This document shows positions 1 through 64,000 of a stretch of 64,000 bases of DNA, piece by piece. The stretch's first letter is position 1, and every line of letters begins with the position of its first letter. This DNA is from Nitrospira sp. (GTDB lineage: Bacteria > Nitrospirota > Nitrospiria > Nitrospirales > Nitrospiraceae), in NCBI GenBank assembly GCA_024760545.1, contig CP060501.1:1215501-1279500 (forward strand), in the 5' to 3' direction. Both the position numbers and the translations under genes were made by a program. The notes under the pieces were generated by a model that did no database searches, was not told the origin of the DNA, and worked only from the letters and a program-made list of their open reading frames with translations.

Positions 1-284
1 TATCGTTGACCGTCCATACCGGCGCTTTCCGGTGCTTCGTCCGTCATGTTCACAAGGCCAGCCGCCTCACCCAGTTCAGCATATTCATAGGCATTGAGGA
101 GATCGGAGGTCTGGCCAAGGAGATCGCCGATCAATCGCTCCGTGTCCAGATCGAACTCTTCCAAATTACGGGTCGGTGTGCCCCTGCCCAGAAACGTGGC
201 CAGTTCAGCCAGCTGTTTGCGCATGCGTTCGATACTGCGATCAAGCGAGATCCGTTGTTTTGTGGAAGCGGTGCGTGTGGTCAT
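1..284 (-). CDS. small hypothetical protein, 3' end off the window
   Basis: This minus-strand reading frame opens with ATG at 284 behind a strong GGAGGT ribosome site and stays open to the window edge (94 codons plus two bases of the next, TA-, which could begin a stop). The product begins MTTRTASTKQ, is rich in Arg, Leu and Glu, and looks mainly helical; it contains no signal peptide or membrane segment. It lies 148 bp downstream of the glutamine synthetase gene on the same strand. I do not recognise the family. The overlapping plus-strand frames have no ribosome site and were not used. Confidence 0.55.
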   Translation of the reverse strand, partial: MTTRTASTKQRISLDRSIERMRKQLAELATFLGRGTPTRNLEEFDLDTERLIGDLLGQTSDLLNAYEYAELGEAAGLVNMTDEAPESAGMDGQR

Positions 285-432
285 GGCACCTCCGCTACTA
301 ATAAGATGGGGGAGGGGATCATACCTCCATCGGAATCTGCGAAGCAAGCCGATCGAGCTTGTGTCGTTTCACGGCGCGTGCGGACCTCTGCGGGAAAGCG
401 AGACGGGAGAGCCCATGATGCCTCGACGTCGG

Positions 433-1869
433 CTAGAACTGATTCCAGAGCATTTGATTTGTGACTTCGTGGTGAAAGAGAACTTCCGAAGCCTTCACAA
501 TTGTGCCAAGTTCTTTCGGAGAACGATCCGCCACTAGCTGCTTGAAGCTAGAATATTTCTGCTTGCTATCCTCGCCGAGGATATCGGTGATAAATTTCGA
601 CTCATTAAAGAGCGCGATCGCGTCATTGATATTACTCGGAAGGAATCGAGCGCGGTCGCCGGCTGTCTGTTCCTTTTCCAAGCGCTCTCCTTCGAAACCG
701 GTCTTAAGCATCGTGTACAGTACAAGGTAGGGGTTCGCATCGGGAGCGACCGAACGCAGTTCGATGCGCGCCGTTTTTTCATTGGCCATTGGAATGCGGA
801 TCATGGAGCCACGGTCGATCGCTGAAACCTTGACCTGGTTCGGTGCTTCAAAGTGCGGATCGAGACGGCGATACGCATTGACCGACGAGTTAAACACGAG
901 GCAGATCTCCGGTGCATGGTTCAAGAGTTTGAGAATGAAGTCCCATGCCACATCGGACAGCCCATCCTTCCCCTTCGCGTCGTAGAAGATATTCTTGCCG
1001 TTCTTGCTCAAGGAAAAGTTGGTGTGCATGCCGGACCCATTGATCCCGACGAATGGTTTCGGAAGGAACGTGGCTGTGTGCCCCATGGATCGAGCCACTT
1101 GGCGGCAGATCAACTTGTAGAGCTGCACGTGATCTGCCGCGCGAACAACGTCGGCATAGGAAAAGTTCATCTCGAACTGTGACGGCGCGACCTCCGGATG
1201 ATCTTTTTCGTTCTTGAAGCCCAGTGCGCGCTGCGCCTCCGCCGACTTATCAATAAACTGGCGGAGCGTGTCCATCGGGAGCGAGTGATAGTACCCACCC
1301 GTTGAGATAAGTTTGAACCCATTCTCGCGGTACCGTTGTTCGGCGTTCTGCCCTTCCACAAGAAAGCCTTCTATTTCACTGGCAGCATATGCCGTAATGC
1401 CCTTCTTCTTGAGATTCTCCGTGTACGATTTCAGCATACCGCGGAAGTCACTGCGATACGGCGTCCGATCGCTGTTCAATACAGACGCAAAGAAGATCAC
1501 CTTCCCGGCTCCAATCACATCGGCCGGAAGGTAGCGGATGGATGACCAGTCGACGGCAAGACGGAGGTCCGACTCATGTTGTGGCGTAAACCCGCGAATG
1601 GACGACCCGTCAAAGGTAAGATTGCCCAACGACTCCAGTAAGAACTTCTTGTCGTAGTCGAGCATGTGGAGACGCCCCTCGATGTCTGAGAAACACAACG
1701 TCACGGCCTTGATGTGCTTCTCCTTTTTGAGCCAGGCCGTATATTCCCGCTCGAGCTCTCTTGCGCTGGCCTTCTTGGCGCGATCGGCCGCCTTGAGATT
1801 CATTTCTTCGAGCTCGTCATACGGGATCTCGAGAAAACTCTTAAGCTCCGCGGTGATATTTGTATCCAT
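433..1869 (-). CDS. glnA: glutamine synthetase family protein (type I, GlnA-like)
   Basis: The 478-residue product should condense glutamate, ammonia and ATP to glutamine in the cytosol. Visible GS signatures are DGSSI (87-91, beta-grasp domain), a catalytic-core EVAPSQFE (226-233, normally EVAPGQ.E), NGSGMH (277-282, the ATP/glutamate loop) and RIELRSVAPDANPYL-like Arg/Asn residues near 365-380. The C terminus lacks the NLYDLP-type loop that carries the adenylylated tyrosine in GSI-beta enzymes, so regulation by GlnE seems unlikely. The Gly-to-Ser change in EVAPGQ and the extended helical N terminus (about 50 residues) make it somewhat divergent; a related gamma-glutamyl ligase cannot be excluded. 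I saw no -24/-12 element upstream. Confidence 0.85.
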   Translation of the reverse strand: MDTNITAELKSFLEIPYDELEEMNLKAADRAKKASARELEREYTAWLKKEKHIKAVTLCFSDIEGRLHMLDYDKKFLLESLGNLTFDGSSIRGFTPQHESDLRLAVDWSSIRYLPADVIGAGKVIFFASVLNSDRTPYRSDFRGMLKSYTENLKKKGITAYAASEIEGFLVEGQNAEQRYRENGFKLISTGGYYHSLPMDTLRQFIDKSAEAQRALGFKNEKDHPEVAPSQFEMNFSYADVVRAADHVQLYKLICRQVARSMGHTATFLPKPFVGINGSGMHTNFSLSKNGKNIFYDAKGKDGLSDVAWDFILKLLNHAPEICLVFNSSVNAYRRLDPHFEAPNQVKVSAIDRGSMIRIPMANEKTARIELRSVAPDANPYLVLYTMLKTGFEGERLEKEQTAGDRARFLPSNINDAIALFNESKFITDILGEDSKQKYSSFKQLVADRSPKELGTIVKASEVLFHHEVTNQMLWNQF

Positions 1870-2365
1870 CGTTCACCTCTGGTTTTTTGCGCGAAAGGGT
1901 AGACTTGGCTCCTCATCAAAAAACAGCGATGCAGTAAGGCTTCTTGGACTGACCAACACCCTTTCGTAAGTTCGCCAAGAAAAAGCAACCCAGTAGAGGT
2001 TCAGTCTGTCATACCTTCTTGAGGCACGCAATATCGGCCGTAAAGAGTCCGCTTAGATTACATTCTTCCAAGCTACACCCTTGCCGTAAGTACGAAGACG
2101 CTCTGCTCGTCGATTTCGACTTATCAATACAGCTATCCTTATGCCACGGGAAGCATGCCATAAAATATCTACTGCTGGCTCACCACCACGAAGACCTGTT
2201 CAATAGAATCCCAAAGACAAACGAAAAGGAGATGTCGGCGGAACCGGCCACTTGGAGAGGGACCGCTGGTAATATGAAAAATCCGATGACCCTGAGATTG
2301 GAAGCGACTCGAAAGCCGACGATAAGGTAGGATGTAATGCACCACATGACTTACTGAAGGCGCGC
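1870..2365. other. intergenic spacer between glnA and aceE
   Basis: This 496-bp divergent spacer must hold the promoters of glnA (minus) and the pyruvate dehydrogenase operon (plus). The only coding-like content is the YCII-like remnant annotated separately at 2160-2243. A weak sigma70-like pair (TTGGAA, 17 bp, GATAAG) lies about 50 bp before aceE, too poor to call. Confidence 0.5.
2160..2243 (+). pseudogene. remnant of a YCII/DGPF-family gene (5' end only)
   Basis: Read in frame from 2160, the sequence gives IKYLLLAHHHEDLFNRIP followed by KTNEKEMSAE. This aligns without gaps to the first 28 residues of the intact YCII protein encoded at 8699 (MKFLLLVHHNETMFNRIP...). The start codon is now ATA instead of ATG, and the similarity ends abruptly; there is no DGPF motif or C-terminal half. 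An open frame runs through it from 2019 to 2330, but the remainder does not resemble a protein family. It is best read as the leftover of a truncated paralogue. Confidence 0.6.
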
Positions 2366-5047
2366 ATGAGCGACGACGACCGCATACCTCGACCGCAAGT
2401 CGACACCGATCCCCAGGAAACGCGAGAGTGGCTGGACTCCCTCGACTACGTGCTCGAGCAGCACGGCGTCGAGCGGGCAACATATCTCTTCGAACGACTC
2501 CGTGACCGGCTGGGCGAACGGGGTGCGCAGGTTTCCGCCGCGGTCAACACGCCGTACATCAATACGATCCCCGCATCGCAGGAGCCACCCTACCCGGGCA
2601 AGCTCGAACTCGAACGCCGCCTCCGCAGTGTGATTCGTTGGAATGCGATGGCCATGGTCGTGAAGGCCAACAAGGAGCGACCGGGGATCGGCGGACACAT
2701 TTCCACTTATGCGTCGGCCGCGACCCTATACGAGGTCGCCTTTCATCATTTTCTGCACGGCAAAGACGCGCCCCAGGGTGGGGACATCGTCTACTTCCAA
2801 GGCCACGCCGTGCCCGGCATCTACGCGCGCAGCTTCGTCGAGGGCCGCCTCTCTGAGGAAGCACTGCTCCGCTTCCGAACCGAAGTGACCGCAGGGGGAC
2901 GAGGCTTATCCTCGTATCCGCATCCCTGGCTCATGCCGGACTACTGGGAAATTCCAACCGTGTCGATGGGCTTGGCGCCGATCATGTCGATCTACCAAGC
3001 GCGCTTCAACCGCTACCTGCAAGACCGCGGCCTGAAGGACACAAGCCTGAAGCGTGTGTGGGCCTTCATCGGTGACGGCGAGACCGACGAACCGGAAAGT
3101 CTCGGTGCCCTCACCCTTGCGTCACGCGAGCGTCTCGACAATCTTATTTGGGTGGTGAACTGCAATCTCCAGCGTCTCGACGGCCCGGTGCGCGGCAACG
3201 GCAAGATCATTCAAGAACTGGAAGCGATCTTCCGCGGCGCGGGCTGGCATGTGATCAAAGTCATCTGGGGCAGCAGCTGGGACCCGTTGTTGGCGCAGGA
3301 TGATGAAGGCCTCCTGGTGAAGCGCATGGGAGAAGTCGTAGACGGATGGTACCAAAAATACACCGTCGAAGGCGGCGCCTTCGCACGCAAGCATTTTTTC
3401 GGCGAGGACCCTCGGCTGCTTAAGATGGTGGAGAGCTATTCTGACGAACAAATTCATAAGATGCTGCGGGGCGGTCACGATCCGCGGAAACTCTACGCGG
3501 CCTACAAGGCCGCGGTGGAGCACCGCGACCAACCGACAGTCATCCTGGCCAAGACGATTAAGGGCTACGGCCTGGGTGAAGCGGGCGAAGGGCGCAACAT
3601 CACTCATCAACAGAAGAAGATGAACGAGCGGGAACTGCGCGAGTTCCGAACAAGGTTCAGCGTCCCGGTTCCCGACGAGCAACTGACTGCGATGCCGTTC
3701 TACCGGCCTCCGGCCGGAAGTCCCGAGGCGGCCTATCTCGTCGAGCGGATCAAGGCGATGGGTGGTTCCATCCCTGAGCGGAGGGTGAAGGTCGAGTCCC
3801 TCGACACACCCGAACTCGAGCAGTTCAAGGAGTTCCTCGAAGGATCGGGTGAGCGTTCAGTCTCCACCACGATGGGGTTCGCCCGCATGCTGGGCCGTTT
3901 ACTCGGCATCAAGGGGTTCGGACAACACCTCGTACCGATCATTCCCGATGAGGCGCGCACGTTCGGACTCGAAGCGCTCTTCAGACAATACGGTATCTAT
4001 TCACACATCGGGCAACTCTATGAGCCGGTCGACAAGAGCTCCCTCCTCTATTACCTCGAGGCGACCGACGGGCAAATACTTGAGGAAGGCATCACCGAAG
4101 CGGGCGCGATGTCCTCCTACATCGCCGCGGGAACTTCCTACGCGACGCATGGGGTGAACACGATTCCCTTCTACATTTTCTATTCGATGTTCGGCTTTCA
4201 ACGGGTCGGCGATTTAATATGGGCCGCCTCCGACATGCGCACCCGCGGCTTTCTGCTGGGTGCCACGGCGGGCCGCACGACATTGGAGGGCGAGGGCCTG
4301 CAACATCAGGACGGGCACAGCCACCTCTTCGCCGGCGCCTATCCGACGATCGCTTCCTACGACCCGGCCTTTATGTTTGAGCTTGCGGTCATTCTCCAGG
4401 ACGGCATGAAGCGCATGTACCGGGACCAGGAGGAATGCTCCTACTACATCACTCTCTATAACGAATCCTATAAGATGCCCGCCATGCCGGCTGGCGCAGA
4501 AGAAGGGATTCGCGAAGGCATGTACCGCTTCCGTCCGGCACCCGAGCGTGCGAAACACCGGACGCATTTGTTGGCCAGCGGCGCGCTGGTCAACGAAACG
4601 TCACGGGCGCAAGATCTTCTTCTGCGATACGGTGTAGCCGCTGATCTGTGGAGCGTAACGAGTTACAACACGTTGCGCACTCGTGCGATGGAGGCTGAGC
4701 GCTGGAACATGCTGCATCCGCAAGAGTCACCGCGCATGAGTTATCTCCACAAGACGGCGCAGGCACTCGACGGCCCTTGTGTGGCCGTGAGCGACTATGT
4801 GCGCATGGTACCCCAACAAATTGCACCCTGGATTCCCGGAGGCCTGCTCGTCTTGGGTACAGACGGCTTTGGCCGGAGCGACAGCCGCAAAGCGTTGCGC
4901 CGGTTCTTCGAAATCGACGCCGAGCATGTGACCGTGGCGACGCTCTATGCCTTGTTTCGTCGGAAAATCATCGATGCGCACCTAGTCACGCAGGCAGCGC
5001 GGGATCTTGGAGTCTCAGCTGATGAAGAAGCTCCCTGGCGCCGGTAA
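2366..5047 (+). CDS. aceE: pyruvate dehydrogenase E1 component (homodimeric AceE type)
   Basis: This thiamine-diphosphate enzyme decarboxylates pyruvate and transfers the acetyl group to the lipoyl arm of E2. The 893-residue length matches AceE (about 890). The TPP signature GDGE begins at 236 and ends with NCN at 265-267; the FQGH histidine near 147 corresponds to an active-site His of the E. coli enzyme. The start ATG follows GAAGG with a 5-base gap. It is the first gene of an E1-E2-E3-ligase unit on one strand, with 32 bp to the E2 gene. Nothing suggests damage. Confidence 0.96.
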   Translation: MSDDDRIPRPQVDTDPQETREWLDSLDYVLEQHGVERATYLFERLRDRLGERGAQVSAAVNTPYINTIPASQEPPYPGKLELERRLRSVIRWNAMAMVVKANKERPGIGGHISTYASAATLYEVAFHHFLHGKDAPQGGDIVYFQGHAVPGIYARSFVEGRLSEEALLRFRTEVTAGGRGLSSYPHPWLMPDYWEIPTVSMGLAPIMSIYQARFNRYLQDRGLKDTSLKRVWAFIGDGETDEPESLGALTLASRERLDNLIWVVNCNLQRLDGPVRGNGKIIQELEAIFRGAGWHVIKVIWGSSWDPLLAQDDEGLLVKRMGEVVDGWYQKYTVEGGAFARKHFFGEDPRLLKMVESYSDEQIHKMLRGGHDPRKLYAAYKAAVEHRDQPTVILAKTIKGYGLGEAGEGRNITHQQKKMNERELREFRTRFSVPVPDEQLTAMPFYRPPAGSPEAAYLVERIKAMGGSIPERRVKVESLDTPELEQFKEFLEGSGERSVSTTMGFARMLGRLLGIKGFGQHLVPIIPDEARTFGLEALFRQYGIYSHIGQLYEPVDKSSLLYYLEATDGQILEEGITEAGAMSSYIAAGTSYATHGVNTIPFYIFYSMFGFQRVGDLIWAASDMRTRGFLLGATAGRTTLEGEGLQHQDGHSHLFAGAYPTIASYDPAFMFELAVILQDGMKRMYRDQEECSYYITLYNESYKMPAMPAGAEEGIREGMYRFRPAPERAKHRTHLLASGALVNETSRAQDLLLRYGVAADLWSVTSYNTLRTRAMEAERWNMLHPQESPRMSYLHKTAQALDGPCVAVSDYVRMVPQQIAPWIPGGLLVLGTDGFGRSDSRKALRRFFEIDAEHVTVATLYALFRRKIIDAHLVTQAARDLGVSADEEAPWRR

Positions 5048-5079
5048 CCAGACCCGCGCCCACCTGTGAAGGATATGCC

Positions 5080-6417
5080 ATGAATGTGGAACTACCGTTT
5101 CTTGCGGAAGGCGTCGAAGGCGGTGACGTCGTCCAGCTCTTGGTGCACGAGGGCGATCAAGTGACCGAAGGACAAGCGCTGATCGAGCTCGAGACCGAAA
5201 AAGCGACAGTGCCGGTGCCGGCACCGGCAGCCGGGAAAGTGGTTCGTCTGCTTGTCCGGCAGGGTGATCACGTGAAGGTCGGACAAGCGCTTCTTGAACT
5301 CGACGGTGCAGATCACGTAGCGAAACCGGCCGAGAATCAGGAGCCGGAAAGACCGGCCGTCCCCCCTATTTCCCACCCGCCGCCAGCCGTCGAAGCGTCG
5401 GATGTGAGACCCGTCGAGCGACCGAAAGAGCCGAACGCCTCGCCGTCCGAAGCGCCGGTGGACATGGAGCAGCCGACCGCAGTGCAGGCTCCATCCGCAC
5501 CACCATCGGCGGGTTCGTCGTCCAGCGGCTCCGCAGTTCCTGCATCCCCGTCAGTACGCCGGCTCGCACGCGAATTGGGAGTGGATCTCGTACAGGTAAA
5601 AGGCTCCGAAAGCGGAGGCCGGATCACCGCCGAAGACATCAAATTGTTCGTACGGCAACGAAACAGCCGTGGCAGCGCACAAGCTGAAAAAGACCGTGTC
5701 CTCATGACGATGTACGGACATGAGCGCCGAGAAACACTGCCGTCAATCCGGCGTACGATTGCGGCCAACATGACACAAGCCTGGACGACCATCCCACATG
5801 TCCATCAATTTCAGGATGCCGACATTACGGATCTGATGACGCTCCATAAACGATACGCGCCCGAATTCAAGAAGAAGGGCGCCACACTCACGCTGACCAG
5901 CCTCGTCCTCAAAGCGGTGGTCCATGCGCTCAAGCAATATCCGCAATTGAATGCGTCGCTCGACCTCACGAATGGTGAAGTGATTTTCAAGGATTACTAC
6001 AATATCGGCGTAGCAGTGGATACACCGGCAGGGTTGATTGTACCGGTGATACACCACGCGGATCAGAAAGATCTTCTGCAACTCTCCCTTGAACTTGCCG
6101 ATCTTGCCGAGCGCACCCGCAAACGTGAAGTGAAACTGGAAGAGCTGCGCGGCGCAACCTTCACAGTGAGCAACATGGGCGGGATCGGCGCCGGTCCGTT
6201 CACGCCCATCATTTATCCGCCTCAGGTCGGTATTTTAGGCCTGGGCCGGGCCCGCATGACGCCCGTGTATCGTGACGGCCAATTCGTACCGCGCCGGGTC
6301 CTGCAACTGTGCGTGGCCTACGACCACCGGCTGGTGGATGGAACCGTCGGTGCGCGCTTTACCAACGAGATCGTCAAAGTGCTGGAAGACTTTCAAGCGA
6401 TGTTCCTCGGGCTTTAG
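5080..6417 (+). CDS. aceF: dihydrolipoamide acetyltransferase (E2) of pyruvate dehydrogenase
   Basis: E2 forms the core of the complex and makes acetyl-CoA. The 445-residue protein has a single N-terminal lipoyl domain with the modified lysine in ETEKATV (Lys41), a long Pro/Ala/Ser-rich flexible linker (about 85-150), a peripheral-subunit-binding domain (about 152-190, SPSVRRLARELG) and the catalytic acetyltransferase domain ending in YDHRLVDG (His416, Asp420). One lipoyl domain is fewer than the three of E. coli AceF but common in other bacteria. It sits between E1 and E3 genes and uses a plain ATG. Confidence 0.95.
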   Translation: MNVELPFLAEGVEGGDVVQLLVHEGDQVTEGQALIELETEKATVPVPAPAAGKVVRLLVRQGDHVKVGQALLELDGADHVAKPAENQEPERPAVPPISHPPPAVEASDVRPVERPKEPNASPSEAPVDMEQPTAVQAPSAPPSAGSSSSGSAVPASPSVRRLARELGVDLVQVKGSESGGRITAEDIKLFVRQRNSRGSAQAEKDRVLMTMYGHERRETLPSIRRTIAANMTQAWTTIPHVHQFQDADITDLMTLHKRYAPEFKKKGATLTLTSLVLKAVVHALKQYPQLNASLDLTNGEVIFKDYYNIGVAVDTPAGLIVPVIHHADQKDLLQLSLELADLAERTRKREVKLEELRGATFTVSNMGGIGAGPFTPIIYPPQVGILGLGRARMTPVYRDGQFVPRRVLQLCVAYDHRLVDGTVGARFTNEIVKVLEDFQAMFLGL

Positions 6418-6501
6418 TGGCTGAACCATATCTCGTGAAGCGTCGCTCGTGCACATCGGAATCCAGCGAGATACAATCGACAAGATAGCTGGGAGGAATC
6501 G

Positions 6502-7917
6502 ATGGCAGAATCCAACTATGACGTTGCAGTGATCGGCGCAGGGCCCGGCGGCTACGCGGCGGCCTTTCAAGCATCTGATCTCGGATTGCGCACGGCATTG
6601 ATTGAGCAGGACCCGCAGTTGGGCGGCACCTGTCTGTTGCGGGGATGTATTCCGTCGAAAGCGTTGCTGCACGCTGCCCGTCTCCTCACCGATGCGGAGG
6701 AAGCGGACGCGTGGGGCATCCACTTCGACAAGCCGCGCCTGGACCTCGCAGCGTTACGCGGACGTTTGCAGTCGATCGTCGGCAAACTCAGCAAAGGCGT
6801 GCAGACCTTGGCAAACACTCGCAAGGTAGACGTCATTCAAGGCAAAGCTTCGTTCAAAAACTCGAAGACACTACTGCTGTCCGGCCCGGATGGGACGCGC
6901 GATCTGTCGTTCGCCCATGCCATCCTCGCCACCGGCTCGCAGCCGGCTATTCCCACATCCCTCAGGCTCGACGATCCGCGTGTAATGGATTCCACCGGCA
7001 TGCTCGGCGTGCCGGATGTCCCCGCCCGTCTGCTGGTCGTCGGAGGAGGCTACATCGGGTTAGAGTTGGGAACCTTCTACCAAGCGCTCGGATCGGCCGT
7101 GACGATCGTCGAAACGCTGCCGCGTCTCTTGGCCGGCACCGATCCGGATCTCGTGCGGCCGCTGCAACAACGTATGCATCGCCGCTTCAAAGCGATCAGG
7201 CTGAACACCACGGTCGAGAAGCTGGAGACGCGAGATGAGGGAGTGGCTGCGACCTTGACGGGTTCCGAGGGAATGAGCACCGAGATCTTCGATCGCGTGC
7301 TCATTGCCGTGGGACGAAAACCGAATACGCAACAACTTGGGCTCGAACGGACAAGGATCGAGATCTCACCGAAGGGTTTCGTGCAGGTCGATCGGCAGAT
7401 GCGCACGGCCGAGCCGACCATCTTCGCGATCGGCGACGTGGCGGGAGAGCCGATGCTCGCCCACAAAGCGACGCATGAAGGGCTGATCGCCGCCAGAGTG
7501 ATTGCCGGCCGCCAGGCAGCCTTTGATGCCGCCGCGATTCCGGCCGTCGTCTTCACCGATCCAGAAATCGCTTGGTGCGGGCTTACGGAAGAAGGGGCGA
7601 AAGCGGCCGGGCAAGCGGTGAAGATCGCGCGGTTTCCCTGGGCGGCAAGCGGCCGCGCCGCGACGCTGGGCAGGACGGAAGGACTCACGAAGCTTATCCT
7701 CGATCCTGAATCCGGCCGTGTGCTCGGAGTTGGGCTCTGCGGTGTCGGCGCGGGAGAGCTCATTTCAGAGGGCGTCCTGGCCATTGAGATGGGGGCGCTC
7801 GCCGAAGATCTCGCCGCCTCGATTCATCCGCATCCGACGTTGAGCGAGACGGTCATGGAGGCGGCTGAATCGTTCCACGGATCGCCGACACATCTCTTCA
7901 TTCCCAAACGGTCCTAG
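6502..7917 (+). CDS. lpdA: dihydrolipoyl dehydrogenase (E3)
   Basis: The FAD flavoenzyme reoxidises dihydrolipoamide with NAD+. The 471-residue protein shows the FAD-binding GAGPGGYAAA near the N terminus (11-20), the redox disulfide in GGTCLLRGCIPSK (about 41-53), a second Rossmann motif GGGYIGLELG (about 179-188) and the C-terminal active-site HPHPTLSE. The start follows GGGAGG with a suitable gap. It is separated from E2 by 84 bp and from the following lipoate ligase by one base, so it probably also serves the lipoylation branch of the same operon. Confidence 0.95.
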   Translation: MAESNYDVAVIGAGPGGYAAAFQASDLGLRTALIEQDPQLGGTCLLRGCIPSKALLHAARLLTDAEEADAWGIHFDKPRLDLAALRGRLQSIVGKLSKGVQTLANTRKVDVIQGKASFKNSKTLLLSGPDGTRDLSFAHAILATGSQPAIPTSLRLDDPRVMDSTGMLGVPDVPARLLVVGGGYIGLELGTFYQALGSAVTIVETLPRLLAGTDPDLVRPLQQRMHRRFKAIRLNTTVEKLETRDEGVAATLTGSEGMSTEIFDRVLIAVGRKPNTQQLGLERTRIEISPKGFVQVDRQMRTAEPTIFAIGDVAGEPMLAHKATHEGLIAARVIAGRQAAFDAAAIPAVVFTDPEIAWCGLTEEGAKAAGQAVKIARFPWAASGRAATLGRTEGLTKLILDPESGRVLGVGLCGVGAGELISEGVLAIEMGALAEDLAASIHPHPTLSETVMEAAESFHGSPTHLFIPKRS

Positions 7918-7918
7918 C

Positions 7919-8638
7919 ATGCGTGCGCTCCGTTTGCTCGATCTAACCCTCCCCTTTCCCGTTGAGAATCTTGCGCTCGATGAGGCCTTACTGGATGAAC
8001 TGGATGAGCGGGGCGGGGATCCCGTGCTCCGGTTTTGGGAGAGCAGCCGTCACTTTGTTGTGCTGGGTCGCGCCTCTCGATTAATCGACGAGGTTGACCT
8101 AGCCGCCTGCCAAGGGGACGGCATCCCTATCTTGCGGCGCGCGAGCGGCGGGGGGACTGTTTTGCAGGGACCGGGATGCCTCTCGTATGCCTTCGTGCTG
8201 CCGCTCGATCTGCATCCTGAGCTCGCGACTATTCGCACCACGAATCGATTCATTCTGGAACGGATCGCCACCGTACTGCGTCGATGGGAGCCTGCCACGA
8301 CATTCCGAGGCATCAGCGACCTCGCCATCGGCGGGATGAAAATTTCCGGCAACGCGCAACGGCGAACGAGGAAAGCGCTGCTCTTTCATGGCACCATCCT
8401 GTATGACATGCACGCGGATCTCATCGCACGATATCTAAAGCAGCCTCTGCGACAACCGGACTACCGTTCGGATCGATCCCATGGCACATTCCTTCGGACG
8501 ATCAACGTTCCGTCGAACACCATCAAGCAGGCCATTGCCGCTGCCTGGGACGCGGAGTCGACAGGCGACTTGTGGCCCTCCGCCCGCATGCCGCACACCA
8601 TCGCGGCCGTCCTTGCGCGAAGTCCGGAAGAATCATAG
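7919..8638 (+). CDS. lipoate-protein ligase A family protein
   Basis: The 239-residue product belongs to the biotin/lipoyl ligase (BPL/LplA/LipB) fold, which transfers lipoate or octanoate to lipoyl domains. Visible landmarks are VLGR (the lipoyl-adenylate loop), RRASGGGTV (the RR.sGGG.v signature) and GMKISGNAQRR with the conserved lysine after IGG. It starts one base after the E3 stop without its own good ribosome site, implying translational coupling. Context argues for E2 as substrate. It lacks the C-terminal accessory domain of E. coli LplA, so it may be an LipM/LipL-like transferase; sequence alone does not decide. Confidence 0.85.
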   Translation: MRALRLLDLTLPFPVENLALDEALLDELDERGGDPVLRFWESSRHFVVLGRASRLIDEVDLAACQGDGIPILRRASGGGTVLQGPGCLSYAFVLPLDLHPELATIRTTNRFILERIATVLRRWEPATTFRGISDLAIGGMKISGNAQRRTRKALLFHGTILYDMHADLIARYLKQPLRQPDYRSDRSHGTFLRTINVPSNTIKQAIAAAWDAESTGDLWPSARMPHTIAAVLARSPEES

Positions 8639-8698
8639 AGCGATCCAGGCAATACACGAAACTGTCGAGACGGCCATTTCTGTCACCGGAGGTATCCC

Positions 8699-9064
8699 AT
8701 GAAATTTCTGCTCCTGGTTCACCACAATGAAACCATGTTCAACAGGATCCCCGAAGACACACGGAAGGACATGCTCGCGGAATCAATCCAGCTCTGCCAC
8801 CAACTCCACGACAAGGCGCAGTACGTCCATGCCTCACCGTTACAACCAGAGGCCACCGCAGCGGTCGTGCAGGTGCGCGACGGCAAACAGATGGTGACTG
8901 ACGGGCCGTTCATGGAAACGAAAGAGCAGCTCGCCGGATATTTTCTCATTACGGCTGACGACTTGGATTCGGCCGTTCGTATCGCCACGCAAATACCCGG
9001 AGCGCGTATCGGTACGGTCGAGGTGCGGCCGGTCAGAGAGATCTCGGGTCTGCCGAATGAATAG
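8699..9064 (+). CDS. YCII/DGPF-family protein
   Basis: The 121-residue cytosolic protein has the YCII fold and the TDGPF-ETKE signature in its middle (VTDGPFMETKEQLAGYF). Such DGPF proteins are commonly encoded beside ECF42-type sigma factors, but none lies here. A perfect GGAGG precedes the ATG. It is the closest intact relative of the remnant at 2160-2243, and two further DGPF genes occur at 26713 and 38089. The biochemical role is unknown; the fold is related to muconolactone isomerase-type ferredoxin-like proteins. Confidence 0.85.
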   Translation: MKFLLLVHHNETMFNRIPEDTRKDMLAESIQLCHQLHDKAQYVHASPLQPEATAAVVQVRDGKQMVTDGPFMETKEQLAGYFLITADDLDSAVRIATQIPGARIGTVEVRPVREISGLPNE

Positions 9065-9258
9065 CCACACAATAGAGCCTATTGATAGTGGCACGGCTGG
9101 CATCCAATCTTGAGCCACGATCATCGATCGGTCATACTCACTTAACACGCATACGGGTCGGCATGCAGACGTCTCTACCCAGATTCAGTCGATCTCTTGC
9201 AATGCTCCGACTCGATCGGAGCTCGCTCCCATTTGAACGTTGAGATAGGAGGTACATC

Positions 9259-10278
9259 ATGGCTCGGATGCAAGCGGTACAAGCGAGTAAACCCGGCGGT
9301 GAGTGGGAGGTCGTCGAGCGCGAGGTTCCGGAACCCGGTCCAGGGCAGGTTCGAATCAAGGTTGAGGCTTGCGGGGTTTGCCATAGCGACATGTTTGTAA
9401 AAGAAGGCTACTGGCCGGGACTTCAATATCCCCGCATTCCCGGCCATGAGGTCGCGGGACGGATCGACAAGGCCGGACCAAACGTCACGGGGTGGAAACA
9501 AGGGCGACGGGTCGGAGTCGGATGGCATGGCGGGCACTGCGGCCGTTGCGAATCATGCCGCGGCGGCGATTTCATTCTCTGCCGTTTCGGGCAGGTCTGT
9601 GGCATCAGCTACGACGGAGGATGGGCCGACTACCTCGTCGTGCCGGTGGAAGCTGTGGCGCTCTTGCCGGATGAACTGGCGGCGGAGGAGGCCGCCCCAC
9701 TGCTCTGCGCCGGCATTACCACGTTTAACAGCCTCCGGAACAGTGGAGCGCGAGCCGGTGACCTCGTCGCTGTGCAGGGGATCGGAGGACTGGGACACTT
9801 GGGAGTGCAGTATGCAGCCAAGATGGGATTTATGACAGTCGCCATCGGCCGAGGGAAAGACAAGGAACCTCTGGCGAAAAGACTGGGAGCCGGGCATTAC
9901 ATCGATGCGGCCTCGGCCAATCCAGCCGAAGCACTGCAACAACTGGGTGGAGCAAGGGTCATCCTGGCCACAGCTCCTGACGGCAAAGGGATCTCGGCAC
10001 TATTGGAGGGGTTGAGCCCCAGCGGCACGTTGTTGGTCGTGGCAGCCCCAGGCGACCCCATTACGGTCAACGCCGCCACGCTGATCCTGAAGCGCACCTC
10101 CATCCAAGGTTGGCCCTCCGGCACGGCCAAAGATTCCGAGGATACGTTGCGCTTCAGCACACACGCTGGAGTGCGCCCCATGATCCAATGCTACCCACTG
10201 GCCCGGGCAGGTGAGGCCTATCAGCAGATGATGAGGAGCGAGGTGCGGTTCCGTGCTGTCCTCACTATGAATGCGTAA
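9259..10278 (+). CDS. zinc-dependent alcohol dehydrogenase (MDR family)
   Basis: The 339-residue protein has the full zinc MDR layout: catalytic-zinc CGVCHSD (about 38-44) and GHEVAGR (about 61-67), the structural-zinc cluster CGRCESCRGGDFILC (about 94-108), and the NAD(P) Rossmann turn GIGGLGHLG (about 172-180). It likely oxidises alcohols or reduces aldehydes with NAD(P)H. Spacing of the four structural cysteines resembles AdhA/AdhP-type enzymes. The ATG follows GGAGGTACATC. It is transcribed alone, with a hairpin after the stop codon. Confidence 0.92.
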   Translation: MARMQAVQASKPGGEWEVVEREVPEPGPGQVRIKVEACGVCHSDMFVKEGYWPGLQYPRIPGHEVAGRIDKAGPNVTGWKQGRRVGVGWHGGHCGRCESCRGGDFILCRFGQVCGISYDGGWADYLVVPVEAVALLPDELAAEEAAPLLCAGITTFNSLRNSGARAGDLVAVQGIGGLGHLGVQYAAKMGFMTVAIGRGKDKEPLAKRLGAGHYIDAASANPAEALQQLGGARVILATAPDGKGISALLEGLSPSGTLLVVAAPGDPITVNAATLILKRTSIQGWPSGTAKDSEDTLRFSTHAGVRPMIQCYPLARAGEAYQQMMRSEVRFRAVLTMNA

Positions 10279-10290
10279 CGCTTGCAGGAT

Positions 10291-10321
10291 GTCTGGCCGA
10301 AGCGTTCCGCTTCGGCCAGAC
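10291..10321. terminator. strong hairpin between convergent adh and hxlR genes
   Basis: GTCTGGCCGAAGCG is followed by a 3-base loop and its perfect complement, a 14-bp GC-rich stem. No T-run follows on either strand, so it is a terminator-like or mRNA-end-protecting hairpin serving the adh gene (plus) and possibly the convergent regulator (minus). Confidence 0.6.
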
Positions 10322-10392
10322 GCGCGCCCGATTTATAGACTGCTCAATACCACGATCATGATGCAGTACAAGATGACCGTCCCGCCGTCGGC

Positions 10393-10707
10393 TTATTCGG
10401 GAGGTCTGTGATCAACTCCCCATTGGTGCATGGCCTCTACGACGGGTTTGAGACTTAAACCCATGGGCGTGATCGAGTACTCGACTTTGGGAGGAACTTG
10501 GGCGTAGACGGTCCGTGTTACGATGCCATCCCGCTCCATGTCCCTGAGCTGTTGCGTCAATACCTTCTGCGTAATTCCGGTGAGCGCCCGTTGCAGCTCG
10601 GAAAAGCGTTTGACGCCCCGGAAGAGGTACCACAGAATGACGATCTTCCACCGGCCGCCGATGAGTTCGACCGTCGATTCCGCCGGGCATGTCCGTTTCT
10701 TGGCCAT
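10393..10707 (-). CDS. HxlR-family transcriptional regulator
   Basis: The 104-residue winged-helix protein carries the HxlR core: GGRWKIVILWYL, GVKRFSELQRAL, GITQKVLTQQLRDMERDGIVTR and the wing YSITPMGLSL. A single cysteine at position 6 (KKRTCPAE) occupies the place of the redox- or electrophile-sensing Cys of YodB/HypR-type members. The ATG follows GGAG. It is divergent from the pirin gene across 152 bp, which makes pirin (and itself) the likely target. The spacer contains two GGTGCC copies flanking a GCACC, a possible operator. Confidence 0.9.
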   Translation of the reverse strand: MAKKRTCPAESTVELIGGRWKIVILWYLFRGVKRFSELQRALTGITQKVLTQQLRDMERDGIVTRTVYAQVPPKVEYSITPMGLSLKPVVEAMHQWGVDHRPPE

Positions 10708-10859
10708 CGGCTCTCCATTACACCGCTCGGTATCCAGTTGGTGCCTGCCGCACCGAATGGTGCCGTCTTGTTTTGGTCGCGATCCGTCTTATACAGAATC
10801 GGGTGTGACGAACCAAGATCAAAGTGGCGATGCAGGGATCGCCGGAAAGGAGCGGGGCC

Positions 10860-11609
10860 ATGATCAGAGATACGCGGGCGACGAAGACAGCGGTGAAAAT
10901 CCGTCGCGGACAGGAACGCTTCCATACTCAAGCAGGCTGGTTGGATTCTCGGCACAGCTTTAGTTTCTCGCATCATTACGATCCGACCAACACGCACCAT
11001 GGCTTGCTGTTGGTGCACAACGATGATGTGGTCAAGCCGAACACCGGGTTCCGTACTCATCCCCATCGAGACATGGAGATCGTGACCTGGGTTCTGGACG
11101 GAGAACTGGAGCATAAGGACTCGGAAGGTCACAGCGGGATCATCTATCCGGGGTTGGCCCAGCGGATGAGCGCCGGAACCGGAATTTGGCACTCCGAGAT
11201 GAATCCGCAAGGCGAGAAGGACGTCCACTTCATCCAAATGTGGGTGCCACCTGATCAGGAGAGTATAAAGCCTGGCTATGAGCAGCTCGACATCAACGGA
11301 CAGTTGAACAAAGGAGGGCTCGTTCCAATCGCCTCCGGACGAGGGCACCAAGCCGCCATTTCGATCAGACAGAAAGGAGCCGTGCTGTGGGGCGGAAAGC
11401 TTAGGCCCGGAGAGGCAGCGCAGGTTCCCGATGCCCCGTACATTCATCTGTTTGTGACAAAGGGCTCTGCGGAACTGGAAGGCGCAGGGCATTTGGAAGC
11501 CGGCGATGAAGCGCGGCTCACCGCAGCCGGAGCCAGACGGCTGACAGCCGGGAAGACTCATGGAGCGGAAATCTTGATCTGGGAGACTGATCGGGCGCTA
11601 GAGGTGTGA
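10860..11609 (+). CDS. pirin family protein (YhaK/YhhW-like bicupin)
   Basis: The 249-residue protein is a cytosolic bicupin. The N-terminal cupin shows the pirin signature with metal ligands FRTHPHRDMEIVTWV, then E in LEHKDS-like turn, and GTGIWHSEMNP. Bacterial members can act as quercetin dioxygenases or as redox-sensitive regulators. I chose ATG at 10860, which follows AAAGGAG at a good distance, over the earlier in-frame start at 10824 that lacks one. Divergent from an HxlR regulator with a sensor-type cysteine, suggesting induction by oxidants or electrophiles. Confidence 0.88.
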   Translation: MIRDTRATKTAVKIRRGQERFHTQAGWLDSRHSFSFSHHYDPTNTHHGLLLVHNDDVVKPNTGFRTHPHRDMEIVTWVLDGELEHKDSEGHSGIIYPGLAQRMSAGTGIWHSEMNPQGEKDVHFIQMWVPPDQESIKPGYEQLDINGQLNKGGLVPIASGRGHQAAISIRQKGAVLWGGKLRPGEAAQVPDAPYIHLFVTKGSAELEGAGHLEAGDEARLTAAGARRLTAGKTHGAEILIWETDRALEV

Positions 11610-11715
11610 CCACAGGACTCTCGAATGAGGGCTACGGCGGTTGCACTGACTGTGTGTGCCCAAGGCACTATGCCGGAGACGGGAACGCAGGCCGCTGTCT
11701 TTAAGGAGCACCGCG

Positions 11716-13326
11716 ATGGGAGGGTTGCATCAAATTGAGACTATCATTCTCCTACTGACGGCGGTCCTAGCGCTGACGACGGCTGCGCATAAGCTCCTGA
11801 TTCCGTATCCGATTCTGCTCGTCATCGGCGGTTTGATACTGGGTTTGATACCGGGTCTTCCGGCCGTCCACCTGGATCCCGATCTTGTATTCTTGGTCTT
11901 CCTGCCGCCAATCCTCTGGGCGGCCGCTTATTTTACGTCCCTTCGTGAATTTCGAAACAATATCCGCCCGATCTCAATGCTTGCGGTCGGCTTGGTGTTG
12001 GCGACGACAGCGGCGGTCGCCGCCGTGGCTCACGTCGCGTTGCCGGGAATAGGCTGGGCGGAAGCTATAGCCCTGGGAGCCATTGTTTCGCCCCCGGATG
12101 CAGTCTCGGCAACGGCCATCGCCAAGCGTTTGGGCATCCCCAACCGCCTCGTGACGATTTTGGAAGGCGAAAGCCTGGTGAATGATGCAACCGCGCTGAT
12201 CCTCTACCGGACCGCCGTTGCGGCAGCGGCAAGCGGAACATTCATCCTTCGCGACACGCTTCTCCAGTTCGTGTTGGCCGGACTCGGTGGCATTCTCGTC
12301 GGTCTGGCGGTCGGTCTGATGGCGCGATTGGTCCTTAGACAATTGACGACCGACAGCCTCACCGAAATTGCCGTCACACTGTTGGCCCCCTACATAGCTT
12401 GGGTGATGGCCGAACAAGTGCACTCCTCCGCTGTATTGGCCTGCGTCGCTGGCGGGCTGTATCTGCGGCAGCATTTTAGCGCGGACGTAGCGCCAATCAC
12501 CCGCATTCAAGGACGGGCCGTTTGGGAACTGCTGGTGTTCATCTTGAACGGCGTCATCTTTATTCTTATCGGGCTTCAACTGAGAACGCTGAGCGAGACA
12601 ATCCCAGCCGATCAGTTTGCACCCCTCGCCTTTACCGGGGTGGTGATCAGCGTCACCGTGATCGTGGTTCGTCTGCTCTGGGTTCCCTTGGGAGCCATCG
12701 TGCCGCGACTCGTCAGCCCGTCGCTTCGCCGTCGCGATCCCATGCCGCCATGGCCACATCTGCTGATCGTAGGATGGACCGGGATGCGTGGAATCGTTAC
12801 GTTGGCGGCCGCTCTTGCATTGCCCGTGACCACAACCGCCGGAACTTCCTTCCCGTACCGAGCGGAAATCATCTTACTCAGCTTCTCGGTGATTCTTGCC
12901 ACGCTCGTTCTGCAAGGTCTCTCCCTTGCCCCCTTGATCCGCGCCTTGAAACTGGAAGAAGACCGGAGTCTCGAACATGAGGAAATGGGGGCACGCGCGC
13001 ACGCCGCTAAAGCCGCATTGACTCGTTTGGAGACATTCGCCGATGATGATCGAGTCATGCCGGATCACCTTGACCGGTTGCACACACATTATCAGCAACG
13101 GCTTCAACGCTATGAGCCGACCGGTCCGGTTGATTCCGATTGCACCAACGAAGTGGCTGAGGCGTTTCGACTGCTCCGGCATGAAACCATAAGCGCCGAA
13201 CGACTCGCGTTGATCAAGCTGCGCAATGATGGCACCATCAGCGACGAGGTGCTGCACCGATTGGAACATGAGCTCGATGTAGAATCGGTCCGCCTGGGCT
13301 TGGGAGATCGGCGCTTTGCCGGCTGA
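11716..13326 (+). CDS. Na+/H+ antiporter, CPA1 family
   Basis: The 536-residue inner-membrane protein has about twelve hydrophobic segments over residues 5-410 and a hydrophilic, Glu/Arg-rich cytosolic tail of about 125 residues. The CPA1 ion-binding motif is visible as EGESLVNDATALIL, preceded by SPPDAVSATAIAKR, and a later GWTGMRGIVTLAAALALP matches the conserved arginine helix. It should exchange cytosolic Na+ (or K+) for protons. I chose ATG at 11716, which follows AAGGAG, over an upstream in-frame start at 11656. It is transcribed alone. Confidence 0.9.
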   Translation: MGGLHQIETIILLLTAVLALTTAAHKLLIPYPILLVIGGLILGLIPGLPAVHLDPDLVFLVFLPPILWAAAYFTSLREFRNNIRPISMLAVGLVLATTAAVAAVAHVALPGIGWAEAIALGAIVSPPDAVSATAIAKRLGIPNRLVTILEGESLVNDATALILYRTAVAAAASGTFILRDTLLQFVLAGLGGILVGLAVGLMARLVLRQLTTDSLTEIAVTLLAPYIAWVMAEQVHSSAVLACVAGGLYLRQHFSADVAPITRIQGRAVWELLVFILNGVIFILIGLQLRTLSETIPADQFAPLAFTGVVISVTVIVVRLLWVPLGAIVPRLVSPSLRRRDPMPPWPHLLIVGWTGMRGIVTLAAALALPVTTTAGTSFPYRAEIILLSFSVILATLVLQGLSLAPLIRALKLEEDRSLEHEEMGARAHAAKAALTRLETFADDDRVMPDHLDRLHTHYQQRLQRYEPTGPVDSDCTNEVAEAFRLLRHETISAERLALIKLRNDGTISDEVLHRLEHELDVESVRLGLGDRRFAG

Positions 13327-13417
13327 TGCGCCGGAACCCTTGGGTTTGACATGAGGTTGTCTCACGCCGAAATGAGAATGTTACCCGGCTGCCAGGAACA
13401 GAGAAAGGAGAATGTTG

Positions 13418-13879
13418 ATGAGGACCGATCTTGAGAAAGTAAAGGCGCTGGCCAAAGATCTTCGCAAAGGCTATCCCCGCAGTCCGCGCGAAAAGCTCGG
13501 CGGCTACGTGATCGCGGCCCGTTCCGTCGACAAGTGCCGGGCGTTCTTGCTGGGCATGAACGGCGAATACAACTATTGGCCCTGCTCATTGGCCGGACAG
13601 TGGTTTGCGTTCACCGGCATCACGCCGGAGCAGCTCAAAGACGTCGTCGCGACAGGAGCCGCAGATAGCGAACTGGCCGACTGGATCGGCAAGCACTCCA
13701 AAGTGCAGAATCCCGATGACGTTCTGAAATGGAACAACAAGATGCGCGACATGCGGCTCAGCGAGATGACGCTCCAGGCGCAAGAGTATTTGGAGGACTA
13801 CATCCCCAAGTTTGTCCCCAGCCATCGCCCTGTCTATGTCTGGTTCGATGTATACGACTTGGAAGAAAAGCGGATGTAA
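13418..13879 (+). CDS. DUF5069 domain-containing protein
   Basis: The 153-residue soluble protein matches the DUF5069 pattern: an N-terminal DLRKGYPRSPREKLGGYV segment, then CRAFLLGMNGEYNYWPC and a helical C terminus ending PVYVWFDVYDLEE. No function is established. ATG at 13418 lies seven bases after AAAGGAG; the earlier ATG at 13412 would sit too close to that site. It stands alone between the antiporter and the first sigma54 activator. Confidence 0.8.
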   Translation: MRTDLEKVKALAKDLRKGYPRSPREKLGGYVIAARSVDKCRAFLLGMNGEYNYWPCSLAGQWFAFTGITPEQLKDVVATGAADSELADWIGKHSKVQNPDDVLKWNNKMRDMRLSEMTLQAQEYLEDYIPKFVPSHRPVYVWFDVYDLEEKRM

Positions 13880-14042
13880 ACGAACGGTGGCCGCGGGTTG
13901 ACGATCAACGACCTACCGGCGCTCTGTCCGGAGTTGACCTGGAGCCAGGTCTTCCTTACCATACCGGCGGCTATTTTGAGTATCCCGGTAAGGCTACACC
14001 GCCTGCTTCTCAACGCTCCGAACAGGCAACCACGTCGTCGCT

Positions 14043-17000
14043 ATGAATGAGCGATTACCAGGGGCCATCATCGGATCTGAGCCGGCTCAGTATCGCGCCC
14101 TCCTCGAAGTTACAGAGTCCATCGCGGTACACCACGACTTGGCCGGGCTGTTCCGCGATCTTCTCCAACGCCTGCCTCGAATCATCACTTGCTCATCCAT
14201 TTCCATGGCGTTGCATAACCCTGATCGTAATACGCTGCAGATGCATATCCTTGAGCACGTGGGACCAGGCCCGCTCGCTCCAGGAATGGAACAACCCGTC
14301 GAGGATGTTCCAGGTGGGTGGGTCTTGCAACATCAGGAGCCTCTTGTCTGCACGAACGTCGACCAAGAAACTCGATTTCCCAAAGTGATGCCGATGGTTC
14401 GGCTGGCTGGCATCAAATCGTTCTGCGTGGTTCCGCTCACAACCGCACGCCGACGGCTAGGCGCGATGGGAGTTGGGAGCAAGGAGGAACATCACTATGA
14501 AGGAGCGGAGCTCGACTTCCTGCAACAGGTCGCCAAGCAAGTCGCCGTTGCGGTTGAAAACACTCTGAACTTCGAGCGTGCGCACCAGGCAGAGGAGGAC
14601 GCGAGACGCAGGTTCGAGCGTGAGCGGCTGATGTTGGAAATCAATAACGCTGTCGTCTCGCAACTCGATTTGCGAGAACTGGTACGGGTCATTTCTTCTT
14701 CCCTCTGCGAAGCTTTAGAAATCAATGCCGTGGGCCTCTCGCTTTATGAGCCAGAGTCGGCGTGTTTTCGAGTCTATTATTACGACTTGCCGGATACGAT
14801 ACCGCCGATGGAAGCAGGGGCGACGATTCCGGCCGAAGGCAGCATCGGCGGCCTGGCTCTCACTTCGGGCCGACCCATCCTCATCAATCGCGCTAGTGAG
14901 GCAGAGGCCTTCCCTGAATCCAAACGACGTTTTTATGATCACGGGTTCAATGCCGGCGGCTGTGTGCCGCTGATCATGCAGGGCCGCAAACTCGGCGTGC
15001 TGGGTCTTCTCAGTTTTCGGGAGGACGCGTTCCCTAAAGAAAGTCAGCAGTTGCTCTGTCAGATCGCAGACCAGATTGCCATTGCGACGGAAAATGCGCT
15101 GAGCTTCGAACGTGCACACCAGGCAGAGGAGGAGGCACAACGCCGATTTGAGCGTGAGCGGCTCATGTTGGAAATAAACAACGCTGTGGTCTCGCAACTC
15201 GATTTGGGAGAACTTCTCAAGTCGATCTCAGCGTGCCTCCATCGCGTCATCCCTCACGATCTCGCAGCATTTTGTATTTATGATGCCGCCACCAACCAGC
15301 TGCGAGGCCATTCATTGGATTTCCCGAGCAATCAAGGGTTTGGTGGGATCGGCGATCCTATTCCGCTAGAAGGAACCCCGGAAGGGATGGCATTCACTTC
15401 TCAAAAGCCGGTTCTTATCAAGAAATTGAGCCTTGTAGAGTTTTCTGCGGAGGTCGTCAAACGGGGGGCAGCTGCAGGATTAAAATCCGGCTGTGCGGTT
15501 CCCCTCCTTGCGCACGGGCGAGCATTGGGTACGCTCAGCGTGGTGAGTCTTAGCGAGAATGCGTTCAGCGAGCAAGATGCAGAGTTGCTCGGCAATATCG
15601 GGACGCAGGTCGCGATCGCGGTCGAGAACACGTTGAATTTCGAGAGCGCACAGGCTGCGAAACGGCAATTCATGAAAGAACGCGATCGGCTGCGGTTGCT
15701 CATCGACGTGGCGAACAATTTGACGTCCAACTTGGAACTTCGCGATCTCCTTCAAGCGACCGTGGCCGGTGTCCGCCGGGTCATGCAATGCGATCTCGTG
15801 ACAGTTCATCTGCCTAATCCGGAACGGACTCAGCTTCAAACGTACGTCATGGATTTTTTCGACAGCCGCTGGACCCTGCCGGACAACCAGTGGCAACCCG
15901 TGGAGGGGACACTTGAAGGCAAGGTGTTTCGGTCAGGGACACCTATAGTCGCTGCCCGGCTTGACTCAAGCGAGTTTCCGAGGGAGGCAAAAGTTCTGCA
16001 GGACCTGGGGATCGTCGGCGGCTGTATCGTACCTCTGCTCCACCGTGGGCAAGTCCTCGGAAATATGGGATTGGGGAGAAAGGAGGAGATCGCCTACACG
16101 GCGGAGGAGGTCGATTTCTTGATGCAGTTCGGCACGCAAGTGGCCATTGCAATTGAGAATGCCGTCGCGTATGGCCAGATTGCCGACTTGAAGGATAAGC
16201 TTGCGCAGGAGAAGCTCTATCTCGAAGATGAGATTCGAAGCGATTTTGAAGAGATCGTCGGCGAGAGCGCTCCAATCAAGCAGGTACTAAAGCAGGTGGG
16301 AATTGTGGCGCCCACCGATTCCACGGTCCTGATTCTGGGCGAGACCGGTACAGGCAAGGAATTGCTCGCCCGAGCCATCCATGATCGGAGCAAGCGGCGG
16401 GAAGGAACCTTCGTCAAGCTGAACTGCGCGGCAATTCCCACGGGATTACTCGAAAGTGAGTTATTCGGTCACGAGAAAGGCGCCTTTACCGGAGCAATTG
16501 CCACGAAAGTCGGGCGATTCGAACTCGCGGACGGTGGAACCCTATTTCTCGATGAGGTGGGAGACATTCCCCTGGAACTGCAGTCGAAGCTGCTTCGCGT
16601 CCTGCAGGAACAGGAATTTGAACGACTCGGCAGCACGAGAACCATTAAAGTCAAGGTCCGGTTGCTTGCAGCCACCAACCGCGATCTTCTGGAGATGGTG
16701 GAGCAGAAGCAGTTTCGCAGCGATCTCTATTACCGCCTGAATGTGTTTCCTATCGTGAGTCCTTCGCTTCGTGAGCGAGCCGGAGATATTCCACTCCTCG
16801 TCCGCTACTTTACGCAGCGGCTCTCACGCCAAATGGAAAAGCGCGTCGAACGGATTCCCTCCGATACGATGGATGCCCTCTGTCGGTATCGTTGGCCAGG
16901 CAACGTTCGTGAACTGGAAAATCTCATCGAGCGCGCCGTGATTCTCTCCCAAGGCACCGAGTTGACCGTCCCGCTTGGTGAACTCAAGATTGCAGCACGC

Positions 17001-17177
17001 GAGAGTCCGTCAGCGGTTGCGACGCTGCACGAGGCGGAACGCGATCATATTCTGCGTGCCCTCCAGGAATCCAATTGGGTGATAGCCGGTCCATCCGGTG
17101 CAGCGACCCTGCTCGGCATGAAGCGATCCACTCTCCAATCGAAGATGATCAAGCTCGGAATCTCTCGCCGGCCCTAG
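14043..17177 (+). CDS. sigma54-dependent activator with four GAF domains
   Basis: This 1044-residue FhlA-like protein activates RNA polymerase-sigma54. It contains four tandem GAF sensor domains (about 15-180, 195-355, 385-535, 550-700), short helical linkers with repeated [20 protein letters not shown] segments, an AAA+ ATPase (about 725-960; Walker A GETGTGKE at 766, sigma54-contacting GAFTGA at 813, Walker B LFLDE around 837) and a Fis-type helix-turn-helix at the C terminus. No receiver domain is present, so signalling is by ligand or redox binding to GAF. The gene has a poor ribosome site. It lies directly upstream of the efflux operon it probably controls, and is paralogous to the activator at 27271. 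Confidence 0.93.
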
Positions 17178-17187
17178 TACCGACATT

Positions 17188-17201
17188 TCGGTAATTACCG
17201 A
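17188..17201. promoter_or_regulatory. 14-bp perfect palindrome, candidate activator-binding site
   Basis: TCGGTAATTACCGA is a perfect palindrome just after the sigma54-activator stop, about 120-135 bp upstream of a -24/-12-like element. Further TTTCGG copies follow it. Position and symmetry fit an enhancer site for the Fis-type HTH of the adjacent activator. Confidence 0.5.
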
Positions 17202-17320
17202 TATTTCGGCACTTCGGCTTTCGGCACCGCGACGGCTTCAGTCCATCAAATCTCCTAAATACTCACATATTCAGTCATACTTTCAATCATTTATGAATGA
17301 GTCTGGTAAGCGCCGCCATA

Positions 17321-17337
17321 CTGGAATGCCTCCTGCT
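17321..17337 (+). promoter_or_regulatory. candidate sigma54 (-24/-12) promoter of efflux cassette 1
   Basis: CTGGAATGCCTCCTGCT has GG and GC separated by exactly 10 bases, as sigma54 promoters require, and matches most of YTGGCACGNNNNTTGCW. It lies 68 bp before the first cassette gene. The match is weaker than the one upstream of cassette 2. Confidence 0.45.
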
Positions 17338-17404
17338 ATGACCCTCCACCGAAGACAACAGCGACATCGGCACTCAACATTCGAACTCATAGAAAGGACA
17401 GATC

Positions 17405-18136
17405 ATGGTTCCCACACAGATGATGCTCTTCGGTGCGTTGGCGGTACTCACGACAGGTTGCGTCTCCACCATGCATGCACGCGACGTTCAACAACACGGT
17501 CCCATCACTGAACATCAGGCGCTGCTTACCGATGTGAAGGACGATCGTGCCGCACTCAAGGGATACCGCAACCCGGTGGCCAACTGGCGCGCATACGACA
17601 AGATTCTCATTGAGCCGGTCGTGATCAGTGACGACTTCGTGTCGACACTCAACGCCGAACAACGCGACGACCTCAAGAAATTAACAGAGAGTTTTTACGC
17701 CAAACTCCGAGAGAATCTGTCGAAGCAATATCAAATAACCGACACGCCTACCGCCGGCACCATGCGATATCGTGTGTCGATTACGCACGCCGAGCAATCT
17801 TGGATGACGCTAGCCGTACTCACCAAAGCCGTCTGGCAACTCCAAGCAGCGAATACCTTGTGGGCGGTGACACGGGGGAAACCTGCATTCGCAGGAGAAG
17901 TCACGGCCGAGTTCACAATCACCGACGCCGTCACGGGAGAATTACTCGAAGTGGGAGTGGACCGGCGAGTCGGCGGGCAAAACCTGCTCGATAGAGAAGT
18001 GTTCAATTCATGGGGCGATGTAAAAAACAGCCTAAATTATTGGGCTGACTCCTCCGCTTATCGGCTCTGCGGCACCCGTGGTGACGCGAACTGTGTCGAG
18101 CCAAAGGCCGGCTGGATGGACATACTTCATTTCTGA
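17405..18136 (+). CDS. DUF3313 family lipoprotein
   Basis: The 243-residue product begins with a signal sequence ending in a lipobox (LTTGC, Cys about 19), so it should be lipidated. The body follows the DUF3313 pattern (DILIEPV-like strand KILIEPVVISDD, later RYRVSITHAEQSW and GEVTAEFTITDAVTGELL). Function is unknown; members are envelope lipoproteins. It is the first gene after the GAF-sigma54 activator and its candidate promoter, and precedes the TerB-Coq4 fusion by 47 bp. Confidence 0.8.
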   Translation: MVPTQMMLFGALAVLTTGCVSTMHARDVQQHGPITEHQALLTDVKDDRAALKGYRNPVANWRAYDKILIEPVVISDDFVSTLNAEQRDDLKKLTESFYAKLRENLSKQYQITDTPTAGTMRYRVSITHAEQSWMTLAVLTKAVWQLQAANTLWAVTRGKPAFAGEVTAEFTITDAVTGELLEVGVDRRVGGQNLLDREVFNSWGDVKNSLNYWADSSAYRLCGTRGDANCVEPKAGWMDILHF

Positions 18137-18183
18137 AACCAAACAACTCAAGGCGATCGATGATCGCGATCAAGGAGGTCACA

Positions 18184-19170
18184 ATGGAACTGAAAATGCC
18201 GAATCATGAACAAGCGTACTGGGGGTTGCGCGCCATGAAAACGATTGCCATGGCGGACGGAGTGCTGAATGAATCCGAGCGACACATGCTGTCATCAGTC
18301 CAGCAGGTCATCGGTACGACCTATGACATCGAGGAATTGATTCCCATTACACCCATGGAACTGGCCCAGGCGCTTCCCGATCCCCAACTGAGAAAACAAC
18401 TGGTGCAGGGATTGATCGTGGTGTCCCTGATCGACGGAAAACCGGATGAGGCGGAGGTCAATCTGGTCGAGCAATTTGCGCAGGAACTGGAGGTCAGCGC
18501 TCTCGAGATCAAGAACCTTCGGCATGTCCTGAACCGAGAGATTGTTCAATTGCGCCTCGATCTGGTGCGCCGGTTCTGGTTGCGGCCAAAAATCAATGAG
18601 CTCTGGAACAAGGAGGGGATCAAGGGGCTCTACAAGTTCGTCCGCGGGATGATGGGAAAGTATGAGAACAAGGAGTTGGCTGCCCGCTACCAAGCCCTGG
18701 AACACTATCCAACCGGTTCCCTGGGACGTTCGTACTATGAGTATTGCCGGACGAACGGTTTTCCCTTACCGGGGGAAAAGGGTGGCTCGCCTGAACAGAT
18801 CCTCTTTCATGACTGCGCTCATGTCTTGTCCGGTTATGGAACGGCTCCGGAAGAAGAGGTCCAGGTCGCCTGCTTCAGCGCAGGTTTTCAACGGCGTGAG
18901 CCCTGGCTATTCGTCTTCTTCGTTTTGCTGCAATTTCACGTCGGCATCCGCATGACGCCCATTACCACGGCACGGACAGGCATGTTCGATCCGTTGAAGG
19001 CCATGGTCGCCGTCCGCCGTGGGGCAGCGATGAATATCGATCTCAATAACGGCTGGGATTACTGGCCCGTGATGGGTGAACAGGTCGAAGAGCTTCGCCG
19101 ACGATATAACATTCTGCCGATTGAAGCGTTCATGCCGGCCAAGCAACAGATGGTCGGGAGCGCGGCATAG
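18184..19170 (+). CDS. TerB-like / Coq4-like fusion protein
   Basis: The 328-residue soluble protein joins two folds. Residues about 5-130 resemble the TerB helical domain (RAMKTIAMADGVLNESE, then VVSLIDGKPDEAE, two paired acidic helices). Residues about 165-300 resemble Coq4, with its zinc-site HDxxH as HDCAH at 209-213 followed by LSGYGTAPEEE. Coq4 organises ubiquinone synthesis in mitochondria; bacterial relatives are of uncertain role. ATG at 18184 follows AAGGAGGTCACA, so the earlier in-frame start at 18160 is rejected. It lies in an efflux operon rather than among quinone genes. Confidence 0.7.
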   Translation: MELKMPNHEQAYWGLRAMKTIAMADGVLNESERHMLSSVQQVIGTTYDIEELIPITPMELAQALPDPQLRKQLVQGLIVVSLIDGKPDEAEVNLVEQFAQELEVSALEIKNLRHVLNREIVQLRLDLVRRFWLRPKINELWNKEGIKGLYKFVRGMMGKYENKELAARYQALEHYPTGSLGRSYYEYCRTNGFPLPGEKGGSPEQILFHDCAHVLSGYGTAPEEEVQVACFSAGFQRREPWLFVFFVLLQFHVGIRMTPITTARTGMFDPLKAMVAVRRGAAMNIDLNNGWDYWPVMGEQVEELRRRYNILPIEAFMPAKQQMVGSAA

Positions 19171-19247
19171 TCGATAGGGCGTGATGCAGGGCCGGCTGCT
19201 TTCGCGCAAACAAGTCAGGGAACACAAGCTAGAGGAGACTGATCTGT

Positions 19248-19547
19248 ATGCTGAAGGTTACGGCACAGACAACTGATGGAACGACAGCCTTGCATCTCGA
19301 AGGAAAACTGACGAACCCATGGACGGATGAATTGAACCGGTACTGGCGAGACGTCCCGGGATCACAGAGGAAACAGGTTCTTGTTGATCTCGCTGGGGTG
19401 ACCTTCATCGATTCCGACGGGAAAGCGCTTCTGACTGAGATGTGGGAACAAGGGGCGACGTTTCGCTCAGCGGGATGCCTCAACACTTCGATCGTGGAAG
19501 AGATTACAGGCCGGGCCGATTCGTCAGGCCCGACCACAACCAAATAG
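19248..19547 (+). CDS. small STAS-like protein (cassette 1)
   Basis: The 99-residue protein has the strand-helix pattern of STAS/anti-anti-sigma domains: LHLEGKLTNPW, VLVDLAGVTFIDSDGKALL, and a C-terminal amphipathic helix. In SpoIIAA the loop reads DSSG and the second Ser is phosphorylated; here it reads DSDG, putting Asp at that position. A clear paralogue (34400) sits in efflux cassette 2. A plausible role is as a regulatory or scaffolding subunit for efflux expression or assembly, but this is inference. Confidence 0.72.
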   Translation: MLKVTAQTTDGTTALHLEGKLTNPWTDELNRYWRDVPGSQRKQVLVDLAGVTFIDSDGKALLTEMWEQGATFRSAGCLNTSIVEEITGRADSSGPTTTK

Positions 19548-19584
19548 TGAAACCGACAAGACGACTGATGGAGTAGGAGCCGTG

Positions 19585-20772
19585 ATGACGCTCTCACATA
19601 TTCGACAACTAGCGTTCTGTGTTTTGTTTGGTACGGGGCTGGCGGGCTTAGCCGGCTGCAAAGAGGCGGTGGAACCCGTCGAACCGCCACCGCTTGAAGT
19701 CCAAGTACAGAAGGTCGAACAGGAGGATGTACCGATCTTTTTCGAATGGATCGGGACAACGGACGGACTCGTGAACGCAAAAATCCGGGCACAGGTCACC
19801 GGATACCTTCTCAAGCAGCACTACCGGGAGGGGGCCACCGTTAAAAAGGGCGACCTCCTCTTCGAGATCGATCCGCGCAAGTTTCAGGCTGCGCTCAAGC
19901 AGGCAGCGGGTGAGCTCGATCGGGCACAGGCCCAGCGCATCAAGGCCGAATATGATGTGGTCCGCAACGAACCGCTGGCCCAGGAAGGCGCCATCAGCCA
20001 GAAGGAGTTTCAAGACTCCGTCCAGACGAGCCGGGCTGCAATCGCTTCGGTAGAGTCCGCCGCAGCCTCGCTGGATCAGGCGAAACTCAATCTCGAATGG
20101 ACGAAAGTCGTCGCTCCGATCGATGGTGTCGTCGGAGTGGCCAAGGCGCAGATCGGCGACTTGGTGAATTCCAGCGACGAGCTGACGTCCATGTCCCAAC
20201 TTGATCCGATCCGAGTCTATTTCCCCGTCAGTGAGCAGGAATATCTCAGATTTTCTTCGCTCGTGCAGGAACGATATCGTGCAAAAGAGGATCCGAGAAT
20301 AATACGGGACGACGGCCGCATCGAAATGGTCCTGAGCAATGGCGAGGTCTACCCGCACAGAGGATGGTTCTTCCTCGCGGATCGTCAAGTTGATGCCAAG
20401 ACCGGCACAATCCGCATAGCGGCTCTGTTCCCGAACAGCGAAAACGTGTTGCGCCCCGGCCTGTACGCCAAGGTTCGTACCGCACTCGCGGTGCGCAAAG
20501 GCGCCCTTCTGGTCTCTCAACGCGCAGTAAGCGAAACACAGGGGCGTTACCAGGTCGCGGTCGTCACGCCGGAGAACAACGTTGAAATTCGCTCAGTCAC
20601 TGTCGGTGAACGCGTGGGATCACAGTGGATCATCGCACAGGGACTTGCACCGGGCGAGCAGGTCCTCGTCGACGGGCTGCAGAAACTGAAGCCCGGGGTG
20701 CCGGTTCACCCTGTCCCATTTTCCGACAACTCATCCATTGCCAATCTACAGTCCCTCCCGAGGAGTAAATGA
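19585..20772 (+). CDS. RND efflux periplasmic adaptor (membrane fusion protein), cassette 1
   Basis: The 395-residue protein links an inner-membrane RND pump to an outer-membrane channel. It begins with a lipoprotein signal and lipobox (LAGLAGC), then has the lipoyl halves around Q.TGYLLKQHYREGATVKKGDLLFEID and VVAPIDGVVGVAKAQIGDLV, an alpha-hairpin, and the beta-barrel region. Length and layout match AcrA/MexA. ATG at 19585 lies five bases after AGGAG; the GTG one codon earlier is less likely. Its stop overlaps the pump start (ATGA), so the two are translationally coupled. Confidence 0.93.
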   Translation: MTLSHIRQLAFCVLFGTGLAGLAGCKEAVEPVEPPPLEVQVQKVEQEDVPIFFEWIGTTDGLVNAKIRAQVTGYLLKQHYREGATVKKGDLLFEIDPRKFQAALKQAAGELDRAQAQRIKAEYDVVRNEPLAQEGAISQKEFQDSVQTSRAAIASVESAAASLDQAKLNLEWTKVVAPIDGVVGVAKAQIGDLVNSSDELTSMSQLDPIRVYFPVSEQEYLRFSSLVQERYRAKEDPRIIRDDGRIEMVLSNGEVYPHRGWFFLADRQVDAKTGTIRIAALFPNSENVLRPGLYAKVRTALAVRKGALLVSQRAVSETQGRYQVAVVTPENNVEIRSVTVGERVGSQWIIAQGLAPGEQVLVDGLQKLKPGVPVHPVPFSDNSSIANLQSLPRSK

Positions 20773-23700
20773 TGGCCAGATTTTTCATCAATCGTCCGAT
20801 CGTCGCCATGGTCGTCTCGATTCTGATGACGCTCATCGGCGTTGTCGCCATGGTCCAGCTTCCCATCGCCCAGTTCCCGAATATCGCGCCGCCTGAAATC
20901 CAGCTGCAGGCGACCTATCCGGGAGCGGACGCCGTCACGCTCGAACAGTCGGTGGCCACGCCGATCGAACAGCAGATGAACGGTGTCGACAACATGATCT
21001 ACATGTATTCGGTCAACGCGGGCACTGGACAGACGACACTCCGTGTGAACTTCGATGTGGCGACGAAAGCGAACGACGATCAAATTCTGACGCAGATGCG
21101 CTACTCGCAGGCCGAATCTCAGTTGCCCCAAGAAGTGCGGAACTACGGCGTCACCGTGAAGAAAGCGACCACCAGCCCGCTGGCCCTCTTTTCCCTCTAT
21201 TCTCCCAACGAAACCTACGACAACATCTGGCTGGCCAACTATGCGTTCATTAACATCAACGATCCGATGTCGCGTGTACCGGGCATCGGGCAAGTCACCA
21301 TCTTCGGCGCCGGACAGTATGCGATGCGGTTCTGGGTAAGGCCCGATGTGCTGGCTAAGCTGGGGATCACGGTTCCCGAAATTCTGGATGCGGTGAAGAA
21401 ACAGAACACCGTCAATCCAGCCGGCCAGGTGGGGGCTGAGCCGATTCCAGCCGGCCAGGAATTCACCTACAGCGTGCGGGCGCAGGGACGCCTGCTCACG
21501 CAGGAAGAATTCGAGTCCATCGTCGTGCGGGCGAACAACGATGGTTCCTTGGTGCGGCTGAAAGATGTGGCTCGGGTCGAGTTGGGAGCGCAGTCTTACA
21601 ACATGATCGGTCGCATGAACGGCAAGCCCGCAGCCATCGTGGCCATCTATCAGCTGCCGGGTTCGAACGCCATTCAGACCATGGACCAAGCCAAACAGCT
21701 GATGGAAACACTGAAAAAGCGGTTCCCGACGGATTTGGACTACGTCATCTCCCTGGACACGACGCTCTCGGTTCGGGAAGGCATCAAAGAGATCGTCGAT
21801 ACGCTGTGGGAGGCGCTGCTGCTGGTCATCATCGTGGTATTCATTTTTCTTCAAGGCTGGCGCGCGACGTTAATCCCGCTTCTGGCCGTTCCCGTCTCGC
21901 TCGTCGGCACCTTCATGCTGTTTCCGCTGTTGGGATTCTCGATTAACACGCTCTCGCTCTTCGGGCTCGTGCTGGCCATCGGTTTGGTCGTGGACGATGC
22001 AATCGTGGTCGTGGAGGCGGTCGAGCATCATATCGAGCACGGCCTCTCTCCCAAGGAAGCGACTCTCAAAGCCATGCAACAGGTTTCGGGGCCGGTCATG
22101 GCCATTGCACTCATCTTGGTAGCCGTATTCGTGCCGACGGCATTCATCCCCGGCATTACCGGCCGGCTGTACCAGCAGTTTGCGATCACCATCGCGGTGT
22201 CGGTGATCATCTCCGCGTTCAACGCCCTCACGCTAAGCCCGGCCCTTTCCGCGCTGCTCCTTCGGAGAAAGACGCAGCGCCGAGGCCCATTGGGGTGGTT
22301 TTTTGGGTGGTTCAATCGCGTCTTTGGCCGTGCAACTGATTGGTACGTGCGCGTCTGCGGCGGACTCATACGCAAAGCGGCCTTCTCGATGCTCTTCCTG
22401 GTGCTGGTGGCTGTGGCGTCAGGTTGGTTCGGGTCGAAACTGCCCAGCGGGTTCCTGCCGATGGAGGACCAGGGCTACCTGTTCTTGAACGTCCAATTAC
22501 CGACGGCGGCATCCCTGCAGCGTACAGATGCGGTCTGCGAGAAGATTCAGGCCATCCTGAAGGAAACGCCCGGCGTTCAGTACGCCACGTCCGTGGTCGG
22601 GTTCAGTCTGCTGAGCACCGTCAGCACGACCTACAACGCATTCTTCTTTGTCACACTCGCCCCATGGGAGGAACGGCATCAGCCGGAAGAGAAGCTGCTC
22701 GGGATCTATCAACACATTAAGGGCAAATTGGACGGACTATCAGAGGCGCAGGCCTTTGCATTTCCACCGCCCGCCATTCCAGGGATCGGCACCTCAGGCG
22801 GTGTCTCGTTCATCCTTGAGGATCGTGCCGGAAAGGATGTTGCGTTTCTCGCGCAACAGACACAAACCTTCATGGAAGGGGCACGCAAGCGTCCGGAAAT
22901 CGAAAGAATCAATACCACCTTTATTCCCAACGCTCCGCAGCTCTTCGCAAAGGTGGATCGCGAGAAAGCGTTGAAACAGGATGTCAACCTCGGCGATGTC
23001 TACCAAACCGTGCAGGCCTTTATGGGCGGTGTGATGATCAACTACTTCAATCGATTCGGTCGCGTCTGGCAGGTCTACGTGCAAGCCGATGGGGAGTTCC
23101 GAACCCGCTCCGAAAACGTCGGCCAGTTTTACGTGAGGAACGCGTCCGGTGACGCGGTGCCCCTTTCCACCCTCGTGTCCATGGAACCGGTGGACGGACC
23201 GGAGTTCACGATGCGCTACAACGGATACCGCAGCGCCCAGCTCTTCGTTGGCGCAGCACCCGGCTACAGTTCGGGCCAGGTGATGCAGGCGCTGGAATCG
23301 GTGTTCAAGGAGACGATGCCCGGCGAGATGGGCTACGACTACATCGGCATGTCGTTCCAGGAGAAAGTCGCGGCGGAAGGCGTGTCGGCCGGTGTGATCT
23401 TCGGCTTTTCACTCCTGTTCGTGTTTCTGATTCTTGCGGCGCAGTACGAAAGCTGGACGCTTCCCTTCAGCGTCTTGTTGGTGACACCGGTCGCCGTTTT
23501 CGGGGCATTGGGAATCTTGTGGCTGCTTAAGCTGATCGCGCCGCAGGCCAGTGAGAACGACGTATTCGTCCAGATCGGCCTCGTCATGCTGATCGGCCTC
23601 TCCGCGAAGAACGCGATTCTCATCGTGGAGTTTGCAAAGGCGGAGCTGGAACAAGGCAAGACGGTCATGGAGGCTGCGCTGACCGCAGCCCGTCTGCGCC

Positions 23701-24011
23701 TCCGGCCAATTCTCATGACGGCGTTCGCCTTCATTCTCGGGGTGGTGCCGCTGATTCTCTCGTCCGGTGCCGGCGCTCACGCTCGCGTCCTCCTCGGCCT
23801 TACCGTATTCGGCGGTATGACGGCTGCGAGTCTGATTGGTATCTTTCTCATTCCGGTATCATTCTATGTCGTGGAAACGCTCACTCGACGAAAGACATCT
23901 CTGCTCCGGCCCGCACGGCAAGAGTATGAACCTCTGGAACTTGGCCCCCAACCGGACATGCATCAAACATCAGTGGCGACGGTTCACAGTCGCATAGAGG
24001 GAGGGTCCTGA
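20769..24011 (+). CDS. RND multidrug efflux permease (HAE1/AcrB family), cassette 1
   Basis: This 1080-residue proton-driven pump has the classic layout: a first transmembrane helix with FFINRPIVAMVV, two large periplasmic loops, and twelve membrane helices. The proton-relay aspartates appear in GLVVDDAIVVVE (TM4, about residue 400), and the FQEKVAAEG...FLILAAQYESW segment marks the second half. HAE1 members export drugs and other hydrophobic compounds. The C-terminal tail is longer than in AcrB (about 1050). The start codon overlaps the adaptor stop. Confidence 0.95.
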   Translation: MMARFFINRPIVAMVVSILMTLIGVVAMVQLPIAQFPNIAPPEIQLQATYPGADAVTLEQSVATPIEQQMNGVDNMIYMYSVNAGTGQTTLRVNFDVATKANDDQILTQMRYSQAESQLPQEVRNYGVTVKKATTSPLALFSLYSPNETYDNIWLANYAFININDPMSRVPGIGQVTIFGAGQYAMRFWVRPDVLAKLGITVPEILDAVKKQNTVNPAGQVGAEPIPAGQEFTYSVRAQGRLLTQEEFESIVVRANNDGSLVRLKDVARVELGAQSYNMIGRMNGKPAAIVAIYQLPGSNAIQTMDQAKQLMETLKKRFPTDLDYVISLDTTLSVREGIKEIVDTLWEALLLVIIVVFIFLQGWRATLIPLLAVPVSLVGTFMLFPLLGFSINTLSLFGLVLAIGLVVDDAIVVVEAVEHHIEHGLSPKEATLKAMQQVSGPVMAIALILVAVFVPTAFIPGITGRLYQQFAITIAVSVIISAFNALTLSPALSALLLRRKTQRRGPLGWFFGWFNRVFGRATDWYVRVCGGLIRKAAFSMLFLVLVAVASGWFGSKLPSGFLPMEDQGYLFLNVQLPTAASLQRTDAVCEKIQAILKETPGVQYATSVVGFSLLSTVSTTYNAFFFVTLAPWEERHQPEEKLLGIYQHIKGKLDGLSEAQAFAFPPPAIPGIGTSGGVSFILEDRAGKDVAFLAQQTQTFMEGARKRPEIERINTTFIPNAPQLFAKVDREKALKQDVNLGDVYQTVQAFMGGVMINYFNRFGRVWQVYVQADGEFRTRSENVGQFYVRNASGDAVPLSTLVSMEPVDGPEFTMRYNGYRSAQLFVGAAPGYSSGQVMQALESVFKETMPGEMGYDYIGMSFQEKVAAEGVSAGVIFGFSLLFVFLILAAQYESWTLPFSVLLVTPVAVFGALGILWLLKLIAPQASENDVFVQIGLVMLIGLSAKNAILIVEFAKAELEQGKTVMEAALTAARLRLRPILMTAFAFILGVVPLILSSGAGAHARVLLGLTVFGGMTAASLIGIFLIPVSFYVVETLTRRKTSLLRPARQEYEPLELGPQPDMHQTSVATVHSRIEGGS

Positions 24012-24012
24012 C

Positions 24013-25479
24013 ATGACAAGACTGCTGATCGCCGCGCTATTCATGGTCTCGCTGTCCGGTTGCCTGATGGGGCCGGATTACAAACGACCGGACACCCCTC
24101 AAGCCGAATCCTGGCGCATGACAGAAGCATCATCCGGTTCGATTGCGAACTTGCCCTGGTGGGAGTTGCTCAAGGATGAATCGCTGCAGCAATTGATCCG
24201 CACGGCATTACAGGAAAACCTAGATCTTCAGATGGCGGCCGCAAACATCGATGAGTATCAAGCTCAACTGACCATCTCCCAATACGACTTGATTCCATCC
24301 CTTTCCGCCTCGGGCACCGCGTTCGGATACCGGAACACGAATAACAATGTCCTGCCGATTCCGGGCGCCGGCGCCGTTCCCATCTCATCGGGGCGTGACG
24401 GCACCACGCTGTCCCAATTTTCGGGTGTCGTTGGTCTCAAGTGGGAAGTGGATCTCTGGGGCCGCATCCGCCGCTCGGTCGAAGCAGCCAGAGCGCAGCT
24501 GCTGTCGAAACAGGAGAATCAGCGAGTCGTGATACTCAGCCTGGTCGGTAACGTGGCAGAGAGCTATTTCGATCTCCGCGCGTTGGATTTCCAGGTGGAC
24601 ATCACCAAACGAACACTCAAAGCCTGGGACGATTCTGTTCGGCTTTCACGGCTCCGCTATCAGAAAGGGGACATCCCCAAGCTTGACCTTGACCGGTTCG
24701 TGGCGGAACGGGAAGGCACAGCGGCACAATTAGCCGATCTCGAACGGCAGGTCGTTCAGCGAGAGAACCAGATTAGCGTGCTGCTGGGGCACAGACCCTC
24801 GGCGATTTCCAGGGGACGGGTCCTCACTGAACAACCTATCCCTCCGGAAGTTCCGCCGGGTCTGCCCTCCGAGCTGCTCCAGCGGCGACCGGACATCATC
24901 CAAGCCGAACAGGAGCTGGTGGCTACGACAGCCAACATCGGCGTGGCCCAAGCCATGCGCTTTCCCCAATTGGCGCTCACCGGGCAGACTGGAGGCGCAC
25001 AGGTCAACATCTCCGACATGTCCTTCAACCCCTACGCCACATTTGTAGGAGCGGCTGCCTTAACCGCTCCCCTGTACAACGCAAGCGCACTCGGATATCA
25101 CGTTAAAGTCGCAGAAGCGCGGGGAAACCAAGCCATTGCACACTATCGAAAGGCGATTCTTCAAGCGTTTCAGGAGGTGGAGGACGCGTTGATCTCGGTT
25201 CAGAAAACCCGGGAGCAGCGGGACGCGCAGGAACTGCAAGTCCAAGCGTTGGAATCGTCTTTACGGCTGGCTGAACTCCGCTACCAAGGAGGGCGAGCCA
25301 GTTATCTCGATCTTCTGACGGTTCAGCGCTCGCTGTTCGATGCGGAATTGGCGCTGGCAAAGACGCGTCGTAATCAGCTCGTCTCGGTCGTCAAGCTCTA
25401 CAAGGCTCTGGGAGGCGGCTGGTCTCCGAGCGGCGCGGGAGAAAACAATTCCTCTTCGACGACACAACAACCAGGATAG
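24013..25479 (+). CDS. outer-membrane efflux lipoprotein (NodT/OprM family), cassette 1
   Basis: The 488-residue channel completes the tripartite pump. It has a lipobox (SLSGC, Cys about 17), the OMF opening GPDYKRPDTP, two repeated helical-barrel halves, and the typical PSELLQRRPDIIQAEQEL and LRYQGGRASYLDLLTVQRSLFDAEL segments. It begins one base after the permease stop. A Gln/Ser-rich tail follows the conserved GGGW. The cassette 2 channel at 34717 is a paralogue of similar length. Confidence 0.93.
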   Translation: MTRLLIAALFMVSLSGCLMGPDYKRPDTPQAESWRMTEASSGSIANLPWWELLKDESLQQLIRTALQENLDLQMAAANIDEYQAQLTISQYDLIPSLSASGTAFGYRNTNNNVLPIPGAGAVPISSGRDGTTLSQFSGVVGLKWEVDLWGRIRRSVEAARAQLLSKQENQRVVILSLVGNVAESYFDLRALDFQVDITKRTLKAWDDSVRLSRLRYQKGDIPKLDLDRFVAEREGTAAQLADLERQVVQRENQISVLLGHRPSAISRGRVLTEQPIPPEVPPGLPSELLQRRPDIIQAEQELVATTANIGVAQAMRFPQLALTGQTGGAQVNISDMSFNPYATFVGAAALTAPLYNASALGYHVKVAEARGNQAIAHYRKAILQAFQEVEDALISVQKTREQRDAQELQVQALESSLRLAELRYQGGRASYLDLLTVQRSLFDAELALAKTRRNQLVSVVKLYKALGGGWSPSGAGENNSSSTTQQPG

Positions 25480-25516
25480 GCGTCGTTCAAAGCTACGGTT
25501 TAGTTTGGAGGTCGTT

Positions 25517-26557
25517 ATGGCAAAGTACAGTATCGTCATCCTCATGGTAGTTCTGGCAGGCTGGCCTTCGTTTTCCATGGCCGAGAGTCCGAAGTCGCTT
25601 CGTGAGGTGTTCAGACAAGTGGATCCATCGGTTGTCGTGGTCGAAACCAACAACCGACACGTTGTGACAGGACCGAAGATGCAGTTGGCCACCCTACCGG
25701 GCCTCGGCTCAGGCGTGCTCATCTCGTCTGACGGAAAGATCCTGACTGCCGCGCACGTCGTACAGACGGCCGATGAAATCAAGGTTCAGTTTCTCAATGG
25801 AGCCGAGTCACCCGCCACTGTACTCGCATCGGATCCGGCGGCGGATATCGCGCTGCTGCAACTCAAAGAGGTCCCAGCAGGCGTCACAGCGGTCAAACTT
25901 GGCAATTCAGAGGAGACGGAGGTCGGTGACGAAATCTTCGTCGTCGGCGCCCCACTCGGTATGAGTCATTCATTGACCGTCGGTCATATCAGTGCCAGGC
26001 GAAAACCCCGTACGATGTTCGGCGACATGTCCAGAGCGGAATTCTTTCAGACTGATGCAGCCATCAACCAGGGAAATTCAGGCGGGCCCATGTTCAATAT
26101 GGCGGGGGAAGTGGTCGGCGTCGTCAGCCATATCATATCCAAATCGGGCGCTTCCGAGGGATTGGGATTCGTCGTCACGTCAAACCTTGCGCGCCGGCTC
26201 CTTCTCGATCAGCATCGATTCTGGAGCGGCGCCGAGAGCTACATGCTGTCCGGCGATCTGGCAAAGGTATTCTACCTCCCGCAGAGCGCAGGGATGCTGG
26301 TCCAGCGAGTTGCATCGAACTCCCCTGCCGCACAGATAGGCCTGAAGGCTGGAACCATGATGGCCGTGATCGAAGGGGAACAGATGCTCGTCGGTGGAGA
26401 CATCATTCTCGAAGTCCAAGGGATCCCGGTTACCAGTGACGGTGCAGGATACCTGGTCATCAGAGACCGATTGAGCAGCCTCCGTTCGGGCGACACGATC
26501 ACGGTTATCGTTTGGCGTAACGGCAGAAAAGAAACGCTGACGGCAAAACATCCGTGA
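25517..26557 (+). CDS. periplasmic HtrA/DegP-like serine protease with PDZ domain
   Basis: The 346-residue exported protease has a signal peptide ending near SFSMA-ES (about 23), then a trypsin-like domain with the triad His in LTAAHVV, Asp in DPAADIALLQL and Ser in NQGNSGGPM. A single C-terminal PDZ domain follows (about 250-346). It should degrade misfolded envelope proteins. ATG at 25517 follows GGAGG; an upstream in-frame start at 25340 would overlap the channel gene. It lies 37 bp after the outer-membrane channel, at the end of the cassette operon. Confidence 0.9.
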   Translation: MAKYSIVILMVVLAGWPSFSMAESPKSLREVFRQVDPSVVVVETNNRHVVTGPKMQLATLPGLGSGVLISSDGKILTAAHVVQTADEIKVQFLNGAESPATVLASDPAADIALLQLKEVPAGVTAVKLGNSEETEVGDEIFVVGAPLGMSHSLTVGHISARRKPRTMFGDMSRAEFFQTDAAINQGNSGGPMFNMAGEVVGVVSHIISKSGASEGLGFVVTSNLARRLLLDQHRFWSGAESYMLSGDLAKVFYLPQSAGMLVQRVASNSPAAQIGLKAGTMMAVIEGEQMLVGGDIILEVQGIPVTSDGAGYLVIRDRLSSLRSGDTITVIVWRNGRKETLTAKHP

Positions 26558-26712
26558 TGAGAGCAAGGGCCGTAACGTGGATCCCATCGGCAACCATTGG
26601 AAATCTGTTGTCGAACAGCCTCTAGATCATGGGTTCGGACTGCCCTGTCGATTTTTGCCCGTTCCAACGACTACATGGTAAAGCAGTCGAACGAATGTAG
26701 GAGGAGAGGCCG

Positions 26713-27105
26713 ATGAAATACATCTGTTTAGGATACCTGGACGTCACGCAATGGACTACGTTGTCCGTTGATGTACAGAACAGCCTGATCGATACGTGTT
26801 TCGTCTATGATGATAAGCTTAAGAAGGACGGGCACTGGGTATGGGGAGAGGGGCTTCAGAGCCCCGATACCTCCACGACCCTCCGATACCAACGTGGGAA
26901 GGTGGCCGTCACCGATGGCCCCTTTGCCGAGACCAAGGAAATATTGGGAGGACTTTTGATCATCGAGGCCAGAGATCTCAATCATGCCATTCAGCTGATG
27001 TCGAATCATCCGGGTGTGAAAATGGGCCCATGGGAAATTCGTCCGGCGCAGGATCTGACCGAGATGATTCGCGAAAGTGAACGGCGGCGCGCTGTTGCCA
27101 AATGA
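26713..27105 (+). CDS. YCII/DGPF-family protein
   Basis: The 130-residue product has the DGPF signature VTDGPFAETKEILGGLLII and the ferredoxin-like YCII pattern, but shares only modest identity with the copies at 8699 and 38089. AGGAGGAGAGGCCG precedes the ATG. It stands between efflux cassette 1 and the second GAF-sigma54 activator. A perfect GGGCAT-TC-ATGCCC inverted repeat lies 45 bp after its stop (27150-27163) and could terminate it. Molecular function unknown. Confidence 0.82.
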   Translation: MKYICLGYLDVTQWTTLSVDVQNSLIDTCFVYDDKLKKDGHWVWGEGLQSPDTSTTLRYQRGKVAVTDGPFAETKEILGGLLIIEARDLNHAIQLMSNHPGVKMGPWEIRPAQDLTEMIRESERRRAVAK

Positions 27106-27270
27106 AGGGGGATCGCGGATTTAATGCAGAGTCCGAGGGGCGTCGCGCCGGGCATTCATGCCCCGTTGGCCTGATGAAGGAACACCACGCAACGTAATCA
27201 TCCCATGAAACGAGTCTGTAACCTGTACCCCCCTTGAGCCGTAACATCCGTTGCGCCATACTGAAAGACT

Positions 27271-29859
27271 ATGAATTCGGCGGCCGTTCGGTTGTATGAA
27301 ACGATGGAAGATCGGTACCGCACCTTGTTGGAGGTGGCGGAAGCGATTTCCGCGCATCGCGATTTGCACGAGCTTTTTCGAGATCTCGCCCAGCGACTGC
27401 CCCGCGTCGTACATGTCAATTTCGTCGGCCTGTCTTTATACGACCCTGTGCGTCATACGATGCGATTGCATACCATTCAGGCAAACGTGCCGGCCGATCT
27501 TGTGGGCGGGCATGAAGGACCGGTCAACGAGAGCCCTGCCGGATCGGTGTGGCTGACGCAGCAGTCGATCCTGGTGTCCGATCTTGCCGAGGAACGTCGC
27601 TGGCCCACCGTCACCGAGTGCATGAAAGAAGACGGAACGAATTCGTTTTGCTTCGTTCCTCTCACCACCGCCGTACGACGCTTGGGAGCCATGGGATTCT
27701 CGAGTCTGCAGAAGGCGGCCTACGATGAAGCAGATCTGGAATTTCTCCAGCAAGTCGGTCAATTGGTCGCCGTCGCGGTGGACAATGTGTTGCATCACCA
27801 AGACCTCACGCTTGACCGGGAGCGCCTACGGCTCTTACTCGAGGTATCCGAATCCATCGCGTCACACCGCGATCTGGCCGAGCTGTTCCAGGATCTCGCT
27901 CGACGACTCCCCCACGTGGTTCCGTTCGACTTCATCAATGCGGTGCTGCATGAACCGGCGCGCGATGTCATGCGCTTGTGGCTGTTGGTCTCCTCGGAGC
28001 CCTGCACGATTCAAACAGGTCTGGAATTGCCGGTCGATGAATCTCCCGGAGGATTGGTGTGGAAGACGCAGCAACCGATGACCGTCGATGACGTCATGGA
28101 GGAGAGCCGCTTCCCCAAGTTGATGACATTATTGCGGGAGAATGACGTGCGATCCTTCTGCGTGGTACCGCTCACCACGGCACAACGCCGTCTCGGCGCC
28201 ATGGGATTCGGGAGCCTGCAGCGTAGGGCTTATCAGGACCGGGAAATCCAGTTCATGCAACAGGTGGCCAAGCAGGTGGCCGTGGCCATCGACAATACAC
28301 TGAATTCCAAGACTGCCCTCGACTATCAGGCACAGCTCACTCGTGAACGCGACCGGCAGCAGCTCCTGTTGGACGTGAACAATGCCGTGGTGTCCCATCT
28401 AGATCTGGATGCGCTCTTCACCGCCGTAAGCACCTGCTTGCGGAAAATTATCCAGCATGACGGCTCCAGCCTCCTGCTCTACAACGGCGAGACCGGCCAG
28501 TGGCGCATTCATGTCTTGGACTTCGAACGAAATGAAAGCTTCGTTGAGGAAGGAGAAGCCGAGGAAGGTGCCGACTCCCCATCATGTCGCGCAATCTCAT
28601 CGGGTACGGTCGCATTGTTCAGGGAATCGGACTTGAAAGAAATGGCGAGCTCCTCACCCTGCGCGCAGGACCTGCTCAATCGTGGCGTCAAGTCCTTCTG
28701 TTCCTTTCCACTCCTTGCTCATAAACGCATGCTGGGCGCGCTGAACGTCGGCCGTCGACAGGATGATGGTTTTGCGCCGGAAGACGTCGAGCTGCTCAGC
28801 CAAGTCGCGCAGCAAGTCTCGATCGCCGTCGAGAACGCCATAGCCTACCGGGAAATCGCCGCGTTGAAGGATAAACTGACGAAGGAAAAAGTGTATCTCG
28901 AGGAAGAAATCCAGACGAAGTACAACTTTGAGGAAATCATCGGTGATAGCCGATCGCTCAAACAGGTTCTCAAGGAAGTTCAAACGGTCGCCGCGACCGA
29001 CTCCACCGTGCTGATCCTCGGGGAAACGGGCACCGGGAAAGAACTGATCGCGCGGGCTCTTCACAATCACAGCGATCGTCGAGACCGAACATTCGTGAAG
29101 CTCAATTGTGCGGCCATACCGACAGGCCTGCTTGAGAGCGAGTTGTTCGGACACGAGAAAGGGGCATTCACCGGGGCCATCGCCACAAAAATGGGCCGAT
29201 TCGAACTGGCCGACTGCGGTACGCTCTTTCTTGACGAGGTCGGCGAGATCCCATTGGAACTGCAGGTCAAGCTCCTGCGGGTTCTCCAAGAACAAGAATT
29301 CGAACGGCTCGGCAGTACACGCACGATTCGCGTCAACGTGCGGGTCATTGCGGCAACCAACCGCGATCTCAGTCAGATGGTAGAAGAACACGAATTCCGG
29401 AGCGATCTGTATTACCGGCTCAAGGTCTTCCCGATGACCGTCCCACCGTTGCGCGAACGGCCGGAGGACATCGCGCTGTTGGTGCGACACTTCGCTCAGA
29501 AATTCGGGATGCGGATGAAGAAACGCATCCAAACGGTTCCTGCCCAGGCGATGCAAGCCATGCAGGCCTACGCTTGGCCGGGGAATGTGCGAGAGCTGGA
29601 AAACTTCATCGAGCGGGCGGTCATCCTGTCGACGGGCCCTGACCTTGTCGTCGCACTGTCTGAGCTCAAGTCAGCATCCACGGGATCTGCTGAATCGGCT
29701 GTGACGCTTGAAGCGGCGGAGCGCGAGCACATTCTGAAAGTCCTGCGAGACTCGAGGTGGATCCTCAGCGGCTCTGCGGGTGCCGCAGTCAAGCTGGGGA
29801 TGAAACGGACAACCCTCCATTCCAAGATGCGAAAGCTCGGTATCGTTCGTCCATCATAG
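27271..29859 (+). CDS. sigma54-dependent activator with three GAF domains
   Basis: This 862-residue paralogue of the 14043 activator has three GAF domains (about 15-175, 185-345, 365-525), a short coiled linker ending in [17 protein letters not shown], an AAA+ domain (Walker A GETGTGKE at about 584, GAFTGA at 631, Walker B FLDE around 655) and a Fis-type HTH at the C terminus. GAFTGA shows it contacts sigma54 directly. It has one GAF fewer than its paralogue and no receiver domain. The ribosome site is weak. Its likely targets are the efflux genes starting at 30119 behind a good -24/-12 element. Confidence 0.93.
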
Positions 29860-29904
29860 CCGTACTTCCCGTCCGGCGTTCCCAGACCATCCTCTGTCGA
29901 TATT

Positions 29905-29918
29905 TCGTCATCTGACGA
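29905..29918. promoter_or_regulatory. inverted repeat, candidate activator-binding site
   Basis: TCGTCA-TC-TGACGA lies right after the activator stop, about 112-125 bp before the -24 element. A third TCGTCA copy follows at 29929-29934 and GTCA-A-TGAC at 29936-29944, giving a cluster of half-sites typical of an enhancer. Confidence 0.5.
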
Positions 29919-30027
29919 GTGAACGACTTCGTCACGTCAATGACTCTGCGTTGGTCTTCAATACCTACTCTTCGACAATTCATAATTATATCCAATAGTT
30001 AAGTGAAATTATTGGATTCCAACCTGA

Positions 30028-30044
30028 CTGGAACGGTCATTGCT
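30028..30044 (+). promoter_or_regulatory. candidate sigma54 (-24/-12) promoter of efflux cassette 2
   Basis: CTGGAACGGTCATTGCT matches the consensus YTGGCACGNNNNTTGCW at every defined position except one C, with GG and GC exactly 10 bases apart. It lies 75 bp before the adaptor gene and downstream of an activator of the right class. Confidence 0.75.
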
Positions 30045-30118
30045 GTTACCGTCGAAGCAAATGCGATTGCAAAGATTCGGCATGGTGTTCGATATAGGGA
30101 ATTTGGAGGGCAGCTCTC

Positions 30119-31246
30119 ATGAATCGCCGTAATTGGATCGGAACAATTCTACTTCTCGCATCGGTGTTGCTGACGGGCATCGGGCTGGTCGCATGGAAAT
30201 ATGAATCCATTCAAGATTCCAGCGCAGCCTCCGCAAACCAACCTGAACCGATGGAGTCCGTCACTGTTACCGTTGCACGCGAGATGGATCATCGCCAGAC
30301 CACCACATCAATCGGCACGGTTTTGGCCTTACGTTCGGTCATGCTGAAGAACGAGCTCGCCGGGACTGTCCGTGAAGTGCGTCTCACGCCGGGACAGATC
30401 GTGGAAGCCGGTACCATGCTGGTCGCGCTCGACGTGTCCGTCGAAGAAGCCGAATTGAAGGCACAGGAGGCCCAAGCCGCTCTTACCAAAACGGTGCTCA
30501 ATCGCCGGCAGAACCTCAGTCAGGAGCTGGCGACCACTCAGGAGGAAGTCGACCGGGCTCGTGCCGACCTGGATATTGCCCAAGCTCAGATTGCCCGCAC
30601 CAGGGCGATCATTGCCAAGAAGACCATCCGTGCGCCGTTCCGGGCGCGCGTCGGTATCGCCGATGTTCACCCCGGCCAATACTTGGACGAAGGAACCTTG
30701 CTTACGACGCTGCAAGGCGTCGCCGAAGCGGTACATGTGGATTTCACGGTGCCCCAGCAAGTCTCGGCCGGCTTACGGGACGGCGAGACAGTCGAGGTGT
30801 TCGCGGCCGGCGATGCTTCCGTCATCAAGGCCAACATCGTTGCGCTCGATGCGCGCGTCGATCCGACGACTCGGAATGCCATGGTGCGGGCACGGATTGA
30901 CGGCTCCCGCCATGCTCCTTCCCCCGGTGCGTCGGTTCGGGTTCGAGTTCCCGTTGGTCCCTCGCGCAAGGCAGTCGCCATCCCGGTCAGCGCGTTGCGC
31001 AAAGGACCCGGCGGCGATCAGGTATTCGTGATCGCGCCGGACCAGGATCACAAGAATCGGGCACACGTGCGGCAAGTGGAAAGCGGGACGATGATCGGTG
31101 ATCAGGTCGTGATTCAAGCCGGGCTTGATGCCGGTGAGACCATTGCCGCGTCAGGGTCGTTCAAGTTGCGTGAAGGCGTGCTTGTCGCTACCCAGGATGA
31201 CGCCTCAGAGAAACAGGCCCGAGCACAAACTGTCAGCAAAGACTGA
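30119..31246 (+). CDS. RND efflux periplasmic adaptor, cassette 2
   Basis: The 375-residue adaptor has an N-terminal membrane anchor (about 8-27) without a lipobox, then lipoyl halves around LKNELAGTVREVRLTPGQIVEAG and RAPFRARVGIADVHPGQYLDEG, a short alpha hairpin and a barrel domain. The pattern is nearer the MdtA/MexH type than AcrA. It is the first gene behind the candidate sigma54 promoter and is followed by its pump 36 bp later. Confidence 0.92.
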   Translation: MNRRNWIGTILLLASVLLTGIGLVAWKYESIQDSSAASANQPEPMESVTVTVAREMDHRQTTTSIGTVLALRSVMLKNELAGTVREVRLTPGQIVEAGTMLVALDVSVEEAELKAQEAQAALTKTVLNRRQNLSQELATTQEEVDRARADLDIAQAQIARTRAIIAKKTIRAPFRARVGIADVHPGQYLDEGTLLTTLQGVAEAVHVDFTVPQQVSAGLRDGETVEVFAAGDASVIKANIVALDARVDPTTRNAMVRARIDGSRHAPSPGASVRVRVPVGPSRKAVAIPVSALRKGPGGDQVFVIAPDQDHKNRAHVRQVESGTMIGDQVVIQAGLDAGETIAASGSFKLREGVLVATQDDASEKQARAQTVSKD

Positions 31247-31282
31247 ACCGATCACTCGTCGAAGAAGGATCAAGGACATATC

Positions 31283-34200
31283 ATGCGTTCATTCACCGAC
31301 ATCTTCATCAAACACCCGGTGCTGGCGGTCGTCGTCAATCTCGTGATCGTGCTGGCAGGCTGGAGGGCACTGATGACCCTGCCGGTGCAGCAATACCCGA
31401 AGATCGAAAGCTCCTCGGTCATCATCACGACTGTCTATTACGGCGCGAGCGCCGAGACTGTGCGCGGATTCCTCAGCACGCCGATCGAACGGGTGGTCTC
31501 CGCGATCAGCGGCGTCGATTACGTGGAGTCGACCAGCCGGGCCGGTGTCAGCACCGTGACTGTGCATTTGAAGTTGAACCACAGCAGCACGGCAGCCCTG
31601 GCCGAAGTGACTGCGCGACTCCAGCAAGTCCGGTCCGAACTGCCGACTCAGGCCGAACCGCCGGCGATCGAAGTGCAGCGGGCCGATCGGCCGTACGCCT
31701 CGTTCTACCTCAGCTTCACTTCCACGGACCGCACTGTCCCGGCTCTCACTGATTGGCTCTTGCGTACACTGCAACCGCAATTCTCGACGCTGTCCGGTGT
31801 TCAGAAGGTGACCATTGAGGGCGGCCGTCAGATCGCCATGCGCATCTGGATCGATCCTGATCGCCTCGCCTCATTCAACCTTTCCCCCGGTGATGTGCAA
31901 GGTGCGCTTCTCCGTAACAACTACCTGGCTGCGGTAGGACGGACGAAGGGCAACTCCGCCCAGATCAACCTGCTCGCAAATACCGATCTTCGTTCGGCAC
32001 AGGAATTCGAGGAGCTCATCGTCGCCGACCGGGGTGGGGCCATCGTCCGGCTGAAGGACGTCGCGAAGGTCGAGCGTGAGGCTGAAGAAGCGGACATGGT
32101 GGCAAAGTACAACGAGGCGCAAGGTGTGTATCTCGGGATCTGGCCGGTACCGGGGACGAACGAGATTGACGTCGCTCATCGGCTCCGCGACGAGATGGAC
32201 CGCATCCGGCCGACTCTGCCAACGGACATCGACATGAAACTCGTGTGGGACGGCACGATGTTCATGCGAAACGCACTGGCCGAGATTACCAAGACGTTGT
32301 CGGAGACGATTCTCATCGTAGCGGTGGTGGTGTTTCTCTTCATGGGTTCGGTGCGCACGGCGCTCGTGCCGCTCGTCGCCATGCCCGTTTCGCTGGTCGG
32401 GGCGGCTATTTTCATGTTTGCGTTCGGCTTTAGCCTCAATTTGTTGACATTGCTCGCGATCGTCCTCTCGGTCGGGCTGGTCGTGGACGATGCGATCGTC
32501 GTCGTCGAGAACGTCGAACGGCATGTCCGTCTGGGGCAATCGCGGATTGAGGCGGCGTTGGCCGGCGCGCGCGAGCTCGTCGGCCCGATCATTGCAATGA
32601 CGATCACGCTCGCCACAGTCTATACACCCATTGCCTTTCAGGGTGGCCTCACCGGCTCACTGTTCCTGGAATTTGCCATTACTCTGGCGGTCGCCGTGGT
32701 CCTGTCTGGTGTCGTCGCGATCACGCTCTCACCGGTCATGAGTTCACGGTTCGTGCATCCACAGGGCAAGGAAGGTCGGTTGACCGCCTTTGTCAATCGA
32801 CGCTTCGACGAGGTGCGCCGTATCTATGCCCGGCTGCTCGACGGGGCGCTGACGATGCGCTGGGGCATCGTGGCGGCGGCGCTCTTAATCATGGTTGCAG
32901 CTTGGCCGCTGTATCTGTTTTCGCGCCAAGAACTCGCCCCTGTGGAAGATCAGAGCCACATCAGCCTCTTCTTCGAAGCTTCACCTGACTCCACATTGGC
33001 TGCCACAAACCGTGAGCACCTGCAGATCGTACGAGCGATCACGGCATTTCCCGAAACGGAATTCACGTGGGGGCTTACCACTGCATGGGGCGGATTCGGC
33101 GGGTTGGTCGCAAAAGACTGGCACGCTCGGACACGCTCGACCGAGCAAATGTACGGCCAAGTCTATGGCGCCGTATCGCAGGTGCCGGGCCTGCGCGTAT
33201 TTCCTCGATTAGATCCGCCGCTGCCTACCCCCGGCCAATACGATGTCGAGCTGGTATTGGAAAGTGACTTGCCGGCCGAGCAGCTGCTCAACACGGTCGG
33301 CGCCGTGCTCGGCGCCGGCTGGCAAAGCGGCAAGTTCATGTATGTGGACACCGACCTCAAGATCGATCTCCCTGAGGCGCGCGTCATCCTCGATCGCGAA
33401 CGTCTGGCCGACTTGGGGTTTGATCTGGCAGGGGTCGGCCGGGAGCTCGGCACGATGCTTGGCGGGGCTTACGTCAACCGGTTCAACTACTTTGACCGCA
33501 GTTATAAGGTCATCCCACAACTCGGGGACAGTGATCGTGCAACGGTCGGTCCCCTGCTCGACTTGAAGATCAAGACACCGGGAGGCCAGCTGGTGCCGGT
33601 ATCGACGTTCACGCACATCGAAACGAGTACCGCCCCGCGCACCTTGAACCGGTTCCAGCAGCGGAACGCCGTCCGGATCTTCGGCGGCGTGAAACCAGGT
33701 GTCACGAAAGAAGAAGGATTGCGTGTGTTGGAAACCGCGGCGGCAACAGGTGGGTCACGCATCACCCTCGACTACGCCGGCGAATCGCGACAACTCCGCC
33801 AGGAAGGAGCCGCTCTCACGGTCACACTGGGTTTTGCGGTGGTCCTGATCTATCTGGTGTTGGCCGCCCAATTCAAAAGTTTCCGTGATCCATTGATCGT
33901 TCTATTGGGGTCCGTGCCGCTGGCCATCTCCGGCGCTCTGGTGTTCAGCTTCCTGGACCTGACGACGATCAATATTTACTCACAAGTGGGATTGATCACA
34001 CTGGTCGGGTTGATTGCGAAGAACGGCATTCTCATCGTGGAGTTTGCCAATCAGTTACAGACTCGCGGGCTCACCAAGGCACTGGCAATACGGGAAGCCA
34101 CGTTGACCCGGTTGCGGCCGGTGCTCATGACTTCTGCGGCCACGGTCTTTGGCCATCTCCCTCTTGTGCTGGCGACGGGACCCGGTGCCGCCGCCCGCAA

Positions 34201-34375
34201 CAGCATCGGCATGGTTTTGGTCACGGGGATGACGGTCGGCACATTCTTCACGCTGTTCGTTGTCCCTGTGTTCTACTCGTTGATCGCTGCGCAACACCAG
34301 CGGGATCTGGAGCCTGAAGCGATCGCGATCGATGCCCAGGATGAGGAGTTGCTCGCAGCGGGAGCTCACAACTGA
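31283..34375 (+). CDS. RND efflux permease, cassette 2
   Basis: The 1030-residue pump has the RND layout of twelve transmembrane helices and two large periplasmic loops, beginning FTDIFIKHPVLAVVVNL. TM4 proton-relay aspartates appear in GLVVDDAIVVVENVE (about 405), and the second half contains YLVLAAQFKSF. It resembles the MexF/MexI-like efflux branch more than AcrB, and differs strongly from the cassette 1 pump, so the two systems likely have different substrates. A good AAGGACATATC precedes the ATG. Confidence 0.94.
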   Translation: MRSFTDIFIKHPVLAVVVNLVIVLAGWRALMTLPVQQYPKIESSSVIITTVYYGASAETVRGFLSTPIERVVSAISGVDYVESTSRAGVSTVTVHLKLNHSSTAALAEVTARLQQVRSELPTQAEPPAIEVQRADRPYASFYLSFTSTDRTVPALTDWLLRTLQPQFSTLSGVQKVTIEGGRQIAMRIWIDPDRLASFNLSPGDVQGALLRNNYLAAVGRTKGNSAQINLLANTDLRSAQEFEELIVADRGGAIVRLKDVAKVEREAEEADMVAKYNEAQGVYLGIWPVPGTNEIDVAHRLRDEMDRIRPTLPTDIDMKLVWDGTMFMRNALAEITKTLSETILIVAVVVFLFMGSVRTALVPLVAMPVSLVGAAIFMFAFGFSLNLLTLLAIVLSVGLVVDDAIVVVENVERHVRLGQSRIEAALAGARELVGPIIAMTITLATVYTPIAFQGGLTGSLFLEFAITLAVAVVLSGVVAITLSPVMSSRFVHPQGKEGRLTAFVNRRFDEVRRIYARLLDGALTMRWGIVAAALLIMVAAWPLYLFSRQELAPVEDQSHISLFFEASPDSTLAATNREHLQIVRAITAFPETEFTWGLTTAWGGFGGLVAKDWHARTRSTEQMYGQVYGAVSQVPGLRVFPRLDPPLPTPGQYDVELVLESDLPAEQLLNTVGAVLGAGWQSGKFMYVDTDLKIDLPEARVILDRERLADLGFDLAGVGRELGTMLGGAYVNRFNYFDRSYKVIPQLGDSDRATVGPLLDLKIKTPGGQLVPVSTFTHIETSTAPRTLNRFQQRNAVRIFGGVKPGVTKEEGLRVLETAAATGGSRITLDYAGESRQLRQEGAALTVTLGFAVVLIYLVLAAQFKSFRDPLIVLLGSVPLAISGALVFSFLDLTTINIYSQVGLITLVGLIAKNGILIVEFANQLQTRGLTKALAIREATLTRLRPVLMTSAATVFGHLPLVLATGPGAAARNSIGMVLVTGMTVGTFFTLFVVPVFYSLIAAQHQRDLEPEAIAIDAQDEELLAAGAHN

Positions 34376-34399
34376 AGGACGGTTCCACGGATACCTAGC

Positions 34400-34705
34400 A
34401 TGCTTAAGATTACTTCCGAGAACCATCGCAATTCGATCCGACTCAGACTGGAGGGCAGCCTGACCGGACCTTGGGTCGGTGAACTCGAGCATGAGTGGCG
34501 ATCCATCCGATCGGCAGGAGCGGTTCCTCTCGTCGTGGATCTCACGGGCGTGACCTTTGTCGGAGAGGATGGCAAGGTTTTATTGAAGCAGCTGTGGCGA
34601 GAGGGGGCTCAATTGATCGCAACAGGCTGCTGCATCGGTCATCTTGTCGAGGAAATTGCCGCATCAGAATCTGCCACGTCCAGCATCCGATACGGGACGA
34701 AATGA
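34400..34705 (+). CDS. small STAS-like protein (cassette 2)
   Basis: The 101-residue protein is a paralogue of the one at 19248: both start MLK, share LEG.LT.PW, VDL.GVTF, DGK.LL and VEEI. The loop equivalent to the SpoIIAA phosphorylation site reads GEDG, with Asp at the phosphoserine position and Glu before it. Here it lies between the pump and the outer-membrane channel, whereas in cassette 1 it precedes the adaptor, so the association with efflux has survived rearrangement. Confidence 0.72.
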   Translation: MLKITSENHRNSIRLRLEGSLTGPWVGELEHEWRSIRSAGAVPLVVDLTGVTFVGEDGKVLLKQLWREGAQLIATGCCIGHLVEEIAASESATSSIRYGTK

Positions 34706-34716
34706 GAGGAAGCATC

Positions 34717-36153
34717 ATGCGCACAGTGAGTCTATTTATCGGGGCCATCTTCCTGGCCGCCTGCGCCGTTGGACCGGACTATTCCCGGCCCGACCTGTCA
34801 TCACCGGCGTCGTTCAGGTCGGCTGCTGCCCAGGCAGAAGCCGAATCGTTCGCGAACTTGCCATGGTGGGACCTGCTCCAAGACCCGGCGCTTCAAACAC
34901 TGATTCAGACGGCGCTCAGGGAGAACAAGGATCTCAAACGCGCGGCCGCCTCTGTCGAAGAATTCCAAGCTCGTCTTTTGGTCGCCAAGATGGACTTTGC
35001 CCCGAAGGCCGACATTACGGGCAGCGCCCCCCTCATGGGACGGAAAGCGCAATTTCTGTTTCCTGGCTTTCCGAACGCGTTCAACTATTACCTCCAAGGC
35101 AATCTCGCCTGGGAGCTCGACATCTGGGGCCGCATCCGGCGGTCCAATGAAGCGGCACGCGGCGATCTCCTGGCACGCGAGGAAGCCAGGCGCGCCGTGG
35201 TCTTGCAGCTCGTCAGCGGCGTCGCTGAATCCTATTTCGACCTGTTGCAGTTCGATCGACAACTGGAGATCGCCAGACGCACGCTTCAATCATGGCAAGA
35301 ATCGGTGAGGATTGCGCAGGCACGTTTGCGGGAAGGGGTCATTGCCAAGCTCGATCTGGATCAATTCACGTCGGAGCGGGCCAACGCGCTGGCGCGGGTC
35401 GCCGAGTTGGAACGGCAGATGGTCCAGAAAGAAAATCAGCTGGCCGTGCTGCTGGGGCGAGACCCGGGACCCATCGCGCGGGGACGGTCGTTGACGGATC
35501 AAGTCCTACCGCCTGCGATCCCCGCCGGCCTCCCCTCTGAACTCTTGCAACGGAGACCGGACCTCGTGCAGGCCGAACAGGAGCTGGCGGCGGTGACGGC
35601 GAGAATCGGTGCGGCCAAGGCAGACCGATTTCCCAAACTCACCATCACCGGCATTTTGGGCGTCGCCAGTCCCCAGTTTTCCCGGCTCATTGCAAACGAA
35701 ACGGCATTCGGCGTCGCCGGTCCCAGCATCGCCGGCCCGTTGCTCAATGCACAAGCCCTCGGGTTCCAACAGAAAGCCGTCGAGGCGCAGGCGAGGCAAG
35801 CGCTTGCCCAGTATGAACAGTCGGTTCTTGTCGCGTTTAGAGAGGTTGACAACGCGTTAGTCGCAGTGCGGACTACCCAAGAGCAACGGAATGCCCAGGC
35901 CGAGCAGGTCGAGTCGCTCCAGTCTGCCTTTCGCCAAGCGACGCTCCGCTACAAGAGCGGGCTCGCCAATTATCTGGACGTCCTGATCGCCCAACGCAAT
36001 CTGTTCGAGGCCGAACTGTCATTGATGAGCACTCATCGTCTCCATCTCGTCTCGGTTGTGCAATTGTACAAAGCCTTGGGCGGCGGCTGGTCGCCGTTGG
36101 ACCCAGCCCAGCAGATGCCGACGGCAACAGTCGCAGAAGTAAGCAAGGGTTAA
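34717..36153 (+). CDS. outer-membrane efflux lipoprotein (NodT/OprM family), cassette 2
   Basis: The 478-residue protein has a signal sequence with lipobox (FLAAC), the GPDYSRPDLS opening, duplicated OMF helical repeats, PSELLQRRPDLVQAEQEL and a C-terminal GGGW. It should form the exit duct for the cassette 2 pump. The open frame extends upstream into the STAS gene, but ATG at 34717 follows GAGAGGAAGC and begins a proper signal peptide, which decides the start. Confidence 0.92.
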   Translation: MRTVSLFIGAIFLAACAVGPDYSRPDLSSPASFRSAAAQAEAESFANLPWWDLLQDPALQTLIQTALRENKDLKRAAASVEEFQARLLVAKMDFAPKADITGSAPLMGRKAQFLFPGFPNAFNYYLQGNLAWELDIWGRIRRSNEAARGDLLAREEARRAVVLQLVSGVAESYFDLLQFDRQLEIARRTLQSWQESVRIAQARLREGVIAKLDLDQFTSERANALARVAELERQMVQKENQLAVLLGRDPGPIARGRSLTDQVLPPAIPAGLPSELLQRRPDLVQAEQELAAVTARIGAAKADRFPKLTITGILGVASPQFSRLIANETAFGVAGPSIAGPLLNAQALGFQQKAVEAQARQALAQYEQSVLVAFREVDNALVAVRTTQEQRNAQAEQVESLQSAFRQATLRYKSGLANYLDVLIAQRNLFEAELSLMSTHRLHLVSVVQLYKALGGGWSPLDPAQQMPTATVAEVSKG

Positions 36154-36221
36154 GGAGTCACAAAGGCCGAACAAGCTAAACAGTTCTCTATTTTCTGGAC
36201 CACATAAAGAGAGGATCTCGC

Positions 36222-37328
36222 ATGAAGACTCGTGACGGTCTGCTTTCCTCAGTGCGTGTCGGCCCTTATACGTTGCACAATCGGTTGGTCATGGCGCCGA
36301 TGACGCGCAATCGCTCCAGCCGCGCCACCGTTCCGCAGCCGATGAACGCGTCGTATTATGCTCAACGCGCCTCGGCTGGTCTCATTGTGACCGAAGGAGC
36401 GCAGGTATCTCCGCAAGGTGCGGGCTATCCTTACACCCCCGGCATTCACAACGCGGAACAGGTACAAGGCTGGCGGTCAATCACAGAGGAAGTACATCGA
36501 AACGGCGGCCGCATCTTTCTGCAACTGTGGCACGTCGGACGAATCTCACATCCCTCATTGCAACCGAATGGCGCATTACCGGTGGCGCCCTCCGCCATAA
36601 AACCCGAAGGTGAGGCTCATACCTATGAGGGCCGAATGCCGTTCGTCACGCCACGAGCCCTTGACCTGGAAGAAATTCCAGAAATCATCGCACAATTTCG
36701 GAATGGGGCCATCCATGCACTCGACGCCGATTTTGACGGGATGGAGATTCATGCAGCCAACGGGTATCTGATCGATCAATTCCTTCGCGACGGCACGAAT
36801 CGGCGCACTGACGCCTATGGCGGATCGGTAGCCAACCGCGCTCGTTTCCTCATGGAAGTCGTCAAAGCGGTTGCACAAGTTTGGGGAGCCAACCGGGTCG
36901 GGGTGCGGCTGTCGCCGGTCAATCCCTTTAACAATATGTACGATTCGGACCCCCAAACGACCTTCGAATATGCGGCCGAACAGCTGAGCCCCGTCGGACT
37001 CGCGTACCTCCACGTTGTCGAGGCTGACGAACACGGAGAAACAACACATCCAACGGTCAATTTTCGCCGAATCCGTGATGCATTCGAAGGGACCTATATC
37101 GCCAACGGAGGCTTTGACCACGAGCGGGCAAGTGCATATCTCGCTCAGGGACACGCCGACCTGATTTCTTTCGGACGGCTGTTTTTAGCCAACCCGGACT
37201 TACCGGAACGTTTTGCTCAAAGCGCCCCATTAAACGTGCCGAATCCTGCTACGTTTTATGGAGGTGATGAACGGGGATATACAGACTACCCCTCGTTAGA
37301 AATGAGATCCGTTTGTTGCCATGGTTAG
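36222..37328 (+). CDS. old yellow enzyme (NemA-like alkene reductase)
   Basis: The 368-residue FMN enzyme reduces activated C=C bonds (maleimides, enals, quinones) and nitro compounds with NAD(P)H. OYE landmarks are MAPMTRNRS near the N terminus, the GGRIFLQLWHVGRISHP barrel strand and the active-site HAANGYLIDQFLRDGTN, where His and Asn bind the substrate oxygen. C-terminal FGRLFLANPDLPERF binds the FMN phosphate. GAGAGGATCTCGC precedes the ATG. It follows efflux cassette 2 by 68 bp and may share its transcript. Confidence 0.92.
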   Translation: MKTRDGLLSSVRVGPYTLHNRLVMAPMTRNRSSRATVPQPMNASYYAQRASAGLIVTEGAQVSPQGAGYPYTPGIHNAEQVQGWRSITEEVHRNGGRIFLQLWHVGRISHPSLQPNGALPVAPSAIKPEGEAHTYEGRMPFVTPRALDLEEIPEIIAQFRNGAIHALDADFDGMEIHAANGYLIDQFLRDGTNRRTDAYGGSVANRARFLMEVVKAVAQVWGANRVGVRLSPVNPFNNMYDSDPQTTFEYAAEQLSPVGLAYLHVVEADEHGETTHPTVNFRRIRDAFEGTYIANGGFDHERASAYLAQGHADLISFGRLFLANPDLPERFAQSAPLNVPNPATFYGGDERGYTDYPSLEMRSVCCHG

Positions 37329-37570
37329 GCAGAAATCCAAGTCGGCGATCAACACACCCAGCCTGTCGTGGTTTTCACACCAAGAGAAGAGATGATGACC
37401 GTTTCTTGTCGCGGCCATGGCCCGCGGGTTCGGACTCTCGTGATCTCCCCAGGGATGTGACGAAAAGACAAAGCTTTTTTGTGAATCGGAAAATTGTGAC
37501 TCGCTGTCGATTGATGGCCCACCTGTTCGACTACTAGGTAGGCACAGGTAACAGAAACAAGGAGCTCATC

Positions 37571-38053
37571 ATGCAACAACTCACGCCCTGCTTGTGGTTC
37601 GATGATCGGGCCGAAGAGGCGGCACAGTTTTACGTGTCCATCTTCAAGAATTCCCAGTTAGGACCAATCACGCACTACGGTGAGACGGGCGCCAAGACCT
37701 CGGGAAGGCCGAAAGGGTCTGTCATGACCGTGACGTTTATGCTTAATGGCCAAGAATTCGTGGCGCTGAACGGCGGACCGCTCTTCAAGTTTACCGAAGC
37801 GGTCTCCTTCATGGTGAAGTGTCATTCCCAGGAAGAAATCGACGAGATGTGGGCCAAGCTGTCGGAAGGTGGAGAACCGGGACCGTGCGGCTGGCTGAAG
37901 GACAAATACGGGCTCTCCTGGCAAATCGTGTCCCCCGAGTGGGACAAGATGTTGCAGGATCAGGATACCAAGAGGTCCGAACGGGTGATGGAGGCCATTC
38001 TCCAAATGACCAAGCCCGATCTCGAAGCGATTCAACGAGCGTATGCAGGATAA
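37571..38053 (+). CDS. VOC family protein (PhnB-like)
   Basis: The 160-residue protein has the PhnB/3-demethylubiquinone-like VOC fold with LWFDDRAEEAAQFYVSIF and EIDEMWAKLSEGGEPGPCGWLKDKYGLSWQIV. Catalytic metal ligands of true glyoxalases are not conserved, so a binding or resistance role is as likely as catalysis. AAGGAG precedes the ATG. It starts a run of small stress-type genes that ends near 43028. Confidence 0.87.
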   Translation: MQQLTPCLWFDDRAEEAAQFYVSIFKNSQLGPITHYGETGAKTSGRPKGSVMTVTFMLNGQEFVALNGGPLFKFTEAVSFMVKCHSQEEIDEMWAKLSEGGEPGPCGWLKDKYGLSWQIVSPEWDKMLQDQDTKRSERVMEAILQMTKPDLEAIQRAYAG

Positions 38054-38088
38054 CCGGCGACAATGCGGTAACCCAAAGGAGGTTCGTC

Positions 38089-38517
38089 ATGCGGTTCATG
38101 GTCATTGTGAAAGCTACCAAGGAGTCGGAAGCCGGTGTGATGCCGAGCACGCAACTCTTGACTGATATGGGAAAGTTTAATGAAGTCCTCGTGAACGCCG
38201 GCGTGCTCCTCGCCGGCGATGGGCTGCATCCCAGTTCCAAAGGGGCGCGCGTAAGGTTCTCGGGCACCAAGCGTACGGTGATCGACGGCCCTTTTGCCGA
38301 AACCAAGGAACTCATCGCCGGCTACTGGCTCTGGCAGTGCAAATCGAAGGAAGAAGCGATCGAATGGGTCAAGCGCTGTCCGAATCCCCACAACGAAGAC
38401 AGCGAAATTGAAATTCGTCAGGTCTTCGACGCCGAGGATTTCGGGACCGAGTTCACGCCAGAGTTGAGAAAACAGGAACAGCGCGTATTCGAACAAGCGA
38501 AGGCGAACGCCCGGTAG
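38089..38517 (+). CDS. YCII/DGPF-family protein
   Basis: The 142-residue protein carries VIDGPFAETKELIAGYWLW and a charged C-terminal extension. AAAGGAGG precedes ATG 38089; the longer upstream open frame overlaps the VOC gene and was rejected. Third intact DGPF paralogue of the window, 35 bp after a VOC gene, a pairing often seen in ECF42-type loci. Confidence 0.86.
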   Translation: MRFMVIVKATKESEAGVMPSTQLLTDMGKFNEVLVNAGVLLAGDGLHPSSKGARVRFSGTKRTVIDGPFAETKELIAGYWLWQCKSKEEAIEWVKRCPNPHNEDSEIEIRQVFDAEDFGTEFTPELRKQEQRVFEQAKANAR

Positions 38518-38636
38518 CCACAGGAGCAGGAGGCTGTCGTTCATTGCCGGAAGCATCGCGTGCTGATCAGCACCTCCTAGGCTTGCTGCAAATAAGGCCA
38601 CTATATTTCGAATAAGAGGAACTGAGCAGAGGGAAC

Positions 38637-39095
38637 ATGGTGGACATTATTCATAGAATTGGAATCAAGGCACCGATATCGAAGGTGTACGCCGCGCTAT
38701 CGACGGTCGAGGGCATCGCCGGTTGGTGGACCAAGAAAACATCCGGATCATCCAAGGTTGGGGGTACGATCGGGGTTCGGTTCCTTTCTGTGGGTGGGAA
38801 AGAAATCGGCTGCATGAACATGGAAGTCATTGCGCTCGATCCCAACAGGAAGGTGCATTGGCGCTTCAATGCGGGGCCGGAGGAATGGATAGGAACGGAC
38901 GCGGTATTCCTTTTATCCCAGGAAGGTGATTACACGATCATACTCTTTGGTCACAAAAACTGGCAGGAGGCGAGCGAGTTCACCGCTCATTGCAGTACGA
39001 AATGGGCCACGTTTCTATTGAGTCTTAAAGGTCTTGCCGAAACCGGTAAAGGTATGCCCTCACCCGATGATCTCAAGGTGGACAACTGGAATTAG
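38637..39095 (+). CDS. SRPBCC (AHSA1-like) domain protein
   Basis: The 152-residue protein has the START/Bet v1-like pattern: VDIIHRIGIKAPISKVYAALST, GIAGWWTKKTSGSS and a long C-terminal helix. Such proteins bind hydrophobic ligands or act as chaperone cofactors; no catalytic residues can be assigned. It lies in the small-gene cluster with VOC and YCII members. Confidence 0.85.
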   Translation: MVDIIHRIGIKAPISKVYAALSTVEGIAGWWTKKTSGSSKVGGTIGVRFLSVGGKEIGCMNMEVIALDPNRKVHWRFNAGPEEWIGTDAVFLLSQEGDYTIILFGHKNWQEASEFTAHCSTKWATFLLSLKGLAETGKGMPSPDDLKVDNWN

Positions 39096-39240
39096 CCATC
39101 AGCTGAAGAGAATGAGGGGGCTGGTACACGGCGAAGCTCATGAAAGCCGAATGTCGATTTTCCAATCACGGAGCGACTATCGTATGACAGTCAACAGCCG
39201 AACCAGAAATCAAGGCTTGATACCTTACAAGGAGGCCACT

Positions 39241-39840
39241 ATGCGTTTCATGTCTCTTACCGTTACGACGTTGTGCATCACGTTACTGGGCTTGCCAGTT
39301 CTGGCTAAAGAGAAAAAACACGCCGCGCCTATGGATGAAAAAGCCATGATGGAGATGTGGCAAAAACTAGCCACGCCCGGAGAACCGCACAAGCAATTGG
39401 AAAACCTGGCCGGAAGCTGGACGACACAGACCAAGGAATGGATGGAGCCCGGTAAACCGCCGATGGAATCAAGTGGCACCGTCGAAATGAAGGCCATCTT
39501 AGGCGGGCGGTTTCTTCAACAGGAATATACCGGCAGCATGATGGGCCAGCCGTATTCGGGTGTCGGGACGACCGGGTATGACAATCTGCGCAAGAAGTAT
39601 GTGTCGACCTGGATCGATTCGATGGGCACGGGAATTTTCTTGATGGAAGGTACGGCCACCGCGGACGGTAAGACGATCACGCTCAAGGGAGGGCATGACG
39701 AACCGGGTGGCGGGCACATGACCCATCGCGCAGTGTGGAAGCTCGTCGATCAGAACACCCAGATCTTTGAGATGTATGGGGCCCACAAGGGCGAGAAAGA
39801 AATGAAGGGAATGGAAATCACCTATACGCGGAAGCAGTAG
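39241..39840 (+). CDS. DUF1579 domain protein, exported
   Basis: The 199-residue product starts with a signal peptide (cleavage likely after LPVLA, about residue 21), then has a DUF1579 lipocalin-like body with [22 protein letters not shown] and [14 protein letters not shown] at 39241 follows AAGGAGGCCACT; an upstream in-frame start at 39034 overlaps the SRPBCC gene. Probably periplasmic; role unknown. Confidence 0.84.
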
Positions 39841-39913
39841 TCGGACGACGAGTGGACAAAGCGGCTGGTGGCCGGCCGCTAAAAACCGGGGCATAGCGAG
39901 AAAGGAGTCCTAC

Positions 39914-41098
39914 ATGAGCAGGGTACGGCTGCTGGTCGGCACCAGAAAGGGAGCGTTCATTCTGACATCGGACGGCTCACGCAAACAGTGGGACGTGCAA
40001 GGGCCACACTTCGGAGGATGGGAGCTCTACCACATCACGGGTTCGGCGGTCGATTCGAATCGATTGTATGCCTCGCAGACCAGCAGTTGGTTCGGGCAAG
40101 TCATTCAACGCTCGGATGACGGCGGGAAAACCTGGAACGCCCCCGGCACCAAACCCGAAGATCTGATGGGGTCCGACGGCATGCCGAAGGGTGAGAGCAA
40201 CATGTTTCGCTACGACACGTCCGCGGAAACAGGGAAACCGCTCACGACACACCAACATTATGACGGCTCGCAGCGCCCGTGGGAATTCAAACGAGTGTGG
40301 CATCTCGAACCGTCATTGACCGATCCCGATACGGTGTACGCCGGAGTCGAGGACGCGGCCTTGTTCCGGTCGACCAACGGTGGGCAGACGTGGCACGAGC
40401 TTGCCGGACTACGCGATGTGAAAGGAAATCTGTGGCAACCGGGTGCCGGTGGGATGTGCCTGCATACGGTTATGTTGGATCGGACGAATCCTCAACGTAT
40501 GTATATTGCCATCTCCGCGGCCGGCGCGTTCCGCACAGATGATGGTGGCCAGACATGGCGGGCGATCAACCGCGGTTTGAAATCGCAGTATGAGTTGCCC
40601 GATCCGGATGCAGATGTCGGGCACTGCGTGCACAACATCGCCATGCATCCATCACGCCCGAATGTGTTGTTCATGCAGAAGCACTGGGACGTGTTGCGGA
40701 GCGACGACGCCGGCGAGTCCTGGCACGAGATCAGCGGCAACTTGCCGAGCGATTTCGGATTCCCGATCGCCGTCCATGCCCATGAACCGAACACAGTCTA
40801 CGTCGTGCCGATCAAGAGCGACTCCGAACACTATCCTCCGGAAGGCAAGCTGCGCGTATATCGCAGCCGCACGGGAGGCGACGAATGGGAGGCGCTGACA
40901 AAGGGCCTGCCGCAGGAGAATTGCTATGTCAATATTCTGCGGGACGCGATGACCGTCGATCGGCTCGATCCCTGTGGCATTTATTTTGGAACGACCGGCG
41001 GCCAAGTCTATGGCTCGGCCGATGGCGGCGACAGCTGGGCGCCAATTGTCCACGACCTACCGGCGGTCTTGTCAGTCGAGGTGCAGACACTCCAGTGA
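39914..41098 (+). CDS. Asp-box (BNR/sialidase-like) beta-propeller protein
   Basis: The 394-residue protein is built from Asp-box repeats SxDxGxTW, visible as [32 protein letters not shown] and SADGGDSW. It has no signal peptide, so despite the sialidase resemblance it is probably a cytosolic propeller, and I see no sialidase catalytic Arg triad or Tyr. It lies 65 bp before a MoaD/ThiS-like gene, a pairing that suggests a shared role. Confidence 0.83.
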
Positions 41099-41163
41099 GA
41101 CGTGAAGCGTATTTCGTAGGAGACCGCGGTCGTCTGAAACGAGATACGAACGACGGAGAAGAG

Positions 41164-41460
41164 ATGGTTCGTGTGATTCTTCCGCAACATCTGCGAACCC
41201 TGGCGCACGTCAACGGTGAAGTGACCCTTGAGGTCAACGGTCCGGTGACGCAACGTGCAATCCTCGACGCGCTTGAAGCCCGCTATCCGATGTTGCGCGG
41301 GACGGTGCGCGATCATGTGACGCGCAAGCGCCGGGCGTTCGTGCGCTTCTTTGCCTGCGAGCAAGACCTCTCTCACGAATCGCCCGATACCCCGCTGCCC
41401 GAAGCCGTCGTGACGGGAAACGAGCCGTTCCTGATTGTGGGGGCAATGGCCGGCGGATAG
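41164..41460 (+). CDS. MoaD/ThiS-like ubiquitin-fold protein ending in Gly-Gly
   Basis: The 98-residue protein has the beta-grasp pattern ([41 protein letters not shown]) and ends GAMAGG, the diglycine tail needed for adenylation and thiocarboxylate formation in MoaD/ThiS proteins. No MoaE, ThiG or E1-like activating enzyme is encoded nearby. GGAGAAGAG precedes the ATG. Its immediate upstream neighbour is an Asp-box propeller. It could be a sulfur carrier or a protein modifier. Confidence 0.8.
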
Positions 41461-41542
41461 CGGCGAGTTGAGGCGCATGGCCTACAGCTGATTGCAAGAA
41501 TCCGAAAACGAAGCGCCCTTACTAACGTCAAAGGAGAAACAC

Positions 41543-41971
41543 ATGAGTACGCAATCCAAAGCCAAGTCGACAACAAAGCGGAAAGGTACGAAAAGCATCC
41601 GCGCCTCAGCGAGCATCTGCTGGTTCGACGTCCCGGCGGACGATCCCCAGCGTGCCAAGAAGTTTTACAGCTCGTTGTTCGGGTGGAAGATCGAGCAGTT
41701 TCCCGGAGCGGAGGATTACTGGCACATCGACACAGGTGGCCTCGACGGGACACCGGATGGTGGATTGATCGTGCGCAAGCACCCCAAGCATTCCATCACC
41801 AACTATATGGCGGTGTCCTCAGTGGACAAATCAGCGGCGAAGGTCGAGAAGCTTGGCGGCACGATCTGCAAGCCCAAAACGGCGGTACCGAAGATGGGCT
41901 ATTTCGTAATATGTCGAGACACGGAAGACAATGAATTCGCGCTGTGGGAACCGAACGACCGCGCCAAGTAA
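41543..41971 (+). CDS. VOC family (glyoxalase/bleomycin resistance-like) protein
   Basis: The 142-residue protein has a lysine-rich N terminus (about 20 residues) and one VOC domain: SICWFDVPADDPQRAKKFYSSLFGWK, then a C-terminal MGYFVICRDTEDNEFALWE. AAAGGAG lies six bases before the ATG. Substrate not identifiable. It neighbours another VOC gene at 42118. Confidence 0.86.
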   Translation: MSTQSKAKSTTKRKGTKSIRASASICWFDVPADDPQRAKKFYSSLFGWKIEQFPGAEDYWHIDTGGLDGTPDGGLIVRKHPKHSITNYMAVSSVDKSAAKVEKLGGTICKPKTAVPKMGYFVICRDTEDNEFALWEPNDRAK

Positions 41972-42117
41972 CGCTCCGGCTATCGCCGTGGCACAGCGAG
42001 AAGCGCATCGCTGTGCCGCGCTTCGAGGCGGTAGGCCTCCCGTCCAATTGAGCGTCGCCCTAACATTGAGAGCCAAGAAAAGGTAAGACGAGCCGTTTCA
42101 ACCGAAAGGAGAAAGCC

Positions 42118-42582
42118 ATGAACAAGCAGGTCAAGCCGATTCCCGATGGGATGCGTACGGTAACCCCGCACTTGGTGTGCGCCGGTGCCGCGGATGCGAT
42201 TGAATTTTACAAGAAGGCCTTCAATGCGGTGGAGCTGGGAAAGGTCCCCGGACCAGAGGGAAAGCTCCTGCATGCCCTGATCCGAATCGGGGACTCTCCC
42301 GTCATGCTCGTCGATGAATTTCCCGGTCATAACTCGTTCGGGCCCAAGTCGCTCAAAGGTTCGCCCGTTACCATCCACCTCTATGTCCACGATGTGGAGG
42401 CGGTCTTCAACCAAGCCGTCGCTGCCGGCGCGAAAATCACGATGCCGGTCGCCGATATGTTCTGGGGAGACCGGTACGGCCTGCTCGAAGACCCCTTCGG
42501 ACACCACTGGTCGATCGCCACGCACGTTCGCGATGTGAATCCGACCGAGCTTCAGGAGCAGGCGCGGAAGGCTTGCGGCTAG
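42118..42582 (+). CDS. VOC family (glyoxalase-like) protein
   Basis: The 154-residue protein shows the PhnB-like VOC pattern: TVTPHLVCAGAADAIEFYKKAF, MLVDEFPGH and MFWGDRYGLLEDPFGHHWSIA. Conserved GDRYG and DPFGH match the COG2764 type. AAAGGAG precedes the ATG. Part of the 37.5-43.0 kb small-gene cluster. Confidence 0.87.
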   Translation: MNKQVKPIPDGMRTVTPHLVCAGAADAIEFYKKAFNAVELGKVPGPEGKLLHALIRIGDSPVMLVDEFPGHNSFGPKSLKGSPVTIHLYVHDVEAVFNQAVAAGAKITMPVADMFWGDRYGLLEDPFGHHWSIATHVRDVNPTELQEQARKACG

Positions 42583-42665
42583 CCGATGGCATTCAACACA
42601 CAAACGGTGCGGGAGCGAATATCTATTCGCTCCCAGCCAGTTACACGCAATCAAAGGAGGTCCGT

Positions 42666-43028
42666 ATGGCCCGCTATGTCGATGGATTTGTCTTGCCCGT
42701 TCCGAAGAAGAAATTGAACGCCTACCGCCGTCTGGCACAGAAGGCGGGGGAAATTTGGCGCGAACATGGCGCGCTCGACTATAAGGAGTGCGTCGGTGAC
42801 GATCTCAACATTAAGATGGGCGTTCCATTCCCGCGTCAAATGAAGGTCAAGTCCGGCGAGACGATCGTGTTCGCCTATATTCTCTACAAGTCGCGGGCGC
42901 ATCGAGACCGCGTCAATGCCAAGGTCATGAAAGACCCGCGCCTGGCAGACATGTGCGACTCCAAAGACATGCCGTTCGACTGCAAGCGCATGGTCTACGG
43001 TGGATTTAAGGTTCTAGTCGACACCTAA
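42666..43028 (+). CDS. DUF1428 domain protein
   Basis: The 120-residue cytosolic protein matches DUF1428: YVDGFVLPVPKKKLNAYRRLA, EHGALDYKECVGDD, then MPFDCKRMVYGGF at the end. Two-layer alpha-beta-barrel fold, no known reaction. AAAGGAGG precedes ATG 42666 at a normal distance, which rules out the longer upstream frame. Confidence 0.85.
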   Translation: MARYVDGFVLPVPKKKLNAYRRLAQKAGEIWREHGALDYKECVGDDLNIKMGVPFPRQMKVKSGETIVFAYILYKSRAHRDRVNAKVMKDPRLADMCDSKDMPFDCKRMVYGGFKVLVDT

Positions 43029-43290
43029 CGCACATTATTCCAGCAACATCTCACCTACTGGACGGAGAACATGCACACCCCGATCGTCATCGTTAATTTT
43101 CGCTCGTGTTTTGATCGTTCTGTATCACAATTGAACAGCTAGTAACTTGCCGAGTGGCCCCACACGAGTGAATGCAGTAGCGTGAACAATATCCAAATCA
43201 CCTAGCCTGGAACCGATCGCTCGTCCTCACACGTTCGTCCCGCGACCTTTCCAGTCTATATACGAACCACTTCTCACAGGAGGTTAGCCT

Positions 43291-43839
43291 ATGAGACATC
43301 CATATCTATTGTTTCAAGCGGTGTGCGGTTGGTGCGCGGTTCTATTGCTCTCGGCCGTTTTTGCTTCGGCAGGAGAGTCCAAGAAAGGGGCATACGCAAT
43401 GACTGTCTCACATGGTAAGCAAGTCACCTTGGAGTACACGCTCAAGCTGGACGATCAATCGATCGTGGATACGAACGTGGGTGGGGAACCGTTGAAGGTC
43501 ACACAGGGCAGTCATCAACTCATTCCGGGTGTCGAAAAGGCGATTGAGGGCATGGCGTCCGGAGAGAAAAAGAAGTTTACGGTCCCCCCCACCGAGGGCT
43601 ATGGCACCATCGACCCCAAAGCGTTTCAAGAAGTGGACAAGAAGATGGTACCGGCTGATTCCCGGAAAGTGGGGACACAGTTGGAGGGGAAAACCGCCGA
43701 TGGACGAAAGGTTTTTCCGCGTATTTCTGAGGTAAAGAACGATACCGTCGTGCTCGACTTCAACCATCCCCTCGCCGGCAAGACACTCTATCTCGACATC
43801 AAGGTCCTGGACGTCGCGATGGCACCGATATCAGAGTGA
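43291..43839 (+). CDS. periplasmic FKBP-type peptidyl-prolyl isomerase (SlyD-like)
   Basis: The 182-residue product has a signal peptide (cleavage about residue 27, ASA-GE), then a SlyD-type FKBP fold: GKQVTLEYTLKLDDQSIVDTN, LIPGVEKAIEGM and FPRISEVKNDTVVLDFNHPLAGKTL, including the insert-in-flap region. It should catalyse prolyl cis-trans isomerisation in the periplasm. ACAGGAGG precedes the ATG. Confidence 0.9.
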   Translation: MRHPYLLFQAVCGWCAVLLLSAVFASAGESKKGAYAMTVSHGKQVTLEYTLKLDDQSIVDTNVGGEPLKVTQGSHQLIPGVEKAIEGMASGEKKKFTVPPTEGYGTIDPKAFQEVDKKMVPADSRKVGTQLEGKTADGRKVFPRISEVKNDTVVLDFNHPLAGKTLYLDIKVLDVAMAPISE

Positions 43840-43848
43840 TACTCCTCG

Positions 43849-43876
43849 CGTGCGGGGTGGTCACACGCCCCGCACG
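43849..43876. terminator. hairpin between convergent FKBP and CHAT genes
   Basis: CGTGCGGGG and CCCCGCACG form a 9-bp GC stem around a 10-base loop, ten bases after the FKBP stop. No T-run follows; likely a bidirectional or Rho-assisted terminator. Confidence 0.5.
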
Positions 43877-43968
43877 ATCGACCCCAGCCATAGCTTTGGC
43901 GGCGGTAGCGATTTCAAGCCGTTCATCCAGCTTCACCACCCAAGAATCTCCTCCACATGTCCACGAGA

Positions 43969-46900
43969 CTACGAGGCGCTTGTGCCGTTCTTCTTTGACA
44001 GGGCGATCAGTTTCGCGGTGGCTTGACCGTAGTGTTGATAGGCGCCCCATGTCGACCCACTCATAAGGATAGCTGCTCTGGCCTTCGATAGAGAGCTCCC
44101 AAGATCATTGCCGGACAGCGCTTCCGTATAAAAGACCTTCGCAAACTCTAATGCCGCTGCGTCATCCACAGGCCAACCGGTCCCAATGTAGTTCTGGACG
44201 CCTCGCTCAAAAAAAGCTTGGGCCAACCCCGCAAGGCTTCGATTCGATTCCTGCAGCGTAAAGGGCTTCCCGGATCGAACGACGCCGGAGAAGCAGGCGT
44301 TGGCAAAAATCAGGCGCGGCACGTGCCGCGCTCGAAACACATCCCTCGCGGACAGCACGTTCTCTTTGCCGAAAATCCATCCGCTCTTGGAAGGATTTTT
44401 TTCGTCGAAGTCGCCATGCCCCGAGTAATGAATCAAATCGAACTCCTCGCTCAGGATCAGCGCAAGCAGTTCGACCGGATCACATTCATTCGCCCCGATC
44501 CGTTGCTCGATTGAGATATTCAGGCCCTGTCTCTCCTTCATGCTTTGCAGAACTTTCACCACAGTGCGACCTTCCTCCCGCGCTCCCGGCAATTGCAGGT
44601 CGACCTCCGGAGCCGGGTCAGCGATGACCAGCACGCGCAGGCTGTCGGCAGTCGTCGTCGCAACCAGTCCCGGCGGGCCAGACAAGGTGGTGCGGAATTG
44701 CCGCGTCAGTTGCCGGCCAGGCCCATAAAAAATGGCTTTCCCGTGTTGTTCGAATGCAGCCATCTCCCACGGGAATGCCGCTGTGGAACGGTCAACCATG
44801 AGGGTGAGCGGCGTGATATCGACCATATCCTGGAAGTCTTCCGGCATGAGGTAGCTGTGTAAGAGCTTTCCGTATTTCTGCTGATCCTCCAAACTTCGAG
44901 ACTCCTTCAGGAGTTCGGCCGCTCCTTCTGCATACGAGGATTGAATCGTGATTTCTCGGACTGGAATAACCGCCTGTTCCCTGATGGCTGAGAACCGGAA
45001 CACGTCATGGTCGCGTTCGATCGTAATCCGGCTCCCCTTCATCGTATCCTGGTTGGCCGGCTTCGATTGTTGTCTGCGATGCGTACGCTTCGGCAACTGC
45101 CGCTCCATCACGCGCAATTTCAAGCCATCGTTCTGGTTCTGTGAGATTCTATTCAACAGCTCCTTGATCACCTTCAAGCGATTTGTATCGTACTCCACGA
45201 TACGCAGGGTCTCGAGATGCCCTTGGTCCTTCAGTTGTCTGAGCGCTGACCCTACGCCTTGCAGCATGCCTTCGATCGCCTGCTCCAAGGACAAATTACC
45301 TTCCCCCGAGCCGACTACAACCGTGGCGAATTCACGCCATCCGAGCGCAGTGACGCCATAGGTGACATTGGCGAAGAGGAGATCCAGGTCCTCCCGATTG
45401 AAACGCCCGTATTCGCCCATGCCGGCGAGGATCACGGCATTGGCAGCAAGAGATTTGCGCACATTGGGGATGAGAAATACTTCGCCGAGCCCGCCACCGA
45501 TGATGCCGCGTTTGACGGCCTTGGAAATCCAGAACTCCAGCGCCTGGTCCAGCGCTCCAACCGCACGCACGGGTGGTACCCCTCTGTAGTGCCCGACCAC
45601 GACCGCCGTCGTCTTGATATCGCGAATGTCACCCTGAACGATTTCAACGTTTAGGGAGATAGGCTTCTCTCTTTGTGTCTTCTTTTTCCGCACTGCGTAG
45701 GTTTCGGCCGGGACTGAATCCGTCACCGCCCGGACCTTTGAAGAGGCCTGCACCATGACAGCTTGCCTGAGCAATCGCTCTGCCCGACGGCGCTCTGCGG
45801 CGCTGCTTTGGTTGGCATTCGTCGCTTCCGCGATTTGGCGAATCTCCTCGGCATCCTGTCGATCTTGCACGGCACGAACACGCGAGGACGGCACCGAGCG
45901 GACTGCGCGGGCGGTGACTGGTTCCGTCGCCAATACGCCGGTCTTGCCGGTTCGCAGGATCTCATCGATGGCCTCAAGCACCTGTTCATGCTTCTGCAGG
46001 TCACCATGGATCTCGTCGACATAATATGTCGGCACACCGGGAAGCAGCCCCAGTGCGTGCGTGACGCGACCATCGCCTTTCAAGGTGATGTCAAACTCGA
46101 ACATGCCGGGCGCATCGATCCTTACCCCGCACACCGTTTCCTGATTGCAACCGGCGATATAGGTCATCCGCTCCGGATCGGTCGTCGCCGACACATCGAG
46201 GTCCGTGTGGAACTTGCGCGCCCGATTGAGGTGGGAGGTCAGGATGGGATACCGGCCCCAAGTGCCTCGATCGTAGAGACTTTGTTCTGGGACAGAGAGC
46301 TTTGCGTATGCAGGGAGTAGCTGGTAACTCCCCACGAATCCATTCAGGACGTCTAGCACTTCGTCCAAGTCGTGTCGTAGATCTGCCGCTGCCAACCACT
46401 TCACAAGCTTGTCTTTCGCCACCATCGCTTGCGCAATGGCATACGAACCGTAGTTCGGCGTGCCCAGCATAATGAGGCGACCGCCCTGTACCTTCTTCGG
46501 CTCCGACATGGCTTTCCACGTCTTGGGATACAGCCGAATAAAATTCCGGGACACGAGACCTCCCATGGAATGGGCGACAAGGTGGACCGGTTGGTCTTTG
46601 AACTTCGATTCCACGAGACCTTTCAAGCCTTCCGCCGCCTGATCCAGATCTTTTCGCCAGTCGTAGGCAAAGGGCTCAACGTTCCAGTTCGCTTTCAGCC
46701 ACAAGATCGCCTCTGCATAGCTATCTTTGTCGAGCCCACTGGGATAGACACGCAAGGTTGAATCGGCTTCCCGCGAACCGTCCGGAGCTAGTTGTAGCTT
46801 TTTGATTCCCCCTCCCATGAGCCGCAAGAAACTGACCCACACGGTGTCATCATCGCCATCTTCCGTGACGGTCAACTCGGACCCCATGATGCCGGGGATA

Positions 46901-47142
46901 AAGATGATATTGCCTCGCAGTACGTCGCGCTTTTGTCGAGCCGATCTCGCACGATCGGCTAGACGTTGCAGCCGTTCGAGCTTCTCGGACCCGAAGTGCT
47001 CCCTCAATGCCTGGTCCGATACTGTTCTAGACTTGCTTCGGCGCGCGGAACCGGAGAGCTGAGTTTCAAACTCCTCCCAATCCATGTCATGGATCCGACG
47101 GTCCGGCTCGCGCTGCATGATCCGTTTCTGTCTTATGCTCAT
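43969..47142 (-). CDS. three-part protein: alpha/beta hydrolase + M17-N-like domain + CHAT protease
   Basis: The 1057-residue cytosolic protein has three recognisable parts. Residues about 78-390 are an alpha/beta hydrolase of the lipase/LCAT type, with FIPGIMGSEL near the N terminus and nucleophile Ser192 in AHSMGG. Residues about 490-690 resemble the N-terminal macro-like domain of M17 leucyl aminopeptidases (VEIVQGDIRDIKTTAVVVGH, LGEVFLIPN, VILAGMGEYG). The C-terminal third (about 770-1057) is a CHAT protease: His909 in HYSGHGD and Cys950 in FANACFSG form the caspase-type dyad. It follows the caspase gene by 96 bp on the same strand. It probably cleaves a target protein and/or membrane lipid when triggered. 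Confidence 0.85.
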   Translation of the reverse strand: MSIRQKRIMQREPDRRIHDMDWEEFETQLSGSARRSKSRTVSDQALREHFGSEKLERLQRLADRARSARQKRDVLRGNIIFIPGIMGSELTVTEDGDDDTVWVSFLRLMGGGIKKLQLAPDGSREADSTLRVYPSGLDKDSYAEAILWLKANWNVEPFAYDWRKDLDQAAEGLKGLVESKFKDQPVHLVAHSMGGLVSRNFIRLYPKTWKAMSEPKKVQGGRLIMLGTPNYGSYAIAQAMVAKDKLVKWLAAADLRHDLDEVLDVLNGFVGSYQLLPAYAKLSVPEQSLYDRGTWGRYPILTSHLNRARKFHTDLDVSATTDPERMTYIAGCNQETVCGVRIDAPGMFEFDITLKGDGRVTHALGLLPGVPTYYVDEIHGDLQKHEQVLEAIDEILRTGKTGVLATEPVTARAVRSVPSSRVRAVQDRQDAEEIRQIAEATNANQSSAAERRRAERLLRQAVMVQASSKVRAVTDSVPAETYAVRKKKTQREKPISLNVEIVQGDIRDIKTTAVVVGHYRGVPPVRAVGALDQALEFWISKAVKRGIIGGGLGEVFLIPNVRKSLAANAVILAGMGEYGRFNREDLDLLFANVTYGVTALGWREFATVVVGSGEGNLSLEQAIEGMLQGVGSALRQLKDQGHLETLRIVEYDTNRLKVIKELLNRISQNQNDGLKLRVMERQLPKRTHRRQQSKPANQDTMKGSRITIERDHDVFRFSAIREQAVIPVREITIQSSYAEGAAELLKESRSLEDQQKYGKLLHSYLMPEDFQDMVDITPLTLMVDRSTAAFPWEMAAFEQHGKAIFYGPGRQLTRQFRTTLSGPPGLVATTTADSLRVLVIADPAPEVDLQLPGAREEGRTVVKVLQSMKERQGLNISIEQRIGANECDPVELLALILSEEFDLIHYSGHGDFDEKNPSKSGWIFGKENVLSARDVFRARHVPRLIFANACFSGVVRSGKPFTLQESNRSLAGLAQAFFERGVQNYIGTGWPVDDAAALEFAKVFYTEALSGNDLGSSLSKARAAILMSGSTWGAYQHYGQATAKLIALSKKNGTSAS

Positions 47143-47238
47143 CGCCGAATCCTTCCTTAGAGAGAACCGGTCGGGTAGCCCAACACCATGTTTGAAAGTG
47201 ACGGCGGCCCGATGGCCGCCCTCACCGTCCTGGTCTCA

Positions 47239-48075
47239 CTAACTCAGAAAGAATCGATCGAACGACGTGCGTTGCCCTTCGAGCTGGGGTACTTGATCGA
47301 AGTCGTTCTTCTTCAGTTTCGCGACGGTACGTTGATGCAGCTCTCGGTAGGTCAGCTTGCCCTCGGCCTCTTTGATCGACTCGACGAGATAATAGGTCAA
47401 GGCCCCGTTATACGAGCCACCGATGTGGGCATCGGCGGACGTTTGCGTATCCCGGCACCCGGTGATGAGCAGCTCTTGGATATCGGCATTGACAATATCG
47501 CTCTTCCGCTTACGCCCGCGAGGCGCTTTTCCTAGTTTCCCGCTAACCGTCCCACGCAGTTTTCGACCAGACTCGGTGCCCATGAGATCCAACGGGCAAG
47601 GAAGGAATCGCTCTTTCCTGGGAGCATTCGGCGGGATAATGGCACGCGTGATAGTGCCGGAATGGCAGCAGTCCATAATAACAGTCAGACTCACGCCCTT
47701 GCGAAGCTTGTTCAAGGTCTTTCGGAGCCAATCATCCCTGAATGGATCGTTCCAATCTAGATCAGTGGGACATAAGATCTCGTCGCGCTTATCCGCTTCG
47801 TCACCGTTATCATCCGGCACGTTCGACCCATGCCCCGAATAATGGAGCAGCAGAACATCGCCCTTCTTCCCGCCTCCAATCAGCTTTTTAATGGCGGCTT
47901 GCATCGCCTTCTTCGTCGCCTTCAGATCGGTGAGCGTCGTCATGTCCTTTTCGGTAAATCCATAGTAGGTTTTCAGCGCCTCACTCAAATTTGTCACGTC
48001 ATTGACACACCCACTAAGATCCGCCCCGGGGATTTGGTATTTGTTGATCCCGATCAGCACCGCTCGCTTTGCCAT
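47239..48075 (-). CDS. caspase-like (C14) peptidase
   Basis: The 278-residue protein is a compact caspase/metacaspase-type domain with no extra module. The fold signature is AVLIGINKY at the N terminus; the dyad is His82 in HYSGHGS and Cys137 in MDCCHSG. The Asp-rich loop DDNGDEADKRDEILCPTD follows the His. Metacaspases cut after Lys/Arg, usually on activation. ATG at 48075 follows AAAGGAG. It lies in the block between the NDT/TPR/SLOG gene and the CHAT gene. Confidence 0.9.
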   Translation of the reverse strand: MAKRAVLIGINKYQIPGADLSGCVNDVTNLSEALKTYYGFTEKDMTTLTDLKATKKAMQAAIKKLIGGGKKGDVLLLHYSGHGSNVPDDNGDEADKRDEILCPTDLDWNDPFRDDWLRKTLNKLRKGVSLTVIMDCCHSGTITRAIIPPNAPRKERFLPCPLDLMGTESGRKLRGTVSGKLGKAPRGRKRKSDIVNADIQELLITGCRDTQTSADAHIGGSYNGALTYYLVESIKEAEGKLTYRELHQRTVAKLKKNDFDQVPQLEGQRTSFDRFFLS

Positions 48076-48432
48076 AACAACTCCTTTCTGTGGTGGTGTC
48101 GACTAATCAGGCCATGGCTACAAACGTGCCCACCAATCTTGTTGCCTTGGCCCTCCTATCTGCGTGCAATGCGCGCAACAGATACGGGCAATGCCCGAAA
48201 GACGTGTTGACAATGCGCTGAGCAAACATCTTGCCACTCAGGATTTGGATGCTTCCACGGCACGATGTCATTGCTAGGGCGTATTCCGGCAGGAAGAATA
48301 CAGTATTTTCATGTTTCCGGATAGATCGGATGAGTCAGCGGAGGGCTATATGAGTGCTTGATCAAAACCGATGGAGAATCTAAACCGATACAGCACTGTA
48401 TCGAAATAGGCTAGGGTCGGTGTGCTCCCAAG
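48076..48432. other. intergenic spacer before the caspase gene
   Basis: This 357-bp spacer separates the NDT-TPR-SLOG gene from the caspase. It holds no supported gene; the only structure seen is the 18-bp inverted repeat annotated at 48386-48403. It probably contains a separate promoter for the caspase-CHAT pair, but no convincing -35/-10 pair was found. Confidence 0.5.
48386..48403. repeat. 18-bp inverted repeat after the NDT-TPR-SLOG gene
   Basis: CGATACAG-CA-CTGTATCG is a perfect inverted repeat around two bases, about 30 bp past the stop of the upstream gene and 310 bp before the caspase start. It may end the first transcript or serve as an operator for the second; AT content and lack of a T-run favour the operator reading. 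Confidence 0.4.
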
Positions 48433-50379
48433 CTACAGAGTCCGGCTATCGATCCAGGTCACCTGACCAGTCCGACGGTTCACTTCCTGATACATATGCG
48501 CTGTGCCACCACGGCCATCACCTCCACCACCGTCCCAGAGACAGACAAACTGAACCTTGTCGATGCCATAGGACAGGGCAGTATAGAGGAGCCAGAGGTT
48601 ACAGCGTTCATAGGGATCAGCATCTTTCGGAGGAGGGCCAAGACTTTCCGGAGTTGAGCGAACAGTCGCCATGAGCTTGGCTTTGGCCTTGTAATATCGC
48701 TCGCGCCACGATTCGCCGTGACAGACCACCGACTTCTGGATAAAAGTTGGTTCGTCGAATGGCTGGAGCCACTGAACCTTGACCCCTCGCTGCTGACAAG
48801 CCTCGGTAAAGAGCAGATCGCCGCCACACGCACCTTGCGTCAGAGCCAGGTCTTCCGGACCGGCGTCGAGGTTCTGCAAGGCCTCGGCAATCTTCTGAGC
48901 CGCAACCGGTTCTTTGGAGGCAGGAAACCGAGGCGGTTGCCGTCCCGGTTTATCGATCATGTGTCCGCTGAAGAGGAAAACCCGTCGCGGCGAAAACGGC
49001 GGGGTCGCTCGCCGGATCTCGGCCTCAACGATTGCCAGTGCGGCGGCGGTCTCCTCAGACCTGAATTCGAGATCGCGCAGCAGTTCCAACGTCTGCCGGG
49101 ATGAATCGAGCGCAAACCAGTCTCGGTCGGCAGCGGCCATCGCGGCGCGGTACTCACGAATCACTGTGTCCCTCGGGTTGACCAGGAGGCACACCTCGGC
49201 GTAGCTCGCCCGCGCCCAATAATCTTTCTTGTCTCGTTCTTGCGCCGTAAGGCTCGCCCATAGTACGCCGCCAATCAGGTTGTCGATCACGGTTCGGTTC
49301 GGTTGTCCGCCGAGATGCTCAAGCAGCAGATGCAGCGTCAGCGAATTGATGCCCGAGTAAAAGTGGGAAGGATCGGCAATGAACGCTTTGTGGTACGGCT
49401 CGATGGCTTGTTCGAGGCTCGCCTGCTCAGCCGCCGCCGCGGCACGCATCTGTGCGGGAGTGCTGTCGGGCCTGCGCCAACGCTGGACCCAGTTGTCCTT
49501 CTCCACTCGCCCCGCCAACGCCCAGACTTCTGAATCAGAGGGGTAATTCTCCGTGAGCTGACGCGTGTACTCCCGTGCCTCTTCGTAGCGGCCGAGTCGC
49601 CCCAGGCACACGGCTTTCTTCTCGCGGCTTGGCTTGTCCTCGGCATCGAGCTTTAGCGCCGACTCGAACTGCTCCAGCGCGAAATCGAACTGCCGTAGTT
49701 TGATCAGGCTATTCCCGGCAGCGCGGCGCGATTCTATCCACAGCGCCTGCGTCGGCGTTTCGTCGGCAAGCACCAGGATGTCGCCGACGTGGTTTCTCTG
49801 ACGCGCCACTTCCATCCGGCTCTTCCACGCCTCATAGGCCATGCTGAACTCGTTGCGCTTGGCGAGCAGGAGATCTCGCCACTGAGGCTCTTGCAAGTGA
49901 TCGAGCAGGGAATACACCGGGCTGACCTTGCGTCCCTGCCACGATTCCATTGTGGCCTTTACCATATTGGCCAATTTCGATCTCTCTAACTCCAAGGCCG
50001 CCGGGTCCGGTCCACGATCCTTGATGGAGTAGCGCAGTTTGCGATCGGTATAAAGGTCAAATGCCGTCGGCACCTGTCCGCCGCTGATCAGCACGACACC
50101 GCGTGCCCGCAGCGCATGTCTCACACCGAGCTCGTACCAGACATTGGGATTGTCAATCGTCAGATCAGCAACAACGAGGTCGGCAATGAGCAGCTCCTGG
50201 AACATATCGGGCAAAATCCCTCCGGCGCGCTGCTCTTCATCTGCCCGGAACACCTCCAGCCCCGCCGACTCCAACGCCGGCTTGATCAGCTCCGTATAGA
50301 CGCGATTGAAATCAATGTCGTTGCCTTGGCTGTCCTTCTTCACACCAAACGGCATCGCGACAAATGCATGGGGTTTCAT
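48433..50379 (-). CDS. NDT/TIR-like + TPR (TRAFs-binding) + SLOG-like protein
   Basis: The 648-residue cytosolic protein has three parts. Residues 1-120 resemble the nucleoside 2-deoxyribosyltransferase/TIR-like fold (FVAMPFG at 6-12, ADLVVADLT at 66-74, NPNVWYELG at 77-85 with the likely catalytic Glu83). Residues about 150-430 are TPR-like helices of the DUF4071 TRAFs-binding type. Residues about 465-640 resemble a SLOG (LOG/DprA-like) nucleotide-binding domain, with FSGHMID at 470 and GACGGD at 516. I chose ATG at 50379, which follows AGAGGA; an in-frame TTG at 50400 overlaps the SLATT stop. It may make and/or sense a nucleotide signal. Confidence 0.78.
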   Translation of the reverse strand: MKPHAFVAMPFGVKKDSQGNDIDFNRVYTELIKPALESAGLEVFRADEEQRAGGILPDMFQELLIADLVVADLTIDNPNVWYELGVRHALRARGVVLISGGQVPTAFDLYTDRKLRYSIKDRGPDPAALELERSKLANMVKATMESWQGRKVSPVYSLLDHLQEPQWRDLLLAKRNEFSMAYEAWKSRMEVARQRNHVGDILVLADETPTQALWIESRRAAGNSLIKLRQFDFALEQFESALKLDAEDKPSREKKAVCLGRLGRYEEAREYTRQLTENYPSDSEVWALAGRVEKDNWVQRWRRPDSTPAQMRAAAAAEQASLEQAIEPYHKAFIADPSHFYSGINSLTLHLLLEHLGGQPNRTVIDNLIGGVLWASLTAQERDKKDYWARASYAEVCLLVNPRDTVIREYRAAMAAADRDWFALDSSRQTLELLRDLEFRSEETAAALAIVEAEIRRATPPFSPRRVFLFSGHMIDKPGRQPPRFPASKEPVAAQKIAEALQNLDAGPEDLALTQGACGGDLLFTEACQQRGVKVQWLQPFDEPTFIQKSVVCHGESWRERYYKAKAKLMATVRSTPESLGPPPKDADPYERCNLWLLYTALSYGIDKVQFVCLWDGGGGDGRGGTAHMYQEVNRRTGQVTWIDSRTL

Positions 50380-50396
50380 ACACGTTCCTCTTCTGA

Positions 50397-50960
50397 TCAA
50401 TCCGTCTTACTTCGTCCTGCCACGGAGGAGGCACTCTCGTCCTTCTCCTTTTTTTCTTTCACCACCTGCGTCGTGTAAGTCTCGACCTCCTCACGGCTGA
50501 GCTCCTCGACTCGCGCGGCAAATCCCGGATAGGCCTGAACATGGCTCAGGTTCACGTAGGGTCCACTGAGCTGGAAGAACTGCCAGCCTTCGCTCTTGAG
50601 CGATTCGACCGTGCGCCGATAGTGGCGCCAGCGTTCGCCATAGTGAAAGAACTCTTCCACGGCGGCACTCAGCGCCACCACCAAACTGACCGCGAACGTG
50701 ATCATTTTGATCGCACCGTCGGCACCGTTGCCCAAGTTCAGACTGACCAGCGCCGGTACGATGACGCCCCCGATAATCGTCGTGAGCCGCAGAGTGTAAT
50801 ACCACCGGACAGAATCCCACGCCTTGTCTTCCATCCAAATGACCTGTTCCAGCCACCGCGCTCGAAGGAACTGTTTGTTCAGGTCCGGCAACTCCAGCGC
50901 CACAATGAGCTTGTTCATCTCGGCCCGCATGTGCTCATGGTCTTGCGGCTTTTTGAGCAT
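50397..50960 (-). CDS. SLATT-type two-helix membrane protein (DUF4231-like)
   Basis: The 187-residue protein has two adjacent hydrophobic helices (about 57-76 and 83-104) between a long helical N terminus and a charged C-terminal tail, the SLATT layout. The FFHYGERWRHYRRTVESLKSEGW segment after TM2 is the typical SLATT signature. SLATT proteins are predicted pore-forming effectors in nucleotide-signalled conflict systems. The ATG follows GAGG. It is the first gene of the minus-strand block and abuts the NDT-TPR-SLOG gene. Confidence 0.82.
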   Translation of the reverse strand: MLKKPQDHEHMRAEMNKLIVALELPDLNKQFLRARWLEQVIWMEDKAWDSVRWYYTLRLTTIIGGVIVPALVSLNLGNGADGAIKMITFAVSLVVALSAAVEEFFHYGERWRHYRRTVESLKSEGWQFFQLSGPYVNLSHVQAYPGFAARVEELSREEVETYTTQVVKEKKEKDESASSVAGRSKTD

Positions 50961-51058
50961 GGGTACCTCACAGCAAAGAGTTCAGACGCTGAACGCAGCG
51001 GTTTGAACTCTATACCTAGCAAATGGAATGATCAACGCGTTTGGACAGGAAGGATAAC

Positions 51059-51706
51059 CTAGTTCCGAGCCCGTCTCACCATCAGGATTCCGTCCCGAAT
51101 CGTGACCAGTACCGCGCTCACACGTGGATCCGCCGAGACCGTCCGGTTCAGCTCCTGAATGGCGGCGGTAGACTCATCCGGCGGCTGCTGCTTCAAGACC
51201 TCTCCGCTCCACAGCACGTTATCGATCAAGATGACACCGTTTGGAGCAAGCAGCTCGAGCGAACGCCGGTAGTAATTGAGGTAATTCGCTTTGTCCGCAT
51301 CGATGAAGATCACGTCGAACGGGCCGGTCAGTGTTCTCATGGTATCAAGGGCCGGGCCCATTCGAATGTTGATCTTGCTTCCAAACGGAGCGTTTGCAAT
51401 ATGGCGCCGGGCCAATGCCGCGGACTTTTCGTCGATCTCGCACGTAAGAACAGCTCCATCAGGGGGTAGGGCTTCCGCAAAACACAACGCGCTGTAGCCC
51501 GTGAACATCCCGATCTCGAGTACCTGTTTTGCGCCTACCAGCTGCGTCATGATTTTCAGAAATGCCCCTTCCAGCGGGCCGACCAGCATCTGGGGATACG
51601 CCATCGTTCGATGGGTTTCTTCACGGAGGGCCCGACAAACAGAAGACTCCGGGATGGAATGCGCTTCGGCGTACGCTTCGATCTCGGACGGAACAAGTTT
51701 GTTCAT
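51059..51706 (-). CDS. class I SAM-dependent O-methyltransferase (family 3)
   Basis: The 215-residue protein is a caffeoyl-CoA-type O-methyltransferase: VLEIGMFTGYSAL (SAM-binding), LTCEIDEKSAALAR and FDVIFIDADKANYLNYY with the metal-binding acidic residues, then NVLWSGEV. The upstream Met (51790) has no ribosome site; ATG 51706 follows AAAGG. It lies upstream of the SLATT gene on the same strand, separated by about 100 bp, and is probably unrelated to the conflict block. Confidence 0.88.
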   Translation of the reverse strand: MNKLVPSEIEAYAEAHSIPESSVCRALREETHRTMAYPQMLVGPLEGAFLKIMTQLVGAKQVLEIGMFTGYSALCFAEALPPDGAVLTCEIDEKSAALARRHIANAPFGSKINIRMGPALDTMRTLTGPFDVIFIDADKANYLNYYRRSLELLAPNGVILIDNVLWSGEVLKQQPPDESTAAIQELNRTVSADPRVSAVLVTIRDGILMVRRARN

Positions 51707-51814
51707 CAGAATGCCTTTCGATCGTTTGAAAAAGATTGCTGTGCTGCGTACACTGCGAAGGTCCGCGCCAGCGGATTCGGATATTAACATACGTGAAACG
51801 AGAAGGAGGCCGGA

Positions 51815-53347
51815 TTGAAGACCCTCGCCACGCTAGAACCTCTCACGACCAGACTCCTGGAAATTCAGCGTATCAACAGCGCTGCGTCGGTCCTTTCATG
51901 GGATCAGGAAACGTACATGCCTGCCGGTGGAGGCGAAGCGAGGGCTGAGCAGATCGCGGTGCTTCAGGGTTTGGCCCATCAGAAGCTCGTCTCCTCGGAG
52001 GTTCAGGACCTCCTGTCACAATGGGTGGATCCTGCGACCGGCCAGGCAGCCGACCAGGCCGGTGAAATCTGGGATGGGCCGTCGCGGTCGCTGTTGCGGG
52101 AGATATGGCGGGATTTCAGCCGTGCGAAGAAACTGCCGTCTGATTTCGTCGTGACACTGAGCCGCGAATGTTCCCTCGCGCAGCAAGTATGGGTCGAGGC
52201 GAAAGAACAAAACAAATTTTCCCTGTTCCTCCGGAATCTCCGGACCGTGCTCCAGCTCAAACGCGAAGAAGCGCACTATCTCGGCTATCAGGAGTCACCC
52301 TATGACGCGCTCTTGGACGTCTATGAACCGGGTGCGACCATTGCCGGCCTCCAGCCGGTATTTGCTGCGCTCAAATCCCGTCTGGTGCCGTTGCTGAAAC
52401 AAATCACTCAGAGCCGGGTTCACATCGATGACAATATCCTGAATCACTCCTACGATCAGGATCGGCAGCTGGAGTTCGGCCGACTGGTCCTGATCGCAAT
52501 GGGGTATGACTTCAAGCGGGGTCGATTGGATCTCTCGGCACATCCCTTCACCACCTCGTTCCATCCGACCGACGTACGTGTGACAACCCGCGTGCATGAA
52601 CATGAATTGCAGTCCTGCCTTTTCAGTTGTATCCACGAGGGTGGCCACGGGCTATACGATCAGGGCCTGGATCAACAGTACTTCGGCACGCCGCTGGGCG
52701 ATTCGGTTTCCCTCGGCATCCATGAGAGCCAATCCCGTCTCTGGGAAAATTGCGTGGGGCGATCCCGCCCCTTCTGGCGATTTTTTTATCCAATTCTGCA
52801 GCAAACCTTTCACCAGCAGCTGCAGGGAATCGATGTCGACCGGTTCTATGCCGCGATCAATCGTGTGAAACCGTCGTTGATTCGCGTGGAAGCCGATGAG
52901 CTAACCTACAATCTGCATATCATGCTGCGGTTCGAGATCGAGCGAGACCTCGTGGAAGACAAGACTCAACCGGACGATTTACCGGAGATCTGGAACGACA
53001 AGATGAAAGAATACTTGGGCCTCGTTCCGCCTTCCGAGGCCGAAGGGGTGTTGCAAGACGTGCACTGGTCGTTCGGCGCCTTCGGGTATTTTCCGACCTA
53101 TACCCTCGGGAATCTCTATGCCGTACAGTTCTTTGAGCAGGCCAAGCTGGAGATGCCCCATTTGGAGGATGAGATTGCGGCGGGGCGATTGATGATGTTG
53201 CGCCGGTGGCTCGAGCAAAAAATCCACCGTTGGGGCCGCATGTTCACACCGGAGCATCTTGCCGAACGGGTGACCGGTTCCACGGTAAGTCCTGGGCCTT
53301 TCCTGAAGTATGTGGAACAGAAGTACGGCGAACTCTACCAACTGTGA
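51815..53347 (+). CDS. M32 metallocarboxypeptidase (Taq type)
   Basis: The 510-residue zinc peptidase trims residues from peptide C termini. The catalytic HEGGH is at 274-278, followed by the M32 DQGLDQQYFGTPLGDSVSLGIHESQSR segment containing the downstream HES zinc ligand region, and IRVEADELTYNLHI, also typical. Start is TTG at 51815, five bases after GAAGGAGG; no nearer ATG fits. Its 3' end overlaps the convergent SocA-domain gene by 13 bp. Confidence 0.93.
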   Translation: MKTLATLEPLTTRLLEIQRINSAASVLSWDQETYMPAGGGEARAEQIAVLQGLAHQKLVSSEVQDLLSQWVDPATGQAADQAGEIWDGPSRSLLREIWRDFSRAKKLPSDFVVTLSRECSLAQQVWVEAKEQNKFSLFLRNLRTVLQLKREEAHYLGYQESPYDALLDVYEPGATIAGLQPVFAALKSRLVPLLKQITQSRVHIDDNILNHSYDQDRQLEFGRLVLIAMGYDFKRGRLDLSAHPFTTSFHPTDVRVTTRVHEHELQSCLFSCIHEGGHGLYDQGLDQQYFGTPLGDSVSLGIHESQSRLWENCVGRSRPFWRFFYPILQQTFHQQLQGIDVDRFYAAINRVKPSLIRVEADELTYNLHIMLRFEIERDLVEDKTQPDDLPEIWNDKMKEYLGLVPPSEAEGVLQDVHWSFGAFGYFPTYTLGNLYAVQFFEQAKLEMPHLEDEIAAGRLMMLRRWLEQKIHRWGRMFTPEHLAERVTGSTVSPGPFLKYVEQKYGELYQL

Positions 53348-53931
53348 ATGTCCACCGCCGGCCGGCTATCGTATCCCAGCGCGGCATTCAGCTTCGACAA
53401 GCTTGCCGTGGTCAAGGTAAATTCAGCCTGCACGTCGATCCGATGGGGTACCAGCAGAGTCGTATGGAAGACAATGTCTCGAATGGGGATCTTGAATTCC
53501 GGATCCTGCGGCGTACTGAGCTGGACTAATTCCACCGAGTTCGTAATCGTGCTGCTATCTTGAGGGCCATATGTGGTCACAACAGCATCGATAATATCTT
53601 TCACCTTCTCGTTGGCCTCTACCCCTTCGATCCCCTTTAACAACAAGGGAATCGCCTCGTCCTTGGCTTGATCCGACACGATGAAGTTTTCGACCCTTCC
53701 TTTCCTGCGAAGGGACGTCAGGTCGTTATCGAGATCTTTACTGAAGGCGCCATAGGCAAACCGAAAGAATTCAAAGTGGAATGCGCGCACGCCCTTGGCA
53801 AAGGTTTGGAGCTCGCAGAGAAAGCAGAGTTGCTGCAACTTGACATCGCTCAGTTGGCCGTGGCGTTCCGCAAGCTGCAGGACATACAGCAACAGCGCCC
53901 GGTCGACGGTAATCTGATTGGGTGTTCGCAA
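53335..53931 (-). CDS. SocA/Panacea-domain protein
   Basis: The product (198 residues from a TTG start at 53931 behind GGTGGAG) has the Panacea/SocA layout: DRALLLYVLQLAERHG, DVKLQQLCFLCEL, FEFFRFAYGAFSKDL. Panacea domains are antitoxin modules found beside toxins. No toxin gene is adjacent: the neighbours are the M32 peptidase (convergent, 13-bp overlap) and the divergent Fur gene. A longer frame to 54318 would overlap fur and is rejected. The C-terminal half (about 110-198) is beta-rich and has no partner that I can identify. Confidence 0.65.
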   Translation of the reverse strand: MRTPNQITVDRALLLYVLQLAERHGQLSDVKLQQLCFLCELQTFAKGVRAFHFEFFRFAYGAFSKDLDNDLTSLRRKGRVENFIVSDQAKDEAIPLLLKGIEGVEANEKVKDIIDAVVTTYGPQDSSTITNSVELVQLSTPQDPEFKIPIRDIVFHTTLLVPHRIDVQAEFTLTTASLSKLNAALGYDSRPAVDIHSW

Positions 53932-54081
53932 CGTCGCTCCACCAATGAGTTTGACGGCTTTACTATAGACAGCCGGAGAGCAGCCGTCAAAGGCAGCTGA
54001 ACTCCTGGATAAGTTCGTATGAAACACTCTTGACCGGCTGCTCCATTTCGTCTTTAATCCCGGTCTAGGAGGCGGAGTCTC

Positions 54082-54519
54082 ATGGCGATGTCCAAACATA
54101 CCAAAGAAATGGGAGTACTGAAGGACCATCTGGGGAAACACCAACTCAAGTTTACTCGGCAGCGTGAACTGATCCTGGATGCGTTTCTCAAGCAGGAGCA
54201 CATCACGGCCGAGGAGATGTACCACCAGCTGGCACGAAAAGATCCGCACCTGGGTTTGGCAACGATTTACCGCACGCTCAACCTGTTTTGTGAGGCCGGT
54301 CTGGCCCAGGCCCGGCACTTCGGCACGCAGACTCAGTACGACAACATCTCACACAAAGGCCATCACGACCATCTCATATGCACCGGCTGCGGGAAGATCG
54401 TCGAATTCGAGAACTGCGACATTGAGCGCCTGCAGGAAGAGGTTGCATCACGGAACGGCTTTACCATCCAAACTCACCGCCTGGAACTCTATGGTCTCTG
54501 TTCCCGCTGCCGTCATTGA
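54082..54519 (+). CDS. Fur-family metal-dependent regulator
   Basis: The 145-residue protein has the Fur winged helix (FTRQRELILDAFLK, HITAEEMYHQL, LGLATIYRTLNLF) and the metal-binding HHDHLICTGC-GKIVEF plus a C-terminal CSRC zinc site. Four cysteines (two CxxC) resemble Fur and PerR alike. It heads the iron-uptake block, which argues for Fur. AGGAGG lies before the ATG. Confidence 0.88.
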   Translation: MAMSKHTKEMGVLKDHLGKHQLKFTRQRELILDAFLKQEHITAEEMYHQLARKDPHLGLATIYRTLNLFCEAGLAQARHFGTQTQYDNISHKGHHDHLICTGCGKIVEFENCDIERLQEEVASRNGFTIQTHRLELYGLCSRCRH

Positions 54520-54598
54520 TCCCCACCTCTTTTTTCTGGTATTTTTTTGAGGCAGCTTATTCATTTCAACTTGCCTCCCTCTGAAATAAGGATCCTTC

Positions 54599-55666
54599 AT
54601 GTATCGATGGCCCAGACAATGCTCTCGCACGATCGGCGTTCCTGTACGCCTCAACTTTGCCGGCGTGTTTGCGGCATGTCTGCTGGCGGTCTTATGGCTT
54701 CCAACTCCCCCTGAAGTCTCCGCCGCCGATAAGCTGATCGTCTATTCCGGACGATCGGAACGCTTGATCAAGCCGGTCCTGGATGCGTTCACGGCAAAAA
54801 CCGGCATTCAGGTCGACTTGCTGTCATCCGGCACGACCGAGTTGGTGAATCGGTTAAAGGCGGAAGGCGGCCGGAGTCCAGCCGATGTGTTTATCAGTAA
54901 TGATGCCGGAAGTCTGGAGATGGCACGCACCGCCGGACTCCTTCGTCCCTTGAACATGCCGGAGGTTGAACAGGCGATTCCCCCTCAATTTCGCGCGGCG
55001 GACAACAGCTGGATCGGCTTGTCGGGTCGGTTTTGGATCATCGTGTGCAACACCACGATGGTGACGCCTGACCAGATCACATCATTGCTGGACTTGGCCG
55101 ATCCTAGGTGGAAGGACAAAATTGCCATTCCGAACGCCGGCAGCGAATACTTGCAAGCGGGCGTCTCGGTCATACGCGCCAGTTTGGGCGACGATCAAAC
55201 TAAGAGGTTTCTCGAGGGTCTCCGGAATAATGCCGGAACTCACGTCTACCAGAAGAGCTCGCAAATCGTCGAGGCGGTTGCGAAAGGTCAGGTCTCGGTG
55301 GGCGTGGTGAACCATTACTATGTCTATCGACATCTCGCCGTTCAACCGACCGCACCACTTGGTGTGATGATGCCCGATCAACAGGCAGGCGGGATGGGGG
55401 CCATCATGAACGTGGCAGGGATCGGCATCTTAAAACACACGTCCCGCTTTGACGCCGCCAAGCTGCTGGTGGAGTTTCTTGTCGCGGAGGTTGGTCAAAA
55501 GATGTTCGCTGACCTCGACAAAGAATACCCGCTCCATCCTGAGGTCAAGGCCGATTCGTCGCTTGTCGAACGGAAGCGCTTCCGGACGGCCTCGGTGCCG
55601 TTGACCAAACTCGCCGAACTTCGAGAGCCTACGCTTCTACTCATCGAGCAAGTGGGGATGCGGTAG
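54599..55666 (+). CDS. ferric iron ABC transporter substrate-binding protein (FbpA-like)
   Basis: The 355-residue protein has a signal peptide (cleavage near SAA-DK, about 41) and a bilobal periplasmic-binding fold: KLIVYSGRSERLIKPVLDAF, SADVFISNDAG-like PADVFISND, NHYYVYRH, whose paired tyrosines match the Fe3+-binding pair of FbpA. It should capture ferric iron in the periplasm. AAGGATCC precedes the ATG. It is followed by its permease 16 bp later. Confidence 0.92.
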   Translation: MYRWPRQCSRTIGVPVRLNFAGVFAACLLAVLWLPTPPEVSAADKLIVYSGRSERLIKPVLDAFTAKTGIQVDLLSSGTTELVNRLKAEGGRSPADVFISNDAGSLEMARTAGLLRPLNMPEVEQAIPPQFRAADNSWIGLSGRFWIIVCNTTMVTPDQITSLLDLADPRWKDKIAIPNAGSEYLQAGVSVIRASLGDDQTKRFLEGLRNNAGTHVYQKSSQIVEAVAKGQVSVGVVNHYYVYRHLAVQPTAPLGVMMPDQQAGGMGAIMNVAGIGILKHTSRFDAAKLLVEFLVAEVGQKMFADLDKEYPLHPEVKADSSLVERKRFRTASVPLTKLAELREPTLLLIEQVGMR

Positions 55667-55682
55667 ATCGCCGCGTAGATTT

Positions 55683-57266
55683 GTGATTGCCGTACGCCGA
55701 TTATCTGTCTCATCTCTGCAACTCGCAGTACTGGCGAGTACCGCGCTGATTCTTTTACCGTTGGGCTATGTCACCGCCCTGGCCTTATCGGCCGACTCCA
55801 CAATCTGGCACCGTCTCTGGACAACTCGTGTCCCCGAACTCCTGCTCAATACGGTCTCCCTGGCGGGCGCCGTGGCCTTGCTCGCGCTCGTGCTCGGCGT
55901 ATCGACCGCCTGGATGGTCACACGATTCGAGTTCCCAGGCCGACGTCTCTGGGAAGTCGCCCTCGTGCTTCCTCTGGCGATGCCGACCTATGTCTTGGCC
56001 TATGTGTACAACTACCTCTTGGGTTACGGCGGTCCTGTGGAACATCTCTGGCAAATGGTCACAGGTCCGCAATCGAGAATCCTCTCTCCCCAAAGTTTTT
56101 GGGGAGTCACCATCGTCATGACGCTCGATACGTTTCCATTCGTCTACCTGCTCACACGCAGCGCGCTTTTGAGCTTCAACGTCTCGTTTGAAGAAGTGGC
56201 TCGGACGTGCGGCGCATCCCAGCTGCGCACCATGCTACATGTGACTCTGCCGTTGTTACGCCCCTCGATTGTGGCCGGCGTCGCACTCGTCGTACTCTAT
56301 GTCGTTTCGGACTTCGGCGCCGTCTCCCTACTGCGCTATCAAACATTGACCTACGCCGTCTTCCAGCAAATGACCGGACGCTCGGACAATCAAGCGGCGA
56401 GCATCCTGAGCATCTTGCTGGTCGTGCTTGCGCTGCTGTTTTTGTTGACCGAACGCTGGTTTCGCCGTAAGAGTCGGTTTTACCAGACAACAGGGCGCTA
56501 TCGAGCGCCTCAACGAATCCAGTGTGAATGGTGGCACGCGACGGCACTGACGGCCTGTCTGGCGACCGTCACCGGCTTGGCCTTTGGGATCCCTGTCTAT
56601 CTGCTGGCGATGTGGAGTCTGTCCTCGGAAGCCCAGGCGATTCTCGATGCTCGTTTCTTCGGTTTTATTTGGAACAGCGCTCTACTGTCCAGTCTGGCCG
56701 CGACGGCTGCCGTGTTGGGTGGACTGCCGCTCGCGTATCTCGCCAGCCGGAAACCGACCTGGCTCAATCTCGGTTGTTTGCAGGCGGCCTATGCCGGCTA
56801 TGTTCTGCCGGGACCCGTCGCGGCGCTTGCGGTACTGGTCCTGTTTTTAAACGTCATGCCGTTCTTGTATGGCACTGTGATCGTGTTGATCGTCGCGTAT
56901 GTGCTGCATTTCCTGCCCGCCGGCCTCCAATCGCTCGAGCCGTCGATCCAACAGATCACCCCCAATCTCGAGGAGGCCGCCCGTACTTTAGGACTCGGAG
57001 TCCGGGAAACTTGGCGACGTGTCACGCTGCCGCTGATCCGTAACGGGATGATTGTGGCATGGGTCCTCATTTTTCTGCAGACGATGAAGGAGCTTCCTGC
57101 GACGTTGCTGCTGAGGCCTGTGGGGTTCGACACATTGGCCATCCGTGTCTGGCTGGAAGCAAGCGAGGAGTATTATCAACTGGCGGCTCCATCCGCGCTG
57201 TTGATTGTGCTCGTTGGCCTTCCGGCACTGTCCCTCCTGCTATCGCGCGATTGGCGGGCCGCGTAG
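55683..57266 (+). CDS. ferric iron ABC transporter permease (FbpB-like, fused)
   Basis: The 527-residue inner-membrane protein has about twelve helices and two EAA loops: one near the middle (EEVARTCGASQLRTMLHVTLPLLRPS) and one near the C terminus (EEAARTLGLGVRETWRRVTLPLIRN), as in FbpB/SfuB, where both permease halves are on one chain. The start is GTG at 55683. It lies between the binding protein and the ATPase and completes the transporter. Confidence 0.92.
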   Translation: MIAVRRLSVSSLQLAVLASTALILLPLGYVTALALSADSTIWHRLWTTRVPELLLNTVSLAGAVALLALVLGVSTAWMVTRFEFPGRRLWEVALVLPLAMPTYVLAYVYNYLLGYGGPVEHLWQMVTGPQSRILSPQSFWGVTIVMTLDTFPFVYLLTRSALLSFNVSFEEVARTCGASQLRTMLHVTLPLLRPSIVAGVALVVLYVVSDFGAVSLLRYQTLTYAVFQQMTGRSDNQAASILSILLVVLALLFLLTERWFRRKSRFYQTTGRYRAPQRIQCEWWHATALTACLATVTGLAFGIPVYLLAMWSLSSEAQAILDARFFGFIWNSALLSSLAATAAVLGGLPLAYLASRKPTWLNLGCLQAAYAGYVLPGPVAALAVLVLFLNVMPFLYGTVIVLIVAYVLHFLPAGLQSLEPSIQQITPNLEEAARTLGLGVRETWRRVTLPLIRNGMIVAWVLIFLQTMKELPATLLLRPVGFDTLAIRVWLEASEEYYQLAAPSALLIVLVGLPALSLLLSRDWRAA

Positions 57267-57272
57267 AACACG

Positions 57273-58436
57273 ATGAACTCACCATCACACATGACTCAGA
57301 AAGAGACTGGTCAGCGTGACGGGCAAGCCGATCTGTACCAACCGACGTCTTCTATTTTGGAGCTCCGTTCCGTGTCCTGCGCGTACGACCCACGCCGGCC
57401 AGCAATCCAGGGTATCTCGTTTTCGGCGCGAGAAGGTGAAATCCTCTGTTTGCTCGGTCCGTCAGGTTGCGGTAAGACGACCGTATTGCGCGCCATCGCC
57501 GGATTTGAGCCGGTGCGATCCGGAGAAATCTTTTTGTCGGGCCGGTCAGTTTCATCTCCCTCCGAAACCGTTCCAACCGAAGAACGCCGAGTCGGCATGG
57601 TCTTCCAAGAATATGCGCTGTTTCCTCACCTGCGTGTGGCTGACAACATCGCCTTTGGACTCCATCACCTCTCGCGGGCCGAACGGACGGGGCGCATCCA
57701 AGAGATGCTTCGTTTGACGGGGCTCGAAGGGCTCGAACGTCGCTATCCGCATGAATTGTCAGGAGGACAACAGCAACGAGTGGCCCTCTCGCGAGCATTG
57801 GTACAGAACCCGGTCTTACTCCTCCTGGACGAGCCATTCAGCAATTTGGATCCCGACATGGCCGACCGAATGCGGCAGGAGGTTCACGCGCTTCTCCATC
57901 GGACGAAGACCACAACGATATTAGTGACCCACGATCACGAGGAAGCCTTTGCAATGGCCGATCGCATCGCTGTGCTGAATCACGGATACCTCGAACAACT
58001 CGATTCACCCGAACTTGTCTATCACATGCCGGCTACCCCATTCGTCGCGGACTTTGTGGGACAAGCCGACTTTATTCCTGGGCAAATCCGACAAGGCATG
58101 GTCCATACCGAACTCGGAGAGTTCCCTAATCCCCTCAACCGGGCGGAAGGAACCTCCGTCGCGGTCATGATTCGCCCGGACGACATTCACCTGATCCCCG
58201 ACCAATCGGCGGGTCCCCGGATCGTGGGTCGCCAGTTCCGAGGCTCTGAAAATTTATACACCGTCCGACTCCCCTCCGGCCAAGTTATCCACAGTAGCGA
58301 AGACTCGACCAGTGTCTACCAGGAAGGAACACCGGTTGAGGTGCGGGTGTCGGCGACGCATACCGTCCTGTTTGATGCCGCCGCTCTCCCGCACTCGCCC
58401 AACATCAGTCTCCCGGGGGATTCCAAACCAGACTGA
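57273..58436 (+). CDS. ferric iron ABC transporter ATPase (FbpC-like)
   Basis: The 387-residue ATPase has Walker A GPSGCGKTT, Q-loop VFQEYALFPHLRV, ABC signature LSGGQQQRVALSRAL and Walker B LLLDEPFSNLD, then the switch HDHEEAFAMADR. A C-terminal TOBE-like domain (about 260-370) is typical of the FbpC/PotA group. It begins 6 bp after the permease stop. Together with the two preceding genes it makes a full ferric transporter. Confidence 0.93.
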   Translation: MNSPSHMTQKETGQRDGQADLYQPTSSILELRSVSCAYDPRRPAIQGISFSAREGEILCLLGPSGCGKTTVLRAIAGFEPVRSGEIFLSGRSVSSPSETVPTEERRVGMVFQEYALFPHLRVADNIAFGLHHLSRAERTGRIQEMLRLTGLEGLERRYPHELSGGQQQRVALSRALVQNPVLLLLDEPFSNLDPDMADRMRQEVHALLHRTKTTTILVTHDHEEAFAMADRIAVLNHGYLEQLDSPELVYHMPATPFVADFVGQADFIPGQIRQGMVHTELGEFPNPLNRAEGTSVAVMIRPDDIHLIPDQSAGPRIVGRQFRGSENLYTVRLPSGQVIHSSEDSTSVYQEGTPVEVRVSATHTVLFDAAALPHSPNISLPGDSKPD

Positions 58437-58445
58437 ATTTTTCCA

Positions 58446-58475
58446 TTGACAGAGTCGAAGAACGGGTGGTATTGA
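58446..58475 (+). promoter_or_regulatory. sigma70 promoter of exbB-exbD-tonB
   Basis: TTGACA (58446-58451, perfect -35), 18-bp spacer, TATTGA (58470-58475, 4/6 matches to TATAAT). The next gene starts 40 bp downstream. A Fur-box match overlaps its -10 region. Confidence 0.6.
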
Positions 58476-58487
58476 GAAGCATTATCA
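58473..58487 (+). promoter_or_regulatory. Fur box in the exbB promoter
   Basis: TGAGAAGCATTATCA matches the 7-1-7 Fur consensus TGATAATNATTATCA at 12 of 14 defined positions. It spans the end of the -10 element and the likely start site, where Fur binding would block initiation. Supports iron repression of exbB-exbD-tonB. Confidence 0.65.
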
Positions 58488-58515
58488 AGAAGATAAGAAG
58501 GGGAGGCATGTCGTC

Positions 58516-58941
58516 TTGGACGCGCTGAAAGAAATCGTGGATTACGGAGTTATCGGCCTGCTGCTGATCCTCAGTGTATGGGCAGTAGCCGTGGCTGTCG
58601 AACGGTGGCAGTTTTACCGGCGAATTGACCCTTCTCTCTACCCCAATCAGCAGCTTTTCGAAATCGCCCTGACGAAGCGATTGGTCATTATCGGAACAGT
58701 GGCAGCTAATGCGCCATATATCGGGCTTTTGGGAACAGTCCTCGGAATCATGCTGACCTTCCACACCATGGGAACTTCAAAAACCATTGCCGTCAGCTCC
58801 GTCATGGTCGGGTTGAGCCTTGCACTCAAGGCCACGGCTGTCGGGCTTCTAGTGGCTATTCCCTGCGTGGTGATGAACAACGCCCTCCGGAGACGCGTCG
58901 CTGAACTGATCACCCTCTATAAAACCCAGCAGCATGGATGA
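58516..58941 (+). CDS. exbB: ExbB-like energizer (short type)
   Basis: The 141-residue protein forms the proton channel that energises TonB. It has three hydrophobic segments (about 10-30, 55-80 and 90-115) and the MotA/TolQ/ExbB signature NAPYIGLLGTVLGIMLTF. It matches the short ExbB of about 138 residues known from Helicobacter-type systems, so it is not truncated. Start is TTG at 58516 behind GGGGAGG; no usable ATG fits in frame. It lies behind a Fur-box promoter. Confidence 0.85.
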   Translation: MDALKEIVDYGVIGLLLILSVWAVAVAVERWQFYRRIDPSLYPNQQLFEIALTKRLVIIGTVAANAPYIGLLGTVLGIMLTFHTMGTSKTIAVSSVMVGLSLALKATAVGLLVAIPCVVMNNALRRRVAELITLYKTQQHG

Positions 58942-59308
58942 GGAGTTGAACCAAATCAACGTCATCCCCTTGGTTGACGTCATGCTGGTCTTGCTGGTGA
59001 TCGTGTTGACGACGGCCACGTTCATCAGTACCGGCCAAATTCCTGTCGATTTAGCCAAAGCGACTGAAGCTTCCGATAGGAAAGACGTCCCGCTCGTCAT
59101 CACGTTAACCTCGCGCGGAGAGATGTATCTGAACGATTCCGCCGTTCCTGAAAATGGATTGCGAATGGTGCTTGAGCAGCAACCGAGGGAGTCGCTGGTG
59201 GTCGTCCGTGCCGACAAAGTGACGATCCTGGAACGGTTCGTCCAGGTGGTCGATGAACTAAAAGGCCTCGGCTTTGGACAAGTCAGTCTTGAAGTAGTGA
59301 AATCGTGA
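58934..59308 (+). CDS. exbD: ExbD/TolR protein
   Basis: The 124-residue protein has a single N-terminal membrane helix (about 8-28) carrying the essential Asp in NVIPLVDVMLVLLVI, and a small periplasmic domain ending FGQVSLEVVKS. It is the stator partner of ExbB. Its ATG overlaps the exbB stop by 8 bp, so translation is coupled. Confidence 0.9.
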   Translation: MDEELNQINVIPLVDVMLVLLVIVLTTATFISTGQIPVDLAKATEASDRKDVPLVITLTSRGEMYLNDSAVPENGLRMVLEQQPRESLVVVRADKVTILERFVQVVDELKGLGFGQVSLEVVKS

Positions 59309-60237
59309 CTTCGCTCTCCTCTCACTATCCGGACCAGACTCACCTGCAACGTCAGGGTTGGGTGTATTCTGTAGTTTTCCATGCGCTGATGGGCGCTGCC
59401 GCTCTCGCGCTGATGCCCGTATTCACATCGTCGCTTGAACCCGACTCATTCAAGTGGAACGTGGCACTGTTGGAATCTCCGAGCTTCCAACCAACATCGG
59501 ATCCTCCCGCCCCGGCAATTCCGACTCTTCCACCGAAGCCACAGTCGATGAAATCCCGATCGACACCGGTGGGGGCAACAACGAAGCAGATTCAGCCACA
59601 GACGGCTCAGCATGGGCCCACTCAAACCATCCAGGAGGTTACCCCGGTCAATCAAACCGCCTCTACTGCTATTGCGAACACCGTCGAATATCATGAAGTC
59701 AGCCGAATTGAGACGCCGGTAACACCTCAGGAAAGGGTCGTCGAAGAACCGGCTCCCGTAAACGAGGAAGCCTTCAATGAACCCGTGACGCCGGCCGCGA
59801 CACCGGTCCCCAGCCAATTGATCACCGATTCAGTCGTCCAACGACCCACCATCGAGACGGCAAGCGAGACATCGGCGCAGCTCCAGCAGCCTGCGACCGA
59901 ACAGATCGTGGCTTCCGCAGCTCCCCTAACGGCGGCGCCCGCAGCCAAGGCGGACTATGGGTGGCTGATGAGGGCATTGCAAGGGCGAATCAATGAGCTC
60001 AAGAACTACCCCGTCATGGCTCGAATGAATCGCTGGGAAGGCAGAGTGGTCCTCCGCGCCGTCATCAGAGACGATGGTCAAGTGTTAATGGTCAACGTGC
60101 AAGAAAGCTCCGGGCGGTTGATTCTGGATAATGACGCGATTGAAACTCTGAAAAAGGCCTCTCCGCTAAAACTGGACCATCCCTTGGGGAAACCGCAAGT
60201 AGCGATCTTGATGCCGATCAGCTATTCCCTTCGGTAA
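59305..60237 (+). CDS. tonB: TonB energy-transducing protein
   Basis: The 310-residue protein has one N-terminal helix (about 18-38) in the membrane, a long Pro/Thr/Glu-rich periplasmic linker (about 50-215) and a C-terminal TonB domain (NELKNYPVMARMNRWEGRVVLRAVIRDDG). It transmits ExbBD-derived energy to outer-membrane receptors such as the FecA-like one at 62169. Start is GTG at 59305, overlapping the exbD stop (GTGA). Confidence 0.9.
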   Translation: MTSLSSHYPDQTHLQRQGWVYSVVFHALMGAAALALMPVFTSSLEPDSFKWNVALLESPSFQPTSDPPAPAIPTLPPKPQSMKSRSTPVGATTKQIQPQTAQHGPTQTIQEVTPVNQTASTAIANTVEYHEVSRIETPVTPQERVVEEPAPVNEEAFNEPVTPAATPVPSQLITDSVVQRPTIETASETSAQLQQPATEQIVASAAPLTAAPAAKADYGWLMRALQGRINELKNYPVMARMNRWEGRVVLRAVIRDDGQVLMVNVQESSGRLILDNDAIETLKKASPLKLDHPLGKPQVAILMPISYSLR

Positions 60238-60291
60238 CGTGCAACCGACGCGTTCCTTTGAGATCGCGGCCCCCTTTGATAGGCGAGATCG

Positions 60292-60888
60292 ATGTCTGAT
60301 TCATGTGATGAGATCGGGGTGACTCATTTCCCCCTGTCCTGCCCGGCTGTCACCGGTACCCCGTCAACGGGCGCATCCCGTCTCGACTCACTTGTGGAAT
60401 TTGCCAAGACCGAACACACCGAGCTGCTGCACTTTCTCACGCGAAGAGTACGTTGTCCTTCGGCTGCGGCTGATTTGGTTCAAGAACTCTATTTGCGTAT
60501 CGTTACCCTGACCAGGCCGGAGACGATCCGCGACCCACGAGGCTTTCTTTACACCACTGCCAAAAACCTCGCGATTGATTATCTGCGGAAGAAAGATCGC
60601 GCGATGCCTCGTTCAGAACCGCTGGAAAAAGCGCTGACCGTGCCGATCGCCACTCCTGATGCCGAAGCGGCCGTCGACGCAAAAAGGCGCCTGGCTGTCG
60701 TGCTCAAGGCGATCGACGAACTACCCGCTCGGCGTCGCGCCGCATTCGTCATGTTCAAGTTTGAGCATAAAACCTACGAGGAAATCGCCAGGGAATTACA
60801 AATATCCGTGAAGACGGTAGAGCACCATCTCAGCAAGGCCATCGCTTATTGCCGGGCCCGTTTTGAAGCCTTCGATGGCCGGTTGTGA
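60292..60888 (+). CDS. ECF sigma factor, FecI type
   Basis: The 198-residue sigma70-family factor has region 2 (LVQELYLRIV, ARDPRGFLYTTAKNLAIDYLRKKDR pattern) and region 4 with the HTH TYEEIARELQISVKTVEHHLSKAI. FecI factors activate siderophore receptor genes when the receptor is occupied. It lies between tonB and the FecR-like gene, as in other iron-regulated receptor loci. Confidence 0.92.
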   Translation: MSDSCDEIGVTHFPLSCPAVTGTPSTGASRLDSLVEFAKTEHTELLHFLTRRVRCPSAAADLVQELYLRIVTLTRPETIRDPRGFLYTTAKNLAIDYLRKKDRAMPRSEPLEKALTVPIATPDAEAAVDAKRRLAVVLKAIDELPARRRAAFVMFKFEHKTYEEIARELQISVKTVEHHLSKAIAYCRARFEAFDGRL

Positions 60889-60988
60889 AGAAGCAGAAAG
60901 ATTTCCATTGAGTCGGCACAACACTCCTGACTATCATAGTGTGGGTTCCTTCCATGTACCGGGTTGGTTGTCACACGATCAAGCGGAT

Positions 60989-61984
60989 ATGTCGACGCAA
61001 CATACCTCTTCAGACCACAACAAGCACTCGTGCGTATCGGACGAAGCCAATACATGGATTCTGCGCGTCCATTCAGGCCTCATGTCTGCCGAGGAACAGC
61101 GAGAGTTTGAAGCCTGGCATGCGCGAAGTCCTATGCACCAAGCACAGTTCCGGGATGCCGAGCGGTTTTGGCACGCCCTTGATGGATTGACCGGCCAAGT
61201 CACACGCGAGAAACATGAATCGGCACCAGTCGGGTTCGCTACACGCCGTGTGTCCTCTCTGATCTTTGGATCGGCCACTCGATTGCGCTGGCCCGCTATA
61301 GCCGCTACGTTTGTCGTCATTATCACCACTATGTTACTTTGGTCCACGCTCACTGTCGGGTTGAGCGACTATAAGACTGCGACCGGCGAGCAGAAATCCG
61401 TCGCCCTCGCGGACGGATCGACCGTCTTTTTGAATACACATTCGGCATTCTCAGTGAACCTATCCGAACGCCGTCGATCCTTGACTCTCACACAAGGAGA
61501 AGCGCTTTTTGAGGTCGCCCCTGACGCCGCGCGACCATTCGAAGTCACGGTGGATGGATGCGTTGTACGGGCGGTCGGCACGACATTCAACATTGACCAT
61601 CATGCGGACAACATGACGGTCACGGTGATCGAGGGCGCCGTTCGACTGCTTCACGATGATCATGCGTGGGACATACCGGCGGGCTACCGGATGACCTATG
61701 ACGAGCATCAGATCCTGAACGAACCGGAACCAGCGGATGTGCTCAAGATTACGTCCTGGCGCAAAGGTGAATTTTCATTCACGGACATGCCCCTGAGCAT
61801 GATTGTCGAGGAATTGAATCGCTATCGACCCGGCCGGATTGTGATCGCCACTACCTCATTACGAGACCTTCGCTTATCTGGCAGCGTTTCCCTAAACGAC
61901 CCCGACCAGTCTCTCAAAATGCTCAAAAGTGTCCATCCGTTTCGAGTGACACCAGTTACCTCATACCTCACCGTAGTTTCCTAA
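60989..61984 (+). CDS. FecR-type anti-sigma transducer
   Basis: The 331-residue protein has a cytosolic N-terminal DUF4880-like domain (ANTWILRVHSGLMSAEEQREFEAWHARSP), a membrane helix (about 94-114), a periplasmic FecR domain (about 120-235, YKTATGEQKSVALADGSTVFLNTHS) and a C-terminal STN-like domain. It should receive the signal from the outer-membrane receptor and control the adjacent sigma factor. Start choice is uncertain: earlier in-frame starts (TTG 60863, ATG 60875, TTG 60908) overlap or crowd the sigma gene and lack ribosome sites; ATG 60989 gives the normal family length. Confidence 0.82.
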   Translation: MSTQHTSSDHNKHSCVSDEANTWILRVHSGLMSAEEQREFEAWHARSPMHQAQFRDAERFWHALDGLTGQVTREKHESAPVGFATRRVSSLIFGSATRLRWPAIAATFVVIITTMLLWSTLTVGLSDYKTATGEQKSVALADGSTVFLNTHSAFSVNLSERRRSLTLTQGEALFEVAPDAARPFEVTVDGCVVRAVGTTFNIDHHADNMTVTVIEGAVRLLHDDHAWDIPAGYRMTYDEHQILNEPEPADVLKITSWRKGEFSFTDMPLSMIVEELNRYRPGRIVIATTSLRDLRLSGSVSLNDPDQSLKMLKSVHPFRVTPVTSYLTVVS

Positions 61985-62088
61985 TAACGCATTGATAATA
62001 TAGATTTTCTATCGAACCGGCAGGTCCAGGTCTCAATATGAGATCCGTCCATTTTGAGATTGATTGTAAAAATTATTCATAACTAATA

Positions 62089-62113
62089 GGGAATTCCTCT
62101 CCTTCGTTTCGTC
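62089..62113 (+). promoter_or_regulatory. possible ECF-type promoter of the FecA-like gene
   Basis: GGGAAT and CGTC separated by 15 bases resemble a FecI-type -35/-10 pair and lie about 55 bp before the receptor gene. The element is short and degenerate, so the call is weak. A poor TGATAAT half-site lies further upstream near 61993. Confidence 0.3.
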
Positions 62114-62168
62114 CTTCTTCATAGAACTCACTCCTGCACTATTGCCGACGATGGAAAAGGAGATACAC

Positions 62169-64000
62169 ATGGGTCGAATCAAGGCGTCATGTTTCGTTCT
62201 CGTTGGATTATTATTTCTGGGATTGGGGAATCTCCCAAAGGCGGCTGCTGAGATCCCGGTCGAGTTGCCTCCTGAGGCTGTGACCTTCGATATACCGCGT
62301 CAACCGCTTCCACAGGCGCTCGAATCATTTCGAAGCCAAAGTGCCGTCCGTTATTTGGCGAGAACGGACCTTATTCAAGATCAACAATCCGCTGCTGTGG
62401 TTGGCCAATACTCCCCGGAAGTCGCGCTGAGACTACTCCTTGTTGGAACAGGCCTGACTTATCGTGTTGTTGGACCGGATTCCGTTACCATTGAAAGTGC
62501 GCCAGCAGCCCAAGCTCTCGCTGAAGAAGTGCTTCCACAGCCACCCATAGAGGATCAAAAGCCGCTGAAGATTCCATTGACTGAAATTATCGGGACTGCA
62601 CCGACAGCCCTGGACCATATCCCCGGTTCGGGGAAGGTGATCACGGCAGAGTCCATCCAGAACAACCACCGATTTACGATCAACGAAACCTTGAGAGAGG
62701 TGCCGGGCGTTCATGTGCGCGACGAGGACGGCTTAGGCATCAGGCCCAACATCGGTATCCGTGGCCTAGATCCGACCCGTAGCCGAAAGGTCCACATCAT
62801 GGAGGACGGCGTCCCAATCATGCTCATGCCGTACGCCGATCCGTCGTCATATTATTTCCCGCCGATTTTCCGGTTTGACCGAATCGAAGTCCTGAAAGGC
62901 AGCGGCCAATTGCTCTATGGACCCCAAACGATCGGAGGTGTCATTAACCTCATTACCCGTATGCCTCCGAAGACTCCAGAAGGTCATTTTCAGGTCTGGG
63001 GCGGCAATCTGAACTACTTGAACACGCACTTCGATTACGGAGGAACCTGGGGAAGAGGCGGCTACCTGGTCGATTACACCCACTATCAAACCGAGACGCC
63101 ACGATTTACCAACATCCGCGCCAGGGTGGATGACTTGACTCTTAAGACAGTCCAGGAATTGAGTGATCGGACACAAATTCTAGCCAAGTTTAACTACTAT
63201 CGCGAGAACTCGGGGATCGGCTACCAGGGGCTCACGCAGGCGGATTGGGCCACCCGAGGCGGAGAGCGGCAGACCCCCTTCACGAACGATCACTTCGACT
63301 TTCTGCGACTCGGCTATCATGTAGCGGTGAACCACATGTTCTCGGCAAATTTGACCTCGACCACCAACTTTTTCGGGCATTACATTCAACGGGACTGGTC
63401 TCGGCAGTCTCAGCAAGGTGTGAACGCCAACGGCGCTGCGGTCGGCGGCATACAAAACGGTAACTCTCTCCCGGCAGACTCCTTCAGTGTTGTACCGGCA
63501 AACCGGCGTTTTACGAATGAGCGGGAATATTGGGTCTGGGGCATCGAACCCCGATTCCACTATCTGCACTCATTGTTGGGAATAAAAGGCGAGGCAGATT
63601 TTGGAGCTCGGTATACCTTCGAGCAATCCGACCGCAAGCAGCTGCTCAATAACCTATCGGGTACAGGATTACCTTCAAGCTGCGTCGTCCCTGCCCCTGG
63701 GACCACTTGTTTGGGAGAAAATAACTTCCGCACGACGAACGCCTATGCTTTTTTTGCTCAAGAGCGGTTGTTCTTCGGCCCATTCACGGTGACACCGGGA
63801 TTCCGCGTCGAACACATCAGCTATGATCAAACAAATCGCCTGGCGAACAGCGGCCAGGGAACATACGGAAAAACCAACTTCACCGAAGTTTTGCCGGGAG
63901 TCGGCGTGACTTACTCTCCCTTCACGAACAACACGATCTTTTTCGGTGCCCATCGCGGCATGTCACCTCCACTCATTTCAGACGCCATTACCGGCACTGG
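62169..64000 (+). CDS. TonB-dependent FecA-like siderophore receptor, partial
   Basis: The gene opens with ATG at 62169 behind AAGGAG and stays open for 610 codons to the window edge. It has a signal peptide (about 1-30), an STN domain (about 37-115, FDIPRQPLPQALESFRSQS), a plug domain (about 155-285, NNHRFTINETLREVPGVHVRDEDG; GPQTIGGVINLITR) and the beginning of a beta-barrel. The STN domain marks it as a transducer that signals to FecR/FecI-type regulators, which lie directly upstream. The sequence is closest in style to FecA (ferric dicitrate), but substrate is inferred. The C terminus is missing. Confidence 0.9.
   Translation, partial: MGRIKASCFVLVGLLFLGLGNLPKAAAEIPVELPPEAVTFDIPRQPLPQALESFRSQSAVRYLARTDLIQDQQSAAVVGQYSPEVALRLLLVGTGLTYRVVGPDSVTIESAPAAQALAEEVLPQPPIEDQKPLKIPLTEIIGTAPTALDHIPGSGKVITAESIQNNHRFTINETLREVPGVHVRDEDGLGIRPNIGIRGLDPTRSRKVHIMEDGVPIMLMPYADPSSYYFPPIFRFDRIEVLKGSGQLLYGPQTIGGVINLITRMPPKTPEGHFQVWGGNLNYLNTHFDYGGTWGRGGYLVDYTHYQTETPRFTNIRARVDDLTLKTVQELSDRTQILAKFNYYRENSGIGYQGLTQADWATRGGERQTPFTNDHFDFLRLGYHVAVNHMFSANLTSTTNFFGHYIQRDWSRQSQQGVNANGAAVGGIQNGNSLPADSFSVVPANRRFTNEREYWVWGIEPRFHYLHSLLGIKGEADFGARYTFEQSDRKQLLNNLSGTGLPSSCVVPAPGTTCLGENNFRTTNAYAFFAQERLFFGPFTVTPGFRVEHISYDQTNRLANSGQGTYGKTNFTEVLPGVGVTYSPFTNNTIFFGAHRGMSPPLISDAITGT

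Follow-up and report, generated by a model that had tools for sequence, protein, structure and literature searches.

Why would a single bacterial protein join a lipase-type hydrolase to a cysteine protease? The question is raised by a gene in the window, a stretch of 64,000 nucleotides from Nitrospira sp. (contig CP060501.1). A preliminary description proposed that its 1057-residue product carries hydrolase, M17-N-like and CHAT protease domains, and that this single protein senses a signal and attacks both membrane and protein targets. The gene and its parts are as follows:

43969..47142, minus strand: hydrolase-M17N-CHAT protein, 1057 aa (open reading frame with ATG start at 47142 and stop at 43969)
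45937..46920, minus strand: LCAT/lysosomal phospholipase A2-type alpha/beta hydrolase, residues 75-402, with Ser192, Asp357 and His379 (Pfam LCAT, fold, triad)
45664..45933, minus strand: Arg-rich linker, residues 404-493, the least conserved part of the protein (pLDDT, residue composition)
45124..45666, minus strand: Peptidase_M17_N/macro-fold domain, residues 493-673 (Pfam, domain model)
44002..45045, minus strand: CHAT protease domain, residues ~700-1047, with His909 and Cys950 (Pfam, fold, dyad)

Three domains on one chain

Each of the three domains scores above its Pfam cut-off: LCAT at residues 151-241 (1.1e-8, 35.2 bits, cut-off 21), Peptidase_M17_N at residues 515-629 (3.7e-7, 30.5 bits, cut-off 23.4) and CHAT at residues 755-1039 (2.2e-28, 100 bits, cut-off 24). 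Together with the AlphaFold2 folds and the presence of all three domains in 60/60 aligned relatives, these matches bear out the proposed fusion. The alignment leaves out partial or frame-split relatives, such as L075, L087, L101, L011 and L012. Scanned with Pfam at E 0.001, all 36 family members examined match both CHAT and LCAT, and 27 of 36 reach M17_N. In G320, another genome of this species, the protein is 99.8% identical and the gene order unchanged, and relatives have the same domain order, which argues against an assembly or frame artefact; as all aligned relatives also keep the three domains, it is very improbable that misassembly joined them by chance. Hydrolase-M17N-CHAT is a family of proteins, not a chance join. 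A promoter and terminator scan was uninformative (2 promoters vs 3.1 expected; 10 terminators vs 6.8 expected).

Via its AlphaFold2 model, the hydrolase (residues 75-402) superposes on lysosomal phospholipase A2 (4x97) with Z 30.2 and rmsd 2.6 over 305 aligned residues. Lysosomal phospholipase A2 and LCAT are the nearest folds, and the T6SS phospholipase Tle4 is also near (Z 22.9). All share the fold and the Ser-Asp-His triad with the Nitrospira protein but, unlike them, its hydrolase is one module in a protease fusion. Ser192 lies in AHSMGG, as had been claimed, and we find its Asp and His partners in Asp357 and His379, the whole triad being invariant in 60/60 aligned proteins. The lipase-type assignment thus stands for the phospholipase-type fold and the conserved triad, and lipid cleavage itself is predicted. 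The AlphaFold2 model of residues ~700-1047 matches separase, Csx29 and SAVED-CHAT. The dyad named in the preliminary description falls in HYSGHG (His909) and FANACFSG (Cys950) and is present in 59/60 aligned proteins, the exception, L095, being unreadable there. As the catalytic residues are invariant, a degenerate hydrolase or protease is ruled out.

The macro-fold M17N domain is best known from aminopeptidases. Modelled alone with AlphaFold2 (pLDDT 92.6, pTM 0.89), residues 493-673 adopt the M17-N/macro fold that had been anticipated for residues 490-690. Via this model, a leucine-aminopeptidase N-domain (8pzm, Z 19.7) and a macro domain (1yd9, Z 19.4, rmsd 2.7, 170 aligned) are tied. A profile search of the region agrees with the M17-N half of the earlier assignment, as leucine aminopeptidases are the best PDB matches (7.2e-11 and weaker), and agrees less well with the macro half, the first macro protein appearing at 0.003. 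At E up to 1, the 1057-aa protein has no Pfam match to Macro (PF01661), which rules out a classical macro domain, or to the Peptidase_M17 catalytic domain, which rules out a leucine aminopeptidase; for comparison, the genuine aminopeptidase L063 scores 425 bits to Peptidase_M17. The N-terminal domain of PepA is therefore the counterpart by sequence and fold, but the M17 catalytic domain of PepA is missing here and CHAT comes after M17N instead. Conservation of the glycines G517, G574 and G576 is no proof of ligand binding, since ordinary leucine aminopeptidases can be aligned over the same stretches. The GDI aspartate is Asp in just 30/60 aligned proteins. Hydrolase-free M17N-CHAT proteins of ~1007 aa exist, and in M17N-CHAT-TPR-S proteins the M17N domain is detected by the family HMM and not by Pfam.

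Ahead of M17N, the linker has pLDDT below 50 at residues 412-419 and 464-491 (AlphaFold2), and its position R415 is Arg in 50/60 aligned proteins. We regard this Arg-rich segment as a candidate cleavage region.

A neighbouring caspase and its exchangeable partners

Upstream of the fusion, three further genes lie on the same strand:

47239..48075, minus strand: caspase (Peptidase_C14), 278 aa, His82 and Cys137, directly upstream of the fusion (Pfam 3.6e-35)
48433..50400, minus strand: protein with TIR-like N-domain, TPR-S and SLOG-like C-domain, 655 aa (Pfam TPR-S 7.1e-21)
50397..50960, minus strand: SLATT/DUF4231 membrane protein, 187 aa (Pfam DUF4231 2.7e-30; NCBIfam SLATT_1 1.5e-31)

The caspase's catalytic His and Cys are present in 38/38 compared caspases, and in the window copy an Arg/Lys-rich loop follows the catalytic Cys. 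Residues 30-122 of the 655-aa protein match a PADLOC TIR effector (1.9e-4); its SLOG-like label comes solely from the C-domain homologue at L093, which matches YAcAr below the threshold (1.8e-4, 21.7 bits, cut-off 28.2). The SLATT gene overlaps the TIR-like/TPR-S gene by 4 bp. Metabolic genes (M32 peptidase, O-methyltransferase, FKBP) flank the locus, and the site is set among housekeeping genes, outside any defence island. The earlier idea of a single protein attacking protein targets is supported in its conserved CHAT dyad and altered in another respect: the protein does not stand alone but has a caspase directly upstream. Given the caspase, TIR-like/TPR-S/SLOG-like and SLATT neighbours, its protein targets are more likely to belong to a proteolytic relay (the caspase partner and/or self-cleavage) than to general proteolysis.

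How regular is this association? Of 61 loci, architectures were listed for all but L053, L066, L078 and L088 at contig ends; L069 and L079, duplicates of L038 and L046, were removed before the counts over 59 loci. In 18 of the 59, the fusion has a caspase gene upstream of it on the same strand, adjoining in 16, and a search with an HMM trained on nine of these caspases found no second caspase at any of the 59. No caspase is nearby in 41/59, seven of which have less than 750 bases upstream. Four caspase-free Nitrospira loci (G169, G200, G204, G288) have a caspase elsewhere in the genome; outside Nitrospira, the caspase was looked for at the locus only. Among 79 Nitrospira genomes, 26 have both caspase and family, 3 only the caspase, 4 only the family (G102, G402, G413, G414) and 46 lack both (Fisher p 1.5e-13, without correction for descent), the family being called at E 1e-20 or better, which takes in M17N-CHAT relatives matched in CHAT only. 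Presence across the genus is patchy (caspase 29/79, family 30/79), and 26 of the 30 family bearers have the caspase. This genome-wide co-occurrence removes part of the evidence against the explanation proposed below.

At the Nitrospira site the caspase is constant and its partner is this fusion, an M17N-CHAT-TPR-S protein, a giant form, a patatin or others. The caspase tree indicates partner exchange at this one site, with 9 changes vs a minimum of 3 and rough support: bootstraps are unsettled, the starred branches alone force fewer than 9 changes, the short L170 is omitted and L169, where a WD40 protein follows the caspase instead, is unclassed. Patatin phospholipases sit beside the same caspase at L044, L051, L162, L164 (fused to TPR-S) and L165 (a fragment), so two unrelated lipase folds accompany one caspase. 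Where no partner is recognised at the caspase site (G169, G200, G204, G398, G412), 5/5 genomes bear a ~30%-identity fusion elsewhere. TPR-S, which has a gene of its own in the window, forms part of a CHAT protein in 9/10 variant relatives scanned for it. NAD-type neighbours recur at family loci, namely SIR2-pYEATS (L031) and SLOG-TIR and TIR-NACHT (L055); STAND-type genes also occur, and some family copies are plasmid-borne. Unfused hydrolases have a protease nearby in 6/45 loci (L098-L148), and neither CHAT nor caspase was found around the other 39/45 scanned. A phage-borne gene was considered and set aside: one viral_contigs scan gave 1 relative in 17 stretches, matching partially (residues 163-268, 31% identity).

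A proposed cascade and its alternatives

We think it somewhat probable that the 1057-aa protein carries the effector of a conflict or cell-death module centred on the caspase, and that this module works by the following cascade. The N-terminal LCAT/lysosomal-PLA2-type domain would be a phospholipase effector, the C-terminal CHAT domain a regulated cysteine protease, and the macro-fold M17N a regulatory or ligand-sensing piece of an M17N-CHAT core. CHAT would be switched on by some trigger, perhaps a nucleotide derived from NAD that the TIR-like/TPR-S/SLOG-like neighbour makes or senses, and together with the caspase it would set off a short proteolytic relay. The relay would then unleash the phospholipase, perhaps via a cut in the Arg-rich linker, and the freed enzyme would damage the cell's own membrane, where the SLATT protein may act in parallel. 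Against this reading weigh the loci and genomes that have the family and no caspase nearby, the housekeeping setting of the Nitrospira site, the incomplete detection of M17N by Pfam, the unfused hydrolases with neither CHAT nor caspase around them and the WD40 partner at L169. A more specific version, which we hold only tentatively and consider unlikely as a whole, makes M17N the receptor for an NAD-derived nucleotide from the TIR/SLOG/SIR2-type neighbours, so that CHAT is switched on and CHAT or the caspase cuts the linker in the R415 region to free a membrane-destroying phospholipase. If this specific version is true, cell death by a proteolysis-released phospholipase would parallel gasdermin release, and the lipase and CHAT arms could be swapped around a constant caspase.

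The M17N domain could instead be an oligomerisation, scaffold or DNA-contacting module, roles for which the PepA N-domain is a precedent, with regulation coming from TPR-S or from partner proteins. This we take to be a real possibility, though we doubt it: the profile's preference for leucine aminopeptidases, the missing Pfam Macro match and the GDI aspartate kept in half of the alignment argue for it, while macro domains and the aminopeptidase N-domain are equally near in fold, and M17N accompanies CHAT even in proteins that lack the hydrolase, as expected of a regulator.

The metabolic flanks of the Nitrospira locus, and the many loci with no defence-like neighbour in the regions scanned, would suit a role outside defence and cell death, namely that of a housekeeping hydrolase of esters or lipoproteins that carries its own protease for quality control. 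We consider such a role improbable, as caspase and family are patchy in the genus, partners have been exchanged repeatedly at one site, the neighbours are of TIR, SLOG, SIR2, SLATT, STAND and caspase kinds, and there are plasmid copies. An exported, Tle4-like toxin against competitors or predators seems highly improbable; the hydrolase fold does resemble Tle4, but no secretion-system gene is present among the neighbours scanned, and both the caspase and the fusions to TPR-S suggest control inside the cell.

Relation to known caspase and CHAT systems

As relatives in other bacteria keep the domain order and the active sites, the Nitrospira protein appears to be an arm, so far undescribed, by which a bacterial cell-suicide or defence system attacks lipids under the control of a protease. 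Among the matches listed in our search of literature titles and abstract openings, with most subscription papers outside it, the CHAT, M17N and hydrolase fusion is undescribed, and a search with the same limit found no paper pairing a CHAT with a macro domain. Hydrolase-M17N-CHAT extends known caspase/CHAT systems as a variant. If the proposed cascade is true, a lipid-cleaving execution arm on one chain with its controlling protease joins the bacterial caspase/CHAT repertoire and M17N gains a testable role. The exchangeable partners beside a constant caspase offer a natural series on whether CHAT acts upstream of the caspase.

In SAVED-CHAT, too, CHAT is joined to another domain and has a partner caspase, and it reportedly acts with this prokaryotic caspase in type III CRISPR. 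The CHAT fold of SAVED-CHAT (structure 8tl0, Z 19.7) is common to the Nitrospira protein, and a partner caspase gene likewise adjoins the fusion. However, the Nitrospira protein has no SAVED match (Pfam, E up to 1) and carries M17N and a phospholipase-type domain instead; no Cas genes are present among the neighbours scanned. SAVED-CHAT is mentioned in the available part of PMC11417357. The CHAT fold is also shared with the Craspase TPR-CHAT protein Csx29 (Z ~19-21), but the Nitrospira protein has no TPR match; TPR-S is encoded by its own gene in the window and is fused at the C-terminus in variant relatives.

According to the available part of Kaur et al., 2020 (PMC7159879), VMAP-system caspase domains always occur with a neighbouring alpha/beta-hydrolase gene. 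In the VMAP/MoxR-vWA and EACC systems, as far as the available parts of PMC7159879 and of Kaur et al., 2021 (PMC8195603) describe them, caspase and alpha/beta hydrolase are paired and a constant caspase has variable partners, as here, whereas the Nitrospira hydrolase shares its chain with M17N and CHAT. The window caspase scores 60.5 bits against the EACC1 type (NF047832), below the cut-off of 140. The Borvo protein BovA is listed with a CHAT domain in the available part of PMC10952713. Its likeness to the Nitrospira protein is limited to part of CHAT and is not full length, with residues 881-1021 covering positions 527-662 of the 711-position PADLOC BovA profile (2.1e-8).

The three-domain chain and its relatives

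The fusion is a single open reading frame with three Pfam domains, each above its curated cut-off, confirming the hydrolase, M17-N-like domain and CHAT protease that the preliminary description had placed on one chain:

47142 down to 43969, minus strand: fusion ORF, 1057 aa
Residues 151-241: LCAT domain
Residues 515-629: Peptidase_M17_N domain (M17N)
Residues 755-1039: CHAT domain

In an alignment of 60 proteins (the window protein plus 59 distinct loci, among them the window's species-mate, L036), LCAT, M17N and CHAT were present in all. Ser192 does have its Asp and His partners, as the triad Ser192, Asp357 and His379 is kept in 60/60, and the CHAT dyad His909 and Cys950 is kept in 59, the remaining row, L095, being unreadable at those positions. 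Mean conservation was 0.48 for the hydrolase, 0.43 for M17N and 0.46 for CHAT, and 0.25 and 0.34 for the two linkers. When 36 family members were scanned singly by Pfam, CHAT and LCAT were found in 36/36 and M17_N in 27. As three domains and two catalytic sites are conserved across relatives, both enzymes appear, judging from sequence, to be kept by selection as one unit.

The fusion architecture is more than chance. Matches at E 1e-10 or better occur in 45 of 395 Nitrospirota genomes; they include full-length proteins of 75-81% identity in several congeners, a second full-length set at 30-33% identity, some of it in the same genus, and partial matches. In GTDB contigs a scan confirmed at least 219 relatives. 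Among the best 80 of these, which were retained, 32 start before residue 160 of the query and reach past residue 900, three named relatives (77-80% identity) are Nitrospira MAGs, and record titles include Nitrospira, Bryobacterales/Acidobacteria, Planctomyces, Desulfobacterales, Rhodocyclaceae, Gammaproteobacteria and Acidimicrobiia/Ilumatobacter. Plasmids gave 28 matching records, five of which (Rhizobium, two Paracoccus, Azotobacter, Ensifer) cover at least 80% of the query with all three domains present.

A full-length structure model built with 36 sequences had a mean pLDDT of 81 and a pTM of 0.49, so the placement of domains relative to each other is unreliable. Modelled residues 75-402 resemble lysosomal phospholipase A2 (4x97; Z 30.2, rmsd 2.6, 305 aligned), LCAT (Z 24.5-27.3) and Tle4, a type VI phospholipase (4r1d; Z 22.9), in fold. 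The modelled C-terminal part resembles separase (5fby; Z 23.8, 301 aligned), Csx29/TPR-CHAT (Z about 19-21), SAVED-CHAT (8tl0; Z 19.7, 185 aligned) and gingipain (Z 19.5).

The middle domain, modelled alone (pLDDT 92.6, pTM 0.89), does fold as M17-N or macro: by its model, two best matches are tied, 8pzm, which is the N-domain of leucine aminopeptidase (Z 19.7, rmsd 2.4, 177 aligned), and 1yd9, the macro domain of macroH2A1.1 (Z 19.4, rmsd 2.7, 170 aligned). In profile searches leucine aminopeptidases rank first (3jru, 7.2e-11; 7y1s, 3.6e-9) and a macro protein appears only at 0.003; the family's M17N HMM also matches a true leucine aminopeptidase, L063, at 3.8e-30 (Peptidase_M17, 1.6e-127). 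By these profiles the domain is M17N. Its conserved G517, G574 and G576 align with aminopeptidase glycines and thus are alone no argument for nucleotide binding.

The upstream caspase and its partners

On the minus strand of the window the SLATT gene comes first, then the TIR-like/TPR-S/SLOG-like gene; a gap of 357 bases separates the latter from the caspase gene, which the fusion follows after 96 bases. Caspase and fusion may form a separate transcript. Other features here are:

48076-48432, minus: the gap between the TPR-S and caspase genes, with two terminator-like hairpins
48433-50400, minus: 655-aa protein with TIR-like N-domain, TPR-S and SLOG-like C-domain; in other Nitrospira (e.g. L044, L061) the last is also encoded on its own, as a protein of about 200 aa close to the caspase
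53335-54318, minus: 327-aa ORF, no Pfam match, in NCBIfam only a hint of DarG (E 0.073)

Among 79 Nitrospira genomes, 29 have the caspase and 30 the fusion family (threshold E 1e-20, some matches covering the CHAT part only). Both occur in 26, the caspase alone in three (G151, G332 and G407, the last with a broken M17N-CHAT copy), and the family alone in four (G102, G402, G413, G414). The remaining 46 have neither; Fisher's test, with no correction for descent, gives p 1.5e-13. With an HMM derived from nine of the caspases next to fusions, we found the gene in 18 of the 59 distinct loci, each time upstream on the same strand; 16 are adjacent, with spacing from overlap (L091, longest possible start) to 222 bases, and two (L044, L071) lie 2.6-2.7 kb away. 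The other 41 loci had no caspase; in seven of these the upstream sequence is shorter than 750 bases. Because record titles put seven of the 18 outside Nitrospirota (L072, L083, L090, L091, L093, L097, L116), the link is not explained by common descent within the genus alone. In 38/38 aligned copies the caspase has its His and Cys. Nitrospira caspases have in common a loop rich in Arg and Lys that follows the catalytic Cys and takes a different form in several others; it may have a role in processing. In L158 the caspase is apparently broken by an in-frame TAG.

We surveyed the partner at 29 caspase loci. It is the fusion in 12 (for L165 as inferred from two G380 contigs), directly after the caspase in nine; L044 and L164 have a patatin-type gene in between, in L164 a TPR-S-patatin fusion. 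It is an M17N-CHAT protein of about 1007 aa in seven, a giant form in two and patatin alone in one (L162). In L169, where the caspase match is incomplete, a WD40-repeat protein (7124-8764) takes the CHAT partner's place, and L170 is too short to judge. Five loci had no recognised partner; all five genomes (G169, G200, G204, G398, G412) carry a fusion of about 30% identity elsewhere. Identity to the window's counterpart is 81-95% for the caspases at the remaining 28 loci but about 28-31%, within the CHAT part, for CHAT partners of different classes. In a tree of 28 caspase rows, 27 of them classed, the four partner classes require 9 changes, against a minimum of 3 and a shuffled mean of 13.2 (as low in 1/200), so the partners, as read from this tree, cluster but have been exchanged; the starred branches alone force fewer changes. 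In published accounts, a constant caspase with variable partners, as at this site, is a principle of EACC systems (PMC8195603), and a caspase paired with an alpha/beta hydrolase, as here, belongs to VMAP systems (PMC7159879).

Next to the same caspase lie genes for patatin-like phospholipases (L162:5127-6266, L044:10918-12063, L051:13306-14442, L164:10866-13151), alone or with a CHAT protein. The M17N-CHAT partner in L155 is apparently split over several ORFs.

Architecture variants

Larger relatives have about 1780-1900 aa, one 2407. In L051, L083 and L096, Pfam finds DUF7379, an LCAT-type hydrolase (slightly below cut-off in L096), CHAT and TPR-S, and the family HMM places M17N between hydrolase and CHAT. 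Nitrospira proteins of about 1007 aa are without the hydrolase; they have CHAT and TPR-S in 6/6 scanned (L060, L061, L062, L067, L068, L157) and an N-terminal M17N found by the family HMM, with no Pfam match at the limits used. Thus M17N-CHAT looks like the core, with the phospholipase a removable N-terminal part, and TPR-S is either fused or, as in the window, separately encoded.

Unfused hydrolases lie near a protease in 6 of 45 loci (51 loci, L098-L148, minus L101, which is cut, and five fused proteins); 39 do not. A caspase adjoins in L099, in L118 the neighbour is an amidase-caspase protein that matches CHAT weakly, and an NB-ARC-CHAT protein precedes the hydrolase in L117. CHAT-x-hydrolase runs occur in L122, L127 and L142 and, outside this set, in L065.

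Several single proteins were also observed. The 2407-aa relative (L096:6734-13957) has a weak N-terminal metallo-beta-lactamase-like match beside DUF7379 and TPR-S, and in a Planctomyces relative (L076:9791-15058) a C-terminal PLD-like PLDc_2 replaces TPR-S. A single protein of 1657 aa (L118:5049-10022) combines an N-acetylmuramoyl-alanine amidase domain and a caspase with a weak match to CHAT; a hydrolase of the same type comes after it. A protein of about 300 aa with no Pfam match lies between CHAT and hydrolase in split operons (L065:7783-8769, L142:9099-9992). The window's own genome has two other CHAT proteins off this site (G000:C1:4150723-4151517 and 1164787-1165584; frames 841 and 832 aa).

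Proposed mode of action

The preliminary description had pictured one protein that senses a signal and attacks membrane and protein targets; this stands in part, and the caspase partner must be added. The best-supported reading is a phospholipase effector under CHAT and, where present, caspase control in a conflict or cell-death module, which we class among known caspase/CHAT conflict systems, as a variant. CHAT may act before the caspase, by analogy with SAVED-CHAT, whose CHAT-then-caspase direction we take as the model for this order. We would guess that the Arg-rich linker between hydrolase and M17N (residues 404-493) is cleaved, because two stretches have low model confidence, Arg content is 16% vs 7% elsewhere, and Arg415 is present in 50/60 aligned proteins. 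Lipid hydrolysis as the output is hinted at most strongly by the presence of two types of lipase with unrelated folds, LCAT-type and patatin, beside the same caspase. The neighbours, among them the NAD-related SIR2-pYEATS in L031 and SLOG-TIR and TIR-NACHT in L055, suggest an NAD-derived nucleotide as the trigger.
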